Of a DNA stretch of 64,000 nucleotides, positions 1-64,000 are shown piece by piece. The notes under the pieces are model-generated. The model saw only the letters and a program-made list of their open reading frames with translations. It had not been told where the DNA came from and ran no database searches. A program made the translations under genes and the position numbers. Origin of the DNA: an uncultured Erythrobacter sp. (GTDB taxonomy: Bacteria; Pseudomonadota; Alphaproteobacteria; Sphingomonadales; Sphingomonadaceae); the NCBI GenBank assembly GCA_947501215.1, contig CANMUS010000001.1, positions 1-64,000 of the forward strand. The letters run 5' to 3'. The first letter of the stretch is position 1. Each line of letters opens with the position of its first letter.

Positions 1-73
1 TGACCCCTACGGGACTCGAACCCGTGTTTCAGCCGTGAAAGGGCCGCGTCCTAGACCGCTAGACGAAGGGGCC
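1..73 (-). tRNA. tRNA-Glu (anticodon TTC), 3' CCA lies beyond the window edge
   Basis: Read on the minus strand, the sequence folds as a cloverleaf with acceptor stem GGCCCCT/AGGGGTC, anticodon loop CTTTCAC (anticodon TTC, Glu) and T loop GTTCGAA. It has 73 nucleotides to the discriminator A at position 1, so the encoded CCA, if present as in the second copy, is cut off by the window edge. It is identical over these 73 bases to the copy at 126-198, and the two are about 50 bp apart, so they are probably co-transcribed with the upstream copy at 123-198. Confidence 0.95.
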
Positions 74-122
74 ACATGCCGGAGCGAAACCATTCGGATC
101 GCCGGAATGCAAAACGCCACCG

Positions 123-198
123 TGGTGACCCCTACGGGACTCGAACCCGTGTTTCAGCCGTGAAAGGGCCGCGTCCTAGACCGCTAGACGAAGGGGCC
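123..198 (-). tRNA. tRNA-Glu (anticodon TTC), second tandem copy
   Basis: This is a full 76-nt tRNA on the minus strand: acceptor stem GGCCCCT with AGGGGTC, discriminator A, and an encoded CCA (complement of 123-125). The anticodon loop CTTTCAC gives TTC, glutamate. It is a perfect repeat of the copy at 1-73. A sigma-70-like promoter lies just upstream at 219-247, which fits this being the first gene of a two-tRNA transcript. Confidence 0.97.
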
Positions 199-218
199 AC
201 ATCGGTGGCGTGGCGGCG

Positions 219-247
219 CACTTAGGCGGGGTGGAGCGGGGCGTCAA
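219..247 (-). promoter_or_regulatory. putative sigma-70 promoter of the tRNA-Glu pair
   Basis: On the minus strand TTGACG (complement of 242-247) and TAAGTG (complement of 219-224) are separated by 17 nt, and transcription would start about 10-15 nt before the tRNA 5' end. The -35 is good and the -10 weak. The region between recJ and the tRNA holds nothing else recognisable. Confidence 0.5.
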
Positions 248-281
248 CCCTCCAATGCGGTGCTTCCGGTCGATGCGCGTA

Positions 282-2066
282 TCAATCTGCCCAGGCGGCA
301 TCCTCGAGGTGCAATTCCGCTTGCGGTCTGCTCCCCCAGTCGTCGATCTTCGCGCGACCGGCGAGCCAGAGCTTGCGCCCTTGAGAGCCGTGCAGCAGCG
401 CTTGGCCCATGTCGCTATCTGCGGCGCGAAAAGCGATGCCCTTGAAGCTGTGGCCATCGTCTCCGGATGCGATAATCCGCACGTGGTCTGCACCGACGAT
501 ATCGCACTTGACCAGCCGCACCGGTCCCACGGCGACGCGCGGTCCGGGCCAACCCACGCCGTAAGGTCCACCTTCATCGAGTGACGCTATCAGATCCGGC
601 ACCAGTCCGCCGGGAGCCACCGCGATGTCGAGCAGCATTTCCCGACTGGCCGAGGCCCCCGCAACCTGCGCTTCGAGCGTCGCGTCAAGCCAGTCCGAGA
701 GATCCTCGATCCGGGCTGCATCCACGGTCAGGCCGGCGGCCATGGCATGACCGCCGCCGGCGAGAAGCAGGCCCTCGTCCTTCGCCCTGATGATGGCTGC
801 ACCGAGATCGACGCCGGCGATCGAGCGGCCCGATCCCTTGCCCTGGCCCGTTTCCGCGTCGAGCGCGATGACGAGCGAGGGTTTCCCGGTCTTCTCCTTT
901 ATGCGCCCGGCCACGATGCCAATAACGCCAGGGTGCCAGCCTTCACCGGCAAGCAGGTGGACAGCCCGATTGTGCTGCCCGGCAAGCTGCTGTTCGGCCT
1001 CTTCCTGCACGGCTGCCTCGATCGCCCGACGTTCGTCATTGAGCGCCGAAAGCTGGGCCGCGATGTCACGCGCTTCGTCCGGATCCCGCGTCGTGAGCAA
1101 ACGCACGCCAAGGGTCGATTCGCCGACCCGTCCGCCTGCATTGATACGCGGGCCGAGTGCAAATCCGAGGTCGGAGCAGGCGGGGGCACGCTTCAGCCGG
1201 CTCGCGTCGATCAGCGCCGCCATGCCGATATTTTCACGCTTCGCCATGACCTTAAGGCCCTGCGACACAAAGGCGCGATTGAGGCCATGGAGCGCGGCGA
1301 CATCGGCCACCGTGCCCAGTGCCACAAGATCCAGCAACGACAGCACATTGGGCTCGGGCCGATCGGCGAAGTAGTCCCGTTCGCGCAAAGTGCGGACGAG
1401 CGCGACGCCCAGCAGGAACGCGACGCCAACTGCTGCCAAGTGTCCGTGGCTCGCAGCATCGTCGGCTTCGTCCAGCCGGTTGGGATTGACCAGCGCGACC
1501 GTCTTCGGCAGCTCGGCCGCACATTTGTGATGATCGACGACGATCACATCCACGCCCGCGTCATGCGCCATGGCGAGCGCATCATGCGCCATCGCGCCGC
1601 AATCGACCGTGACGACCAGGCTGCTACCACTTTCGCCCAGTTTCACCAGAGCCTCGCCCGAAGGACCATATCCTTCCAGTAGCCGGTCGGGGATGTAATA
1701 GTCGGCCTCGAGGCCGAGCTCGCGCAGCAGCAGGATCAGCAGTGCGGAACTGGTTGCGCCATCGACATCGTAGTCCCCGTAGATCGTGATCCGCTCATGC
1801 GCGAGGACTGCCTGGGCAAGACGGTCTGCCGCCGTCTTCATGTCCTGGAAGATCGAGGGGTCCGGCAGGAAATTGCGCAGCGTCGGCTGACGATGCCGAT
1901 CGATATCCTCTGGCGCCACGCCGCGCGCGATCATCAGCTGGTCGACGATGTCGCGTCCGGACCCGGCGCCTGCGCCTAGCTCCATATTGCCGCCTCGCCA
2001 GCGCCACGCGCGCCCGGTGAGGGATTGCGAGACGCCGAATACGTGTGAGAGAGCCTGCGATGTCAT
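282..2066 (-). CDS. recJ: single-stranded-DNA-specific exonuclease RecJ
   Basis: RecJ is a 5'-3' exonuclease on single-stranded DNA in recombinational and mismatch repair; it acts in the cytoplasm. The 594-aa length is normal for the short alphaproteobacterial form. The DHH-family motifs are present: GDYDVDG at about residues 97-103 (motif I) and VDHH at 177-180 (motif III). A DHHA1-type GGGHAMAAG motif lies near residue 440. The start used gives an N-terminus with no known motif; an internal ATG at residue 28 (MELGAGAG) is an alternative. The gene is divergent from the flavodoxin-like gene, with about 80 bp between them. Confidence 0.95.
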   Translation of the reverse strand: MTSQALSHVFGVSQSLTGRAWRWRGGNMELGAGAGSGRDIVDQLMIARGVAPEDIDRHRQPTLRNFLPDPSIFQDMKTAADRLAQAVLAHERITIYGDYDVDGATSSALLILLLRELGLEADYYIPDRLLEGYGPSGEALVKLGESGSSLVVTVDCGAMAHDALAMAHDAGVDVIVVDHHKCAAELPKTVALVNPNRLDEADDAASHGHLAAVGVAFLLGVALVRTLRERDYFADRPEPNVLSLLDLVALGTVADVAALHGLNRAFVSQGLKVMAKRENIGMAALIDASRLKRAPACSDLGFALGPRINAGGRVGESTLGVRLLTTRDPDEARDIAAQLSALNDERRAIEAAVQEEAEQQLAGQHNRAVHLLAGEGWHPGVIGIVAGRIKEKTGKPSLVIALDAETGQGKGSGRSIAGVDLGAAIIRAKDEGLLLAGGGHAMAAGLTVDAARIEDLSDWLDATLEAQVAGASASREMLLDIAVAPGGLVPDLIASLDEGGPYGVGWPGPRVAVGPVRLVKCDIVGADHVRIIASGDDGHSFKGIAFRAADSDMGQALLHGSQGRKLWLAGRAKIDDWGSRPQAELHLEDAAWAD

Positions 2067-2146
2067 GCGATGGGTTTAGACCAGCAGGTGCAGTCAGGGA
2101 ACGGCGGATTGTTGACAATCGACAGCCGCCAGCGAAGGAGCGTGAT

Positions 2147-2632
2147 ATGCCGTCTCCACAGCTTCTCATCATATGGCATAGCCGTACGGGCACGGCCGAG
2201 GCGCTTGCTGCCGCTGCCGCAGAGGGTGCTGGCGATGTCGGTCTGCTGAAGCCCGCCTGCGATGTCGAACCACAGGATTTGCTCGATGCATCGGGCTATC
2301 TCTTCGCCTGCCCGGAAAATCTCGCGTCGATGAGCGGGCAGATGAAAGAAATGTTCGACCGCTGCTACTATCCGGTACTCGGAAAGATCGAGGGGCGGCC
2401 CTATGCCAGCATCATAGCTGCCGGCAGCGATGGCGAAGGCGCGCAGCGGCAGCTCGACCGTATCGCAAAGGGTTGGCGGCTGAAGCGGGTTGCCGATCCC
2501 TTCATCGTTGTTACCGAAGCCCAGTCGCAGGCGGAAATCGAGGCCCGGAAGGAAGTCCATCGGGGTGACATCGATGATGCAAAGACGCTTGGCGAGGCTC
2601 TCGCCCAAGGGATCGAGCTTGGGATTTTCTAA
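2147..2632 (+). CDS. flavodoxin/NAD(P)H-dependent FMN reductase-like protein
   Basis: A 161-aa protein beginning MPSPQLLIIWHSRTGTAEAL. The motif WHSRTGTAE at residues 9-17 matches the FMN phosphate-binding loop of flavodoxins (T/S-x-T-G-x-T), so FMN binding is likely. The redox partner is unknown. The start is set by a strong AAGGAG site about 7 nt upstream of ATG 2147; a longer frame reaching back to 2045 would overlap recJ and lacks such a site. It is probably a single-gene transcript divergent from recJ. Some relatives are annotated as NAD(P)H quinone reductases, but nothing in the sequence decides this. Confidence 0.8.
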   Translation: MPSPQLLIIWHSRTGTAEALAAAAAEGAGDVGLLKPACDVEPQDLLDASGYLFACPENLASMSGQMKEMFDRCYYPVLGKIEGRPYASIIAAGSDGEGAQRQLDRIAKGWRLKRVADPFIVVTEAQSQAEIEARKEVHRGDIDDAKTLGEALAQGIELGIF

Positions 2633-2700
2633 ACCAAAGCAACCGGATCGGACCTAATTGCCTCTATATAACTCGACAACGCTCGGCTAGATATCAAATT

Positions 2701-3198
2701 GAGAGTACGGGACTGGAGGGCGCGGCCATAGCGGGCAGGGATGGATCGATTGCGCATGCTGAAGCGCAAGGGCGCGCTGCCGGCGTTGTGCTGTTAGTTG
2801 ACGCCGGATGTCGACCGAGTGGGGCGGATGTTCGTGATTTGCTTGCCAAGCTCCATCGAACCTCCATCAGTTTCGATCCCGCGCCCGAAGCTGACGCATC
2901 CACCGGGCCGGATGAAGAACGGTGGCTCGAGGTTCTCAAAGATGGCCTCACTTTCGATCTTCTCGGTCTGGCGCCCGGTCCGGGTATACAGGCGCTCGAG
3001 CCCCGGCATCGGTTTGGATTTTCTGCCGCTTCTGAGGACATCGCGCTCGAGGCTATTGGCCTTTTCCCTGGACCGCATCTGGCAGAAGGCGCCCATACCC
3101 TGCCGATCGTCCGCACCATCCTCGCCCTCGGTGCGCAACTCGCGAGCGCCATCGAAGGCGCGCGACGCATCGTCTGGACGCCGCGTCCCCACCTACCA
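2701..3198 (+). pseudogene. remnant of an uncharacterised protein gene, no start codon, fused in frame to the AHH remnant
   Basis: Frame 1 is open from about 2578 to 3435. From about 2701 it reads like a real protein (for example VVLLVDAGCRPSGAD, LTFDLLGLAPGPG, AIGLFPGPHLAEGAHTLP and GARRIVWTP). It resembles hypothetical proteins I recall from sphingomonads (possibly DUF4261-like; unverified). No ATG precedes this homology-like stretch, and the only in-frame start candidate, GTG 2788, falls inside it. At about 3196 the frame passes straight into sequence typical of another family (FRAVNRIGTPTYDRAMQRHHLLP). This suggests a deletion that joined two genes. The stretch could also encode a short functional protein from GTG 2788. 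Confidence 0.45.
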
Positions 3199-3676
3199 TT
3201 CCGGGCGGTCAACCGGATAGGCACGCCGACTTACGACCGCGCAATGCAACGGCATCATTTGCTGCCGTGTCAGTTGTTGAGCTTTCCCTGCTTTGGACGC
3301 TTGTTCGACAAGCTCGGGCCTTTAGCGCATCGGCTTCGACGATTTCCGTCGCAATGGACTCCTGCTGCCATCTCGCGAAGAGGCGGCGGTGCGCCTGGCC
3401 ATGCCGCTCCATCGGGGTCCGCATCGCGACTATAACGAGATGGTCATCGAGAATGTCGGTTGGATCGAGCAATCCTTGTCCCGGCGTCGTAGCCGGAGCG
3501 ACGATGCCCGCCACATCGACGCGCTCAACCGGCTCGGACGGCTTCAGGACAGGCTTCGGCTCAACTTGCTCGACCGGCGCCGCGGGCCGCGTCTTAGCAG
3601 CAAGGATCCCCGCAGTTCGCCTCCCGACTTCGCCGATCTAGATGCGTTGGTCGAGGACCATTGGCGAAAAGCCTAG
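3196..3676 (+). pseudogene. AHH-type (HNH/EndoVII-like) nuclease gene, frameshifted
   Basis: The first half is in frame 1 and reads FRAVNRIGTPTYDRAMQRHHLLPCQLL, the HHLLP segment expected of AHH-family nucleases. The second half is in frame 2 and reads RIGFDDFRRNGLLLPSREEA, then RLAMPLHRGPHRDYNEMV, ending LDALVEDHWRKA at stop 3674-3676. The two halves belong together in the family as I recall it, so one base was gained or two were lost at about 3315-3322. A TAG lies just upstream in frame 2, so programmed slippage before it would not help. The gene has no start of its own. Its 3' end overlaps the convergent nitronate monooxygenase gene by 4 bp. It is a pseudogene unless the shift is a sequencing error. 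Confidence 0.6.
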
Positions 3677-4641
3677 GCCGTCGCTTCGGCAAGCGCGCTT
3701 TTTGCAGCATCGTACTCGCGCTCCAGCCGCGCAACCGTGTCTTCCACCGGTGCGCTTTCCCTGACCGTACCGATGCCCTGGCCCGACCCCCAGATGTCCT
3801 TCCACGCCTTGGCCTTGGTATTGCCCCCACTGCCGAAGTTCATCTTGCTAGGATCGCTTTCCGGCAAATTGTCCGGATCGAGGCCCGAAGCTTCGATGCT
3901 CGAACGCAGGTAGTTGCCGTGCACGCCGGTGAACAGGTTGGTATAGACGATCCCACTCGCATCGCCCTCGACGATGCCCTTCTTGTAATTCTCGTCCGCA
4001 TTGGCTTCGGTGGCTGCGATCCAGGGCGAGCCGATATAGGCGAAGTCCGCGCCCAGCGCCTGCGCGGCCAGAATCGAGCGGCCGTGAGCGATCGAGCCCG
4101 ATAGCGCGACCAGCCCGTCGAACCAGCTGCGGATTTCTTGCATCAGCGCAAAGGGGCTGAGCGTGCCCGCATGGCCGCCCGCACCGGCAGCGACCGGGAT
4201 GAGGCCGCTCGCGCCCTTTTCGATCGCCTTCCTCGCGAAGCGATCGTTGATGACATCGTGCATCGTGATGCCACCCCATTTGTCGACCGCCTGGAAGACC
4301 TCTTCGCGCGCGCCGAGCGAGGTGATGACCATCGGCACCTGCCATTTGGCGCAGGTCTGCATGTCGGCATCGAGTCGGTCGTTCGACTTGTGGACGATCT
4401 GGTTGACGGCGTAAGGCGCAGCCGGGCGGTCCGGATTGTCGCGATTGTGCGCGGCCAGTTCCTCGGTGATCTGGTGCAGCCATTCGTCAACCTGGCTCTG
4501 CGGCCGAGCGTTAAGCGCCGGGAATGCGCCGACGATGCCCGCCTTGCATTGCGCGATGACCAGTTCCGGCCCCGAGACGATGAACAGCGGCGAGCCGATG
4601 ACGGGGATGCGGAGCTTGTCGAACGGGGCGGGCAGGGGCAT
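3673..4641 (-). CDS. nitronate monooxygenase (2-nitropropane dioxygenase family)
   Basis: A 322-aa FMN-dependent TIM-barrel enzyme that oxidises alkyl nitronates such as propionate 3-nitronate to the carbonyl plus nitrite. The N-terminus reads LRIPVIGSPLFIVSGPELVIA. The family's GAGGHAGT glycine-rich segment is at 153-160, with the presumed catalytic His in it. The phosphate-binding stretch SGSIAHGRSILAAQALGADF starts at 181, followed by GSPWIAATEA. The C-terminal region has the pattern of class I-like long homologues. It is probably monocistronic; its 5' end is about 80 bp from the amidohydrolase gene on the same strand, so the two could share a transcript. Confidence 0.88.
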   Translation of the reverse strand: MPLPAPFDKLRIPVIGSPLFIVSGPELVIAQCKAGIVGAFPALNARPQSQVDEWLHQITEELAAHNRDNPDRPAAPYAVNQIVHKSNDRLDADMQTCAKWQVPMVITSLGAREEVFQAVDKWGGITMHDVINDRFARKAIEKGASGLIPVAAGAGGHAGTLSPFALMQEIRSWFDGLVALSGSIAHGRSILAAQALGADFAYIGSPWIAATEANADENYKKGIVEGDASGIVYTNLFTGVHGNYLRSSIEASGLDPDNLPESDPSKMNFGSGGNTKAKAWKDIWGSGQGIGTVRESAPVEDTVARLEREYDAAKSALAEATA

Positions 4642-4722
4642 GCGGCAGGTCCTCTCAGGTCAGTTGCAGGTTGCGACCTATGGCGCGCAAGGGAGCTTGT
4701 CGAGATTGACGTTACGTAAGGA

Positions 4723-5778
4723 TCAGGCGGCGGGCAGCACTTGCTCGATGCCATAGATCCGCGCGGCGGTGCCTGCGAACAGCGCCTGCTTCTCATCCGC
4801 GCTGTGGCCCTGTGCCAACCGCTTGAAGGCGTTCCATAGGACCGGATAGCTCGCGCCCCAGCGGTCGACGGGATAGTTGCTCTCGAACATGCCGCGATCC
4901 GGCCCGAAGGCCTCGATGCAAGTCTCGATATAGGGTCGCCAGAGGGCGGCCAGATGCTCCGACCCGTAGCCCCTGGCCGGGCCGTCTTCGGGAAGACCGC
5001 AGAATGCCATCGCGAGGCCGCCCAGCTTGACCGCGACATTCGGGCACTCGGCCAGCGCGTGGATGGACTTGCGCCAGATGTCGAAGCGCTCGTGCAGTTT
5101 GCCGCGATAGCACGCGATGTTGAGCGGCGTGCCGCAGTGGTCGAGCACGATCTGCTGGTCGGGAAACGCCTTCGCCAGCTCCAGCACATCGCCCAGTTGC
5201 GGCTCCAGCAGCCAGGCATCGAAGGTCAGGCCGTAGTCGGCATAGGCTGCGAAGCCGGCGCGGAAAGCATCCGAACCGTAGAGCCCTTCCGGTGCATGGA
5301 AGGGCGGGCCGAGCACATCGGGATCGGCATCCCAGGCGGCCGCGTGGCGGATCCCCCGAAACCGCCCGTTGCCCGCTGCGATCAGCGCCTCGATTACCGG
5401 CTTTACCGCATCGCCCCGGGTCAGATCCGCATGGCCGACGATTGCCGCACAGGGGCGGTATTCGCCATAGAGCCCGCTCGCCCCCTGTGCTGCAACGCCG
5501 TTGACGAACTCGACCTCGCCGACCGGCTTCAAGGCCTCGTCCCGGCTCGCATCGTAGAAGGCGCCACATTCCATGAACACCGTAGCCACGACCTTGTGGC
5601 CCGAGTGAGTGTCTGCGAACAGCTCGTCGAACGTGTAATAATCCGCGCCCGCAATCGCTTCGATAAAGTCGTGCCGCGGTTCGGGAAATGACGGCACCAA
5701 TGGTCGCAAATCCCAGAGGTGATGGTGCGGGTCGATGATCGGCAGATCGGGCTCGAGGATTTCTTCGGTCGCGGTCAT
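4723..5778 (-). CDS. amidohydrolase-superfamily (TIM-barrel) metal-dependent hydrolase
   Basis: A 351-aa protein of the Amidohydro_2 type, whose members include lactonases and 2-pyrone-4,6-dicarboxylate hydrolases. The metal motif DPHHHLWDL is at residues 16-24. Downstream landmarks are VFMECGAFY, GIRHAAAWD, LDHCGTPLN and, near the C-terminus, MFESNYPVD, where the last Asp is normally a metal or catalytic ligand in this family. The substrate cannot be told from sequence. The gene lies upstream of the nitronate monooxygenase gene on the same strand. The 252 bp between it and the PilZ gene show only a short direct repeat (ACATGGACC twice near 5848) and no recognisable gene. Confidence 0.85.
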   Translation of the reverse strand: MTATEEILEPDLPIIDPHHHLWDLRPLVPSFPEPRHDFIEAIAGADYYTFDELFADTHSGHKVVATVFMECGAFYDASRDEALKPVGEVEFVNGVAAQGASGLYGEYRPCAAIVGHADLTRGDAVKPVIEALIAAGNGRFRGIRHAAAWDADPDVLGPPFHAPEGLYGSDAFRAGFAAYADYGLTFDAWLLEPQLGDVLELAKAFPDQQIVLDHCGTPLNIACYRGKLHERFDIWRKSIHALAECPNVAVKLGGLAMAFCGLPEDGPARGYGSEHLAALWRPYIETCIEAFGPDRGMFESNYPVDRWGASYPVLWNAFKRLAQGHSADEKQALFAGTAARIYGIEQVLPAA

Positions 5779-6030
5779 AACAGGCTCTCTCCTCTACGCG
5801 CCGGCGCTGTAGGACCCATGTTGGAAGGCCCCTGTGCCAGTCCCGTCACATGGACCACATGGACCACTGTCCTGGCAAGAAAAAGCAGGGGTGCAAGCGC
5901 CGCGGGCTGGAAAAGGCGTAGACGGAGCGAGTGCTAGCGATCTGCATGGCTCCGCTCTAGGTCATGCTGGTCGAGTAGGAAACTTGCACGTCAAAGTAGC
6001 GGTCGTCACCCCCCTTGCGGGCGCGCCGAT

Positions 6031-6549
6031 TTATCGAAGGCTCACCTCGTTGCGTATATGCTCGAGTATGGAGGGATAAAGCGGACTTTCGAATTTCAGG
6101 CCGACCATGTCGTCGGTTCGCCATCTGATCACCGCTCCCAGCGGGCCGATTGAGCCGATCTTGATAGTGACGCGCGAACCGGGTCTCGCAAGACTTCGAT
6201 CCTCAACCCGGCACCCGTGGGTGGACAGATCGAAGATCTTCGCTTCGCGGCTGCCGCCCTGGCCATAGACCCGGCCCACGATCGTCACCCCGTGCCTGGC
6301 CTCGATGCGCTCCGCTTGCTTGCGGGTTTCCGCCGGCGGAAGGGGAGGGCGATCATCGATTTGCGGCGCAGTTGCCATCACTGCGTCGGGTCGTTCCGGG
6401 GTTTCGGGATGCAGCTCGTCGTAAAGGTTTGCCGCCGCCGCCCAGAAGGCTTCCTCGTTGCCGAGATTGATTGCACCTCTCCCATCGGGCCAAAGGGCCC
6501 AGATGTTGCCATCCTTCGCGGACAGCGTAGGAGTGTTGGTGCCGGTCAT
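6031..6549 (-). CDS. PilZ-domain protein (putative cyclic-di-GMP binding)
   Basis: A 172-aa cytoplasmic protein. The last 90 residues look like a PilZ domain: beta-strand pattern REAKIFDLSTHGCRVED with the D-x-S-x-x-G signature at 107-112, then PGSRVTIKIGSIGPLGAVIRW and GLKFESP. The upstream RxxxR half of the c-di-GMP site is not clear (nearby arginines R81, R85, R93, R101), so ligand binding is uncertain. Residues 1-75 are low-complexity and proline-rich, with no recognised domain. It stands alone between divergent or unrelated genes, so no partner is suggested. Confidence 0.7.
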   Translation of the reverse strand: MTGTNTPTLSAKDGNIWALWPDGRGAINLGNEEAFWAAAANLYDELHPETPERPDAVMATAPQIDDRPPLPPAETRKQAERIEARHGVTIVGRVYGQGGSREAKIFDLSTHGCRVEDRSLARPGSRVTIKIGSIGPLGAVIRWRTDDMVGLKFESPLYPSILEHIRNEVSLR

Positions 6550-6645
6550 CGATATGCGTACCCGAGCGGGCTCTTTGGCCCGTCGAGAATGTTAATAGCC
6601 GGAAAACCTTACTCTTTCATTTCAATTCTGCTGGGAAAATCGGGC

Positions 6646-8322
6646 TCATCCGACAGCCGAGTTCGCTGCGCTCAACACCGCCCTCACGCTCGCGGTCGCG
6701 ACGTCTTCGTCGATCCCGCAGCCCCAGATAGTGCGGCCGTCCGCGTCGCGGCATTCGAGATAGGCGGCGGCGCGGCTGTCACGGCCGGTGGTTAGCGCGT
6801 GTTCTGTGTAGTCCACCACTTCCAGTGACAGGCCGAAGGCGTCTTCGATGGTCGAGAGCACGCTGGAGATCAGGCCGTTACCCCGGCCCGAGACAGATTG
6901 CTCCGTGCCTTCGACGGCGATGGTGCCGCTGAACAAGCGCGTGCCGTCCGTCGCGCGGCGTTCTTCGTAATTGACCAGCTGGAAATGCTTGTCCTCGGTC
7001 TGCACGTGATAGGCTTGCTGGAAAGCGCGCCAGATGTCTGCGGCGTTGAGCTCGCGGCCCAGTTCGTCGGCCATGCGCTGGACATGCGGGCTGAAATCGG
7101 CCTGCATTCTTTTGGGCAGCTTGAGGCCCTGGTGCTGCTCAAGCACCCAGGCGAACCCGCCCTTGCCGCTCTGCGAGTTGACGCGGATCACCGCTTCGTA
7201 ACTGCGGCCGAGGTCGGCGGGATCGATGGGCAGGTAAGGCACGCGCCATTGCGGCGAGTTCTGGCTTTCGTGCGCAGCGAAACCCTTCTTGATCGCGTCT
7301 TGGTGGCTGCCGGAAAAGGCGGTGTAGACCAGCTCGCCGCCATAGGGGTGGCGCTGGTGGACGGGTAGCTCGTTGCAATACTCGACCGTCTCGATCACCC
7401 GGTCGATGTCGGAGAAATCGATCTGTGGATCGATTCCTTGCGTGTACATGTTGAGCGCCATGGTCACGAGGCAGCAATTGCCCGTGCGCTCGCCATTGCC
7501 GAACAGGCAGCCTTCTACCCGGTCCGCGCCCGCCATCAGCGCCAGCTCCGCCGCCGCGACCCCGGTGCCGCGATCGTTATGCGTGTGCAGGCTGATCACC
7601 GCGCTGTCGCGGTTGGGCAGATTGCGGATGAAATACTCGACCTGGTCGGCGTAGATATTGGGCGTTGCCGCCTCGACCGTGGCGGGCAGGTTGAGGATGA
7701 TCGGATGCTCGGGCGTGGGTGCCAGGACTTTCATCACGGCCTCGCAAACCTCCAGGCTGAAATCGAGCTCGGCGGTGGAGAAGGTTTCGGGCGAGTACTG
7801 GAAATGCCATTCGGTGTCGGGCTGCTTGCCCGCCTCGTCGCGCATGACCTTCGCGCCCTTCACGGCGATGTCGCGCACCTGATCCTTGCTCATCCCGAAC
7901 ACGACCTCGCGCCAGGCGGGGCTGACGGCGTTGTAGAGGTGGACGATGGCCTGTCTCGCGCCGGTGAGGCTGGCGAAGCTGGTGCGGATCAGGTCTTCGC
8001 GGCTTTGCGTCAGGACCTGCACAATGACGTCGTCGGGCACGCGGCCCGATTGCACGAGGCCGGAGATGAAGTCGAACTCGGTCGCGCCCGCGCTGGGAAA
8101 GCCGACCTCGATTTCCTTCACGCCGATCTCGACCAGCAGGTCGAAGAAACGGTTTTTCTTGTGGGCGTCCATCGGGTCGACGATCGCCTGATTGCCGTCG
8201 CGCAGATCGGTGCTGAGCCAGCGGGGCGGCGCGGTGATCCTGCGGCTCGGCCAGTGGCGGTCGGCCAGCGGAACCTGGGGGAAAGCGGCATATTTGGCGC
8301 TCGGGTCGGAGAGCATGGGCAT
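6646..8322 (-). CDS. leuA: 2-isopropylmalate synthase, long (LeuA2-type) form
   Basis: Catalyses acetyl-CoA plus 2-oxoisovalerate to 2-isopropylmalate, the first committed step of leucine synthesis. At 558 aa it is the long form. Catalytic motifs are visible: STDLRDGNQAIVDPM (about 37-51, Arg and metal Asp), GFPSAGATEFDF, SLHTHNDRGTGVA (metal HxH) and GCLFGNGERTGN. The C-terminal about 120 residues form the LeuA dimerisation/allosteric domain where leucine binds in homologues. An upstream leader peptide rich in leucine codons (8407-8457) and a long-range hairpin suggest attenuation control as well. The start ATG is followed by a second ATG at codon 3. Confidence 0.96.
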   Translation of the reverse strand: MPMLSDPSAKYAAFPQVPLADRHWPSRRITAPPRWLSTDLRDGNQAIVDPMDAHKKNRFFDLLVEIGVKEIEVGFPSAGATEFDFISGLVQSGRVPDDVIVQVLTQSREDLIRTSFASLTGARQAIVHLYNAVSPAWREVVFGMSKDQVRDIAVKGAKVMRDEAGKQPDTEWHFQYSPETFSTAELDFSLEVCEAVMKVLAPTPEHPIILNLPATVEAATPNIYADQVEYFIRNLPNRDSAVISLHTHNDRGTGVAAAELALMAGADRVEGCLFGNGERTGNCCLVTMALNMYTQGIDPQIDFSDIDRVIETVEYCNELPVHQRHPYGGELVYTAFSGSHQDAIKKGFAAHESQNSPQWRVPYLPIDPADLGRSYEAVIRVNSQSGKGGFAWVLEQHQGLKLPKRMQADFSPHVQRMADELGRELNAADIWRAFQQAYHVQTEDKHFQLVNYEERRATDGTRLFSGTIAVEGTEQSVSGRGNGLISSVLSTIEDAFGLSLEVVDYTEHALTTGRDSRAAAYLECRDADGRTIWGCGIDEDVATASVRAVLSAANSAVG

Positions 8323-8366
8323 CGGGAAAGTCTCGGATTGTGCGAAGCGGGAAGAGGTCGGTCGGT

Positions 8367-8419
8367 CCCTTGGGCGCTCAGCGCACCCGGTCCGGCACGC
8401 CAGCTATCACGCCCAAGGG
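8367..8419 (-). promoter_or_regulatory. leuA leader hairpin, candidate transcription attenuator
   Basis: A perfect 10-bp inverted repeat pairs CGCCCAAGGG (8410-8419) with CCCTTGGGCG (8367-8376). The upstream arm overlaps the last sense codons of the leader peptide, so a ribosome stalled at the leucine codons or at the stop would change its availability. A second, smaller hairpin (GG-GCGC / GCGC-CC around TGA, about 8374-8388 on the minus strand) competes with it. No clear U-tract follows, so the terminator form is not proven. This is an inference from layout. Confidence 0.5.
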
Positions 8420-8457
8420 CGCGTAAGTCGCAGAAGCAGGCCGAGTGCAGTTTGCAT
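8407..8457 (-). CDS. leuA leader peptide (leucine-rich, 16 aa)
   Basis: A short frame upstream of leuA reads MQTALGLLLRLTRPWA and then TGA. It has five leucine codons within seven residues (CTC, CTG, CTT, CTG, CTT), placed just before a hairpin whose upstream arm lies in its last codons. This is the classical design of an amino-acid biosynthesis attenuator. The Shine-Dalgarno is poor: TTGGAG ends only one base before the ATG. It stops 84 nt upstream of the leuA ATG. The peptide itself is expected to have no function beyond sensing Leu-tRNA supply. Confidence 0.65.
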   Translation of the reverse strand: MQTALGLLLRLTRPWA

Positions 8458-8550
8458 GCTCCAAGCTATGCTGGGGTGGAACGGGGTTGTAAAGCAAAAC
8501 AGTCTTGGGCATCCCATGAAATTATATTTCACGGATGGGAGAGCTGGGGC

Positions 8551-8979
8551 ATGGCCGACGGGCATTCGCTATACGAGACGATGGGATTGGTGCGGATCGT
8601 TTCCACCGATCCGGAGGGCCGCGCCAGCCTTGAGTACATGGCGAAACCGGAGCAGTGTCATTCGGGCGGCGTGGTGCAGGGCGGCTTCATCAGCGGGTGG
8701 ATCGATGCCGCTATGGCCCATGCGGCGATGGCGAAGAACGGCAGCGGAATCGTGCCGATGACGCTGGAATTCAAGGTCAGCTATTTCGCCCCGACGCGAC
8801 CCGGGCTGGTGGTGGCGGAGGCCTGGGTCGAGCGGCACGGTCGGCAGACCAGTTTCTACGAAGGTCACCTGCTTGACGGCAGAGGCACCGTGCTGGCCAA
8901 AGCGACCAGCACCATCCTGCTCGCCGATATCGAACGCGTGATGGCGGCATCTAAAAGGGCGCGGGAGAGCGACGGATGA
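8551..8979 (+). CDS. PaaI-family hotdog-fold thioesterase
   Basis: A 142-aa protein with the acyl-CoA thioesterase pattern EQCHSGGVVQGGFISGWIDAAMAHAAM: HSGGVVQGG corresponds to the HGG motif loop and the following helix carries the catalytic acidic residue (D). The beta-strands VPMTLEFKVSYFAPTRPGLVVAEAWV follow as in hotdog folds. It probably hydrolyses acyl- or aryl-CoA esters; the substrate is unknown. The start ATG 8551 follows a GGAGAGC/GGGG purine stretch. Its TGA overlaps the start of the epoxide hydrolase gene by 4 bp (ATGA), so the two are translationally coupled. It is divergent from leuA. Confidence 0.85.
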   Translation: MADGHSLYETMGLVRIVSTDPEGRASLEYMAKPEQCHSGGVVQGGFISGWIDAAMAHAAMAKNGSGIVPMTLEFKVSYFAPTRPGLVVAEAWVERHGRQTSFYEGHLLDGRGTVLAKATSTILLADIERVMAASKRARESDG

Positions 8980-10103
8980 ATGTGATCGAACCCTTCGTCC
9001 TCGACATTGCGGAGGATACGCTGGTGGATCTGGCGGAGCGGCTCGACCGGACGCGCTGGCCGGAGGAAGAGACGGTCGAGGACTGGTCGCAAGGGACGAA
9101 GCTGACGGCGCTCAAGGAACTCGTAGCGTACTGGCGGATCGAATACGACTGGCGGCGCTGCGAGGCACGGCTCAATTCCATCGGACAGTTCACGACCGAG
9201 ATCGATGGGCTGTCGATCCACTTCCTCCATCGCCGCAGTCCGCGGGAAGGCGCAATCCCGCTTGTCATCACGCATGGCTGGCCGGGTTCGGTGGTGGAAT
9301 TCCTTGGCGTGATAGACGAGCTGGCGGAGCCTGCGGACCCCGACCAACCGGCCTTCCACGTCGTCGCGCCATCGCTGCCGGGCTACGGCTTCTCCGGCAA
9401 GCCTGCGGGCACGGGTTGGGGCGTGGAGAGAATTGCGCGCGCCTGGGCCGAGCTGATGCAGCGGCTCGGCTATGCCGGATGGGTCGCGCAAGGCGGTGAC
9501 TGGGGCGCGGCTGTAACGACCGCGATCGGCCAGCTTGCACCGGAAGGGTGCAGGGGCATCCACCTCAACATGCCGATCGGGCGGCCCGGCCCGGAGGACA
9601 TGCATAGCACCGACCCGAAGGTGCAGCGCGCGCTGCTCAAGCTGGGGTTCTACCGCGACTGGGACTCCGGCTATTCCAAGCAGCAAAGCACGCGCCCGCA
9701 GACGATCGGATACTCGCTGGTCGATTCCCCGGTCGGACTGGCGGCCTGGGTCCTCGAGAAGGTGTTCTACTGGACCGATAACGACGGCTCGCCCTGGGAT
9801 GCGCTGTCGATGGACCAGGTGTTGGACGACATCATGCTCTACTGGCTACCCGCGACGGGCGCGTCGGCGGCGCGGCTCTATTGGGAGAGCTTCGGATCGT
9901 TCGGGGAAGGGACGGTCGCGATCCCGGCGGGTGCGAGCGCTTTTCCGGAGGAAATCCTGCCGGCCCCGCGCGAATGGGTGGAGCGCAGCCTGACCAACCT
10001 CGTCTATTGGAACGAACTCGAGAAGGGCGGACACTTTGCGGCGTGGGAGCAGCCGGAGTTGTTCGTCGGCGAATTGCGGAGCTGTTTCGGCCAGATGCTC
10101 TAG
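8976..10103 (+). CDS. epoxide hydrolase (EPHX1-like alpha/beta hydrolase)
   Basis: A 375-aa alpha/beta hydrolase of the microsomal-type epoxide hydrolase family, which opens epoxides to diols through a covalent aspartyl ester. The N-terminal EHN domain is present (residues about 1-90, with DxxLxDLxERLDRTRWPE and W-rich segments). The oxyanion motif HGWPGS is at 100-105, nucleophile loop GGDWG at 173-177 (D175), and the catalytic His in KGGHFAAWEQPE near 350. It overlaps the thioesterase gene by 4 bp, so they form a pair likely acting on the same class of lipid or aromatic substrate (inference). Its end overlaps the convergent dehydrogenase gene by 4 bp. Confidence 0.92.
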   Translation: MNVIEPFVLDIAEDTLVDLAERLDRTRWPEEETVEDWSQGTKLTALKELVAYWRIEYDWRRCEARLNSIGQFTTEIDGLSIHFLHRRSPREGAIPLVITHGWPGSVVEFLGVIDELAEPADPDQPAFHVVAPSLPGYGFSGKPAGTGWGVERIARAWAELMQRLGYAGWVAQGGDWGAAVTTAIGQLAPEGCRGIHLNMPIGRPGPEDMHSTDPKVQRALLKLGFYRDWDSGYSKQQSTRPQTIGYSLVDSPVGLAAWVLEKVFYWTDNDGSPWDALSMDQVLDDIMLYWLPATGASAARLYWESFGSFGEGTVAIPAGASAFPEEILPAPREWVERSLTNLVYWNELEKGGHFAAWEQPELFVGELRSCFGQML

Positions 10104-11248
10104 CGCCAGCGCAACCGGTTCGGGGTCAATTGGTCCACTGATGTTACGCCCATCAGCCGCATGCCGCGCTCGATCTCTTCTTTGAGGATCAGCAGCGCGC
10201 GCTCGACGCCCTCCTGTCCGGCAGCTGCCAGAGCATAGAGATAGAGCCGTCCACCGCTCGCGGCCGTGGCTCCAGCCGCGACGCTTTTCAGCGCATGCGT
10301 TCCGCGCCGGACGCCGCCGTCGAGGATGATCTCGATCTCGCCGCCGACCGCATCGACGATCTCGCGTAGCTGGTCGAACGGGGCGCGGCTGCCGTCTAGC
10401 TGGCGCCCCCCGTGGTTCGATATCCAGATCGCATCAGCGCCGATCTCCACCGCGCGGCGGGCATCGGCTGCGCTCATCACGCCTTTCAGCGCGAAGGTCC
10501 CGCCCCAGTCCTGCCGGATGCGCGCGGCGGTGTCCCAATCCATGCCGGTGTCGAGCATGGTGTTGAAATAGTCCTGGATGCTGACCGCCTTGCCGCTGCC
10601 CTCCTGCACGTGCCCGTCGAGATTGGGCAGGCGGAACTTCGGCCCCAAGACATAGTCCAGCGTCCAGCGCGGGCGCGTGGCATAGCTCCAGACTGCGGAT
10701 GGGGTGTAGCGGGGCGGTGTGGTGAAGCCCGAGCGCAGGCAACGCTCGCGTTTGCCGGAGACGATCGTGTCCACTGTCAGAGCCAGCGCATCGAAGCCTG
10801 CCTGCTGGCAGCGCTCGATCATGCTGGCGTTGAGTCCCTTGTCCTTGTGGACGTAGAGCTGGAACAGCTTCGGGCCCCCGGTAAGCCCGGCGATCTCCTC
10901 GATCGAATGGGTCGCCAGGCTGGATATGCCGAACCACACGCCGAACTTGTCCGCCGCCTTTGCCACCGCCCGCTCGCCATCGCGGTGGAAGGCGCGCTGC
11001 AGCGCTGTCGGGCTGAGCATAAGCGGCAGGGCGCTTTTGCGGCCCATGATGGTGCAACTGGTGTCGATCGCGCCCACGCCCGCCAACACGTCGGGCACCA
11101 AATCGACATCGTCGAAGGCGCTGGTGTTGCGCGCCTTGGTCAACTCGTCGTCTGCAGCCCCGTCGATGTAATCGAAAACCGGCCAGGGCAGCCGCGCCTT
11201 GGCCAGTTTCCGGAAATCGTCGATATTGTGGCAGTCGGACAAGCGCAT
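10100..11248 (-). CDS. FMN-dependent alpha-hydroxy-acid dehydrogenase (L-lactate dehydrogenase-like)
   Basis: A 382-aa TIM-barrel flavoenzyme that oxidises L-2-hydroxy acids such as L-lactate to 2-oxo acids, passing electrons to quinone or oxygen. Landmarks: WPVFDYIDGAADDE near the N-terminus (active-site Tyr), LMLSPTALQRAFHRDGE, KLFQLYVHKD, LTVDTIVSGKRERCLRSGF, the catalytic WISNHGGRQLDG His/Arg motif and IILDGGVRRGTHALKSVA for FMN phosphate. The start ATG 11248 (MRLSDCHNIDDF) follows a GAGG site about 8 nt away; a TTG at 11272 is less likely. The exact substrate (lactate, mandelate, glycolate) is not determined. Confidence 0.88.
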   Translation of the reverse strand: MRLSDCHNIDDFRKLAKARLPWPVFDYIDGAADDELTKARNTSAFDDVDLVPDVLAGVGAIDTSCTIMGRKSALPLMLSPTALQRAFHRDGERAVAKAADKFGVWFGISSLATHSIEEIAGLTGGPKLFQLYVHKDKGLNASMIERCQQAGFDALALTVDTIVSGKRERCLRSGFTTPPRYTPSAVWSYATRPRWTLDYVLGPKFRLPNLDGHVQEGSGKAVSIQDYFNTMLDTGMDWDTAARIRQDWGGTFALKGVMSAADARRAVEIGADAIWISNHGGRQLDGSRAPFDQLREIVDAVGGEIEIILDGGVRRGTHALKSVAAGATAASGGRLYLYALAAAGQEGVERALLILKEEIERGMRLMGVTSVDQLTPNRLRWR

Positions 11249-11290
11249 GCCGTGCCTCGTGGCGGCTCGCAATGCGCTTGTCGAGAGGGC

Positions 11291-11935
11291 TTACTGCAGT
11301 TCGAAGGCCGCGCTGATGTCGAGATCGACCTCGCTTCCGACCATCGGCGCACCGTAGCTTACACCCCACTGCGTGCGGTCGATCGTCGCCCGGCCGTGGA
11401 AACCGACCGTTTGTGCCTCACTCATCGGGTTCTGGCCTGCGCCGGTGAACTGCACCGCCATGGTGACGGGGCCGGTATTGCCGTTCATCGTAAGCTGGCC
11501 GGTGACCACGGCAGTGGTGTCGCTGGTCTGTCGCACGGAAGTCGAAACGAAGCGCGCCGGTTCTGGCTCGGGTCCGAAGAAGTCGGGCTCTGCACCGTCC
11601 TCACCGGGGCGCAGGAGATGATCGCGCAGCCCCTCGCTGGGCACGGCGACGCTGGTGATCGGAATGGTGATGTCGAACTCGGTCGCAGCGATATCGGCCG
11701 GATCGAGCGTCATCGTGCCTTCGATATCGCCGAACAGGCCGAAATAGTCATTAAAACCAAAATGGCTGACGCTCCACTGGACCAGCGTATGCGACGGATC
11801 GAGAGCGTAGCTGCCCGCGGCAACACGGCTGATGTCCATTGCGCCCGGAATCTGCGGCTGCTCCTGCGCCGAGATGGAAGTCATGGCCAGCGTTCCGCTG
11901 GCGGCGAGCGCGAGAGCGAGGATCGGCTTATTCAT
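11291..11935 (-). CDS. YceI-family periplasmic protein
   Basis: A 214-aa secreted protein with a Sec signal peptide (MNKPILALALAASGTLAMTSISA, cleavage near residues 23-24). The mature part has the YceI lipocalin-like beta-barrel pattern: YALDPSHTLVQWSVSHFGFNDYFGLFGDIEGTMTLD, then FDITIPITSV, RFVSTSVRQTSD, GQLTMNGNTGPVTMAVQFTG and a C-terminal FHGRATIDRTQWGVSY. Homologues bind isoprenoid chains such as polyprenyl or ubiquinone precursors in the periplasm. It lies alone, 18 bp past the neighbouring dehydrogenase start, on the same strand but with its own spaced upstream region and an AGGAGA site. Confidence 0.92.
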   Translation of the reverse strand: MNKPILALALAASGTLAMTSISAQEQPQIPGAMDISRVAAGSYALDPSHTLVQWSVSHFGFNDYFGLFGDIEGTMTLDPADIAATEFDITIPITSVAVPSEGLRDHLLRPGEDGAEPDFFGPEPEPARFVSTSVRQTSDTTAVVTGQLTMNGNTGPVTMAVQFTGAGQNPMSEAQTVGFHGRATIDRTQWGVSYGAPMVGSEVDLDISAAFELQ

Positions 11936-12018
11936 GGTCGGTCTCCTGAGGGTTCGTACACAAAAACCGCCGGACGCTGCGCCGTTCCGTCAATCGCCGA
12001 CACAAAAAGGCGATCACA

Positions 12019-12609
12019 CTATCCGAGCGCTTCGCGTTCCCGAGGAATGAGCCGGCGAGGTATCGCAATCGGTTCGAGCGTTTTCGGATCGAAAAGCGGG
12101 TTGCGTCGCCGGTCGCCGGAAAAAATGTCTCTGACCAGTCGCTTGAAGAAACTACGCAGCAGGGCTGCCATCGACATCGGTTTCAGATCGGCGGTTTCGC
12201 CCGGTGCGTCGGCAAGATGCAGGTGCCCTCGCGGCTCACCGAGCGCTGCGCGCCCAACCTCGTCGCAATTGGCGAGAAGGATCGTGGTGTAGGGGAGCTT
12301 GCCGTTGGCATAGGTGTTGAACATCGGCGTGTCGCAGCAACTGGCGTACCAACGCAAAGTCGGTTTGACCGTCATGTGGACCCCTGCCAGCTTGTCTTTG
12401 CCCGATGCGAAGCGCAATCGCGCGCAGCGTGTCTGGTAGAGCGCCGTGCCACCCGCTCGCTCCAGAATGCGCTCCTCCGCGCCGAGCAGCTTCGGGACCG
12501 CTTGGCAGTCGGTGCAATGACAATAGACGTAATCGCCCTGTTTCGGGCCGACGTCGGCGATAGACCCGGTCACGGTGCCGCAGGCGCAAGAAAAGGACAT
12601 GTCGGTCAT
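12019..12609 (-). CDS. GFA-like zinc-binding protein (DUF6151 type)
   Basis: A 196-aa protein with cysteine motifs typical of glutathione-dependent formaldehyde-activating-enzyme-like proteins: SCACGTVTG near the start, YCHCTDCQAVPKLL, and WYASCCDTPMFNTY; these Cys residues should bind zinc. The C-terminal about 50 residues are basic (RSFFKRLVRDIFSGDRRRNPLFD). Its activity is unknown and the link to formaldehyde is only by family name. The start ATG 12609 is preferred because the earlier start at 12690 would run into ilvC; a second ATG is 3 codons later. It is 46 bp downstream of ilvC on the same strand. Confidence 0.7.
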   Translation of the reverse strand: MTDMSFSCACGTVTGSIADVGPKQGDYVYCHCTDCQAVPKLLGAEERILERAGGTALYQTRCARLRFASGKDKLAGVHMTVKPTLRWYASCCDTPMFNTYANGKLPYTTILLANCDEVGRAALGEPRGHLHLADAPGETADLKPMSMAALLRSFFKRLVRDIFSGDRRRNPLFDPKTLEPIAIPRRLIPREREALG

Positions 12610-12655
12610 CCCGCCAAGCTTCCCGCGCGCTCTGCGAAAGTCACCGGGTTTTCGA

Positions 12656-13816
<1,161 letters not shown>

Positions 13817-14332
13817 TCAGTGTCTCTCCGCTCCGCGCATCATACCGACGATTCCCGAGCGACCGACCTCGACCAGGCCGAGTTCGCGCATCAGCGCGAT
13901 GAAGCTGTCGATCTTGTCCGGCGCGCCGGTCAGCTCGAAAACGAAACTGCTGGTAGTGGTATCGACGACATTGGCGCGAAACAGTTCGGCGATGCGCAGT
14001 GCCTCGACCCGGTTATCGCCCTTGCCGGCAACCTTGACCAGCGCCAGTTCGCGTTCGACATGCGCGCCGCTTTCGGTGAGGTCGATGACCTTGTGCACGG
14101 GCACCAGCCGCTCCAGCTGCGCGCGGATCTGGTCGATCACAGGCTCCGGGCCGCGCGTCACGATGGTGATGCGGCTGATCGCGTGGTCTTCCGAGATATC
14201 GGCCACGGTCAGGCTGTCGATATTGTAGCCGCGCGCCGTGAACATGCCGGTGATCTTGGCGAGGATGCCGGGCTCGTTGTCGACGATCACGTTGAGGACG
14301 TGCCGCTCGGACGCTTGCTCTGCGATTTTCAC
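13817..14332 (-). CDS. ilvN: acetolactate synthase small (regulatory) subunit
   Basis: A 171-aa regulatory subunit that binds IlvB and confers valine feedback inhibition. The N-terminal ACT domain reads VLNVIVDNEPGILAKITGMFTARGYNIDSLTVA, and the C-terminal ALS_ss_C domain runs from about 80 (VERELALVKVAGKG, FRANVVDTTTSSFVFELTG). The start used is GTG 14332 (MKIAEQASERH): it overlaps the preceding gene's TGA as GTGA and has AAGGA 8 nt upstream. A TTG at 14350 would add six residues. Some genomes name this gene ilvH. It is translationally coupled to the 99-aa unknown gene. Confidence 0.95.
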   Translation of the reverse strand: MKIAEQASERHVLNVIVDNEPGILAKITGMFTARGYNIDSLTVADISEDHAISRITIVTRGPEPVIDQIRAQLERLVPVHKVIDLTESGAHVERELALVKVAGKGDNRVEALRIAELFRANVVDTTTSSFVFELTGAPDKIDSFIALMRELGLVEVGRSGIVGMMRGAERH

Positions 14333-14628
14333 GTCGAACGTCCTTCCCAAACGGGTTCGAACATCCGCCCGGCGCCATCGTATTCACGGAGGAAATCTCG
14401 ACCACGCCGAATGGCTTCGAAATTATCGGTCTGGCGGCTGAGGTCCAAGGTCTCCAGCAAGAGCACCCAATTGCCGTCGTCCTGCTTCTGGGCGACATCC
14501 ATACCGAGAAAACGCTGCCCGCTATCCTCGATCCAGTCGAGCATTTGCTCGGCGTGCTGACGATCGAACCAGACGCGGCGTTCGGCCTGCTGTGCGAACT
14601 CCGACGGTATTTTTACGTGCATACCCAT
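14329..14628 (-). CDS. hypothetical 99-aa protein between ilvB and ilvN
   Basis: A small soluble protein starting [20 protein letters not shown]. It has no signal peptide or membrane segment; charged and aromatic residues are frequent (RVWFDRQHAEQMLDWIEDSG, GNWVLLLETLDLSRQ, RGRDFLREYDGAG). I do not recognise the family. It is tightly built into the operon: its ATG overlaps the ilvB stop (TGATG) and its TGA overlaps the ilvN GTG (GTGA). Translational coupling on both sides implies equal production with the two synthase subunits, so a role in assembly or regulation of acetolactate synthase is possible but is only inference. Confidence 0.85.
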   Translation of the reverse strand: MGMHVKIPSEFAQQAERRVWFDRQHAEQMLDWIEDSGQRFLGMDVAQKQDDGNWVLLLETLDLSRQTDNFEAIRRGRDFLREYDGAGRMFEPVWEGRST

Positions 14629-16379
14629 CACACCAAAGCCTTCGCTTCGTCGTCCATCGTGCCGCCGACCTGGTCGCCATAGAGCAGCATGTCGGTATGC
14701 GCCGCGCCGCTGGGGATCATCGGAAAGCAGTTTGCTTCCTTGGCCACCATGCAATCGATGATCACCGGCCCGTCATGCGCGAGCATGGCTTCGATCCCGA
14801 CGTCGAGCTGGCTTTCGTCCTCGATGCGAATGCCTTTCCAGCCATAGGCTTCGGCCAGCTTCACGAAGTCCGGCAGGCTGTCGGAATAGCTGTTCGAATA
14901 GCGGCTTTCGTAGGTCAGTTCCTGCCACTGGCGGACCATGCCCATGTATTCGTTGTTGAGGATGAACACCTTGACCGGCAGGCGGTACTGGCTGGCCGTG
15001 CCGAGTTCCTGGATGTTCATCTGGATGCTGGCTTCGCCCGCGATATCGATCACCAGCCTGTCCGGATTGCCGAGCTGCGCGCCGATCGCTGCGGGCAAGC
15101 CATAGCCCATCGTGCCGAGACCGCCGCTGGTCAGCCACTTGTTCGGACCCATGAAGCCGAAATATTGCGCCGCCCACATCTGGTGCTGGCCGACTTCGGT
15201 GGTGATGATCGGGTCGCGGTCCTTGGTCAGGGCGAAGAGGCGCTCCACGCTCTTCTGCGGCATGATGAGGTCGCCGCCCTTGTCGGGATAAGCGAGACAG
15301 TCGCGCGCCTTCCAACCGAGAATGCGCGCCCTCCACTCGCTTAGGTCGCGTGTCGTGCGGCTCTTGAGACCTTCAAGCAGCTGCTCGAGCACATGGCCGC
15401 AGTCGCCGACGATGCCTAGGTCGACGGGCACGATCTTGTTGATCTGCGCGCGGTCGATGTCGATGTGGATTTTCTTCGCCTGCGGTGCGAAGGCGTCTAG
15501 CCGGCCGGTCACGCGATCGTCGAAGCGCGCGCCGACTGCGATGATCAGGTCCGCCTTGTTCATCGCCATATTGGCTTCGTAGGTGCCGTGCATTCCAAGC
15601 ATGCCGAGCCAGTCGGGATGGTCGGCGGGAAAGGCACCGAGACCCATCAAAGTGCTGGTCACGGGGGCATTCGTCGCTGACTGCAGCTGGCGAAGCGTTT
15701 CGGACGCCTGCGGCCCAGCATTGATCACGCCGCCGCCGGTATAGAACACCGGGCGCTCTGCCTTGGCGATCATCTCGACCGCCTCGGCGATCTCATCCGC
15801 CGCGCCGACCATGCGGGGCTGGTAGCGGTGCGAGGGCAGGGGGGTCTCGTCCTGAGCGCTTGCATCGGCCAGTGCGATCTGCACGTCTTTCGGAATATCG
15901 ACGACGACGGGGCCGGGGCGACCCGTAGTGGCGATGCGGAACGCCTCGTTGATCGTGGCGCGTAGCCGCTCCGGGTCTTTCACGAGATAGTTGTGCTTGG
16001 TGCAGTGGCGGGTGAGGCCGACGGTGTCGGCTTCCTGAAAGGCATCGGTGCCGATCAGCGCAGTGGGCACCTGGCCGGTGATCACCACCATCGGGATCGA
16101 GTCCATATAGGCATCCGCAATGCCGGTCACCGCATTGGTCGCGCCCGGTCCGCTGGTGACGAGGACCACGCCGGGCTTGCCGGTGGAGCGGGCATAGCCT
16201 TCCGCCGCATGCGCCGCGCCGGCTTCGTGCCGCACGAGGATGTGGCGAATATCCTCGTCCGCGAAGAGCTCGTCGTAGATCGGCAGCACCGCACCGCCCG
16301 GATAGCCGAACACGAACTCGACACCCTGCCGCTTGAGGCAATCGATCAATATGGCAGCACCGCTGCGCTCGTCCGTCAC
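14628..16379 (-). CDS. ilvB: acetolactate synthase large (catalytic) subunit
   Basis: A TPP-, FAD- and Mg-dependent enzyme condensing pyruvate to 2-acetolactate (valine/leucine) or with 2-oxobutyrate (isoleucine). At 583 aa it has the normal three-domain layout: N-terminal PYR domain with [17 protein letters not shown] and [16 protein letters not shown] (the conserved Glu that activates TPP), a central FAD-type domain, and a C-terminal PP domain with [16 protein letters not shown] and [16 protein letters not shown]. In the TPP-metal motif the usual GDG/GDA-S is GEAS here, a conservative Asp-to-Glu change. The start is GTG 16379 with GGAGG about 8 nt upstream. It is the first gene of ilvB-unknown-ilvN-ilvC. 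Confidence 0.96.
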
Positions 16380-16419
16380 GTCATCCTCCGGGCCGTATGG
16401 CTAGGTCCTAGGCACAAAT

Positions 16420-16452
16420 CGGCCCGGTGCTGGGGTCTGAAGCACCGGGCCG
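16420..16452 (-). terminator. strong hairpin in the ilvB leader (terminator or attenuator)
   Basis: A perfect 12-bp inverted repeat, CGGCCCGGTGCT (16420-16431) and AGCACCGGGCCG (16441-16452), with a 9-nt loop. On the minus strand it is followed by ATTTGTG, a weak U-tract. It could terminate miaA transcription or act within the ilvB 5' leader. I found no leader peptide rich in Val, Leu or Ile codons upstream of it, so ribosome-mediated attenuation is not supported here. Confidence 0.5.
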
Positions 16453-16461
16453 ACTGCGATC

Positions 16462-16491
16462 CTGATACGCCCTTTGGCATTACGCGGTCAA
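16462..16491 (-). promoter_or_regulatory. putative sigma-70 promoter for the ilvB operon
   Basis: On the minus strand TTGACC (16486-16491) and TATCAG (16462-16467) are 18 nt apart, immediately past the miaA stop. Transcription would begin just before the 12-bp hairpin, placing that hairpin at the very 5' end of the ilvB mRNA. Confidence 0.4.
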
Positions 16492-16496
16492 CCGCC

Positions 16497-17441
16497 TTAT
16501 TGAAATAAAGAAACAAAAAAATCGTACTCCGCGATAGTTTTGTTATCCGCTCGCGGCCAGTCTGGCGGTGGCTGGTTGCGGAACCATGTGTATTGGCGCT
16601 TGGCATACTGGCGTGTGGCGGTCTGCCCAGCGGCGATAGCTTGGTCGCGCGATAGTTCGCCTTCGAGCATGGCCGCGATCTCCGGAACACCGATGGCGCG
16701 CATAACCGGGAGCGCCGGATCGAGCTTGCGGGCGAGAAGCGCTTCCACCTCTGCTAGCGCGCCGCCATCAAGCATGCGTTCGAACCGCAAATCGCAGCGG
16801 GAGTAGAGCCAATCGCGATCGGGAAGCAGCACCACCGGATGCAGCGCGATTTCGGTGCCGATCCCGCCGGTCGGGCGATCCTGCCAATAGACCATGGGAA
16901 GCCCGGTCGAGCGGACGACCTCCAGCGCACGCGCCATGCGTTGCACGTCTCGCGGGCCAAGCCGACCGGCCGCTTCGAAGTCTTCCTCTGCCAAGGCTTG
17001 TCGCAATTCTTCCACCGATAGTGCTCTCACAGACTCGCGAATGCCGGGGTCGATGGCGGGGATGGGGGAGATGCCCTCAAGCAGCGTGCGCATGTAGAGA
17101 CCCGTCCCGCCGCACAGGATCGGGACGCCGCCAGCGGCATGGACCTGCTCGATCTCGCTTTTCGCCGCGGCGGCCCAGTCTACGGCCGAGCACGCCTGCG
17201 CGCCATCCCAAGTGCCGAACAGACGGTGCGCGATGCCGCCCGTCTCCTCCGCGCTCGGGCGGGCCGAAAGGATATGCAGGTCGCGATAGACTTGCTGGCT
17301 ATCCGCATTGATCACCGCGCTGCGCCGACCGCTCGCCTCCAGCCGCAGCGCCAGCCGCACGGCGAGATCGCTCTTGCCGCTCGCAGTCGGCCCTGCAATG
17401 AGCGCGACCGACGGTTTTTCAGGAGATTGCGCAGTGCTCAT
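16497..17441 (-). CDS. miaA: tRNA dimethylallyltransferase
   Basis: Transfers dimethylallyl to N6 of A37 in tRNAs reading UNN codons. The 314-aa length is typical. The P-loop GPTASGKS is at 17-24, followed by INADSQQVYRDL (substrate and tRNA recognition), PILCGGTGLYMRTLLEG, and the C-terminal tRNA-binding part GQTATRQYAKRQYTWFRNQ. The start ATG 17441 (MSTAQSPEKP) gives the normal distance to the P-loop. The 5' end overlaps the 5' end of the divergent serB gene by 8 bp, so each promoter must lie within the other's coding region. Confidence 0.95.
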   Translation of the reverse strand: MSTAQSPEKPSVALIAGPTASGKSDLAVRLALRLEASGRRSAVINADSQQVYRDLHILSARPSAEETGGIAHRLFGTWDGAQACSAVDWAAAAKSEIEQVHAAGGVPILCGGTGLYMRTLLEGISPIPAIDPGIRESVRALSVEELRQALAEEDFEAAGRLGPRDVQRMARALEVVRSTGLPMVYWQDRPTGGIGTEIALHPVVLLPDRDWLYSRCDLRFERMLDGGALAEVEALLARKLDPALPVMRAIGVPEIAAMLEGELSRDQAIAAGQTATRQYAKRQYTWFRNQPPPDWPRADNKTIAEYDFFVSLFQ

Positions 17442-18318
17442 CGCCCGGCTGATAGCAGACCAGCAAGGCATCGAAACCCGTGTCGACGCGGCAACGAAAG
17501 CGCTCGCCGAAGCGGACATGCCGGTCGCGATGGCAGGGATGCTCGATTTCTGCGGAGACGTGTTGCAATTTGCGCTGCCACATGGCGATCCCGCGCAGCT
17601 GACCGCACTGCTGGTTGAGCACTTCGGCGAGGTCGACCAGCTCGTTGCCGATCATGAAATCGAGGTGCCGCGCCTGTTCGTCTCGGACATGGATTCGACG
17701 ATGATCGGGCAGGAATGCATCGACGAGCTGGCGGATTTCGCCGGTTTGAAAGATCGGGTCGCTGCCATCACCGAGCGTGCCATGCGCGGCGAGCTCGATT
17801 TCGCCGATGCGCTGACCGAGCGGGTCAGCCTGCTCGAGGGGCTGGAGGAAACAGCCATCGACCGATGCTTGGCCGAACGGATCGTGCCCGTCCCCGGCGC
17901 GCGGACGCTGGTGGCCACGCTAGCCGCAAAAGGGTGCCGCACCGTCCTCGTAACGGGAGGATTCCATCATTTCGCGGACCCGGTCGCAGACCGTTTGGGA
18001 TTCGAACGGGTCGTCGGCAATCGCCTCGGTGTGCACGACGGGAAGCTGACCGGTGAACTGGCCGGCCCCATAAGCGATGCCTCGACCAAGCTCGCAACGC
18101 TCGAGGAAGAGCGAGACCAGCTGGGCGAAGGGGCGAGGGTGCTGGCCACCGGCGACGGAGCGAACGACATTCCAATGGTCGAGGCGGCGGATTACGGCAT
18201 TGCCTATCGCGCCAAGCCCAAGGCGCGCGATGCGGCCAATGGCAGGATCGCGAGCGAGAACCTGACGTCGATCCTGAAATTGCTCGGTATCGCGCAATCC
18301 GACTGGGTCGAAGGTTAA
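17434..18318 (+). CDS. serB: phosphoserine phosphatase
   Basis: Dephosphorylates O-phosphoserine to serine, the last step of serine synthesis. With 294 aa it has an N-terminal ACT-like segment (about 1-75) and a HAD domain: motif I DMDST at 85-89, FADALTERV, VLVTGGFHHFAD (motif II), SDASTKLATL with the motif III Lys, and ATGDGANDIPMVEAADYGIAY (motif IV). The start GTG 17434 (MLIARLIADQQ) follows AGGAG by 8 nt. An upstream ATG at 17398 would deepen the overlap with miaA. The divergent starts of serB and miaA overlap. Confidence 0.94.
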   Translation: MLIARLIADQQGIETRVDAATKALAEADMPVAMAGMLDFCGDVLQFALPHGDPAQLTALLVEHFGEVDQLVADHEIEVPRLFVSDMDSTMIGQECIDELADFAGLKDRVAAITERAMRGELDFADALTERVSLLEGLEETAIDRCLAERIVPVPGARTLVATLAAKGCRTVLVTGGFHHFADPVADRLGFERVVGNRLGVHDGKLTGELAGPISDASTKLATLEEERDQLGEGARVLATGDGANDIPMVEAADYGIAYRAKPKARDAANGRIASENLTSILKLLGIAQSDWVEG

Positions 18319-18390
18319 TATTTCGATGGCGCGCATTTCCAATTATGCGCCGCGGCTCTCGAATATGTAAGCCGGAAAGAGGCTTGCATA

Positions 18391-19224
18391 ATGAATGAAC
18401 ACATCAGCTTTACTGCCGCGATGGACGCAGCCTCGGATGGCACGCCGCTGCGGCACCCGGATCGTCCCCAGCCGAAATACCGGCCGCTTGTCGCCATCAG
18501 GGGCTTTCGCGAGCTCTTGAAGGACAAGGAAAACACGGCGATCGTCTTCCAGATCTACGACGCGCTACCGTCGAAAAGCTTTGTGCCGCGGGTGCGCGAC
18601 CTTGCGCTCAGCCCGCGCGGCGAGGAATTGCGCGAGCGTGAGCCGTTTCTTCCCACACTGCTCGACGATCACGACATGCTGCGCACCTTCCCGCAAGGCA
18701 GCGTTGCGCAAGCCTATTGTGACTTCATGGAGAGCGAGGGGCTGACGGCTGCGGGCCTGGTGGAAGAATTCGAAAAAGCCGGCCGTCCGACATATCCCGA
18801 TCTGGTCCAGTGGTTCGGCTTTCGCCAGCGCGACACGCACGACTTGATGCATGTCCTGACCGGTTACGGTCGCGACGCGCTTGGGGAACAATGCGTGCTG
18901 CTGTTCACCCATGGCCAGTCGCCGAGCCAAGGACACTTGCTGCTCGGCTATGCGGGATCGCTGCACATCAAGAAGCTGCGGAGGGGCAGCCAAGCCCCGG
19001 TGCTCAAGGCAACGCGCGAAGCGCATCGTACGGGCAAGGCATGTCCACCGCTGGTCGGACTGTCGATCAGGGATTTGCTTGCGAAGGACCTCTGCGAAGC
19101 GCGAGCCGACCTCAATATTCCCGAGCCACGCTGGTATCGCGAATGCCACCGTATCTGGCGCGAGGAAGGGATCGATCCATACGATTTGCTCGCCGGATCA
19201 ACGAGCGAAAGCGCCGCCGCCTGA
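18391..19224 (+). CDS. COQ4-family protein of ubiquinone biosynthesis
   Basis: A 277-aa COQ4 homologue. COQ4 organises ubiquinone biosynthesis in mitochondria and, in recent work, has been linked to oxidative decarboxylation at ring carbon C1. The family's metal motif HDxxH-x11-E is intact: H150, D151, H154 and E166 in THDLMHVLTGYGRDALGE. The C-terminal region RWYRECHRIWREEGIDPYDL is also typical. It sits 72 bp past serB with a GGAAAGAGG-like site before ATG 18391. It probably has its own promoter or reads through from serB. Confidence 0.88.
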   Translation: MNEHISFTAAMDAASDGTPLRHPDRPQPKYRPLVAIRGFRELLKDKENTAIVFQIYDALPSKSFVPRVRDLALSPRGEELREREPFLPTLLDDHDMLRTFPQGSVAQAYCDFMESEGLTAAGLVEEFEKAGRPTYPDLVQWFGFRQRDTHDLMHVLTGYGRDALGEQCVLLFTHGQSPSQGHLLLGYAGSLHIKKLRRGSQAPVLKATREAHRTGKACPPLVGLSIRDLLAKDLCEARADLNIPEPRWYRECHRIWREEGIDPYDLLAGSTSESAAA

Positions 19225-19227
19225 GGG

Positions 19228-19899
19228 TCAGAGCCAGCTGGCGATTTGCGACAGCGGCTTCTTTTCGGTCGCTTTCTTCGGGACGGTAGCTTCGTCCGAC
19301 GGCAAGCCCGCAACCACGATCATCAGCGGCTTCTCATGGTCGGGTCGCCCGCAAATCTCGCGTAAGAAGCCCATCGGCGAGGGTGTGTGGGTCAGGGTCG
19401 ATAGCCCGGCTTCGTGCAAGGTAGTAATCAGCATGCCGCACGCGATGCCGACGCTTTCGTTGACGTAGTAATTCTGTGTCTTCCCGTCCTCCCCGATCCC
19501 GTCCTTGCGCTGCGCGAAGACCACGATAAGCCACGGAGCGGTTTCAAGGAACGGCTTGTCCGCATCGGTGCCGAGGGGGCCGAGCGCTTCCAGCCATTCG
19601 TCGCTCGCCTTGCCGCTGTAGAAGGTGCGCTCTTCCGCCTCGGCCGCCTCGCGAATGGCGCGCTTGGTTTCGGGCGATGAGACGACGGCGAAATGCCAAG
19701 GCTGGTGGTTCGCGCCATTGGGCGCGCTGCCCGCTGCCTCGATAGCCGACTCGATGACTTCGCGCGGCACTGGCGCGTCGGAGAAATAGCGGCAGCTGCG
19801 CCGTTCCTTCAGCCGGTCGCGCATATTGCGGGCGCGTAAGACTCGCTCCTCGTTGGCGAGGGCAGGCATGGAGTAAGGCGGACTATCGTGATCGCGCAT
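19228..19899 (-). CDS. nitroreductase-family FMN oxidoreductase
   Basis: A 223-aa NADH/NADPH-dependent flavoprotein of the nitroreductase fold. The FMN-binding landmarks are [44 protein letters not shown], with the RRSxRxF and the S-P-x-G-x-N-x-Q-P-W loop. [23 protein letters not shown] and the C-terminal region follow. The closest functional group is hard to choose; BluB and iodotyrosine-deiodinase-like branches share these features (inference). The start ATG 19899 ([10 protein letters not shown]) is just after the upstream DUF3052 stop. The two genes on the minus strand are 23 bp apart and likely co-transcribed. Confidence 0.82.
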
Positions 19900-19922
19900 C
19901 TCGATGCTTTCAGATTGGCAAT

Positions 19923-20330
19923 TCAGCGCAGGTCCTTGCGGATGACGAGCTTGAGACCCGACCAGATTTCGTCCGCCGCGCACTTCTTCGTATCGACGAA
20001 GCCGATAGCAAGCCCCGCTTCGCGGACATCGTGCTCGTCGATCTCGGTGTCGACGCCGGCATCTTTCTTTGGCCAGCTGACCCAGACCTGCCCGTCGGGC
20101 GCGATACTGTGGCGCAGTTCCGCGAGTTTGCGTTTGAGCAGGGCTTTTTCGGTCACGAAGATATGGGCGGCATCGGGCCGCTCGTCCGGGCTAGTGACAA
20201 AGGTAAGATCGAGAGCGTATTCGCCGATCTCGTCCTGCACGCTTTCCGGCATTTCGTAGAACCAGACTCGCTGGCCATCACGCAGCGAGAGCTTCTTGGC
20301 AAGCGGGGTGTCGGAATGGCCTGCGGTCAT
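19923..20330 (-). CDS. DUF3052-family protein
   Basis: A 135-aa soluble protein matching the general shape of DUF3052: [23 protein letters not shown] at the start, [37 protein letters not shown] in the middle, and [32 protein letters not shown] at the end. Its function is not known. It lies between purL and a nitroreductase gene on the same strand. Confidence 0.75.
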
Positions 20331-20376
20331 GTTAACTTCTTTCCATCGGCAGCCCGAACACCTGTAGACACTGCGC

Positions 20377-22623
20377 CTAGCCGTCCATCCACTCGCTGAA
20401 GAAGCTGCGATGGGCGGCGCGCATCTCGTCGATCGTTTTACCGAAGAGCGTGCTGCCGCCGGTCTTGCCGATGCGACGGAAGCCGATTGCAGCGGTCTCG
20501 TCGTTCTCCGTTCCCTTGGCGAGTGCTTCGTTGAGCGCTTGCGTATCGGGGACGGTCACAACGTAGCGGCCTTGGTCTTCGCCGAACCACCACGCGGCCT
20601 GGCTATATTCCTCGTTCCACTCGACTTCGGCACCGATGCCGCCTGCCATGGCCATTTCGGCAAGCGCAATTGCGAGACCGCCGTCGGAGACATCGTGAAC
20701 CGCGCTGACCAGACCGTCGGCAATTAACTGGAGCACGATCTTGCCCGCGTTCTTTTCGACCGTTAGGTCGGTCGGCGGGGTGCGGCCTTCGTCGCGGCCG
20801 TGGATTTCAGACAGCCACAGCGACTTGCCGAGATGAGAACGTTCCGGATCGGCGGTGGCCCATTCCTCGGCGTGGATGAGGTAGATTGCCTCGCCCTCGG
20901 CTTTGAACGGCATCGTCATCATGTGGTCGTAATCGTCGATCAGGCCGACACCGCCGATGGCCGGGGTGGGCAGGATAGCAGAGCCGCCGCCGGTCGCCTT
21001 GCTCTCGTTGTAGAGGCTGACATTGCCGCTCACGATCGGGAAGTCGAGCACGCGGCAGGCGCGGCCCATGCCTTCGAGCGCGTGGACGAATTGCGCCATG
21101 ATTTCGGGGCGCTGCGGATTGGCGAAATTGAGGCAGTTGGTCACCGCCAGCGGACGCGCGCCTACTGCGCACAGGTTGCGGTATGCCTCGGCAATCGCCT
21201 GCTTGCCGCCTTCATAGGGGTCGGCGTGGACATAGCGCGGGGTGCAGTCGGTGCTGGTGGCCAGTGCCTTCTTGGTGCCATGGACGCGGACCACGCCCGC
21301 ATCGCCGCCGGTCTGTAGCGTATCGGCACCGACTTGGCTGTCGTATTGCTCGGAAATCCACTTGCGCGAAGACAGGTTGGGTGAGGCGAGCAGCGTCATC
21401 AAATCGCCGCCGACATCGTCGGTGTCGGGACGCTCGGTCATGGGCTTGATGCCAGCCCACGAAGCGTATTCTTCTTTCGAGAGGTAAGGGCGGTCGTACT
21501 CGGGCGCATCGGCCGCGAGGGGGCCGAGCGGAATGTCGCACACGACTTCGCCGCCGAATTCGAGCACCATGTGCTGCGTATCGGTGACTTCACCGATGAC
21601 TGCGAAATCGAGCTCCCACTTCTCGAAAATGGCCGCCGCCATTTCTTCCTTGCCGGGCTTCAGCACCATGAGCATGCGCTCCTGGCTTTCGCTGAGCATC
21701 ATTTCATAGGGCGTCATCCCCTCTTCGCGGCACGGCACCTTATTCATGTCGAGCCGGATGCCCGCCTTGCCGTTGGTCGCCATTTCGACGCTGGAAGAGG
21801 TGAGGCCCGCTGCGCCCATGTCCTGGATGGCGACGATGGCATCGGTCGCCATCAGTTCGAGGCAGGCTTCGATGAGCAGCTTCTCGGTGAACGGGTCGCC
21901 CACCTGAACCGTGGGACGCTTGGCCTCGGCATCTTCCTCGAAGTCGGCCGAAGCCATGGTCGCGCCATGGATGCCATCGCGCCCGGTCTTCGAGCCGACA
22001 TAGACAATCGGGTTTCCGACGCCGGTCGCCGCGCTGTAGAAAATCTTGTCCGCATCGGCGACACCGACGGTCATCGCATTGACGAGGATGTTGCCGTCAT
22101 AGGCAGGGTGGAAATTGGTTTCGCCGCACACGGTCGGCACGCCCACGCAATTGCCATAGCCGCCGATGCCCGCGACCACGCCCTGCACGAGGTGCTTCAT
22201 CTTCGGATGCTCGGGGCGGCCAAAGCGCAGCGCATTGGCATTCGCGACCGGGCGCGCACCCATGGTGAAGACGTCGCGCAGGATGCCGCCGACACCCGTC
22301 GCCGCGCCCTGGTATGGCTCGATGTAGCTCGGGTGGTTGTGGCTCTCCATCTTGAAGATGGCGGCCTGACCGTCGCCGATATCGATGACGCCCGCGTTCT
22401 CGCCCGGACCACATATGACCCAAGGTGCCTCGGTCGGCAGCTTCTTGAGATGGAGGCGCGAGCTTTTGTAGGAGCAATGCTCGCTCCACATCACCGAGAA
22501 GATGCCCAGTTCCACAAGGTTCGGCTCGCGGCCCAGCGCATGCAATACGCGGTCGTATTCTTCCTCGCTCAGCCCGTGCTGGGCGACGACGTCGGGGGTG
22601 ATGGCGGACTCGGGTGTGTTCAT
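20377..22623 (-). CDS. purL: phosphoribosylformylglycinamidine synthase II
   Basis: Converts FGAR plus ATP plus glutamine-derived ammonia to FGAM in purine synthesis; the 748-aa small PurL works with PurS and PurQ, which are not in this window. Landmarks: [12 protein letters not shown] near residue 45, [38 protein letters not shown], then [18 protein letters not shown] and, in the second half, [12 protein letters not shown] and [19 protein letters not shown]. It starts 11 bp downstream of a membrane-protein gene on the same strand. Confidence 0.97.
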
Positions 22624-22634
22624 GGCCCGCGCCC

Positions 22635-23315
22635 TTAGCGGGGCGGGGTCGCGACCGCTAGTCCCACCTCGCCCTTATGCCACCGTGTGAGGCTGACCCA
22701 ATAGGCCAGTGCGGTGAGCAAGGCGAAGGCGAACAGCCCGGTCGCGAGGAAGGCGAAATCGGCGGCCTGTGGTTCCGGCCCGAACCAGTTGATGGCTTGC
22801 AGAGCGAGCAGGGTGAAGAGCAATACCAGCGGCGGCACGATCGGGCCCTTCGTACGCCGCATGTACCACCAGAAGGCGAGGCCCATCAGCCCCAGTTCCA
22901 GCGGCATTTCGATCCACGGCTTGTTCCATAGCCCGAAGCCGAGTTTCGTCTCGCCGCCCGCGATGGTCAGGTCCGGGCGGTGCACCAGCAAGTCGAGCAA
23001 CCAGTGTGACAGGACCACTATGCCCGCCCAAATGGCTGCAATCGCGTTGCGCGACAGCAGGTAGACCAACGCGGCGAAGCCGATCGCGAATCCTCCCGTG
23101 CCCACCAGGCTGTGCGTGATCGGCATGTGGTAGAAATCCATCGGGTTCATTTCGGTGATGCCCGGCACCACGCGCATCTTCTCTATACCGACCATGGCAA
23201 GCAGGAAGAAGGCCCAGTCCACCAGCTGCGCGGCTATGAACAGCGTGCCAAGACGCGGTGCGTCCTTAGTGATCGCTTTCGCCGCTAGCGCAGGTGCGAA
23301 GTGGCCGATGAACAT
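22635..23315 (-). CDS. multi-pass membrane protein of unknown function
   Basis: A 226-aa protein with about six hydrophobic segments (for example [50 protein letters not shown] and [20 protein letters not shown]). The pattern [14 protein letters not shown] at the start and [14 protein letters not shown] in the middle resemble the YdjM/LexA-regulated membrane-bound hydrolase-like family, where His and Asp form a possible metal site, but the match is from memory. It lies 7 bp after a DUF2177 gene and 11 bp before purL, all on the minus strand. Confidence 0.7.
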
Positions 23316-23322
23316 GCTCGGC

Positions 23323-23718
23323 TCAGACCAGCTTGGTCGCCGCGAATGTCGCCACACTCGCCGCGACCGCCGTAGCAAAAGCGCCCCAGCAGATGTCGGC
23401 GACCGTCACCGTCGTCGACCACTGCCGCAGCGTTGCCTGGTTGGTGAGATCGTAGGTCGCGTAACACAGCGCCCCCAGCAGCGCGCCGTTCAGCGCCGCC
23501 GTCCCGACCCCGCCAGCCAGACCGGGACGCACCGCGAACCACACGATCCCGGCGATGTAAGCGACGTAGAAAACCAGCGCCGGAGCCATGCGGAAACTGT
23601 CCGCCAGCATGTCGCTCAAGCGAGGGCGGTAGAAATTGTCGCCGGCCCAGCCGAGCCAGAGGGCGTCGAGCACGCCAAACACGATGGCGGCGGCGACAAA
23701 GGCGACAATCCACGTCAT
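23323..23718 (-). CDS. DUF2177-family membrane protein
   Basis: A 131-aa protein with four predicted transmembrane segments. Family marks are VFGVLDALWLGWAGDNFYRPRLSDML at the start, and ALLGALCYATYDLTNQATLRQWSTTVTVADICWGAF towards the end. Function is unknown. It is the first gene of a minus-strand set with the six-pass membrane protein and perhaps purL. It is divergent from xseB with a 64-bp gap that must hold promoters for both directions. Confidence 0.82.
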   Translation of the reverse strand: MTWIVAFVAAAIVFGVLDALWLGWAGDNFYRPRLSDMLADSFRMAPALVFYVAYIAGIVWFAVRPGLAGGVGTAALNGALLGALCYATYDLTNQATLRQWSTTVTVADICWGAFATAVAASVATFAATKLV

Positions 23719-23782
23719 ATCGGCTCCCCGGTGTTTCGGGTTACTTGACCGCCCACGCCCGCGCGGTCAATGCTCCGCCGCG

Positions 23783-24040
23783 ATGACAGAGCAAGACACT
23801 CCGATTGCAGATATGAGTTTCGAAGAGGCCCTGCGCGCGCTCGAAGACGTGGTTCGCAGGCTCGAAAGCGGCGATGTGCCGCTCGACGAGAGCATCGACC
23901 TCTATGAACGCGGCGAGGCACTGCGCAAGGCCTGCCAGGCGCGGCTCGATGCAGCGCAGGCGCGGATCGAGAAGATTGTGCAAGGCGCCGACGGCAAGCC
24001 GGCCGGAACCGAGCCCTTCGATGCAGGCAGCCCCGCGTGA
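23783..24040 (+). CDS. xseB: exodeoxyribonuclease VII small subunit
   Basis: An 85-aa helical subunit that partners XseA in exonuclease VII, which degrades single-stranded DNA. It shows the family sequence MSFEEALRALEDVVRRLESGDVPLDESIDLYERGEAL, followed by CQARLDAAQARIEKI. The start ATG 23783 gives normal length. Its TGA overlaps the ispA GTG (GTGA). It begins the xseB-ispA-coaD set, an order often seen in proteobacteria with ispA and dxs. Confidence 0.95.
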   Translation: MTEQDTPIADMSFEEALRALEDVVRRLESGDVPLDESIDLYERGEALRKACQARLDAAQARIEKIVQGADGKPAGTEPFDAGSPA

Positions 24041-24945
24041 ACGCGATGACGGCAATGCCCGACATCCTCGCCGCAGCATTCGAGCGTATTCAGGCCGAGA
24101 TCGACAGCGCATTCGACGCTTTCCTGCCCGTCCCGGACGACAGCCGCGCGCCGCTGATCGAGGCGATGCGCTATGCCGCGATCGGCGGCGGCAAGCGCGT
24201 GCGCCCGCTGCTGCTGGCGGCGACGGCAGATCTTTACGGCGTGAATCGGAGTGCGGCGGTGAACGCGGGCTGTGCGGTCGAAGCGATCCACGCCTATTCG
24301 CTGATTCATGACGATCTGCCCTGCATGGACGACGACGATCTGCGCCACGGCAAGCCGACGCTGCATAAAGCGTTCGACGAGGCGACGGCGGTGCTGGCAG
24401 GCGATTGCCTCCACGCTCTCGCCTTCGATATCCTGACCCAGCCAGACACCAGCACCGATCCGTTCGTGCGGGCAGAACTGGTCGCGACGCTTTCGCGCGC
24501 CAGCGGCCACGACGGCATGGCTGGCGGGCAGATGATGGATATCGCCTCCGAACAGCAGCAATACGACTTGCGCCAGATCACCCGGCTGCAACAGCTCAAG
24601 ACCGGCGCTCTGCTGGCCGCGAGCGTCGAAATGGGCGCCGTGCTCGGTAGGGTTCCGCCGGAAGGACGCACGCACTTGCGCGCCTATGCCCGCGACATCG
24701 GTCTCGCCTTCCAGATTGCCGACGACCTTCTCGACGTCGAAGGCGACGAGGACAAGGCCGGCAAGGCGCTGCGCAAGGACGAAGGGCAGGGCAAGCAGAC
24801 CTTCGTTACGCTGATGGGCGTGGACCAGGCGCGCGCACAGGCGGAAATGCTGGTCGAGCAAGCGGGCAAGCATCTTAGCAGCCACGGCGAAGACGCGCGG
24901 CTGCTGGTCGAACTGGCGCGCTTTATCGTGAAGAGGGACCATTGA
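24037..24945 (+). CDS. ispA: farnesyl/geranyl diphosphate synthase (short-chain polyprenyl synthase)
   Basis: Condenses isopentenyl diphosphate with allylic diphosphates to make farnesyl diphosphate, the precursor of quinones, undecaprenol and carotenoids. It is 302 aa. The first Asp-rich motif DDLPCMDDDDLRHG (with two residues between, bacterial FPP type) and second motif DDLLDVEGDED are intact, with GGKRVRPLL before and GGQMMDI between. The start is GTG 24037 overlapping the xseB stop. The stop TGA overlaps the coaD ATG (TGATG), so the three genes are coupled. Confidence 0.93.
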   Translation: MNAMTAMPDILAAAFERIQAEIDSAFDAFLPVPDDSRAPLIEAMRYAAIGGGKRVRPLLLAATADLYGVNRSAAVNAGCAVEAIHAYSLIHDDLPCMDDDDLRHGKPTLHKAFDEATAVLAGDCLHALAFDILTQPDTSTDPFVRAELVATLSRASGHDGMAGGQMMDIASEQQQYDLRQITRLQQLKTGALLAASVEMGAVLGRVPPEGRTHLRAYARDIGLAFQIADDLLDVEGDEDKAGKALRKDEGQGKQTFVTLMGVDQARAQAEMLVEQAGKHLSSHGEDARLLVELARFIVKRDH

Positions 24946-25457
24946 TGGCAGAGCGCATCGGCATCTACCCCGGCACATTCGATCCCATCACGCTGGGCCA
25001 TGCGGACATCCTCCGGCGCGGCTCGAAGCTGGTCGACAAGCTCATCATCGGTGTGACGACCAATCCGTCCAAGAACCCGATGTTCTCGACCGAGGAACGC
25101 TTCGCCATGGTCGAGCGCGAAATTGCCGACATGGGGCTTACCAATGTCGAGGTGGTCGGCTTCAACGCCCTGCTGGTGAAATTCGCGCAGAAGATGGGCG
25201 CAAACGTGATCATCCGCGGGCTGCGCGCTGTGGCGGATTTCGAATACGAATACCAGATGGCCGGTATGAACCAGCAGCTCGACGACGACGTCGAGACCGT
25301 ATTCCTCATGGCCGATGTCTCGCTCCAGCCGATCGCCTCGCGGCTCGTCAAGGAAATCGCGATGTTCGGCGGCGACATCAGCCCCTTCGTCAGCAAATCC
25401 GTATGCGACGAAGTGGTCGCGCGTGTTAAGCAAACCGGTCTCCGCGGCGATTATTGA
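24945..25457 (+). CDS. coaD: phosphopantetheine adenylyltransferase
   Basis: Adenylylates 4'-phosphopantetheine to dephospho-CoA, the fourth step of CoA synthesis. It is 170 aa, as usual. The nucleotidyltransferase motif GTFDPITLGHADI lies at about 9-21 (TxGH), and NVIIRGLRAVADFEYEYQMAGMN and FLMADVSLQPIASRLVKEIA (ISST-like region) follow. The start ATG 24945 overlaps the ispA stop codon. It ends before an 80-bp gap to the cyclophilin gene. Confidence 0.97.
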   Translation: MAERIGIYPGTFDPITLGHADILRRGSKLVDKLIIGVTTNPSKNPMFSTEERFAMVEREIADMGLTNVEVVGFNALLVKFAQKMGANVIIRGLRAVADFEYEYQMAGMNQQLDDDVETVFLMADVSLQPIASRLVKEIAMFGGDISPFVSKSVCDEVVARVKQTGLRGDY

Positions 25458-25537
25458 GACACACCAATGCTATTCATTGAATGGACAGACCGCGCTCGTT
25501 AGAGGGGCGGCAATCCAGACACATCGATGGGATACCC

Positions 25538-26218
25538 ATGTTCAAGACTTCGCTTGCCCTTGCCGCCGCTGCACTCGCCGCGACCATGCCGATCGGTGCT
25601 ATTGCGCAGGAGGCCGAAACGCCGGCTGCGGCGCAGGACACGCGCACGTATGACCCGGTCAGCTTCGACATGGCGGTGGAGCCCGAGAATATCCTCCTGC
25701 TCGACCTTTCGAATGGCGAGCGCGTAGCAATCCGCCTGATGCCGGGCTGGGCACCGAACCATGTGGAGCGGATCAAGACGCTCACCCGCCAAGGTTTCTA
25801 CGATGGCGTGATCTTCCACCGCGTGATCGACGGCTTCATGGCGCAGACCGGCGATCCGACCGGCACCGGTACAGGTGCATCGCAGCTTCCGGACATCGAC
25901 GAGGAATTCAATCCGATGCCGCATGTCCGTGGCACGGTAGCCATGGCTCGCGCGGCGGACGAGAATAGCGCGAACAGCCAGTTCTTCATCGTCTTCTACC
26001 CGCGCTTCAGCCTTGACCAGAAATACACGAATTTCGGCCGCGTGATTTCGAACATGGCTGGAGTCGACGCGATCCAGCGCGGCGAGCCGCCGCAGAACCC
26101 GACGCGGATCCTGCAGGCTTCGATCGCCACCGATGGCAAGCCCGTGCCGATCAACACCGCGCCGCGCGCTGCCGACGAAATCAGCGTCGACGACCTCAAC
26201 GCTCCGATCCAGGAATAG
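25538..26218 (+). CDS. periplasmic cyclophilin-type peptidyl-prolyl isomerase
   Basis: A 226-aa protein with a Sec signal peptide (MFKTSLALAAAALAATMPIGAIAQ, cleavage near 23). The cyclophilin core includes GFYDGVIFHRVIDGFMAQTGDPTGTGTG (catalytic Arg in FHR), GTVAMARAADENSANSQFFI and FTNFGRV-like KYTNFGRVISNMAGVD. It catalyses cis-trans isomerisation of prolyl bonds and should act in the periplasm on exported proteins. The start ATG 25538 gives the signal peptide; an upstream ATG at 25481 adds a polar stretch that would hide it. Probably its own transcription unit, or with queA 42 bp downstream. Confidence 0.92.
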   Translation: MFKTSLALAAAALAATMPIGAIAQEAETPAAAQDTRTYDPVSFDMAVEPENILLLDLSNGERVAIRLMPGWAPNHVERIKTLTRQGFYDGVIFHRVIDGFMAQTGDPTGTGTGASQLPDIDEEFNPMPHVRGTVAMARAADENSANSQFFIVFYPRFSLDQKYTNFGRVISNMAGVDAIQRGEPPQNPTRILQASIATDGKPVPINTAPRAADEISVDDLNAPIQE

Positions 26219-26259
26219 CGTTTGCGCCTTCGGTGACGCGCGCCTAATCGGCGGCCGTT

Positions 26260-27288
26260 ATGCGCGTTGACCTGTTCGATTTCGACCTCCCGCAAGAACT
26301 GATCGCGCTGCGCCCGGCGCGGCCGCGGGATGCAGCGCGCATGCTCGTCGTCCGGGGAGAAGAGCCTTTCGAAGATGCGGGGGTGAGCGATTTGCCGCGT
26401 CTGTTGAGGCGCGGCGACGTGCTGGTGTTCAACGACACCCGCGTGATCCCGGCGCAGCTCGAAGGGCGGCGCGGCGAAGCGAAGATCGGCGCAATGCTGC
26501 ACAAGCGGATCGATCTGAGACGCTGGCAGGCCTTCATCCGCAACGCCAAGCGATTGCGTCCGGGCGAGACAGTCGCGTTCGGCGGAGGAGTTTCGGCGAC
26601 AGCGGAAGAGCGGCTTGCCGATGGCAGCTTCGTCCTCGCCTTTCACGGAGAAGAACCCGTCGAAGTCCTGCTCGAGCGGGCAGGGCGCATGCCGCTACCG
26701 CCCTATATCGCGGGCAAGCGTGCGACGGATGCGCAGGATCGCGAGGACTACCAGACGATGTTCGCGCGTGAGGACGGTGCGGTCGCCGCGCCGACTGCTG
26801 CGCTGCATTTTACGCCCCGCCTGATGGACGCGCTGGATGCGGCGGGCATCGCGCGCGAGACGCTGACGCTGCATGTCGGGGCGGGGACTTTCCTGCCGGT
26901 CAAGGCCGACGATACCGACGACCATGCGATGCACTCAGAATGGGGCCGGATTGAGCCCGAGACCGCCGAGCGCCTCAATGCGGCGCGTGCAGCGGGCGGG
27001 CGGGTCATCGCCGTCGGCACCACCAGCCTGCGCCTGCTCGAGAGCGCCACGGGTGAAGATGGCGTAATCCAAGCCTTCGCGGGTGATACCGACATCTTCA
27101 TCACCCCGGGATATCGCTTCCGCGCGGTGGATGGGCTGATGACGAATTTTCACCTGCCCAAATCGACACTGATGATGCTGGTCAGCGCTCTGATGGGGCG
27201 GGAGCGGATGGTGGCGGCATACGATCATGCGATCGCGAACGAGTACCGCTTCTACAGCTACGGGGATTCCTCGCTGCTGCTGCCCTGA
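26260..27288 (+). CDS. queA: S-adenosylmethionine:tRNA ribosyltransferase-isomerase
   Basis: Transfers and isomerises the ribose of SAM onto 7-aminomethyl-7-deazaguanine in tRNA to give epoxyqueuosine. It is 342 aa. Landmarks: [78 protein letters not shown] with the HSEWGRI segment, and FLMLVSAL-like [12 protein letters not shown]. tgt, which acts earlier in the same pathway, is in this window at 32742. The 3' end overlaps the convergent TetR gene by 31 bp. Confidence 0.96.
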
Positions 27289-27857
27289 ACCGGGAACAGG
27301 CTGCCGGTGTCGAGCAGGCGGTCGATTAGCGCGTCGTCCGCCGGAATCCGGCCATCAAGCATGAGCATGGCGATACCATGCGCGATCGACCAGGCTTGCA
27401 GTGCGAGGCGCTCCGCCTCTTCGCGGGTAGCGGACAACTCGCAAGCTAGTTCGGTCAACAATTCGCGTGCGGGATCCGGGTCCTCATCGCCAAGCTCGAC
27501 CGGCTCCCCCTGCGTAAACATCAGGCGAAACAGCACAGGATGGGCGAGCGCGAAGCGGACGTAAGCTCGTCCCGTCAGAGCAAATTTGGTCGATAGATGG
27601 TGAGACGTGTCCGCGGCCTGTTTCTGAGCAATCCCAAGCAATTTGGAGCCTTCGCGGGCGAGGGCCCGGTTCAGGGCCTGCTTGTCAGGAAAGTGGCGAT
27701 AGACGGCAGTGGCGGACACTCCCACTCGGCGGGCCAGTTCGCGCAACGACGGCTCCTTGCCCTCGCCACCTTCCAGTGCTGCAATTCCCTCCGTCAAGAG
27801 CGCATCCCGCAGGCTGCCGTGGTGGTAAGTCTCAGCCGATGTTGACACTGTTATCAT
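27258..27857 (-). CDS. TetR/AcrR-family transcriptional regulator
   Basis: A 199-aa repressor type. The N-terminal HTH is at about 37-60 ([27 protein letters not shown]). The C-terminal part resembles the WHG (TetR_C_33) ligand domain: [22 protein letters not shown] and [17 protein letters not shown]. The gene is divergent from the carotenoid oxygenase gene with only 45 bp between start codons, so it probably controls that gene and itself. Its ligand could be a substrate or product of the oxygenase (inference). Its end overlaps queA by 31 bp. Confidence 0.9.
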
Positions 27858-27880
27858 TGCCTCTATGTTGACGGTGTTCA
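27841..27880 (+). promoter_or_regulatory. promoter/operator between TetR gene and carotenoid oxygenase gene
   Basis: A likely promoter for the oxygenase gene is TTGACA (27842-27847), 16 nt, TATGTT (27864-27869). Two near-identical sites GTTGAC-xx-TGTT occur at 27841-27852 and 27867-27878, one inside the start of the TetR gene and one at the promoter -10. The second is an imperfect palindrome of form GTxxAC-5-GTxxAC. These are candidate operators for the divergent TetR protein. Confidence 0.5.
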
Positions 27881-27902
27881 CTTTAGACAAGGCGATTCGC
27901 AT

Positions 27903-29330
27903 ATGGCAAGCGTCATCGAGAAAACCATCCGCAAGGCCGTCACCCCAGCGATCCAGGCTGTGGCTACCGTCAATCGCACGCGCCTGGCCGAACCATCGGA
28001 AAATCCGTTTCTCAAGGGCGTCCACACGCCGATGACGGAAGAGAAGACAATCGAGAATTTGGCGGTGACCGGCACGATCCCCGCCGAACTCGATGGTCGC
28101 TATGTCCGGATCGGCCCCAATCCCTTTGGTGATGCGGGCAAGGGGCATCACTGGTTCATCGGCGATGGCATGGTCCACGGTGTGCGGCTGAAGGGCGGCA
28201 AGGCCGAATGGTACCGCAACCGCTTCATCCGTTCGCACGAGCTTCAAGCGAAAGGTGGCCCGAAAGGCGTCGGCGGTCCGCGTCGTGGGTACAGTGACAC
28301 GGTCAATACCAATGTCATGGGAATCGGCGGTACGATCATGGCGCTGGTCGAAGCGAATTCCTATCCCGTCCAGCTGGACGAGAATCTAGAAAGCGTGGCT
28401 TACAGCGATTTCGGGGGAGGTCTTGCGGGATCCTTTACCGCCCATCCGCACCAGTGTCCGGTGACCGGAGAGCATCACGCAATTTGTTATCAGGCGGACA
28501 AGCCCAACCGGATCTGGCACGTCGCATTGAACGAGCAAGGCGAAGTTCTGCGCGAAATCGCAATTCCGGTCGTCAATGGCCCCTCCATCCATGATTGCGC
28601 TTTGACCGAGAACTACGTTGTCATCCTCGACCTGCCGGTGACCTTTTCGATGCGGGCACTCCTCGCAGGCCAGCGTTTTCCCTATCGCTGGAATCGCGAG
28701 CATCGGGCGCGCGTCGGACTGCTGCCACGCAAGGGCGGCGCAGATGACATCGTGTGGTGCGATGTCGATCCCTGCTACGTGTTCCACGTCGGCAACAGTT
28801 TCGAGGCCGAGGGCAAGGTCGTGATCGACCTGTGCGCCTACGAGACCATTTTCGACGGTGAGATGCCGGGCCCTTATGGTAAGCCGCTAGGTCTTGAGCG
28901 CTGGACTGTCGACCCCGCGATACAATCGGTCGAGCGTGTCACGCTCGATGCCGCAGGGCAGGAGTTCCCGCGACCCGACGAACGCTATTTCACCAAGCCC
29001 TATCGCTATTTGTGGTCGGACGGGCTCGAAGGCGATCTCGATTTCGTCTCCGCCCTACCGATCTATCGCCATGACCTGCAGACCGGCGAGAAGATCGAAC
29101 ACGATTTCGGCGAGGGCCGCATTCCCGGCGAATTCGTCTTCGTGCCGCGCAGCCACGAGGCTCCGGAAGGCGATGGCTGGATCATGGGCTATGTCATTGA
29201 TCGCAACGAGAACACCAGTACGCTTGAAATCTTCGAGGCCGTCACGCTCGAGCCGGTCGCGTCCGTGCATATTCCGCATCTTATCCCGCCGGGCTTTCAC
29301 GGAAACTGGATTGCCGCTAGCCACGGCTGA
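27903..29330 (+). CDS. carotenoid cleavage oxygenase family protein (RPE65/lignostilbene dioxygenase type)
   Basis: A 475-aa seven-bladed propeller non-haem iron enzyme that cleaves polyene or stilbene double bonds with oxygen. The four iron ligands are expected at H181 (in FTAHPHQCP), H230 ([13 protein letters not shown]), H295 ([10 protein letters not shown]) and H466 (PPGFHGNW). [10 protein letters not shown] near the N-terminus and the C-terminal [11 protein letters not shown] are family marks. The substrate is not clear: apocarotenoids, retinal precursors and lignin stilbenes are all possible. It is divergent from a TetR gene, and its TGA directly abuts the GTG of an ABC transporter gene, so the three probably form one functional unit. 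Confidence 0.93.
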
Positions 29331-30266
29331 GTGGAGCCGATTCTCGAACTCAGCGGCCTGACCAAGGTCTATCCCGGCGGGCTGAAAGCGCTCGACGACG
29401 TCGATCTGACAATCCGCAAGGGCGAGATTTTCGCGCTGCTCGGTCCGAACGGGGCGGGCAAGACCACGCTGATCGGCGCAGTCTGCGGGCTGGTGCGGCC
29501 GAGCAGCGGCACGATCCGCGCCTTCGGCCACGATCTCGCCACCGACTGGCGCAAGGCGCGCGCCCGCATCGGCCTCGTGCCGCAGGAACTGAGCACCGAC
29601 ATGTTCGAGCCGGTGAAGCGCGCGGTCAGCTATTCGCGCGGGCTTTTCGGCCTCCCGCCCAATCCCGCGCGGATCGAGGAAATCCTTCGCAGCCTGAGCC
29701 TGTGGGAGAAGCGCGACGAGCGGATCATGGCGCTGTCGGGCGGGATGAAGCGCCGCGTCCTTATCGCCAAGGCACTGGCGCACGAACCCGACCTGCTGTT
29801 CCTCGACGAACCCACGGCCGGCGTAGATGTCGAGCTGCGGAAGGGCATGTGGGCGATCATCGACCAGATGCGCGCGCGCGGAGTCACCATAATTCTCACG
29901 ACCCATTATATTGAGGAAGCCGAGGAAATGGCGGACCGCGTCGGCGTGATCCGCAACGGCCAGATTATCGCGGTGGACGAGAAGGACGCGCTGATGGCAA
30001 AGCTGGGCCGCACCGAAGCGCATATCGCTCTCGCCGAACCGATGCAGACATTGCCGCCGGTGATCGCGCAACTCCCGGTCGAGATCGAACAGGATGGTAT
30101 GTCGCTCTGCTACCGCGGCGGAGACGGCACCGGCCGCGGCAAGGCCGAGGTTGCGGACCTCACTAAGGCGCTCACCCACGCCGGCATCGATTACGTCGGC
30201 ATCGAAACGCGCGAGAGCAGTCTCGAAGATATCTTCGTCTCACTGCTCGGGGAGAACGCCCAATGA
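29331..30266 (+). CDS. ABC-2 type exporter, ATP-binding protein
   Basis: A 311-aa ATPase with Walker A GPNGAGKTT at 39-47, signature LSGGMKRR, Walker B LLFLDEPTAGVD, and switch His in TTHYIEEAEEMADRVGVI. The C-terminal 80-residue extension after residue 225 is common in drug or polysaccharide exporters of the CcmA/NodI type. The start is GTG 29331, placed directly after the oxygenase TGA with no gap, suggesting coupled translation. It overlaps the permease gene by 4 bp (ATGA). Confidence 0.93.
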   Translation: MEPILELSGLTKVYPGGLKALDDVDLTIRKGEIFALLGPNGAGKTTLIGAVCGLVRPSSGTIRAFGHDLATDWRKARARIGLVPQELSTDMFEPVKRAVSYSRGLFGLPPNPARIEEILRSLSLWEKRDERIMALSGGMKRRVLIAKALAHEPDLLFLDEPTAGVDVELRKGMWAIIDQMRARGVTIILTTHYIEEAEEMADRVGVIRNGQIIAVDEKDALMAKLGRTEAHIALAEPMQTLPPVIAQLPVEIEQDGMSLCYRGGDGTGRGKAEVADLTKALTHAGIDYVGIETRESSLEDIFVSLLGENAQ

Positions 30267-31027
30267 TCGCGTGGCGCTCCACCTGGTCGATCTACAAGCG
30301 CGAATTGCTGCGGTTCCTGCGGACCGCCTTCCAGTCCGTCCTCGCCCCCGTGCTGACGACCACGCTTTATTTCATCGTCTTCGGCGCGGCCATCGGGGGG
30401 CGTATGCCCGACCTTGGCGGGGTGGATTACGGGGCCTTCATCATCCCCGGCTTGCTGATGCTCACCCTGCTCGGCGAGACGACCAGCAATTCGAGCTTCG
30501 GCATCTACATGCCGCGCTTCACCGGCACGATCTACGAATTGCTGAGCGCGCCCGTCGGAGTGGCCGAAACGCTGATCGGCTTCGTCGGGGCGGCAATGAC
30601 CAAGAGTCTTATTCTGGCCGCCATCATCCTGGCGACGGCGCGGTTCTTCGTCGACTACAGCATCGCCTATCCTCTGCTCGCCGTGCTCTACATCATGCTC
30701 GTCGCGGCTGCTTTCAGCCTGTTCGGCTTCATCCTCGGCATCTGGGCGGACAATTTCGAGAAGCTCGGCATCATCCCGATGCTGTTCCTCACCCCGCTGA
30801 CCTTCCTCGGGGGGACTTTCTACTCGATCGATATGCTCCCTGCGCCGTGGGACACGATCGCACTGGCCAATCCCATCGTCTATCTCGTCAGTGGGTTGCG
30901 CTGGACCTTTTACGGCAGCAGCGACGTGAACATCTGGGTCAGCTTCGGAATCACCCTTGCGTTTCTCGCCGCCTGCACAGCGGTGATCGCCTATATCTTC
31001 AGGACAGGTTGGCGCCTGCGGGCGTGA
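30263..31027 (+). CDS. ABC-2 type exporter, permease protein
   Basis: A 254-aa integral membrane protein of the ABC2_membrane family with about six hydrophobic segments (for example LTTTLYFIVFGAAIG, FIIPGLLMLTLLG, ILAAIILATARFF, LLAVLYIMLVAAAFSLFGFILGIW, IIPMLFLTPLTFLGGTFYSIDMLP). The LTFLGGTFYSIDMLP segment is the family's last-loop mark. It pairs with the ATPase just upstream, overlapping by 4 bp. The substrate is unknown; its link to the carotenoid oxygenase gene suggests a lipid or pigment-related export, which is inference. Confidence 0.93.
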   Translation: MIAWRSTWSIYKRELLRFLRTAFQSVLAPVLTTTLYFIVFGAAIGGRMPDLGGVDYGAFIIPGLLMLTLLGETTSNSSFGIYMPRFTGTIYELLSAPVGVAETLIGFVGAAMTKSLILAAIILATARFFVDYSIAYPLLAVLYIMLVAAAFSLFGFILGIWADNFEKLGIIPMLFLTPLTFLGGTFYSIDMLPAPWDTIALANPIVYLVSGLRWTFYGSSDVNIWVSFGITLAFLAACTAVIAYIFRTGWRLRA

Positions 31028-31082
31028 TCGCCGAACCTTTCTGACAGGCTCTTTCCGCGTTCAGAATCCGGACAGCCGGTCG

Positions 31083-31096
31083 GGCGCAATTGCGCC
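31083..31096. repeat. 14-bp perfect palindrome upstream of the outer-membrane protein gene
   Basis: GGCGCAATTGCGCC is fully self-complementary and sits 43 bp before the ATG of the beta-barrel gene and 55 bp after the permease stop. It could be an operator for a dimeric regulator. The surrounding arms (CCGGTCGG ... CCGGTGCG) do not form a convincing terminator. Confidence 0.3.
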
Positions 31097-31138
31097 GGTG
31101 CGCCACGGGAAACGGCGCTACAGATTCAAGGATAGAAC

Positions 31139-31693
31139 ATGAAGAAAATCGCATTCATCACCGCCGCTGCCGCAGCAGCCATCGCGCTGCCGAGCGCTGC
31201 GCAGGCGCAGGACGTGGTGCCGGGTAACGGCTTCATCGGCGTCCAGGCCGGTGTTCACGACCTGGGCCTTGACGATGAACTGGAAGACATCGGCACGGGC
31301 CTCGAGCTCGACGATTCGAGCCCGATCTTCGGCGTCTTCGCCGGCTACGACGTGCCTGTCGGCCCCGCGCTTTTCATCGGCGCGGAAGCCAACTACAATT
31401 TCGGCACCGACGCGCTGGACGGCGATTACGGCGCGAACGCCCGTCTTGGCTTCAGCGTGCCGGGGGGGGCGAAGATCTATGGCCGTGCCGGCATCCAGGC
31501 GATTAAGGTCGACTACAGCGAAATCATCAACGACGATTCGATCGATTTCGACGGCATCGACGACACCGAGAGCGACTACCTCGTCGGCATCGGCGCAGAT
31601 GTTCCGGTCGGTCGTGCTTTCGTGCGCGGCAATCTCGACACGATCAGCTTCGACACGATGCGCGCAACGGTCGGCGTCGGCCTGCGCTTCTGA
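31139..31693 (+). CDS. opacity-like outer-membrane beta-barrel protein
   Basis: A 184-aa protein with a signal peptide (MKKIAFITAAAAAAIALPSAAQAQ, cleavage near 22-23). The mature part alternates hydrophobic and polar strands (FIGVQAGVHDLGLDD, PIFGVFAGYDVPVGPALFIGAEANYNFGTD, ANARLGFSVPG, KIYGRAGIQAIKVDY, YLVGIGADVPVGRAFVRGNLD) and ends in aromatic-terminal VGVGLRF, the outer-membrane insertion signal recognised by BamA. It resembles Opa/OmpX-type small barrels. A G8 tract occurs at 31462-31469. A likely intrinsic terminator follows at 31716. Confidence 0.85.
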   Translation: MKKIAFITAAAAAAIALPSAAQAQDVVPGNGFIGVQAGVHDLGLDDELEDIGTGLELDDSSPIFGVFAGYDVPVGPALFIGAEANYNFGTDALDGDYGANARLGFSVPGGAKIYGRAGIQAIKVDYSEIINDDSIDFDGIDDTESDYLVGIGADVPVGRAFVRGNLDTISFDTMRATVGVGLRF

Positions 31694-31715
31694 TCGTCGC
31701 AGTGATGCAACGACG

Positions 31716-31750
31716 GGCCGGTCTCCTTGCGGGGGTCGGCCTTTCGCATT
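31716..31750 (+). terminator. putative intrinsic terminator after the beta-barrel gene
   Basis: GGCCGGTCTCC (31716-31726) pairs with GGGGGTCGGCC (31731-31741) around a 4-nt loop with a few G-U pairs, followed by TTTCGCATTTG. It lies 22 bp after the stop codon of the outer-membrane protein gene and 36 bp before the start of the DUF481 gene. Confidence 0.5.
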
Positions 31751-31785
31751 TGCGGGACCGGACATGGAACGCTAGGCGCTTGGCC

Positions 31786-33875
<2,090 letters not shown>

Positions 33876-33884
33876 CTAGGCAGG

Positions 33885-34649
33885 ATGGCCCCATTCTCTC
33901 GGCGAAACCGACAATCGGCTCCTCCAGCTGCGGCGTGGTCGCTACCGCAAGCTAAGGTCGCTCCCAGGCAGGAGAGCTATTTGCTAGTGATCGCCATCAT
34001 CACGGTCGTGTTGTGGCAGGTGCCTTTCGGCCAATTGGTGCTTTACCCGTTCTCGCTGCTGGCCACCTGGTTTCACGAGATGGGTCATGGCCTGACGTCC
34101 ATGGCGCTGGGCGCACGGTTCGACGAGCTGGTGATCTTCCCGAACGGGTCGGGTTACGCGCTATCGTCCTGGCCGGGTGAGCCTTCGCGGCTGTCCCGTG
34201 CGCTTACTGCGGCTGTCGGCTTGCTTGGACCCTCGGTTGCAGGATCGCTGCTCATTGTCGGTTCGCGCAGTCCCGCCGCTACTCGCGTTCTGCTCACTGG
34301 GCTCGGAGTCGTCCTCGCCATATCCACGATCGTCTGGGTGCGATCGCTGGCCGGGTGGATCATCCTGCCCGCGTTCGCTGCGATCTGCGTTGCTGCCGCA
34401 CTTTGGGGCAGTCGCAAATCTCAGCGCTTCGCAATAGAATTACTAGGCGTACAAGCGGCGATCAGCGTGTGGCGAGATCTGGGCTATCTCTTCAGCGAAG
34501 GTGGGTATGTCGGAGGCGAGTTCATCACGTCCGACACCGGAGCGATCGAGGAAGCGTTGCTGCTGCCCTACTGGGTGTGGGGCGCTCTGATAACCGCCAC
34601 CGCGGTCATAATTATCTTCGGTGCGCTCAGGGTTGCGTCTGGCCGCTGA
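33885..34649 (+). CDS. M50-type membrane metallopeptidase-like protein
   Basis: A 254-aa membrane protein with about five hydrophobic segments. The zinc motif HEMGH is at 64-68, following a transmembrane segment (SYLLVIAIITVVLWQVPFGQLVLYPFSLLATW), as in site-2-protease-like M50 peptidases of the M50B type. The Asp third ligand typical of M50 (in NxxPxxxLDG) is not seen in the same form; later IEEALLLPYWVWGALI is different, so activity is not proven. It starts 9 bp after tgt and is probably co-transcribed. Relatives are seldom characterised. Confidence 0.7.
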   Translation: MAPFSRRNRQSAPPAAAWSLPQAKVAPRQESYLLVIAIITVVLWQVPFGQLVLYPFSLLATWFHEMGHGLTSMALGARFDELVIFPNGSGYALSSWPGEPSRLSRALTAAVGLLGPSVAGSLLIVGSRSPAATRVLLTGLGVVLAISTIVWVRSLAGWIILPAFAAICVAAALWGSRKSQRFAIELLGVQAAISVWRDLGYLFSEGGYVGGEFITSDTGAIEEALLLPYWVWGALITATAVIIIFGALRVASGR

Positions 34650-34653
34650 CCGC

Positions 34654-34824
34654 TTAAGCCGCCGACTTCTCCCGCATTTCGAGGATCGTGCCGCGGTAGG
34701 GCACGAAACGGCCCGCCGCGTCGAGAAAGCCGGCACCGATTGCATTGGCGAAGGACTGCGCGTCACGCAGGTTATCGTACCATTTTCCGCGCCGATTCGG
34801 CGTCACGAAGCGATATTGTGTCAT
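34654..34824 (-). CDS. small 56-aa hypothetical protein
   Basis: A short protein beginning MTQYRFVTPNRRGKWYDNLR and ending GTILEMREKSAA. The order of aromatic and basic residues (RFVTPNRRGKWY, AQSFANAIGAGFLDAAGRFVPYRG) looks like a small alphaproteobacterial family, but I cannot name it. The start ATG 34824 has only a weak site upstream. It is 4 bp from the convergent M50 gene and downstream of rpsD on the same strand, beyond the rpsD terminator. Confidence 0.55.
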   Translation of the reverse strand: MTQYRFVTPNRRGKWYDNLRDAQSFANAIGAGFLDAAGRFVPYRGTILEMREKSAA

Positions 34825-34894
34825 AGTATCATCGGAAGTCTCAAAATGGCAGCTGGTTCCGGCCAACCTCCTGAAAACGCGACGAATAGCAACG

Positions 34895-34926
34895 AAAAAG
34901 GGCGGCCCCGCAGGACCGCCCCTTTC
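34895..34926 (-). terminator. rpsD intrinsic terminator
   Basis: On the minus strand GGGGCGGTCC, a short loop, then GGGGCCGCCC followed by TTTTTCG, about 20 bp after the rpsD stop codon. The stem is GC-rich with a clear U-tract, so this is a standard rho-independent terminator. Confidence 0.85.
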
Positions 34927-34945
34927 GTGACGATATCGTCGGATC

Positions 34946-35560
34946 TTAGCGCGAGTAGAACTCGACCACGAGGTTCGGTTCCATGGTGACCGGATAGGGC
35001 ACTTCATCGAGCTTCGGGACGCGGGTGAAGGTCACCTTGTCGGTGCCATCGGGCGCGACGTAGTCGGGAATTTCACGCTCGGGCAGGCTCTGCGCTTCGA
35101 TCACCAGCGCCATGTCCTGCGCCTTCTTGCCGAGGCTGACGACGTCGCCGACCTTTACGCGAGCCGAGGCGACATTGGTCTTCACGCCGTTCAGGTAGAT
35201 GTGGCCGTGGCTCACGATCTGGCGGGCGGCGAAGATGGTCGGCGCGAACTTGGCACGATAGACGACCATGTCGAGGCGCTGCTCGAGCAGGCCGATCAGG
35301 TTCTGGCCGGTGTCGCCCTTCATCTTGGACGCTTCGGTATAGGTGCGCTTGAACTGCTTTTCGGTAACGTCGCCGTAATAGCCCTTCAGCTTCTGCTTGG
35401 CGCGCAGCTGCAGGCCGAAGTCGGACATCTTGCCCTTGCGGCGCTGGCCGTGCTGACCGGGACCGTAGGAACGCTTGTTGACCGGGGAATTCGGGCGACC
35501 CCAGATGTTTTCACCCATCCGGCGGTCGAGTTTGTACTTGGCGCTCTTGCGCTTCGACAT
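34946..35560 (-). CDS. rpsD: 30S ribosomal protein S4
   Basis: A 204-aa primary 16S rRNA-binding protein of the small subunit. It begins [21 protein letters not shown], with [29 protein letters not shown] and an S4 RNA-binding domain ([33 protein letters not shown]) in the middle. The start ATG 35560 has AAGGAAAG upstream. The gene stands alone here, outside the S10/alpha operons, as is common in alphaproteobacteria. It is followed by a strong terminator. Confidence 0.98.
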
Positions 35561-35767
35561 AAGTCTTTCCTTCGATTTGCTGAGCGGACCTGGTGCCCGC
35601 CATCCAACCCGGCATCGCACCGTCAAACCATGAGGTCCGGCGCGGCCACCGCTTCACCGGGGTGCGGGGCCAATTAGCGAGGCGCGCGAATAGCAGTTTT
35701 GCGCCATTCGTCAAGCACCGAGATAGGCGCTCGACAAAGCGGTGCGGGGAGGGCAGTGCGCACCGCC

Positions 35768-36079
35768 ATGAACGACACAATCAAGCTCCCCGAGGACTGC
35801 ACCGACATGGGCGAAGTGCGGCTCGGGGTCGATACCACCGACCGGCAGCTGATGGAACTGCTCAACCGCCGCTTCGGCTATATGCGTGCCGCCGCCCGCA
35901 TCAAGACCGACCGCAATGTCGTGCGCGATGAAGCGAGAAAGGCGCAAGTCATCGAAAATACGGTGGCGGACGCCGACGCACGCGGGCTTCCATCCGAGAA
36001 GATTGGCGAAATCTGGGAACTTCTGGTCGAAACCTCGATCGCTTACGAACTCGAGGAATGGGACCGCATCAGGGCTTAG
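35768..36079 (+). CDS. chorismate mutase, AroQ class
   Basis: A 103-aa all-helical enzyme that rearranges chorismate to prephenate for phenylalanine and tyrosine. The AroQ motif residues are present: RLGVDTTDRQLMELLNRRFGYMRAAARIK with the catalytic Arg and Lys, and ENTVADADARGLPSEKIGEIWELLVETSIAYE. The start ATG 35768 sits between the weak site GCACCGCC and the conserved helix. It is a free-standing mutase, not fused to prephenate dehydratase. It is divergent from rpsD. The end overlaps the convergent trmJ gene by 11 bp. Confidence 0.9.
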   Translation: MNDTIKLPEDCTDMGEVRLGVDTTDRQLMELLNRRFGYMRAAARIKTDRNVVRDEARKAQVIENTVADADARGLPSEKIGEIWELLVETSIAYELEEWDRIRA

Positions 36080-36797
36080 GCTCGCGCTGGAGCGATGACA
36101 GCACACCGCGCAGGGTGCGAACCTCGAGGTGGTTCCAGCCCGGCTTGGTCAACACCCCGCGCAAGGTTCGCCGCGTCGCTTCCGCTCGGCTTTCGGGCAG
36201 GAAATAGCCCTTCGGTTCGAGCATGCGGTCGAGGTGGTCGATCAGACCTTCGAGCTCGTCCTGCGGCGCGGGAGGCAGCAGATCTTCCTGCGTCGGCTGC
36301 ACCAGCGTTTCGTGCTTCGACCATTCGTAAGCACAAAGGATCACTGCTTGCGCCAGGTTGAGCGAGCCGAAGTCAGGGTTGATCGGCACAGTCAGGATTG
36401 CGCGGGCAAGGGCGACGTCGTCGGTTTCGAGGCCCGAGCGCTCGGGGCCGAACAGGAAGGCGCTGCGGCCGACATTTTCGACCATTTCGCGCGCGGCTTC
36501 CTCGGGCGTCACGACCGGTTTGGTGACGCCGCGCTTGCGGACTGTAGTGGCGTAGACATGCGCGCAATCGGCGACCGCTTCTACGGTGGTAGCGTAGACT
36601 TTCGTTCGTTCGAGCAGGATATCGGCACCCGCGGCGGCCGGACCCGCCGAAGGATTGGGCCAGCCATCGCGGGGCTCGACCAGGCGCAGCTCCGTCAGCC
36701 CGAAATTGAGCATCGCCCGGGCCGCCTTGCCGATATTTTCGCCCAGTTGCGGCCGGACGAGCACGACCACCGGCTTGCGCGTGTCAGCTTCGCTCAT
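36069..36797 (-). CDS. trmJ: tRNA (cytidine/uridine-32-2'-O)-methyltransferase, SpoU-family
   Basis: A 242-aa SPOUT methyltransferase that 2'-O-methylates position 32 in tRNA. Landmarks: [34 protein letters not shown] at the start, [23 protein letters not shown] (SpoU motif 2) and the SAM-binding knot [24 protein letters not shown]. The C-terminal 70 residues are variable. The start ATG 36797 overlaps the upstream nrdR gene by 14 bp. A related annotation is RNA methyltransferase, TrmH group 1. Confidence 0.9.
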
Positions 36798-37251
36798 TCG
36801 CCGCGTCCTGCACCGTACTGGCGAACTCTTCGAAATCCCGAGCCTCGCTGAAGTCGCGATAGACGCTGGCGAAGCGGATATAGGCAACGCTGTCGATCTG
36901 GCGCAGGCCGTCCATTACCATCTCGCCGATCCGCTGCGAGGCGATCTCGGCTTCGCCTGCCGTTTCGACCTGCCGCTGGATCCCGCTCGCCAACTGGTCG
37001 ATGCGCTCTTGCGGAACATCGCGCTTGCGGCAGGCGAGAGTGATCGACTGCTCCAGCTTGGCGCGGTCGAACGGTTGTCGGCGATCGCCGGACTTGACGA
37101 CGGTCACTTCGCGCAGCTGCACGCGCTCGAACGTGGTGAAACGCGCGCCGCAGCTCGAACACTGGCGGCGGCGGCGGATCGAGGTGGAATCCTCGGTCGG
37201 ACGACTGTCCTTAACCTGGCTGTCGTCATGGGCACAGAAAGGGCAGCGCAT
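36784..37251 (-). CDS. nrdR: transcriptional repressor NrdR
   Basis: A 155-aa regulator of ribonucleotide reductase genes that senses ATP/dATP. The N-terminal zinc ribbon is [17 protein letters not shown]...[12 protein letters not shown] (residues 1-44), followed by the ATP-cone ([40 protein letters not shown]). It acts by binding NrdR boxes in the promoters of nrd genes, which are not in this window. It is in a minus-strand run with glyA, an arrangement often seen in alphaproteobacteria (glyA-nrdR-ribD). Confidence 0.97.
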
Positions 37252-37259
37252 TCAGGTGG

Positions 37260-37481
37260 TTACTTCTTGATCCTGTTGTAGAATGCGTATCCCGCGCCGG
37301 CTGCCAGACCGATCGGCCAGGTGACTACCGGTAGCAGCGCCGCGGCGACCACGCCGATGGCTGCGCCGGTCAGCACCGGCTTGGTAGAGGGGTGGCTCAT
37401 GCCTTCCTTGGCCATGGCCTTCGCCTCGCTCCGGGCGCGCTCGCCCAGATCATAACCCTTGTCGTAATCGTCCTGGCTCAT
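37260..37481 (-). CDS. 73-aa membrane-associated hypothetical protein between glyA and nrdR
   Basis: A small protein with a charged N-terminal half (MSQDDYDKGYDLGERARSEAKAMAKEG) and one glycine/alanine-rich hydrophobic segment that could span the membrane (PVLTGAAIGVVAAALLPVVTW). GYDLGERARSEAKA may form a helix. It begins 4 bp after glyA stops and ends 8 bp before nrdR, so all are surely in one operon. Function unknown; a similar small gene may occur between glyA and nrdR in related genera. Confidence 0.75.
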   Translation of the reverse strand: MSQDDYDKGYDLGERARSEAKAMAKEGMSHPSTKPVLTGAAIGVVAAALLPVVTWPIGLAAGAGYAFYNRIKK

Positions 37482-37485
37482 CGCT

Positions 37486-38811
37486 TTACCTTCCGGGATA
37501 GACGGGGAATTTAGCGCACAGCTCGCTCACGCGATTGCGCACGCTATCTTCCACCTGCGCGTCGCCTTCGGGACCGTTATTCGACAAGCCGTCGACGACT
37601 TCCGTTATAAGCTTGCCGATCTGCTCGAATTCCGCAGGCCCGAAACCGCGCGTAGTCCCCGCCGGCGTGCCGAGGCGGACGCCGCTAGTGACAAAGGGGC
37701 TGCGGGTGTCGAACGGAATGCCGTTCTTGTTGCAGGTCAGCCATGCCCGGTCGAGACCTGCTTCGGCAGCCTTGCCCGTCACGTCCTTGGCGGTGAGGTC
37801 GACCAGCATGGAGTGGTTGTCCGTGCCGCCGGAAACGACCCGCAGGCCGTTCGCCTCGATGCTCTTGGCCAGCGCGCGGGCGTTGTCGATCACGCGCCGT
37901 GCGTAATCCTTGAAGTCCGGCCGCAGCGCCTCGCCGAAGGCGACCGCCTTGGCGGCAACGACATGCATCAGCGGGCCGCCCTGCATACCGGGAAAAACGG
38001 CCATGTTGATCGGCTTGGTGTATTTCTCGTCATTCCACAGAATCACGCCGGAACGCGGACCGCGCAGGCTCTTGTGGGTCGTGGTGGTCACGATATCGGC
38101 ATGCGGGAAGGGCGAGGGGTGCGCGCCGCCCGCCACGAGGCCGGAGATGTGGCTCATGTCCACCATCAGGTATGCGCCGACCTCGTCCGCGACCTTGCGG
38201 AAGGCCTCCCAGTCCCACACGCGCGAGTAGGCGGTGCCTCCAGCGATGATGAGCTTGGGCTTGTGCTCCTTCGCGGTGACCATCACGGCGTCCATGTCAA
38301 TCAGTTCATCGTCCTGCCGGACGCCATAGCTGACCGGATTGAACCACTTGCCGCTCATGTTGACCGGCGAGCCATGCGTCAGGTGACCGCCCGAATTGAG
38401 GTCGAGGCCCATGAAGGTATCGCCCGGCTGCAGCAGGGCGAGGAAGACGGCCTGGTTCATCTGGCTGCCCGAATTGGGCTGCACATTGGCGAAATTGCAG
38501 CCGAACAGTTCTTTCGCACGCTCGATCGCCAGCGTCTCGACCACGTCGGCATAGTCGCAGCCGCCATAGTAGCGCTTGCCCGGATAACCCTCGGCGTATT
38601 TGTTGGTAAACACGCTGCCGGTCGCTTCAAGCACGGCGGTCGAGGCGATGTTCTCGCTCGCGATCAGCTCGATTTTATCCTGCTGCCGCGCTAGCTCCTT
38701 GCGGATCGCGCCGTAGATCTCGGGATCGGCCTCGGCGAGACTATCGTGCCAGAAGCGGTCCCCAGGGGATCGAGGCTGTTCGCGGGAGGTGTCCTTCGGG
38801 AGAGTGGCCAT
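37486..38811 (-). CDS. glyA: serine hydroxymethyltransferase
   Basis: A PLP enzyme interconverting serine and glycine with tetrahydrofolate, the main one-carbon source. It is 441 aa, with about 20 extra residues at the start ([18 protein letters not shown]) before [21 protein letters not shown]. Landmarks: [45 protein letters not shown], and the PLP lysine in [18 protein letters not shown]. The start ATG 38811 is 2 bp after the rpiB stop, so the genes are coupled. Confidence 0.97.
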
Positions 38812-38813
38812 GA

Positions 38814-39263
38814 TCAGAATTCCGGGTTTGAGAGCTTGTCGACGCGGCGCTGGTGACGGCCGCCGCCAAATTGTGTTTCGAGAAAGGCGGCGAGGCAGGC
38901 CCTGGCCATGTCGCTGCCGGTCAGGCGCGCACCGATGGCGATGCAATTCGCGTCGTTATGCTCGCGGGCGAGGCTGGCGGAAAGTGGCTCCGAAACGAGA
39001 GCGCAGCGCACAGCAGGATTGCGGTTGGCGCTCATCGAGATACCAATACCCGATCCGCACAGCGCAACACCGCGCTCGGCTGTGCCATCTGCGATTACGC
39101 TGGCGAGCTTGTAGCCGAAATCGGGATAATCGACGCTGTCGGTAGTCTCCGGGCCGAGGTCTGCGACCTCGTGGCCCTGCTCGATCAACCAGTCCCGCAG
39201 CTCGGCTTTGAGTTCGATGGCGGCATGGTCGGAGGCGATGGCGATACGCATGGTGGGGGCCAT
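38814..39263 (-). CDS. rpiB: ribose-5-phosphate isomerase B
   Basis: A 149-aa isomerase of ribulose-5-phosphate and ribose-5-phosphate in the pentose phosphate pathway; it may alternatively act on allose-6-phosphate. Landmarks: [17 protein letters not shown] near the N-terminus, [14 protein letters not shown], and the catalytic Cys in [17 protein letters not shown]. The start could be ATG 39263 (MAPTMR) or ATG 39251 (MRIAIA); I see no site that decides. It begins the rpiB-glyA-small-nrdR-trmJ run. Confidence 0.93.
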
Positions 39264-39319
39264 AATGCTTTAGCCCCTGCTGTGCCACCGTAATGTGTCG
39301 TTGTCCTCAACGGCGCAAT

Positions 39320-39673
39320 TTAACTCGGAGGAGATGAAGCGGCAGCCTGAATCTGCTCTACGCTATACGGTTTGGTAACGGTCGGGACCTGGCGAAAACG
39401 CTCCGGATGCTCGGCATCGCCATAACCGGTGGCAAAAATAAACTCGACGCCCGCTTCCATCAACCGGTCGGCCACCGGATAGCTTTTTTCACCGTGAAGA
39501 TTGACGTCCAGCACCGCAAAATCGAAATCGTTGTCGGCAAGCATTGCAAACGCTTCTGTAATTGAGGTCGCGACCGCAACGCTAGCGCCAACCTCTAAAA
39601 GCATGTCCTCAAGACCGAAGGCGATAATTGCTTCATCTTCCAGCACCAGAATGTGGCGATCAGCAAGGATCAC
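39320..39673 (-). CDS. single-domain response regulator of the FATGY (FAT GUY) type
   Basis: A 117-aa receiver without an output domain. The acidic pocket ED is at 12-13, the phospho-acceptor Asp at 56 (VLDVNL) and the conserved Lys at 101 (TKPYS). The beta4-alpha4 region has FATGY at 80-84, the mark of the FAT GUY single-domain regulators described in alphaproteobacteria, including SdrG of Sphingomonas, that take part in the general stress phosphorelay. Its GTG overlaps the stop of the HWE kinase gene (GTGA), so the kinase is the likely partner. Confidence 0.88.
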   Translation of the reverse strand: MILADRHILVLEDEAIIAFGLEDMLLEVGASVAVATSITEAFAMLADNDFDFAVLDVNLHGEKSYPVADRLMEAGVEFIFATGYGDAEHPERFRQVPTVTKPYSVEQIQAAASSPPS

Positions 39674-41082
39674 AGGATTGTATCCAACTGATAGTGCAGA
39701 CCTTCTGGGCGGAAATCGAGACTAGCATTTCCGCCGGGCGTTCCCAAACCCCGGCCAATCAACCGCGTGCCGAATCCGGAACGGTTTGGCGGGGTTGCTG
39801 CAGGACCTCCCCACTCGGTCCATTCGAAGGTCAGGCGGGTATCATTCCCTTGAGAATCTGTACTCCAGGAAATGTCGACGGAGCCATCGGGTGCTGAGAG
39901 TGCACCGTACTTTATCGCATTCGTACCAAGTTCGTGGATCACCATCGCAAGGGAAACGGCCATCTGTGGGGGCAAAAGGACCGAAGGACCTTCGATTGTA
40001 ATCCGAGAGGGATCATCTGGTGCTATGGCTTCCAGTCCCTGGCGGACAACGGACTCCATATCCGCCGTCTCCCAATTGCGAGCAGTCAGGTGATTGTGGG
40101 CGGTCGCGAGGGCATTGAGCCGATCCGTGAAGGCTTTACGCTCTTGGACTTGCGACATGTCGCGAAAAGTCTGCTGTGCAATGCCTTGAACCACCGCAAG
40201 TGTGTTTTTCACACGGTGATTGAGTTCATTGATGAGGATGGTTTGCTGCTCCTCTGCTGCAACTTCCTCTGTAACATCGTGTCCTTGGACGAGAATGCCT
40301 CGAAACCCGTCTTCTCCATGTATCGGCTGGAAGATGAATTCGAGAAAGCGAGGTTCGAGCCGATCGCTGTTTTTTTCCTGGAGGAGCACGCGTTCCTTCT
40401 GGCCGAAATAGGGTTGGCCAGTTTCCCGTACGCGGTCGAGAATATCAATGAAGCCCTGGGCCTCCACCTCCGGCAAGGCTTCGGCAACCGGCCTCCCGTC
40501 AAGTTTTCTCTCGCCGATTAATTGGCGATAGGCCGCATTGGCCATGACGAACTTGTGGTTCCTACCTGCGAGAACGGCGACGAAACCCGGGGCCTGTTCG
40601 AGCATCGCCTTAAAACGGTCCAGTTGGCGAGCGGCTCCTTGGTAGCGTTGTTCGACTGCTTCGGCCCGACGAGCTACCCCTGCGACATTTCTTGGTCCCT
40701 CTACCTCGTCGAGATCGGTAATTCGGACGGTGTGCTGAAGGATATGCGTAACGCGCTCCTCCTCGTCGAGGATGGGTGTGTGCGTCGCGCTCCAGGTATG
40801 AACATCGAAGCCACCGTTACTACTGGGAATATCGTAGCGAATATGCGCGATCTCGTCGGCTTCGCCAGTTTCTAGGACTCTCTCCAGCGACTTCGTCAGT
40901 TGACGGCGCGGTTCGCCTTCACTCGGAAAAGCGTCGAACATATTGCGTCCGACGATGTCCTCCAACTCGCGCATGGTCGCCGCCAGATAGGCGTCGTTCG
41001 CCCATTCAATGCAAAAGTTTCGGTCGAGCAGAACATAGGGATTTGGGGATTTCGCCAGAACCAATTGGAAATCGATTGTCAT
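39670..41082 (-). CDS. PAS-containing HWE-family sensor histidine kinase
   Basis: A 470-aa soluble kinase with two PAS domains (about 10-120 and 155-275) and no transmembrane segment, so it senses a cytoplasmic signal. The phospho-acceptor His is H289 in ELNHRVKNTLAVVQGIAQQ, typical for HWE/HisKA_2 kinases. The ATPase has VIHELGTNAIKYGAL (N box) and an FEWTEWGGP segment with W-x-E. The first PAS (NPYVLLDRNFCIEWANDAYLAATMRELEDIVGRNMFDAF) contains no LOV cysteine motif. The start ATG 41082 follows GGTGGG. Such kinases often feed PhyR or FAT GUY receivers; its neighbour at 39320 is the natural candidate. Confidence 0.9.
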   Translation of the reverse strand: MTIDFQLVLAKSPNPYVLLDRNFCIEWANDAYLAATMRELEDIVGRNMFDAFPSEGEPRRQLTKSLERVLETGEADEIAHIRYDIPSSNGGFDVHTWSATHTPILDEEERVTHILQHTVRITDLDEVEGPRNVAGVARRAEAVEQRYQGAARQLDRFKAMLEQAPGFVAVLAGRNHKFVMANAAYRQLIGERKLDGRPVAEALPEVEAQGFIDILDRVRETGQPYFGQKERVLLQEKNSDRLEPRFLEFIFQPIHGEDGFRGILVQGHDVTEEVAAEEQQTILINELNHRVKNTLAVVQGIAQQTFRDMSQVQERKAFTDRLNALATAHNHLTARNWETADMESVVRQGLEAIAPDDPSRITIEGPSVLLPPQMAVSLAMVIHELGTNAIKYGALSAPDGSVDISWSTDSQGNDTRLTFEWTEWGGPAATPPNRSGFGTRLIGRGLGTPGGNASLDFRPEGLHYQLDTIL

Positions 41083-41146
41083 TCCGGACCCACCAGACGC
41101 GACGTACAATAGATGTCGGACAGCTGCGCCTGCCCAGTGGATGCTC

Positions 41147-41171
41147 AATGGTCGGCCGGGCCAGCGGTTCC
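41147..41171 (-). promoter_or_regulatory. weak EcfG-like promoter candidate before the HWE kinase gene
   Basis: On the minus strand GGAAC (41167-41171), 16 nt, CATT (41147-41150) gives one mismatch from the EcfG consensus GGAAC-16/17-CGTT. It lies about 65 bp upstream of the kinase start, in the 150-bp gap between rpoD and the kinase gene. It is listed only because the receiver it precedes belongs to a stress-linked family. Confidence 0.25.
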
Positions 41172-41232
41172 TGTATCTTAGCTAGCAGGAGAGAGGTGTG
41201 CTTTATCGGCCACAATTCCGAGCACCGCAAAC

Positions 41233-43263
<2,031 letters not shown>

Positions 43264-43318
43264 AGAGTACGTCAACCCAATCTATCGTTACGCGCGGCGT
43301 GCACTTCCGCGGCAATCA

Positions 43319-45172
43319 CTAATCCGAATCGTCCGGTCCCGCCGCTTTCCTGCGCCCGAACTGCTTCAATCGCTCGTTAAGGACCAGCAAGCGCTCACGC
43401 AATCGGGCCTGTTCGGCGATGGAGCCTTCCGGGTCGCGATCGAAACGCGCTGTAGCCTCCGCCAGAGCGGATTCCAGCGCCGGTCTCTCGACCAGCAGCG
43501 ACACGGCCTCGGCCAGATCCTCGCGCGCTTCATCCGGATCGGTGCCCTCATCGAGGAAGGCGAAATTGGGTTTAGCCGGCAGGGCGGGAAGGCCTCGTTC
43601 GAGCGATATGGGCGATCCACTGTTTAAATCAAGCGTTTCGGCGGCCTCGAGCAGCAAATCGATTGCGGGGCCGACATTTTGGTCACGCCTGGCGAAAGTG
43701 GCCAGGGTTTCTTCGTGGCGGACGATCTGGTCGGGAAAGCGCACCAGCCCGGCAATGACAGCGCGCGAGAAGAGATCGCGTGAGCCGCCCGCGATGGCGC
43801 GTTTCAGCTTGTCGGCGGTTTGCGGCGAGAGGGTGGGAACGCGCGCTTTCCAGTCGCCCTTCTTCCAGTCGCTGCGCGGCGTGAACTGGCGCTGCGGGCG
43901 CGGAGGGAAGGCGAAGGCGGAGAAGCGCTCCAGCAGCTCACGCTTGTAGAGGGCGCGGATGTCGGGATGCTGGATCGCATCGACATGGTCGAGCAACCGT
44001 GCCTTCAGCCCGGCCTTGTCTTCGGGCGAGGTGAGCGGCCCCGCGGCCTTTTCGAACTCCCACAGCGTGTCGAGCAGACTGGCAGGCTGTTCGAGCAGGG
44101 CTTCGATCGCGCCGACGCCTTTCTCGCGAATGAGGTCGTCGGGGTCCATGCCAGCCGGCAAGCGCACGATGGAGAGCGAATGGCCGGGGCGGAGCATGGG
44201 CAAGGCGCGCGAAATGGCACGCATGGCTGCGCGTTGACCGGCATTGTCGCCATCGAAGCACAGGATCGGCCGCTCGACCTGCCGCCAAAGCAGCTCGATC
44301 TGGTTTTCGGTGAGCGCCGTGCCGAGGGGCGCAACGGCCTCGCGGATTCCCGCATTGGCGAGCGCGATGGCGTCCATATAGCCTTCGACCACGATCATCC
44401 GCCCGCTCTGCCGCGCGGCGGGGGCGGCGCGGTGGAGATTGTAAAGCGTTCGGCCCTTGTCGAAGAGCGGCGTGTCCGGGCTGTTGAGGTATTTCGGGGC
44501 CTTGGGATTGGCCTCGGCATCGAGGATGCGGCCGCCGAAGGCGATCACCCGGCCGCGGGTGTCGTGGATCGGCAGCATCAACCGGCTGCGGAAGCGGTCG
44601 TAAGGCTCCTTGTCCTCCACCGTGATGCGCATGCCGGCGTCGATCAGCATGTCCTCGTCGAACTTGCCAAGCGCGCGCTTGAGGGCCTGCCGGTCCTCCG
44701 GTGCGTAGCCGAAGCCGAACTCGCGCATAATTGCTTCGGAGAAGCCACGCCTGCCGAGATAGCCGCGCGCCACCGTCCCCTCGCTGCCGTGCAAATTGCT
44801 TTCAAACCACTCCTGCGCCGCCGCGGTCACATCATGCAGGCTGGCGCGCTTTTCGGCGCGTTTGGCCGCCTGCGGATCGGGGGCGGGCACTTCCATCCCG
44901 GCCTCGGCGGCCAGCTCTTTCACTGCATCCATGAACGGCATCCCGCGCTGGTCGGTCAGCCAACGGATCGCGTCGCCATGCGCCTCGCAGCCGAAGCAAT
45001 GGTAGAAGCCCTTTTCGTCATTTACGTAGAAGCTGGGTGTGCGTTCGTTGTGAAATGGGCAGCACGCCTTGTACTCTCGACCTGCTTTCGTCAGCCGCGT
45101 GGTGCGACCGACTATTGCGGACAATGTGATCCGCGCGCGCAATTCGTCGAGCCATTGGGGTGACAGGGCCAT
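43319..45172 (-). CDS. dnaG: DNA primase
   Basis: Makes RNA primers for replication with DnaB helicase. It is 617 aa. The CHC2 zinc ribbon has C38-P-F-H41 and C59-F-G-C62. The catalytic TOPRIM domain shows GRMIVVEGYMDAIALANAG (Glu) and PILCFDGDNAGQRAA (DxD), with RGRVIAFGGRILD before it. The C-terminal helicase-binding domain is divergent as usual. It is followed 55 bp later by rpoD and preceded by a lipoprotein gene and yqeY, a variant of the macromolecular-synthesis operon. Confidence 0.97.
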   Translation of the reverse strand: MALSPQWLDELRARITLSAIVGRTTRLTKAGREYKACCPFHNERTPSFYVNDEKGFYHCFGCEAHGDAIRWLTDQRGMPFMDAVKELAAEAGMEVPAPDPQAAKRAEKRASLHDVTAAAQEWFESNLHGSEGTVARGYLGRRGFSEAIMREFGFGYAPEDRQALKRALGKFDEDMLIDAGMRITVEDKEPYDRFRSRLMLPIHDTRGRVIAFGGRILDAEANPKAPKYLNSPDTPLFDKGRTLYNLHRAAPAARQSGRMIVVEGYMDAIALANAGIREAVAPLGTALTENQIELLWRQVERPILCFDGDNAGQRAAMRAISRALPMLRPGHSLSIVRLPAGMDPDDLIREKGVGAIEALLEQPASLLDTLWEFEKAAGPLTSPEDKAGLKARLLDHVDAIQHPDIRALYKRELLERFSAFAFPPRPQRQFTPRSDWKKGDWKARVPTLSPQTADKLKRAIAGGSRDLFSRAVIAGLVRFPDQIVRHEETLATFARRDQNVGPAIDLLLEAAETLDLNSGSPISLERGLPALPAKPNFAFLDEGTDPDEAREDLAEAVSLLVERPALESALAEATARFDRDPEGSIAEQARLRERLLVLNERLKQFGRRKAAGPDDSD

Positions 45173-45208
45173 AGGGCGAAAATCCCTACAGCCGCGCCCA
45201 CCGAATCG

Positions 45209-45907
45209 CTAGTTGCCAGAGGTCCCGTCTGCCGGATTTTCCGGCTCGGCGGGGAATGGCCCAGTGGCGCTCGCCTGATTGCCATCGACTTCGAGCAGGT
45301 AAGCGTCCGCCGGGCCTGCTGGGGCCAGGGTGGACTGCCACCAGAAGGTCAGCGTGGTGCCGGGCTGCCAGCCGGACCCCGCGACGACGCGCCAGATCAG
45401 GCTGCCGTTGTCGATGCTGATCGCGATCGCATCGGGATCGCCGAGGGCTTCCTCGACCTGTGCCAGGGCATAGCCGACCGACTGGTTGAAGCCGTGCGCT
45501 CGCTGGGTCGTGCGGAACAGGGTGGGCGGCGTCTCGCGGACTTCCGGCCCTTCGGTGGGCTGGGCATCAGCCGCGTCCTCGTCCGCATCGGCCAGCGTCA
45601 CCTGGTGGACATAGGTGTAGACGGTATCCTCCGGCATCTGTCCCGGCACGCATTCCCCGACTCCCTCGGGGCAGGCGACGTAGCTGACCATCGTGCCGAG
45701 CTGGCGACCGCCAGCGCTGAGCGTCGTCTCGACCTCCGGCCCCTGCGGACCGACGATCTTCGCGCCCAGCGTCGACAGGTCGAGATCGGCGCCGACCAGC
45801 GTGCGCGGTGCCGCGACGGTGGGCGTGGGGGTCGGCTCCGGCTCGGGAGCAGGCTCGCTGCAGGCGACAAGTGCCAGCGGCAGCGCAATCAGTGCGAGCG
45901 CCCTCAC
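45209..45907 (-). CDS. putative lipoprotein of unknown function
   Basis: A 232-aa protein with a lipoprotein signal: MRALALIALPLALVAC has a lipobox LVAC with Cys at residue 16. A proline-rich linker (SEPAPEPEPTPTPTVAAP) follows and then a beta-rich domain (LSTLGAKIVGPQGPEVETTLSAGGRQLGTMVSYVAC). Cys residues CPEGVGEC may form a disulphide. The start is GTG 45907, overlapping the yqeY stop (GTGA). It lies between yqeY and dnaG, so it is probably co-transcribed with them. No function can be assigned. Confidence 0.8.
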   Translation of the reverse strand: MRALALIALPLALVACSEPAPEPEPTPTPTVAAPRTLVGADLDLSTLGAKIVGPQGPEVETTLSAGGRQLGTMVSYVACPEGVGECVPGQMPEDTVYTYVHQVTLADADEDAADAQPTEGPEVRETPPTLFRTTQRAHGFNQSVGYALAQVEEALGDPDAIAISIDNGSLIWRVVAGSGWQPGTTLTFWWQSTLAPAGPADAYLLEVDGNQASATGPFPAEPENPADGTSGN

Positions 45908-46425
45908 GACAGCGACTCCTTCACCAGACCGCTGGCGCGACTCATGTCGAGCGATGCCCCATGGCGCGCCTTCAGCTCGCCCATCACGCGGCCCATGTCC
46001 TTCATGCCGTCGGCACCCAGGTCCGCCTTGATCTGCGCGATGGCGGCGCGGGTTTCGTCCTCGCTCATCTGCTGTGGCAGAAACTCCTCGATCACGGCGA
46101 GTTCGGCCTTTTCCTTGTCGGCCAGCTCCTGCCGCCCGCCGCCTTCGTACATCTCGATCGATTCGCGGCGCTGCTTGGCCATTTTCATCAGCACGTCGGT
46201 GATCATCGCATCATCCGAAGCGGGAGGTGTGTATGATTTCTGCGGCATCGGTTCGTGATCGGCTGTGTATTCGACTGACCGACCTTCAGCTTTGGCTTTC
46301 AGGCCTCTTTCTTCGATATCGCGGTCCTTGATCTTGGCCCCGATCAGGCGCAGCGCGGCAGTGCGCTCCTTGTCCTTCGCCTTCATGGCGGTGACGGTTT
46401 CGGCCTGGATTTTCTCGCGCAGCAT
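45904..46425 (-). CDS. GatB/YqeY-domain protein
   Basis: A 173-aa protein with the YqeY fold: MLREKIQAETVTAMKAKDKERTAALRLIGAKIKD at the start, then AMITDVLMKMAKQRRESIEMYEGGGRQELADKEKAELAVIEEFLPQQMSEDETRAAIAQIKADLGADGMKDMGRVMGELKARHGASLDMSRASGLV. The C-terminal half resembles the tRNA-binding domain of GatB. A link to amidotransferase or tRNA quality control is suspected in the family. The start ATG 46425 is chosen over an earlier one at 46491. It is divergent from carA and leads into lipoprotein-dnaG-rpoD. Confidence 0.92.
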   Translation of the reverse strand: MLREKIQAETVTAMKAKDKERTAALRLIGAKIKDRDIEERGLKAKAEGRSVEYTADHEPMPQKSYTPPASDDAMITDVLMKMAKQRRESIEMYEGGGRQELADKEKAELAVIEEFLPQQMSEDETRAAIAQIKADLGADGMKDMGRVMGELKARHGASLDMSRASGLVKESLS

Positions 46426-46575
46426 GTCTGGTCCGTTCGGTAATCTGTGGATGGTTCGCAGCCCATGTAGAACAGTGCACCGATATGCCAAGGGTTCCGC
46501 TTGACGGGACCCCCAACCGGCCTTAGCGGGTGGGGCTTAGCGACATCGCCGGAAAACCCCTGACTCGGAGAGCCC

Positions 46576-47754
46576 ATGGCCCTGCCCGTATTTTCGCACG
46601 CGCAACCCAAAAATGCGACGGGCGTGCTCGTTCTCGCGGACGGCACCTGTATCTGGGGGAAGGGCTTCGGTGCGACCGGCTCGTCGGTCGGGGAGGTGTG
46701 CTTCAACACCGCCATGACCGGTTACCAGGAGGTGATGACCGATCCCTCCTACGACAGCCAGATCGTCACCTTCACCTTCCCGCATATCGGCAATGTCGGC
46801 GCGAACGATGAGGACGTGGAAAGCCGCGGCCTCGGCGCGGTCGGGTTGGTGGTGCGGCAGGCGGTGACCCCGCACTCCAATTTCCGCGCGCAGAACGAAT
46901 TCGTCGAATGGTGCGTCAGCCATGGCAAGATCGGCCTGTCGGGCGTGGACACCCGCGCGCTGACGCGCCGCATCCGCCTGTCGGGCGCGCCGAACGCAGT
47001 GATCGCGCATAGCCCGCGCGGGCAATTCGATGTGAAGGCGCTGAAGGCTCAGGCTGCGGAATGGAGCGGGCTGGAAGGGCTCGACCTCGTCCCCGGCGTG
47101 ACGCGCGGGGTGCTGGAGGATTGGCGCGGCGGCTACTGGCAGCTCGGCACCGGCTACGGCGCGGCGGACAATGCGAAGCCGCATGTGGTCGCGATCGATT
47201 ACGGCGCGAAGGACAATATCTTCCGCAATCTCGTGAAGGCCGGCGCGAAAGTCACGGTGGTGCCCGCGCGCACCTCGCTCGACGAGATCATGCGGCTCAA
47301 GCCCGATGGCGTGTTCCTCTCCAACGGCCCGGGCGATCCGGCGGCGACGGGTGAATATGCCGTGCCGGTAATCAAGGGGCTGCTGGACGCGGACGTTCCG
47401 CTGTTCGGCATCTGCCTCGGCCACCAGATGCTCGGCCTTGCGGCAGGGGCGAAGACAGCCAAGATGTTCCAGGGCCACCGCGGCGCCAACCACCCGGTCC
47501 AGCGCGTGGGCGAGCGCTGGGGGACAAGCGAGGGCCTCGTCGAGATTACCAGCATGAATCACGGCTTCGCAGTCGACGGCGATACGCTGCCGCCGGAGGT
47601 GGAGCAGACCCACGTCTCGCTGTTCGACGGCACCAATTGCGGCATTTCGATCAAGGGCAAGAAGGCGTTTGGAGTGCAATACCACCCGGAGGCGAGCCCC
47701 GGCCCGCAAGACAGCTTCTACCTGTTCGAGAAGTTTGTGGGGATGCTGGGGTGA
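46576..47754 (+). CDS. carA: carbamoyl-phosphate synthase small (glutaminase) subunit
   Basis: Supplies ammonia from glutamine to CarB for carbamoyl phosphate, the shared precursor of arginine and pyrimidines. It is 392 aa. The N-terminal CPSase_sm domain has GVLVLADGTCIWGKGFGATGSSVGEVCFNTAMTGYQEVMTDPSY; the class I amidotransferase domain has C280 in FGICLGHQML and the catalytic His-Glu in FGVQYHPEASPGP. The start ATG 46576 has a CGGAGAG site. Its stop overlaps the GTG of the 118-aa unknown gene placed before carB. Confidence 0.97.
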   Translation: MALPVFSHAQPKNATGVLVLADGTCIWGKGFGATGSSVGEVCFNTAMTGYQEVMTDPSYDSQIVTFTFPHIGNVGANDEDVESRGLGAVGLVVRQAVTPHSNFRAQNEFVEWCVSHGKIGLSGVDTRALTRRIRLSGAPNAVIAHSPRGQFDVKALKAQAAEWSGLEGLDLVPGVTRGVLEDWRGGYWQLGTGYGAADNAKPHVVAIDYGAKDNIFRNLVKAGAKVTVVPARTSLDEIMRLKPDGVFLSNGPGDPAATGEYAVPVIKGLLDADVPLFGICLGHQMLGLAAGAKTAKMFQGHRGANHPVQRVGERWGTSEGLVEITSMNHGFAVDGDTLPPEVEQTHVSLFDGTNCGISIKGKKAFGVQYHPEASPGPQDSFYLFEKFVGMLG

Positions 47755-48107
47755 GCATTGATTTCCCACCAAGCTATCCCGAGGAAAGGCTTTTAAAGCA
47801 AGCTGTCAGATGGTCTTTCCGAAATCGCTATCATATTCCTTCTCTGACCGAGCTCTTTCCAAATAGGAGTTTGGACTCCCTTATTGCCCTTGGAAGAGAA
47901 TGGCAGCGTCAGGGCCTTGGATCGATGATCGAAGTATCCGAGCAAGGAAAAAAGTCTGTGCATTTCGCGTTCAACGATGCTGCGGTCATGGCGGTTAAGC
48001 GTCTCGACGAAGGGTCATTAATCGGACGCTTGAAGGCCGTGGACTGGTCGAATTGGATTTCTCTCGGAGCTCTTGCTGTCTCCGTAATTGCTCTCCTTAA
48101 AGGCTAA
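47751..48107 (+). CDS. hypothetical 118-aa protein inserted between carA and carB
   Basis: The protein begins MSIDFPPSYPEERLLKQAVRW and ends with a short hydrophobic segment (WISLGALAVSVIALLKG) that could anchor it in the membrane. The middle (HIPSLTELFPNRSLDSLIALGREWQRQGLG, VHFAFNDAAVMAVKRLDEG) resembles no family I can name. GC content is about 48% over 47761-47940 by my count, far below the flanking carA and carB (both well above 60%). The start GTG 47751 overlaps the carA stop (GTGA), and the stop lies 3 bp before the carB ATG. It is probably translated but recently acquired; a toxin, antitoxin or small membrane protein are possible, unproven. Confidence 0.75.
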   Translation: MSIDFPPSYPEERLLKQAVRWSFRNRYHIPSLTELFPNRSLDSLIALGREWQRQGLGSMIEVSEQGKKSVHFAFNDAAVMAVKRLDEGSLIGRLKAVDWSNWISLGALAVSVIALLKG

Positions 48108-48110
48108 ATA

Positions 48111-51100
48111 ATGCCCAAACGCACTGACATCTCTTCGATCCTCGTCATCGGCGCTGGCCCGATCATTATCGGCCAGGCCTGCGAGTTCGACTATTCCGGC
48201 ACGCAGGCGATCAAGGCGCTGAAGGAGGAGGGCTACCGGGTCATCCTGGTCAATTCCAACCCCGCCACGATCATGACCGATCCGGAAATGGTCGCGGGCG
48301 AAGGCGGAGGTCCGGACGGGGCGACCTATATCGAGCCGATCACGCCCGAGGTCGTCGCCAAGATCATCGAGAAAGAGCGGCCCGATGCTGTGCTGCCCAC
48401 GATGGGCGGGCAGACGGCGCTGAACTGCGCGCTCAAGCTAGACGAGATGGGCGTGCTGGAGAAATTCGGCGTCGAGATGATCGGTGCCAAGGCGGACGCC
48501 ATCGACAAGGCCGAGAACCGCCAGCGCTTCCGCGAGGCGATGGACAAGATCGGCTTAGAAAGCGCGCGTAGCGGCGTGGCGCATACGGTGGACGAGGCCT
48601 ATGCCGTGCTCGAACGTACCGGCCTGCCCGCCATCATCCGTCCCAGCTTCACGCTCGGCGGCACCGGCGGCGGCATCGCCTACAACAAGGCCGAGTTCGA
48701 GAAGATCGTGCGCGACGGCCTCGACGCCTCGCCCACCACCGAAGTCCTGATCGAGGAATCGCTCCTCGGGTGGAAGGAGTTCGAGATGGAGGTGGTGCGC
48801 GATGCCAAGGACAATTGCATCATCATCTGCGCGATCGAAAATGTCGATCCGATGGGCGTGCATACAGGCGATTCCATCACCGTCGCGCCAGCGCTGACGC
48901 TGACCGACAAGGAATACCAGATCATGCGCACCGCCAGCATCAACGTGCTGCGCGAAATCGGTGTGGAAACAGGCGGTTCGAACGTACAGTTCGCAGTCAA
49001 TCCAAAAGATGGCCGCCTGATCGTGATCGAGATGAACCCGCGCGTCTCGCGCTCCTCGGCGCTGGCCTCAAAAGCCACCGGCTTCCCCATCGCGCGCGTC
49101 GCGGCGAAGCTGGCGGTCGGCTATACGCTGGACGAGATCCAGAACGAGATCACTGGTGCAACGCCCGCGAGTTTCGAGCCGACCATCGACTATGTCGTGA
49201 CCAAGATCCCGCGCTTCGCTTTCGAGAAGTTCAAGGGATCGAAGCCGGACCTCTCGACCGCGATGAAGTCGGTCGGCGAGGTGATGGCGATCGGCCGCTG
49301 CTTTGCGGAATCGCTGCAGAAGGCGCTGCGTGGCCTCGAAACCGGGCTCGACGGGTTCAACCGCGTGCCCGAGCTGGAAGGCGTCTCGAAAGAGAAGATT
49401 ACCGCTGCGCTCAGCCAGCGCCGCCCCGACCGCATCCTCAAGATCGCGCAGGCCTTCCGCGAAGAGTTCACGGTCGAGGAAATCGCCCAGATCACCGGCT
49501 TCGACCCGTGGTTCCTGCGCCAGATCGAGGCGATCATCTACGAAGAGAAGATGATCGGCCACAATGGCCTGCCGAACGATGCGGACGAATTGCGGCGCCT
49601 GAAAGCGATGGGCTTTTCGGACAAACGCCTCGCTACGCTGGCCGTGCGCTCGGTCGGCGTTGCCGGCGGACTCGGTGAAACGCGGGCGAAGAGTTCGGGC
49701 CTGCTTCACGATGCCCTGCGCGCCATGGCCGGGGCGACGAGCGAGGAAGAGGTGCGCCAGCTGCGCCAGAAGCTCGGCGTGCATCCCGTCTTCAAGCGGA
49801 TCGACAGCTGCGCCGCCGAATTCGAGGCGGTCACGCCCTACATGTACTCGACCTACGAGGCCCCGACATTCGGCGAGCCGGAGGACGAGGCGGACCCAAG
49901 CGACCGCAAGAAGATCGTCATCCTTGGCGGCGGCCCGAACCGGATCGGGCAGGGCATCGAGTTCGACTATTGCTGCGTCCATGCGTGTTTCGCGCTGGCC
50001 GAGGCCGGGTTCGAGACCATCATGGTCAACTGCAACCCGGAAACCGTTTCCACCGATTACGACACGTCCGACCGGCTCTATTTCGAGCCGCTCACGGAGG
50101 AAGACGTGCTCGAGATTCTGCGCGTCGAGATGTCGAAGGGCGAAGTCGTCGGCGTGATCGTGCAGTTCGGCGGGCAGACCCCGCTCAAGCTCGCCAATGC
50201 GCTGGAGCGGGAGGGCATCCCGATACTCGGCACCAGCCCCGACGCGATCGACCTAGCCGAGGACCGCGAGCGGTTTGCCAAGCTGATCAACAAGCTCAAG
50301 CTGATGCAGCCCGACAACGGCATCGCCCGCAGCCGCGACGAGGCCGCTGCGGTTGCCGCCCGCATCGGCTACCCAGTACTGCTGCGCCCCAGCTACGTGC
50401 TCGGCGGCCGCGCGATGGAGATCGTCGACAGCGAAGCGCAGCTCGATGACTATATCGCCACGGCGGTGAACGTCTCCGGCGACAGCCCGGTACTGGTCGA
50501 CCAATACCTACGCGATGCGATCGAATGCGATGTCGACGTAGTCGCCGATGGCTTCGAGGTCCGCATTGCAGGCGTGATGCAGCACATCGAGGAGGCCGGC
50601 GTCCATTCGGGCGATAGCGCCTGCACCATCCCGCCCTACAGCCTGCCCGACGAGATCGTCACCGAAATGGAGCGACAGGCCGAAGCGCTGGCCAAGGCCT
50701 TGCAGGTGCGCGGCCTGATGAACGTCCAGTTCGCAGTGAAGGACGGTGAGGTCTATCTCATCGAGGTGAATCCGCGTGCGAGCCGCACGGTGCCCTTCGT
50801 CGCCAAGGCCATCGGCCGCCCGATCGCCAAAATCGCCGCGCGCGTCATGGCGGGCGAGGGGCTGCACGAATTCGAGCCTTTCGATATCCGCCCAAAGCAT
50901 ATGGCGGTGAAGGAAGCCGTCTTCCCCTTCGCGCGCTTCCCGGGCGCCGACCCTGTGCTCAGCCCGGAAATGAAGTCGACCGGCGAAGTGATGGGCATCG
51001 ACACAGACTTCCCCGCGGCCTTCCTCAAATCGCAGCTGGGCGCAGGCATGATCCCGCCGCGCGAGGGCACGCTGTTTGTCTCGGTCAAGGATAGCGACAA

Positions 51101-51458
51101 GGAAGTGATCCTGCCTGCGGTGAAGACGCTGCTCGACAGGGGCTTCCGCGTGATCGCCACCGGCGGCACGCATCGCTTCCTCGCAAGCCAAGATCTGGAT
51201 GTTGAACAGGTCAACAAGGTGGCGGAAGGGCGTCCGCATATCGTCGATGCGATCATCGACGGTGAGGTGGCGCTGATCTTCAACACCACCGAAGGCTGGC
51301 AATCGCTGCTCGACAGCCAGTCGATCCGCGAAGCCGCGCTGGAAAAGAAGCTGCCGTATTACACCACCGCCGCCGCCAGCCTCGCCGCTGCGCGCGCGAT
51401 TGCGGAGGTTTCACCGGAGCAGCTTGAAGTGCGTTCGCTGCAAGACTATTATAGCTGA
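48111..51458 (+). CDS. carB: carbamoyl-phosphate synthase large subunit
   Basis: Makes carbamoyl phosphate from bicarbonate, ammonia and two ATP. It is 1115 aa, a little long. Two homologous ATP-grasp halves are seen: [30 protein letters not shown] with [15 protein letters not shown] in the first, and [48 protein letters not shown] with [16 protein letters not shown] in the second. The C-terminal MGS-like allosteric domain follows ([40 protein letters not shown]). It works with CarA as a heterodimer. Confidence 0.98.
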
Positions 51459-51483
51459 CGGATTAACGCGATTTCCTCCCGAC

Positions 51484-51528
51484 ATTCGAACCCGATCGGC
51501 CCCGCAGAACGGCGGGCCGGGGTCGAAT
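51484..51528 (+). terminator. hairpin between carB and greA
   Basis: The arms ATTCGA (51484-51489) and TCGAAT (51523-51528), with GGCCCCGC / GCGGGCC-type pairing inside, form a long stem in the 110-bp carB-greA gap. No U-tract follows (TGTCCG), so it may be a terminator or a processing signal. Confidence 0.35.
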
Positions 51529-51568
51529 TGTCCGAACAGGGGAGGGGAGAACAGGAAGGACGCGCGCC

Positions 51569-52036
51569 ATGGAAAAGGTGCCGATGCTGGCCGAAGGCTA
51601 CGAAAAGATCACTGCCGATCTCAAGACGCTGCGTGCAGAACGCCCGCTGATCGTCGACGCGATCGAGGAAGCGCGCGCGCATGGCGACCTTTCGGAGAAC
51701 GCGGAATATCACGCGGCCAAGGAGCGCCAGGGCCAGGTCGAGGCGCAGATCGCCGAGCTTGAAGACAAGGCCAGCCGCGCGCAGATCATCGATCCCTCGA
51801 CCCTGTCGGGCGACAAGGTGATCTTCGGCGCGACCGTGACGCTGCTCGACGAGGACGACAAGCCGATCAAGTACCAGATCGTCGGCCAGACGGAAGCCGA
51901 TGCGTCCAAAGGTCGGATCAGCTACAATTCGCCGATCGCCCGCGCGCTGATCGGCAAGCAGGTCGACGACGAGGTCGAGGTGACCGTGCCGTCGGGCGAC
52001 AAGTTCTACCTGATCGAGAAGATCGAGTTCATCTGA
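51569..52036 (+). CDS. greA: transcription elongation factor GreA
   Basis: Stimulates RNA polymerase to cleave backtracked transcripts. The 155-aa protein has an N-terminal coiled-coil ([61 protein letters not shown]) with the tip acidic residues in [13 protein letters not shown], and a C-terminal FKBP-like domain ([20 protein letters not shown] region [23 protein letters not shown]). The start ATG 51569 follows GGAAGGA. A terminator overlaps the next convergent gene. Confidence 0.98.
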
Positions 52037-52050
52037 TCGACGTGCAGAGG

Positions 52051-52072
52051 CGCTGTCAGGACAGCGGTTTTT
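52051..52072 (+). terminator. greA intrinsic terminator
   Basis: CGCTGT (52051-52056), loop CAGG, ACAGCG (52061-52066) followed by GTTTTT. It is 15 bp after the greA stop codon and lies partly inside the 3' end of the convergent acetyltransferase gene. Confidence 0.75.
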
Positions 52073-52529
52073 CCATCGCCCAGTTGTGGATGGGCACGCC
52101 GTCGATTGCGAACTCTCGCTTGTGCATGACCTCGTAGCCAGTCCGTTCGAAGGCGGGTCGAGCAAGGTCGCTCGCTTCCGTGTATAGCCGCTGCGCGCCA
52201 CATTCGCGTGCCATGACCTCCGCTTCGGCGAGAAGCAGGTCCGCGAGACCGCGCCTCGTGTGGTCGGGATGGCAATAGAGGTGGTCGAGGTGCCCGTCGC
52301 GCTCCAGTAGCGCATAGGCGACGGGCCGATTGTCATCGTCGGCTGCAATCAAGATTTGCGCGCCGTCGGCTACGACGTCACGATATCGCTGCGGGCCGGG
52401 ATGGCGTGAGCGCCAGGCTACCTGCTCGGCCGAATAGGCGCGCGGGCCGATCGCCTCAATGGCTGCCGCGCACACCGCCGCGACCGCCTCGGCATCCTCA
52501 TCGCGATAAAGGCGGATCGCATAAGCCAC
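52056..52529 (-). CDS. GNAT-family N-acetyltransferase
   Basis: A 157-aa acyltransferase fold. The acetyl-CoA loop region is HLDHLYCHPDHTRRGLADLLLAEAE (the R/Q-x-x-G-x-G/A motif here is RRGLAD). Strands ILIAADDDNRPVAYALLERDG and AQRLYTEASDLARPAFERTGYEV precede and follow. The substrate is unknown. The start is GTG 52529, 10 bp after the DUF4170 stop, so the pair is co-transcribed. Confidence 0.88.
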   Translation of the reverse strand: MAYAIRLYRDEDAEAVAAVCAAAIEAIGPRAYSAEQVAWRSRHPGPQRYRDVVADGAQILIAADDDNRPVAYALLERDGHLDHLYCHPDHTRRGLADLLLAEAEVMARECGAQRLYTEASDLARPAFERTGYEVMHKREFAIDGVPIHNWAMEKPLS

Positions 52530-52539
52530 CCACTGAGGA

Positions 52540-52770
52540 TCAGGCGCCGGGATCGAGCAGCTTGTGAAGGTGCACGACGACGTATTTCATTTCCGCATCG
52601 TCGACCGTGCGCTGGGCATTGGCACGCCAGGCGTCGACCGCCGCGTCGTAATTGCTGAACACGCCGGCCACATGGATGCTTTCCGGATCGGCAAAAGTTG
52701 CAGAGCGCGGGTCGGTGACGCGACCACCCATGACAAGGTAGAGCGTTTGCTTGGCTTCGGTTTCTTCCAT
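52540..52770 (-). CDS. DUF4170-family protein
   Basis: A 76-aa protein beginning MEETEAKQTLYLVMGGRVTDP. The sequence TLYLVMGGRVTDPRSATFADPESIHVAGVFSNYDAAVDAWRANAQRTVDDAEMKYVVVHLHKLLDP matches the general form of DUF4170, small alphaproteobacterial proteins of unknown function. The start ATG 52770 gives this length. It is upstream of the acetyltransferase gene and after the terminator of the membrane cluster. Confidence 0.82.
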   Translation of the reverse strand: MEETEAKQTLYLVMGGRVTDPRSATFADPESIHVAGVFSNYDAAVDAWRANAQRTVDDAEMKYVVVHLHKLLDPGA

Positions 52771-52815
52771 GGGATGGCTTTCTCGATTGGGGAGGGAGAG
52801 TGCCCCGGCCCAATA

Positions 52816-52852
52816 ACGAAAGCGGCGCGACAGGCAAGCCCGTCGCGCCGCT
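52816..52852 (-). terminator. intrinsic terminator of the membrane stress cluster
   Basis: Perfect 11-bp stem AGCGGCGCGAC (52821-52831) and GTCGCGCCGCT (52842-52852) with a 10-nt loop, followed on the minus strand by TTTCGTTATT. It is about 20 bp after the stop codon of the last gene of the cluster. Confidence 0.85.
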
Positions 52853-52872
52853 TCTGTTAGCAATGAGTGGTA

Positions 52873-53406
52873 TCAGTAACCGAAACGGGTCTTCAGCGAA
52901 CGGGCACCACGCGATCCGGCACGCTTCGCTTTGCGCGAATTTGCGCGCAGCGCATCGCTGGCGACGTCCATCCGGTAGGCCGCATCGCGACGTAGTCCGC
53001 GTGCAGTGGTAGCGGCGCTGTCACCGAAGTCTTCGAAGCGGTCGCCGGCGTATTCCGCGGCATTCGCTGCACCGTCAATTGCGCGCGCGCCGTAAGCCAG
53101 CACGCTATCGAGTGCGAGGGTGGCAAGTGCGCCACCGCGACGGCCAAGCCTGCGGCCCGGGCGGGTCATTGCACCGATTGCGAGACCGATGGCGATCGCG
53201 CCTCCGACCACGGCAAACGGATGCTTCTTGGTAAACTCGACTGCGCTGTCGGCGACGTCCTTCGCCTGGTCGGCAAAGCTTCGCTCGGCATTGCGCCTTT
53301 CACCGGCTTCGATCTTCGCGCGCAGCTGCTCGCGCTTTTGTTCGTCGGTCAGCTTGCTGTCCGCACTGATCGGCGTGACGTTGTTGGTTTCTGCTGTCTC
53401 AGCCAT
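52873..53406 (-). CDS. DUF883-like membrane-anchored protein
   Basis: A 177-aa protein. A charged helical region (DSKLTDEQKREQLRAKIEAGERRNAERSFADQAKDVADSAVEFTKKHP) leads to one hydrophobic segment (FAVVGGAIAIGLAIGAMT) in the DUF883 (ElaB/YqjD-like) arrangement, followed by a basic, glycine-rich tail. ElaB/YqjD-type proteins bind ribosomes at the membrane in stationary phase. Its own EcfG-like promoter lies directly upstream (53437-53462), so it can be expressed apart from the genes before it. Confidence 0.65.
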   Translation of the reverse strand: MAETAETNNVTPISADSKLTDEQKREQLRAKIEAGERRNAERSFADQAKDVADSAVEFTKKHPFAVVGGAIAIGLAIGAMTRPGRRLGRRGGALATLALDSVLAYGARAIDGAANAAEYAGDRFEDFGDSAATTARGLRRDAAYRMDVASDALRANSRKAKRAGSRGARSLKTRFGY

Positions 53407-53436
53407 GAAAATCTCCGAATTGGTGTTCGTTTATCC

Positions 53437-53462
53437 AACGGCTGCGCAGGGTTCATTGTTCC
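53437..53462 (-). promoter_or_regulatory. EcfG-type general stress promoter (GGAAC-17-CGTT)
   Basis: On the minus strand GGAAC (53458-53462), 17 nt, CGTT (53437-53440) matches the alphaproteobacterial EcfG/SigT consensus (GGAAC, 16-17 nt, CGTT). It sits about 30 bp upstream of the ATG at 53406, with its -35 in the 3' end of the preceding gene. Confidence 0.75.
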
Positions 53463-53770
53463 GCCGGTTCAGCCTCATCCTCGCTCGCATCGTCGCCTTC
53501 GCCGAGGCCGAACAGGTCGAGCAACGGATTGCGAGCAAACCAGACGACGACCGCAGCGACCAGCGCAGCAAGCGCACCCTTATTGTCTTCGGCAGCGTCC
53601 ACTGCTTCTTCGTAAAGATCGATAGCACCGTGCTTGACGGTATCCAGGGTGCGGGCCGCCAGTCCTTTGCGCGCGAGGTCTGTTTTCACATGCTCGACAT
53701 CGGCCTCAACCAAGGCTCTGGCGGAATCGCGGAGATAGCGATCTTCGAGCATTCGTTCACGGCGAGTCAT
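53453..53770 (-). CDS. small membrane protein of the YqjD/YqjE-type cluster
   Basis: A 105-aa protein: charged helical N-terminus (MTRRERMLEDRYLRDSARALVEADVEHVKTDLARKG), then a hydrophobic stretch (ALAALVAAVVVWFARNPLLDLFGLG) and an acidic tail. The position after a YqjE-like gene recalls the E. coli yqjC-yqjD-yqjE-yqjK order, but I cannot confirm homology to YqjK. It overlaps the YqjE-like gene by 4 bp (ATGA). Confidence 0.65.
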   Translation of the reverse strand: MTRRERMLEDRYLRDSARALVEADVEHVKTDLARKGLAARTLDTVKHGAIDLYEEAVDAAEDNKGALAALVAAVVVWFARNPLLDLFGLGEGDDASEDEAEPAEQ

Positions 53771-54201
53771 TCTTCTGCGCCCTCCGAGAAAGCATCCCGA
53801 ATATCGTCGATACGGCCCTTCAGCATGCGCAGAAACACGACGCCCACCACGATAAGGGCGAGCGTCACGACAGCTGTCGCGCCCCACGGGCCGATCAGCG
53901 GGACGAGTGCAATGACGAGACCGACAGCTCCCGCGATCAGGGCGAGGTGGAACACGCCGAACGCAGCAAGGCCAAAGGCGATGGCGCCCTTGGCCCTGTT
54001 TGCAGTGTAGCCTGCGCGGCTTTTCTGGAATGCCAGTTCGGCTTCGGCGTAAGTCTTGCCATCGGATAACAATGCCGTGACATCGTCTATCAAAGACGCT
54101 TCGCCGGATCCCCGCTCTTCATCGGCAGGTTCGTGATCATCCGGCACGTCGAGCGGACCGAGATAGCTCTCGGTCCCGCGCTCTACTTCGTCATCCCTCA
54201 T
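53767..54201 (-). CDS. YqjE-like phage-holin-superfamily membrane protein
   Basis: A 144-aa protein with an acidic N-terminus and two hydrophobic segments (FGLAAFGVFHLALIAGAVGLVIALVPLIG and WGATAVVTLALIVVGVVFLRML). The ALLSDGKTYAEAELAFQKSRAGYTANRAKGAIAFG region matches the DUF1469/YqjE family (Phage_holin_3_6). It is probably a stress-related membrane protein rather than a real holin. It lies 22 bp downstream of the DUF883 gene and overlaps the following gene. Confidence 0.8.
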   Translation of the reverse strand: MRDDEVERGTESYLGPLDVPDDHEPADEERGSGEASLIDDVTALLSDGKTYAEAELAFQKSRAGYTANRAKGAIAFGLAAFGVFHLALIAGAVGLVIALVPLIGPWGATAVVTLALIVVGVVFLRMLKGRIDDIRDAFSEGAEE

Positions 54202-54223
54202 CGCAGACCCCCTGATACGTCGA

Positions 54224-54862
54224 TCAACGGCGACCGCCAAACAGGCGCGAAAGGAAGAACCCAGCGACTGCGGCAATACCCAGTGCCTTGCCGGGGCTGC
54301 GGCGAACGAATTCGCGGCCGTCGTCGACGAGGTCGTCAACGCTCTTCTGATCGAGCTTGGCAGCGTAATCGTCGAGCGACTTCGATGCTGTGCGAGCATA
54401 ATCGCCATATTTCGCGCCGAGCTTCTCGTCGACCTGATAGGCGTTGTCGTTGACTATCCGGCTGAGCGAACGCATCCCTTCGCTGGCCTTGACCTTGCCT
54501 TCGGTTGCAAGTTCGCGGCCCTTGACCTTGGCATCGTCGCCATAGGCTTTGGCTTCGGCCACCCAATCGTCGCCCTTGCCCTTGGCCCGCGTGCGGTAGG
54601 CGGTTGCACGATCCTTGCCTTCCGCTTTCAGCGCGGCTGCGCCGGCCTTGGCTTCTTCAAGCGCGGCATTGAAGCGCGACTTGGCTTCGGCGCGGTTGTT
54701 GTTGGTCGTTTCGGCAGTGTCGATCGCGGTGTTGGTCACGGGGGTGGTCTCCTTGGCTGCGGGCGTCTTCGCCACGGTCTTGCGCGGCTTGGCGGCAGTG
54801 GATTTCTTCTTGGCGGGTATCTTGCGCTTTTTCGGTGCGCCGGTTCCGTCTGTATCGGCCAT
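54224..54862 (-). CDS. DUF883-type protein with a Lys/Ala/Thr-rich N-terminus
   Basis: A 212-aa protein. Residues 1-50 are Lys/Ala/Pro/Thr-rich (KKRKIPAKKKSTAAKPRKTVAKTPAAKETTP), like histone H1 tails; a long charged helix follows. The C-terminus has the DUF883 signature DDGREFVRRSPGKALGIAAVAGFFLSRLFGGRR, a single membrane anchor. The basic N-terminal part could bind nucleic acid or the ribosome. An EcfG-like promoter lies just upstream. It is the first gene of a four-gene stress cluster. Confidence 0.8.
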   Translation of the reverse strand: MADTDGTGAPKKRKIPAKKKSTAAKPRKTVAKTPAAKETTPVTNTAIDTAETTNNNRAEAKSRFNAALEEAKAGAAALKAEGKDRATAYRTRAKGKGDDWVAEAKAYGDDAKVKGRELATEGKVKASEGMRSLSRIVNDNAYQVDEKLGAKYGDYARTASKSLDDYAAKLDQKSVDDLVDDGREFVRRSPGKALGIAAVAGFFLSRLFGGRR

Positions 54863-54931
54863 TGCTGTCGTCCTTGCCCTCAATTGTTTTCATGCCCCCA
54901 ACGCTCCTGATGCGAAGGGGTTCAATTGTGC

Positions 54932-54956
54932 AACGCAACTTGCGCGCCGATGTTCC
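54932..54956 (-). promoter_or_regulatory. EcfG-type general stress promoter (GGAAC-16-CGTT)
   Basis: On the minus strand GGAAC (54952-54956), 16 nt, CGTT (54932-54935): an exact match to the EcfG consensus, about 70 bp upstream of the ATG at 54862. It would drive the DUF883, YqjE-like and following genes under the PhyR-NepR-EcfG system. Confidence 0.8.
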
Positions 54957-55002
54957 GGCGAATAGAGCGCGTGCCTGTCCCCATCTGGGGGTGTATTAGT
55001 GA

Positions 55003-56322
<1,320 letters not shown>

Positions 56323-56399
56323 CGCGCCATCCGGCTAAACGATTGCCAGCCTAAGTCCTCTGCGTTAGCGTCTGCCCTTGCTCTTTGTGGGAGAGGAGC

Positions 56400-57449
56400 T
56401 TGGGACGATTTCCGGCACACCCGGACGAGGTAACAGCCAGCTGGCTCGGCGACGTGCTTGGCGCGCGGATGGACGGTGTGCGCTGGGAGCCCATCGGCAC
56501 GGGTCAGGTCGGCGACAGTGTGCGGTTCCATTGCGAAGGGCAGCGCGGCACCTTCACGCTGGCCGGTAAGTTCAGCGCGGAAGACGAGGCCAGCAAGGCG
56601 ACGGCCACATCCTTCGGCCTCTATCGCAAAGAGGTCGAGTTCTATCGCAACACCGCTCCGCATCTCGCCGTGCGCGTGCCCCAGGTGCACTATGCCGAGG
56701 TCAATGACGAAGGAAGCGAATTCCTCCTTCTGTTCGAGGACCTCGGCCCGGCGGAGCAGGGCAACCAGATTGCCGGTTGCGGAATAGAGAGGGCACGCGA
56801 CGCGATCGTTCAGGCCGCCGCGATTCATGCGCCGAGCTGGAACAATACCGAGCTTCTCGAAGCGGAATGGATCCAGCCTCCTCCCGAACTCGGTGCGACC
56901 GTCGCCGCGATGTATCCGCAGGCCCAGGCCGTTTTCCGCGAGCGATATGCCGACCAACTCGAGCCGGACTTCATGGCCTTGTGCGAGGAACTGGCCGATC
57001 TGGCGCCGGTCTACTTTCGCAGCGATCCCGACCGGCAATGCATCGTCCACGGCGATTTCCGCCTCGACAATATGCTGTTCGACATAAGGGGGGGGGCGGA
57101 GCCGATTGCCGTGCTGGACTGGCAGACCGTGACCGTCGGCAAGGCCATGACCGACGTCGGTTATTTCTTGGGCTGCGGCATCGGCGAGGCCCTGTGGCGA
57201 GAGCATGAAGAAGACTTGCTCGACCTCTGGCTGGCCGAGATGGCCAAGCGGGGCATAACGCTGAGCCGCGACGGGATCGAGGACGATTACCGGCGCGGTA
57301 TTCTCCACGGTGTCTCTACCGCCGTCTTCAGCGCCGCTTTCGTCCAGCGCACCGAGCGTGGCGACGCGAATTTCCTGTCCATGGCGCGCGGCGCGTGTTC
57401 GCTGGCGCTGGCCCGCGACTCTCTGGCTGCATTGAAAGAGGTAAGTTAA
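56400..57449 (+). CDS. phosphotransferase-family protein (EcKinase/aminoglycoside-kinase fold)
   Basis: A 349-aa kinase fold. The catalytic motif HGDFRLDNMLFD (H-x-D-x(4)-N) is followed by AVLDWQTVTVGKAMTDVGYFLGCG, where the Asp coordinates metal. FEDLGPAEQGNQ marks the hinge. It probably phosphorylates a small hydroxylated molecule; the substrate is not known. TTG 56400 (MGRFPAHPDEVTA) is chosen because GGGAGAGGAG lies just upstream; a GTG at 56385 is possible. A G9 tract at 57088-57096 lies in the coding region. Its TAA overlaps the ATG of the next gene. Confidence 0.8.
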   Translation: MGRFPAHPDEVTASWLGDVLGARMDGVRWEPIGTGQVGDSVRFHCEGQRGTFTLAGKFSAEDEASKATATSFGLYRKEVEFYRNTAPHLAVRVPQVHYAEVNDEGSEFLLLFEDLGPAEQGNQIAGCGIERARDAIVQAAAIHAPSWNNTELLEAEWIQPPPELGATVAAMYPQAQAVFRERYADQLEPDFMALCEELADLAPVYFRSDPDRQCIVHGDFRLDNMLFDIRGGAEPIAVLDWQTVTVGKAMTDVGYFLGCGIGEALWREHEEDLLDLWLAEMAKRGITLSRDGIEDDYRRGILHGVSTAVFSAAFVQRTERGDANFLSMARGACSLALARDSLAALKEVS

Positions 57450-58540
57450 TGGTCCTGTCACGCGGCGATGAATATCCGATCCACCAGACGCCCGAACCAG
57501 TCGCCTATTCAGGCACCGACCGGAATTTCTACGACCGGTATTTCTTCAACGGCTATGCTCCCGACGGCAGCGGTTTTTTCGCCCTGGCGCTGGGCGTTTA
57601 TCCGCATCTCGACGTGATGGATGCGCATTTCAACGTCGTTCGCGACGGGGTGCAGCACTGCATCCATGCGAGCCGCGAGTTGAACATGGAGCGGATGGAT
57701 CTGATTGTCGGGCCGATCCGCGTCGAGGTGATCGAGCCGCTGCACAAGCTGCGCCTGATCGTTGATGAGTGCGAAGGCATTTCGGCAGATCTAACGTTCA
57801 CCAGCCGCGCCTTCGCGATCGAGGAGCCGCGCTTCACGCATCGCATCGGCCCGCGTGCCTTCATGGACTACACGCGCATGACGCAGAACGGCCATTACGA
57901 GGGCTGGATCTCTGCCGATGGCGACCGGCGCGAGCTGGCCGGGGGCACAGCCGGCACACGCGACCGCAGTTGGGGCGTGCGGCCTATCGGCGCCCGCGAT
58001 CCGCAGCCCATGCCCGGCGCCCCGATGCCCGGCTTCTTCTGGCAATGGACACCGATCAATTTTGCGGGCGGCAGTCTGTTCTTCCACGTCAACAATGACG
58101 AGCATGGCCGTGCCTGGAACACGCGTGCGGCCTGGGCTCCGGACGGTGCGACGGCCAGCGACATTCGCGAAGGCCACGGCAGCATGCGGACGCGGATCGC
58201 GCCCGGCACTCGCTGGCCGACCGGAGGAACGCTGTCGCTGGCCGTGCCCGGCGCGCCGGAGCAGGTGACGCTCGAACCGCTGTCGCGCTTCCAGATGCGG
58301 GGGCTGGGGTACACCGATCCCGATTGGGGGCACGGTCTCCATCACGGGCCGCTCAAGGTAGAACGCGAGGATATCGAGCTGGATCAGCTCGATCCGCTAG
58401 AGCCCCAGAACCTCCATGTGCAAATGCCGATGCGCGTTACCGGCAGCGCGGGCGAGGAAGGTATTGGCGTGTTCGAGCAGCTCATCATCGGGCCGTTCTC
58501 ACCGCTCGGCCTTGGTGAATTTCTCGATGGCGCGAGCTAG
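57449..58540 (+). CDS. AttH/CrtC-like hypothetical protein (DUF7064/7065 type)
   Basis: A 363-aa protein without a signal peptide. Alternating beta segments (FFALALGVYPHLDVMDAHFNVVRDGVQHCIHASREL, IRVEVIEPLHKLRLIVDECEGISADLTFTSRAFAIEEPRF, WGVRPIGARDPQ, GFFWQWTPINFAGGSLFFHVNND) fit the double lipocalin-like fold of AttH and hydroxyneurosporene synthase. It may be a lipid or terpenoid-acting enzyme, but the function is unknown. It begins by overlapping the kinase stop (TAATG), so the two proteins likely act together. Its 3' end overlaps the convergent EamA transporter gene by 4 bp. Confidence 0.65.
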   Translation: MVLSRGDEYPIHQTPEPVAYSGTDRNFYDRYFFNGYAPDGSGFFALALGVYPHLDVMDAHFNVVRDGVQHCIHASRELNMERMDLIVGPIRVEVIEPLHKLRLIVDECEGISADLTFTSRAFAIEEPRFTHRIGPRAFMDYTRMTQNGHYEGWISADGDRRELAGGTAGTRDRSWGVRPIGARDPQPMPGAPMPGFFWQWTPINFAGGSLFFHVNNDEHGRAWNTRAAWAPDGATASDIREGHGSMRTRIAPGTRWPTGGTLSLAVPGAPEQVTLEPLSRFQMRGLGYTDPDWGHGLHHGPLKVEREDIELDQLDPLEPQNLHVQMPMRVTGSAGEEGIGVFEQLIIGPFSPLGLGEFLDGAS

Positions 58541-59367
58541 CGAGAGAGCAAAAGCACAAAAACGCCGCTGAAGATGACGATCCCGCCGGCGATCTTGAGC
58601 CGGTCCGGCCGCTCGCCGAGAAACAGCGTTGCGATGAGCAGCGCGAACAGGATCGAGCTCTCCCGCAAAGGCGCGAGACGCGGCAATTCGCCGACCGAAT
58701 AGGCAAGCATTGCAAGGCCATAGCTGGCGACGCCCGCCGCTCCGGCTGCGACGCAGCTCTTCCAGTTGCGGCGAGTGTAGTCGATGAAGGCGCTGCCACG
58801 CCAAGCTCCAATGGCCCCGCCGATCACAGCTCCCAGCACGAAGAAAGCCCATGCGATGTAGGAGAAGGGCGTCGGCGCATTCCGGACGCCGCCCGCATCG
58901 AGTACGGTGTAGGTCGCGACGGCAAGGCCGGTAAGCAGCGAATAGCCCAGCGCCTCCCGCGTCAAGTTGCGCCCTATCGCGCTGAGAAGGATCCCGCTCG
59001 TGACCAGTCCCATACCGATTGCGACCGGGAGAGTAATCGCGTCGCCCAGGAACACTACCGCACCGAAGGCCGCGAAAACCGGCGCGGTGCCCCGCATGAC
59101 GGGATAGGTCGCGCTCATGTCCGCCACTTCGAACGCGCGCACCAGCGCGAGGAAGTAGACGGCGTGGACGATCAGCGATCCCAGCAGCCAGCCCCACGCG
59201 CCATGCGGCGGCGGGAAGAAAAAGATTGCCGGCAGCACCAGCAAGCCGCCGCTCAGATCGATCAGCGCCCGGCTTGCGAGTTTGTTGTCGCCCGATTTTA
59301 GAACAGCGTTCACCACCGCATGGATCGCGCCGGACGCGATCATCATCAGGGCGGCGACTTCGAGCAT
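58537..59367 (-). CDS. EamA/DMT-family transporter (possible RibN-like riboflavin transporter)
   Basis: A 276-aa protein with ten predicted membrane segments in two EamA halves (for example GWLLGSLIVHAVYFLALVRAFEVADMSATYPVMRGTAPVFAAFGAVVFLGD and PLRESSILFALLIATLFLGERPDRLKIAGGIVIFSGVF). It is the third gene of a minus-strand run after ribB and ribH, only 4 bp beyond the ribH stop. RibN riboflavin transporters of alphaproteobacteria belong to this superfamily, so a role in riboflavin uptake or export is plausible. The link to riboflavin rests only on gene neighbourhood. Confidence 0.85.
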   Translation of the reverse strand: MLEVAALMMIASGAIHAVVNAVLKSGDNKLASRALIDLSGGLLVLPAIFFFPPPHGAWGWLLGSLIVHAVYFLALVRAFEVADMSATYPVMRGTAPVFAAFGAVVFLGDAITLPVAIGMGLVTSGILLSAIGRNLTREALGYSLLTGLAVATYTVLDAGGVRNAPTPFSYIAWAFFVLGAVIGGAIGAWRGSAFIDYTRRNWKSCVAAGAAGVASYGLAMLAYSVGELPRLAPLRESSILFALLIATLFLGERPDRLKIAGGIVIFSGVFVLLLSR

Positions 59368-59371
59368 TTGC

Positions 59372-59794
59372 TCAGCGGGCGAAGCGCCCCTGCAAGTCGA
59401 GCAGTGCCAGCGCAGCCTGCGCCGCTTCGCCGCCCTTGTTCTTCTGCTTCGGATCGGCGCGCACCAGTGCCTGCTCCTCGTTCTCGACCGTCAAAATGCC
59501 GTTGCCGATCGCAACGCCGTCCATGGTCAGCGCCATGATCCCGCGCGCACTTTCGCCCGCGACGATCTCGAAATGATAGGTCTCGCCGCGGATCACGACA
59601 CCGATGGCGACGAAGCCGTCATAAAGGCCGCTGTCTGCAGCCATCGAGATTGCGCCGGGCACTTCCAGCGCGCCGGGCACGGTGAGCACTTCGGCCTCGT
59701 GACCCTGCGATGCAAGCGTCTCACGGGCGCCATCGATCAGCATGTCGTTGAGATGGTCGTAGAAACGCGCTTCGACGATCAGGAACTTGGCCAT
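59372..59794 (-). CDS. ribH: 6,7-dimethyl-8-ribityllumazine synthase
   Basis: Joins 5-amino-6-ribitylamino-uracil and 3,4-dihydroxy-2-butanone 4-phosphate to lumazine, the penultimate riboflavin step. It is 140 aa, a type with a short N-terminus ([31 protein letters not shown]). Landmarks: [64 protein letters not shown] with the catalytic His in YHFEIV. It begins 4 bp after ribB ends, so the substrates are made by neighbouring genes. Confidence 0.96.
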
Positions 59795-59798
59795 GGAA

Positions 59799-61037
59799 TC
59801 ACTCCGGAATGGGACGGTGGTCGACGATGTTGAGGCCATAGCCTTCGATCGCCACGACATTGGGTTGCGAATTGCTGAGCAGGATCATGTCCTCGATGCC
59901 GAGGTCAGCGAGGATCTGGGAGCCGATACCGACATTGCGCTCGGCCTCGCTCTCGCCATAGCCGCTCGCCGGACGGCCGGTGATGATCACGATCACGCCC
60001 GAGCCATGATCGCCGACTGCCTGCATCGCCCGCTGCAAGGTGCGCTTGCGCGCCCCCGGCTTGCCGAGCACGTCGTCGAAGATCGAGATCGGATGGACGC
60101 GGGCGAGGGTGGGTTCGCCGGGCTTCACTTCGCCCTTCTGCAGGACATAGCTCTCGCTGCCGTCGACCGTGTTGCGATAGGTCATCATGCGCCATGCGCC
60201 GCCATAGTCGGATTCGAAAGTGTCTTCGGCGACGCGCTCGACGAGGTGGTCGTTGCGCATGCGATATTCGATCAGGTCGCGGATCGTGCCGATCTTCATC
60301 TCGTGCTTGCGCGCGAAACTGACGAGGTCGTCGAGGCGGGCCATTGTGCCGTCCTCATTCATGATCTCGCAGATGACACCCGCCGGATTGAGACCCGCAA
60401 GGCGCGAGATATCGACTGCCGCTTCGGTATGACCGGCGCGCACCAGTACCCCGCCGTCACGCGCGGCGAGGGGGAAGACGTGGCCCGGGGTAACGATATC
60501 CTCCGGCCCCTTGTTCGCATCAATGGCGACCGACACGGTACGCGCGCGGTCTGCGGCGCTGATGCCGGTGGTGACTCCGGTCTTGGCCTCGATCGACGTG
60601 GTGAAAGCTGTCTGCATGCTTTCACGATTGTCGCGGCTCATCGGTTCGAGACCGAGCGCCTCGACCCGCTTGCGGTCGAGCGAGAGGCAGATGAGTCCGC
60701 GGCCGTGGGTAGCCATGAAATTGATCGCATCGGGAGTCGCCATCTGGGCGGGGATGATGAGATCGCCCTCGTTCTCGCGATCCTCGTCATCGACGAGAAT
60801 GTACATCCGGCCATTGCGGGCTTCGTTGATGATTTCCTCGGCCCCGACGATGACCGGCGTTTCGTCGTTCGCTTCGAGAAAAGCCTCGAGTTTGGCGAGC
60901 GTATCAGCGGTGGGGTTCCACCCATCCTCGGTGCAATCGCGCAGGGTATTGGCATGCAACCCGGCTGCGCGGGCGAGGCCGGCACGGGTCATCAAACCCT
61001 GCGAGACGAGCGAACGAACTTTGTCGATGGTGTTCAT
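59799..61037 (-). CDS. ribB: 3,4-dihydroxy-2-butanone-4-phosphate synthase with N-terminal HTH and degenerate GTP cyclohydrolase II domain
   Basis: A 412-aa three-part protein. Residues about 5-55 form an XRE-like helix-turn-helix ([32 protein letters not shown]). Residues about 65-270 are DHBP synthase, with the acidic metal loop [10 protein letters not shown] at 83-92 and [16 protein letters not shown]. The C-terminal part resembles GTP cyclohydrolase II ([28 protein letters not shown]), but the zinc Cys cluster and the H-R-Q-E-G loop are absent, so only the butanone-phosphate activity is expected. The start ATG 61037 lies 14 bp downstream of an inverted repeat. It leads the ribB-ribH-EamA run. 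Confidence 0.93.
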
Positions 61038-61050
61038 GGCCCGACCGACT

Positions 61051-61089
61051 ATCACATCATAATGTGATGTCAAACAACGTAATCACATT
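61051..61089 (-). promoter_or_regulatory. inverted repeat operator candidate upstream of ribB
   Basis: ATCACAT (61051-61057) and ATGTGAT (61062-61068) form a palindrome with a 4-nt centre, and a third half-site ATCACATT follows at 61082-61089. On the minus strand TTGACA (61068-61073) may be a -35 element with the palindrome as its spacer. Because the gene just downstream encodes a protein with an N-terminal HTH, self-repression is a reasonable guess. Confidence 0.5.
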
Positions 61090-61154
61090 GCATACCGGAC
61101 GTGGCACATTCCGACTGTGCCAGCAAAAGTCGCGCGATGAAATTAAAGAGAAAG

Positions 61155-61230
<76 letters not shown>

Positions 61231-61340
61231 ACACTGCGGCTTGCCGCTCGCCCGTGGATGGGCGCCCCGAATCGGAGAGGCGCTCATATAGCTGGCTTGC
61301 TCGGGATTAAAAGGGCTTTTTCCGGTCGCCCGAGGTGCGT

Positions 61341-62459
61341 TCAAGAGATGAGGCCGGTGCGAGGGGCGCGGCGGTTCCAGCGGGCGACCATCATCAGCGA
61401 TCCGATGCAGATCATATTCGTCATCATCGAGCTGCCGCCGTGGCTCATGAAGGGTAGGGGAATACCCACCACAGGCGCTAGACCCATGACCATCATCAGA
61501 TTGATCGCGACGTAGAAGAAGATCGTCGCCGTCATTCCTGTGGCCAGCAATTTTCCGAAGCGGTCCTGACTTTCGCGCGCGGTTTTCAGGCCCCAGCCCA
61601 GAATCATCGCAAAGGCGCCGATCACTACGAGACCGCCTATGAAGCCCCACTCCTCAGCCATGGTCGAGAAGATGAAATCGGTTTGCGGTTCGGGCAAATA
61701 ATTGAGGTGGCTCTGCGACCCCTCGTTGAAGCCCTTGCCGCCCAGCCCGCCCGAGCCAATGGCGATCTTGGACTGCGTGATGTGATAGCCATCGCCCAGC
61801 GGATCGCTCTCGGGGTCGAGGAAGGTGAAGACGCGGCGCTGCTGATAGGGCTGGAGTCCGAAGAAGAAGGCGACCGGCGCGAGTACCGCAGCGGCTGCTC
61901 CGGCAGCGAGGAACCAGCGTAGGGGCAGGCCTGCAACGAACATTACGACTGCACCGCCGAAAGCCAAAGCGAGTGATGTGCCTAGGTCGGGCTGCAGCAG
62001 CACCAGTGCCACCGGAGCGCCGATCAGGGCGGCGGCGGGAACGACCGATCGCCAGGTCGGGATCAAGCCGATGGGGAGGTTGGCGTAAAAGCGCGCAAGG
62101 ACGAGGACGAGCCCCGGTTTCATCAGTTCCGACGGCTGCAACTGCATGAAGCCCAGATCGAGCCAGCGCTGGCTACCCCCGCCCACGAAACCGATCGCCT
62201 CCACCGCCATCAGCATGACGATAATCACGATGTAGACGGGGAAGGCGAAGAATTGCGCCAGTTCTCGGCTGAACATGCTGATGACGAAAGCCATCGGCAG
62301 GAAGACCAAGAAGCGGATCACATGCGAGGAGGCATAGGGGTCCCAAGACCCTCCTGCCGCCGAAAACAGAACGAGCGCGCCGAAGCCTATCAGGACGAAC
62401 AGCGGGAAGAGCATCCGCCAGGGCTGGCGGGCTATCGGATCGGGTACAATTCCGCTCAC
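61341..62459 (-). CDS. rodA: rod-shape-determining peptidoglycan glycosyltransferase RodA
   Basis: A 372-aa SEDS-family integral membrane protein that polymerises peptidoglycan during cell elongation together with PBP2. About ten transmembrane segments are seen. Conserved marks: RWLDLGFMQLQPSELMKPGLVLVLARFYA, the catalytic Asp in VLLQPDLGTSLALAFG, GDGYHITQSKIAIGSGGLGGKGFNEGSQSHLNYLPEPQTDFIFSTMAEEWGF, and the C-terminal GIPLPFMSHGGSSMM. It overlaps the upstream mrdA gene by 4 bp (ATGA). The tRNA-Lys gene lies 110 bp downstream. Confidence 0.97.
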   Translation of the reverse strand: MSGIVPDPIARQPWRMLFPLFVLIGFGALVLFSAAGGSWDPYASSHVIRFLVFLPMAFVISMFSRELAQFFAFPVYIVIIVMLMAVEAIGFVGGGSQRWLDLGFMQLQPSELMKPGLVLVLARFYANLPIGLIPTWRSVVPAAALIGAPVALVLLQPDLGTSLALAFGGAVVMFVAGLPLRWFLAAGAAAAVLAPVAFFFGLQPYQQRRVFTFLDPESDPLGDGYHITQSKIAIGSGGLGGKGFNEGSQSHLNYLPEPQTDFIFSTMAEEWGFIGGLVVIGAFAMILGWGLKTARESQDRFGKLLATGMTATIFFYVAINLMMVMGLAPVVGIPLPFMSHGGSSMMTNMICIGSLMMVARWNRRAPRTGLIS

Positions 62460-64000
62460 TCGGGATCGTCCGCCGGGGTGGCCTGTGTGGTCGATCCGGG
62501 CGAAGTCGGCCTCGCCGAGTTGGTGTCTTCGGACACCTCTTCGGCAGAACGGGTATCAACGCGCGACGGGCTGGCTTCCTCGGCAATCGCTTCGGGTTGG
62601 CGAGCCGCCACGCGCGCTTCAGCCTCGACCTGGTCGAAGATATCCTCGTCGCGCTCGGGCACCGGGGGAACCGCTTCTCCGGCGGCCGCTGCGTAGGCGC
62701 GATATTTCTGATTGAGGCGCTCTTGCGCCGTGCCGCCCCATTGCTCTTCCAGCGGGCGCAAAGCCTCCATGCCCTTCGCCGGATCGAACATGAAGGTCAT
62801 CACGTCCCGCGCGATGGGGTAGGCAGAGCCCGAACCGCCTCCGTGCTCGATCACCACCGCGCCGGCGTATTTCGGCTTGTCGAAGGGTGCGAAGAACACG
62901 AACAGGCCGTGGTCGCGATATTTCCAAGGACCCGTCTTGCCGTTCGAGATGCTCAGCGAAACAACCTGCGCGGTACCCGTTTTCCCGGCCATGAGAATAT
63001 CATCGAACGGCAGGCGGGCGCGCCCGGCCGTGCCGGGTCCGTTGACCGTGTCGCTCATCGCCTGGCGAACGTAGCCGATCTCCTCGGGGCTAAAGTCGAA
63101 ATGCTCGAACTGCGGCTTTTCGTCGGTCAGGCGCAGGCGCGGCATGACCCTGTCGCCGGTCGCGAGGCGCGCGCTCATTACGGCGAGCTGCAGCGGACTG
63201 GTGAGATAATAGCCCTGGCCGATGGACGAGTTGACCGTATCGTAGGGCTGCCACTCCTGATCGAACTTCTTTTTCTTCCACGCCGGATCGGGCACGGTGC
63301 CGTAGAACTGGCTGGTGACGGGAAGGGGAAATTCTTCGCCCAGACCCATCTTGTGCGCCCATCTCGCCACATGGTCGAAGCCGACCTGCTGCGCGAAATG
63401 GTAGAAATAGCTGTCGCAGCTTTGGTAGATGGCCTTTGCCATGTCGACAGAGCCGTGATTGCTCCAGCAGTTGAAGAACCGGTTGCCGATGCGCCGGCCG
63501 CCGCCACAGATAATGGTTTCTTCCGGCTTCACGCCTGCATCTAGGAAGGCCATGCAGTGCATCGGCTTGACCGTCGAGCCTGGCGGATAAAGGCCCTTGA
63601 GCACCTTGTTGCGCAGCGGCACGCGCTCGTCATCACGCAGCATGGCATATTCCACGCGGCCGATGCCTTGCGAGAAACTGTTCGGATCGAAGCTCGGCAT
63701 GGAGGACATGCAGAGGACGTCGCCGGTCTCGCAATCCATGACCACGCAGGACCCGCTTTCGAGGCCGATGCGCCGCGCGGCGTAGTCTTGCAAAGGGCCG
63801 TCGATGGTCAGGCGAACGGGATCGCCCTGGACGTCTTCGCGCGTTTCGAGGTCGCGAACGATCCGGCCTGATGCCGTAACCTCCACCCGCCGCGCGCCGG
63901 GGACGCCGCGCAGGTCCAGCTCGAACTGCTGCTCGAGCGCGTCCTTGCCGATCTTGTAGCCGGGGGTGATGAGCAGCGGGTTGCGGTCCTGTTCTTCGTA
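62456..64000 (-). CDS. mrdA: penicillin-binding protein 2 (partial, 5' end beyond the window)
   Basis: A transpeptidase that cross-links peptidoglycan in the elongation complex with RodA. The frame is open to the right edge (reading YEEQDRNPLLITPGY at the window boundary), so the N-terminus, with the membrane anchor, is missing. The visible part has KGLYPPGSTVKPMHCMAFL (S-x-x-K), the SxD variant SCDSYFYH and MAGKTGTAQVV (K-T-G), all three active-site motifs. The C-terminal 50 residues are acidic and Pro-rich. mreBCD genes probably lie further upstream (inference). Confidence 0.95.
   Translation of the reverse strand, partial: YEEQDRNPLLITPGYKIGKDALEQQFELDLRGVPGARRVEVTASGRIVRDLETREDVQGDPVRLTIDGPLQDYAARRIGLESGSCVVMDCETGDVLCMSSMPSFDPNSFSQGIGRVEYAMLRDDERVPLRNKVLKGLYPPGSTVKPMHCMAFLDAGVKPEETIICGGGRRIGNRFFNCWSNHGSVDMAKAIYQSCDSYFYHFAQQVGFDHVARWAHKMGLGEEFPLPVTSQFYGTVPDPAWKKKKFDQEWQPYDTVNSSIGQGYYLTSPLQLAVMSARLATGDRVMPRLRLTDEKPQFEHFDFSPEEIGYVRQAMSDTVNGPGTAGRARLPFDDILMAGKTGTAQVVSLSISNGKTGPWKYRDHGLFVFFAPFDKPKYAGAVVIEHGGGSGSAYPIARDVMTFMFDPAKGMEALRPLEEQWGGTAQERLNQKYRAYAAAAGEAVPPVPERDEDIFDQVEAEARVAARQPEAIAEEASPSRVDTRSAEEVSEDTNSARPTSPGSTTQATPADDPE

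What the first reader, a model, noticed from the sequence alone, without database searches (positions are those of the whole stretch)
8367..8457. Leucine-rich leader peptide and hairpin upstream of leuA: candidate ribosome-mediated attenuator
A 16-codon frame (MQTALGLLLRLTRPWA) with five leucine codons in seven residues lies 84 nt before leuA. Its last codons form one arm of a 10-bp inverted repeat whose other arm is at 8367-8376. This is how amino-acid attenuators are built. It is too short for most gene finders to annotate, and attenuation of leuA in sphingomonads is not, as far as I recall, well described.
Basis: partly seen in the sequence, partly recalled or inferred. Interest (0 to 1): 0.7.

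Follow-up and report, generated by a model that had tools for sequence, protein, structure and literature searches.

The report
Class-wide leucine-sensing leader before leuA
A tiny leucine-rich reading frame that ends inside an inverted repeat predicted to fold into an RNA hairpin sits just before the leucine-synthesis gene leuA in this bacterium and in many other Alphaproteobacteria, and it likely works as a switch that would let leuA be translated when leucine runs short.

Summary
The 16-codon leader and its 10-bp inverted repeat (P1) are where stated. The same core precedes leuA in 80 of 80 named relatives. Covariance models find it in 253 of 298 genomes of the family, 114 of 385 of the class and, in a phylum-wide draw of 398, in 81 alphaproteobacteria and 2 weak outsiders. 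leuA follows in 96 of 100 fetched loci and in 55 of 60 fetched later, with either of two LeuA types. P1 covaries, also in the later loci. The codon after Pro is a TGA stop in most of the wider class, TAG in many sphingomonads and read-through TGG here, with matching changes in the other arm. Rfam has no match.

A classical terminator is not supported: 7 of 171 loci have a U-tract after the hairpin. Instead, the Leu codons pair with the stretch around leuA's ribosome-binding site better than swapped partners do. I infer translational attenuation, like the actinobacterial LEU element. Regulation itself is untested. In one alphaproteobacterial family, sibling leaders with Ile codons precede ileS and, in one genus, ilvA.

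The parts
8407..8457 (-). leader frame MQTALGLLLRLTRPWA, TGA stop
   Evidence: sequence; same core upstream of leuA in 80 of 80 named loci
8425..8445 (-). five Leu codons CTC GGC CTG CTT CTG CGA CTT; the last three codons (CTN CGA CTT) are the conserved core
8410..8419 (-). P1 5' arm CCCTTGGGCG, inside the last codons of the leader
   Evidence: covariation
8367..8376 (-). P1 3' arm CGCCCAAGGG
   Evidence: covariation
8381..8400 (-). P2, small hairpin inside P1 (8394-8400 with 8381-8387)
   Evidence: fold; helix 2
8428..8445 (-). P0 5' side in the Leu codons: CTCGG (8441-8445), TG (8437-8438) and TGCGA (8428-8432)
   Evidence: fold; duplex z -2.4 against shuffled partners in the window; native against swapped tests
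8332..8345 (-). P0 3' side around the predicted leuA ribosome-binding site: TCGCACA (8339-8345) and CCGAG (8332-8336)
   Evidence: fold
8465..8493 (-). promoter-like hexamers TTTACA (8488-8493), 17 nt, CATAGC (8465-8470), 7 nt before the leader ATG (prediction)
   Evidence: hand-made score without a control; not found by the strict scan
6646..8322 (-). leuA, 2-isopropylmalate synthase, long (leuA_yeast) type, 558 aa

Best explanation
The 16-codon leader ends inside a covarying inverted repeat upstream of leuA and is predicted to be a leucine sensor: a ribosome that stalls at its Leu codons would keep them from pairing with leuA's ribosome-binding site, so leuA would be translated when leucine is short. 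Shown by calls: the frame and its Leu codons, P1 with covariation, the class-wide link to leuA, and native pairing between the Leu-codon stretch and the leuA initiation region that beats swapped partners on average. Inferred, in order: (1) transcription starts at or next to the leader ATG in sphingomonads; (2) with enough charged Leu-tRNA the ribosome reads to the stop codon in or next to P1's 5' arm and leaves; (3) P1, P2 and P0 then fold and lower translation of leuA; (4) with little charged Leu-tRNA the ribosome stalls at CTN-CGA-CTT, covers P0's 5' side and leaves the leuA start open. Loss of translation may further bring Rho-dependent loss of the message.
For: Leu codons and P1 conserved upstream of leuA in 80 of 80 named loci; leuA behind 96 of 100 and 55 of 60 fetched loci. 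P1 covariation: 249 double-change cells against 76 +/- 17 in shuffles, at most 68 when slid; alignment-free, arms of the same locus pair better than swapped arms, z 9.1 with the register fixed (101 distinct arm sets) and 6.6 in held-out loci (49). P0: native duplexes beat swapped ones in the class (n=37, z -5.7), order (n=57, z -4.8), named plus window (n=81, z -6.5) and held-out sets (n=53, z -5.4), and in pooled class plus held-out with swaps kept within GC strata (n=90, z -6.3 and -6.7); no permutation reached the native value in any of these. The signal is centred on windows starting 30-22 nt before the leuA ATG. No U-tract in 164 of 171 loci. Where the gene is ileS or ilvA the codon after CGA is Ile.
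Against: No regulation data. Single loci are often unremarkable: the native partner ranks at a median of 9th of 37 and 22nd of 57. In the window the longest perfect run of P0 is 5 bp, and modelling shows no clear opening of the leuA start on stalling (0.55 free, 0.57 and 0.53 stalled, 0.66 with the ribosome at the stop). Over 90 loci the modelled effect is small: 0.386 free, 0.471 stalled, 0.433 with a control block of equal size. Long perfect runs (8 bp or more) exceed swapped pairs clearly only outside sphingomonads (14 of 90 against 1.8%; 6 of 57 against 4.0%; 1 of 81 against 1.0%). Weak signals remain at some other offsets (partner at +100, 58 of 2000; leader at -60, 23 of 2000). Related loci are not independent. 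Some leaders have few Leu codons (2 or fewer of 7 in 11 of 37 and 17 of 53).
Confidence: 0.58

Rival explanations
1. Rho-dependent transcription attenuation: the leader ribosome governs access of Rho to the unstructured stretch between P1 and leuA, and P0 has only a side role.
For: No intrinsic terminator. The stretch between the 3' arm and leuA is C-rich over G in sphingomonads ((C-G)/length +0.20 in 81 and +0.12 in 53 loci). Rho was proposed for terminator-less Cys leaders in Mycobacterium (PMC1262725, passage seen).
Against: The C excess is nearly absent in the wider class (+0.03 in 37 loci) and the stretch is short (median 45-52 nt). It does not explain why the Leu codons pair with the leuA initiation region.
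Confidence: 0.2
2. Classical ribosome-mediated transcription attenuation with an intrinsic terminator, as in E. coli leuL.
For: Leader with clustered Leu codons next to a GC-rich hairpin; 7 of 171 loci do have at least 5 T in 8 nt after the 3' arm, 5 of them among 37 class loci.
Against: 164 of 171 loci do not, and 0 of 81 among named loci plus window; no terminator-like site in 8200-8650.
Confidence: 0.08
3. The RNA is bound by a regulatory protein or ligand, or the nascent peptide itself arrests the ribosome, and the Leu codons are incidental.
For: Part of the core is conserved as sequence (CGACTTA, GCCC, GGG). A regulatory protein was proposed for the actinobacterial LEU element (PMC1262725, passage seen).
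Against: Peptide ends vary (RPWA*, RP*, GP*, SP*, CP*, HP*) while P1 still pairs. CGA is replaced by a Leu codon in 5 of 37 class and 27 of 53 held-out loci. The sensor codon is Ile before ilvA and ileS.
Confidence: 0.08

Closest known systems
Actinobacterial LEU element upstream of leuA (Seliverstov et al. 2005, PMC1262725; passages seen)
   Same: Leader frame with Leu codons before leuA; no classical terminator; [quoted passage not shown]
   Different: Reported as a pseudoknot with an alternative hairpin; here a nested P0-P1-P2 with the stop codon in or next to P1. Other phylum; its sequences were not held, so homology was not tested
E. coli leuL attenuator (recalled, from no call)
   Same: Leu codons in a leader peptide before leuA
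   Different: Uses a terminator and antiterminator; no terminator is seen here, and Rfam, which was searched whole, gives no match
Alphaproteobacterial attenuators: trpL of S. meliloti (PMC10117765, passages seen) and the ilvIH leader of Caulobacter (PMC4117421, figure legend seen)
   Same: Leader frames before amino-acid genes in the class; the trpL frame is leaderless, as predicted here for sphingomonads
   Different: Described as transcription attenuators; other amino acids and genes
ileS leader CDS CCNA_03934 of Caulobacter crescentus (PMC4117421, one figure-legend passage seen)
   Same: A small frame before ileS; leaders of the present design precede ileS in 13 of 13 exact matches
   Different: Its sequence was not seen, and whether family f70 is that of Caulobacter was not established

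Membership tests
Amino-acid attenuator with leader peptide (general kind) | Short frame with clustered codons of the regulated amino acid | tested here: met
   5 Leu codons in 7 here; at least 3 of 7 in 80 of 81 named loci plus window, 52 of 57 order, 26 of 37 class, 36 of 53 held-out loci
Amino-acid attenuator with leader peptide (general kind) | RNA structure overlapping the frame, conserved by covariation | tested here: met
Amino-acid attenuator with leader peptide (general kind) | Expression responds to the amino acid through leader translation | not testable with these tools
   needs reporters, Ribo-seq
Classical transcription attenuator (leuL, trpL type) | Intrinsic terminator (hairpin plus U-tract) before the gene | tested here: not met
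   none at 8200-8650; U-tract in 0 of 81, 2 of 53, 5 of 37 loci
Actinobacterial LEU element | Leu codons pair with the Shine-Dalgarno region of leuA | tested here: met
   native against swapped partners; weak in single loci
Actinobacterial LEU element | Pseudoknot above the base stem | not tested
   no pseudoknot search was run; the nested P1-P2 helices are supported
Actinobacterial LEU element | Sequence homology to actinobacterial members | not tested
   no actinobacterial sequence was compared
Any Rfam family | Match to a covariance model of Rfam 15 | tested here: not met
   only tRNAs in the window at gathering score; none to E 5 at 8280-8560; none to E 0.5 in 16 relatives

The most novel reading that the evidence does not exclude
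Alphaproteobacteria own a modular translational attenuator with an exchangeable sensor codon: a fixed chassis (CTN, CGA or Leu codon, sensor codon, NNN, CGC-CC running into a hairpin arm) reads leucine before leuA across the class, and isoleucine before ileS and ilvA where CTT has become ATT. The leader outlives the gene it controls: it stands before two LeuA types of only 25-32% identity.
Probability: 0.4. Interest if true: 0.78.

Novelty: new variant of a known kind. Interest (0 to 1): 0.63.

Why it matters
Leucine-codon leaders are a textbook idea, but a leuA leader spread through a whole class, without a terminator and without an Rfam entry, would give Alphaproteobacteria a shared leucine switch that can be tested directly. 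It brings natural experiments: TGA, TAG and TGG exchanged inside a paired arm with compensation, two enzyme types behind the same leader, and Leu-to-Ile sensor exchanges before ileS and ilvA. The actinobacterial LEU element has a similar pairing but gave unclear results on mutation (PMC1262725, passages seen); a second, independent-looking system would help settle how such leaders work.

Tried and rejected
Single-sequence folding as evidence: not informative (z -0.85). Strict promoter and terminator scan: nothing found. Rfam: no match. Intrinsic terminator: rejected on U-tracts. Fusion of leader and leuA frames: in the window both are in one frame with two stops between them, but the distance varies between relatives and is often not a multiple of three, so dropped. 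A +1 slip at CUU-A was weighed by eye and dropped because CTAA variants occur. Nascent-peptide arrest at RP-stop: peptide ends vary. Accessibility modelling: right direction but weak, and not clear in the window. Leader-to-start pairing at ileS (n=13, z -2.8) used approximate start codons and is not relied on.

Rows dropped or doubtful. One search kept 69 of 80 named loci as non-redundant. One search was given the window, 9 of 80 named loci and 84 of the 100 fetched loci (L194, L226, L254, L265 left out as without leuA; 12 more left out by eye as well represented); L225 missed the threshold, so alignment A3 has 93 rows. One search used 94 of 96 loci with leuA (L215, L252 without anchor). Searches lost L200, L171, L179 and L175 (3' arm not recognised): 171 of 175. 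One search also lost L318 of the held-out 53. One search used 53 of 55 (L305, L326 without anchor). Some anchors are off and were left in (the codon before the last Leu is neither Arg nor Leu in 2 of 37 class and 3 of 53 held-out loci). One search chose the arm register that favours the native pair; one search repeats the test without that bias (z 9.1 instead of 11.0). The hexamer score is hand-made, takes the best gap of 3-13 nt and has no control.

Literature. Ten searches of the held library (several lists capped) showed no listed title or abstract start that describes a leuA leader in Alphaproteobacteria. Four papers were opened, passages only: PMC1262725, PMC10117765, PMC4117421, PMC1273637. 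Vitreschak et al. 2004 (FEMS Microbiol Lett 234:357) is a comparative study of attenuators in proteobacteria that PMC1273637 cites for an ilvB leader peptide; I saw only citations of it, did not look it up, and it may describe part of this.

Full report
What is there. On the minus strand, leuA (8322-6646) is preceded by a 16-codon frame (8457-8407) with five Leu codons in seven residues, and by a 10-bp inverted repeat, P1, whose 5' arm lies in the leader's last codons (8419-8410) and whose 3' arm is at 8376-8367. A smaller hairpin, P2, lies inside P1. leuA is the long, leuA_yeast type. The divergent neighbour at 8551 is a hotdog-fold thioesterase.

More than chance. A search with LeuA gave 80 named loci (the best 80 of 215). 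In all 80 the region before leuA holds the same core: CTN CGA CTT or CTA, then CGCCC(T) and the rest of the arm. R1, a covariance model of the window plus 69 non-redundant loci, finds one strong site in the window's genome. It also finds 253 of 298 genomes of the family, 144 of 246 of the order, 7 of them in other families, and 57 of 385 of the class. R2, from 93 rows, finds 114 of the 385. In a phylum-wide draw of 398 genomes it finds 83: 81 in the class and 2 outside it at E 0.003 and 0.009, neither with leuA behind it. How many of the 398 are alphaproteobacteria is not listed. These searches used Infernal's stricter filters, so the counts are lower bounds.

Link to leuA. Of 100 loci fetched around R1 matches, 96 have leuA directly downstream; the other four are L194, L226, L254 and L265. 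Of 60 fetched after R2 was built, 55 have leuA. Of the other 5, two are the matches outside the class, one is a sibling before ilvA (below), and two are weak second matches (E 0.002 and 0.01). The enzyme is the long type in 42 and the short type in 10 of 52 family loci, short in 6 of 6 from other families of the order, short in 36 and long in 2 of 38 class loci, and short in 54 and long in 1 of 55 held-out loci. Cross-matches between the types run at about 25-32% identity. So the leader stands before either enzyme; that the enzyme was exchanged behind it is inferred. Of 16 family genomes without a motif match (taken from those listed, not all), 10 have no match to LeuA and 6 only one at 24-29% identity.

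Covariation. Arm pairs run from CCCTTGGGCG/CGCCCAAGGG through CCCTTAGGCG/CGCCTAAGGG to CCCCTGAGCG/CGTTCAGGGG. In alignment A3, which is fitted to the structure, 95.4% of cells pair, with 249 double changes against 76 +/- 17 in shuffles and at most 68 when partners are slid by 1-3 columns. Without an alignment and with a fixed register, native arms form 9.04 of 10 pairs against 8.47 when swapped (101 distinct sets, z 9.1); held-out loci give the same means (49 sets, z 6.6); no permutation of 5000 reached the native value. An earlier version (z 11) chose registers in favour of the native pair. The codon after Pro is TGA in 30 of 37 class and 42 of 53 held-out loci, TAG in 35 of 57 order loci and TGG in 77 of 81 named loci plus window, and the other arm changes to match. 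The ending RPWA here is most simply read as an older RP-stop whose stop was lost (inferred).

No terminator. In 171 loci, at least 5 T in 8 nt after the 3' arm occur 7 times: 5 of 37 class, 2 of 53 order, 0 of 81 named plus window.

A third pairing, P0. Leu codons such as CTCCTTCGACTT looked complementary to Shine-Dalgarno sequences such as TCGAAGGA. I tested 27 nt around the last Leu codons against the 28 nt before the leuA start. Native duplexes are more stable than swapped ones: class -14.85 against -12.28 kcal/mol, n=37, z -5.7; order n=57, z -4.8; named plus window n=81, z -6.5; held-out n=53, z -5.4. Pooled class and held-out, n=90: z -7.8, and -6.3 and -6.7 with swaps inside GC strata; against dinucleotide-shuffled partners the mean z is -0.66 +/- 0.14. 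No permutation reached the native value in any of these swap tests. With 20-nt partner windows the signal is strongest for starts 30 to 22 nt before the ATG and is gone at 0, +20, +40 and +60; at +8 and +100 it is marginal in one or two sets (held-out 96 and 105 of 3000; class at +100 58 of 2000). Moving the leader segment by 10 nt keeps it and by 20 nt mostly loses it, but the order set still shows it at -20 (2 of 2000) and the class set weakly at -60 (23 of 2000). Perfect runs of at least 6 bp occur in 42 of 90, 23 of 57 and 22 of 81 native pairs against 21%, 20% and 12% of swapped pairs. Against: single loci are often unremarkable (median rank 9 of 37 and 22 of 57), and the named relatives are closely related. 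In the window the longest run is 5 bp, occurring twice, CTCGG with CCGAG and TGCGA with TCGCA; duplex z -2.4.

How it most likely works (inferred). P0's 5' side lies just before P1 and its 3' side after it, so P0, P1 and P2 can form one nested structure that buries the leuA start. A ribosome stalled at the Leu codon before CGA would cover P0's 5' side but not P1; one at the stop codon would cover P1's 5' arm (assumed footprint: 15 nt upstream and 12 nt downstream of the A site). Leucine shortage: stall, leuA open. Leucine plenty: completion, leuA closed. Folding with blocked stretches moves the right way but weakly: 0.386 free, 0.471 stalled, 0.433 with a control block; the window itself shows no clear change.

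Promoter. In named loci plus window, the best-scoring hexamer pair ends 7 or 8 nt before the leader start codon in 56 of 81, which predicts a leaderless or nearly leaderless start, as known for trpL of S. meliloti (PMC10117765, passages seen). The score is hand-made and without control, and the strict scan finds nothing. Outside sphingomonads the leader start itself is uncertain: no in-frame start in 6 of 37 class and 3 of 53 held-out loci.

Siblings with another codon. In genus g388 (family f70) a second copy stands before ilvA (threonine ammonia-lyase) in 4 of the 6 genomes searched, that is in 4 of 4 such second copies fetched, with CGA-ATT in place of the CGA-CTN of leuA leaders and P1 kept. 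Of the other two genomes, one match was not fetched and one locus was cut short. A related element, CGAATTNNNCGCCCGGCGTGA, has 13 exact matches in 120 genomes of that order, all 13 before ileS. Of 10 one-mismatch matches, the 7 fetched show no ileS. In g388 the same type of leader precedes ileS in 5 of the 5 genomes in which ileS was clearly found; one of them, G1226, is where I found it. A Caulobacter ribosome-profiling study names an ileS leader CDS (PMC4117421, passage), which fits, but its sequence was not seen.

What is known. The closest described system is the actinobacterial LEU element. Rfam gives no match. Ten paper searches listed no description of this leader, with the limits given under Tried and rejected.

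Verdict. The feature is certain. Leucine sensing through leader translation is likely. Control through translation of leuA is my preferred mechanism at about 0.58, with Rho-dependent attenuation the main rival.

Noticed in passing
L301, L358, L359, L360 (genus g388, upstream of ilvA): A second copy of the element with Arg-Ile (CGA ATT) in place of Arg-Leu stands before ilvA, with P1 arms kept; the same genomes keep the leuA copy (L300, L372, L373, L374).
   Followed up: partly
L396-L408 and L375-L379 (upstream of ileS): Leaders ending R-I-x-R-P-A-stop with a different P1 (CCCGGCGTGA with CGCCGGG) precede ileS in family f70 genomes.
   Followed up: partly
L319 and L326 (one genome, G1185): The genome has two leuA genes, one short and one long type; both have a match to the leader model upstream, the second weak (E 0.008) and with a different hairpin.
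   Followed up: no
L323 (outside the class, genome G914), motif at 469610-469663 of its contig: A short stretch resembles the core (TTCGACTTACCCGCCCCTG, then TCAGGGG) but no leuA follows; the open frames there look like peptide methionine sulfoxide reductases (by eye).
   Followed up: partly
window 1-73 and 126-198, minus strand: Two tRNA genes with the same Rfam score (58.7 bits), 52 nt apart: possibly a tandem duplicate.
   Followed up: no
L004-type loci (Qipengyuania), between P2 and the P1 3' arm: The P2 3' strand (GGGTGCGC) can also pair with the start of the P1 3' arm (GCGCACCC), a possible alternative to P1 plus P2 in that clade.
   Followed up: no
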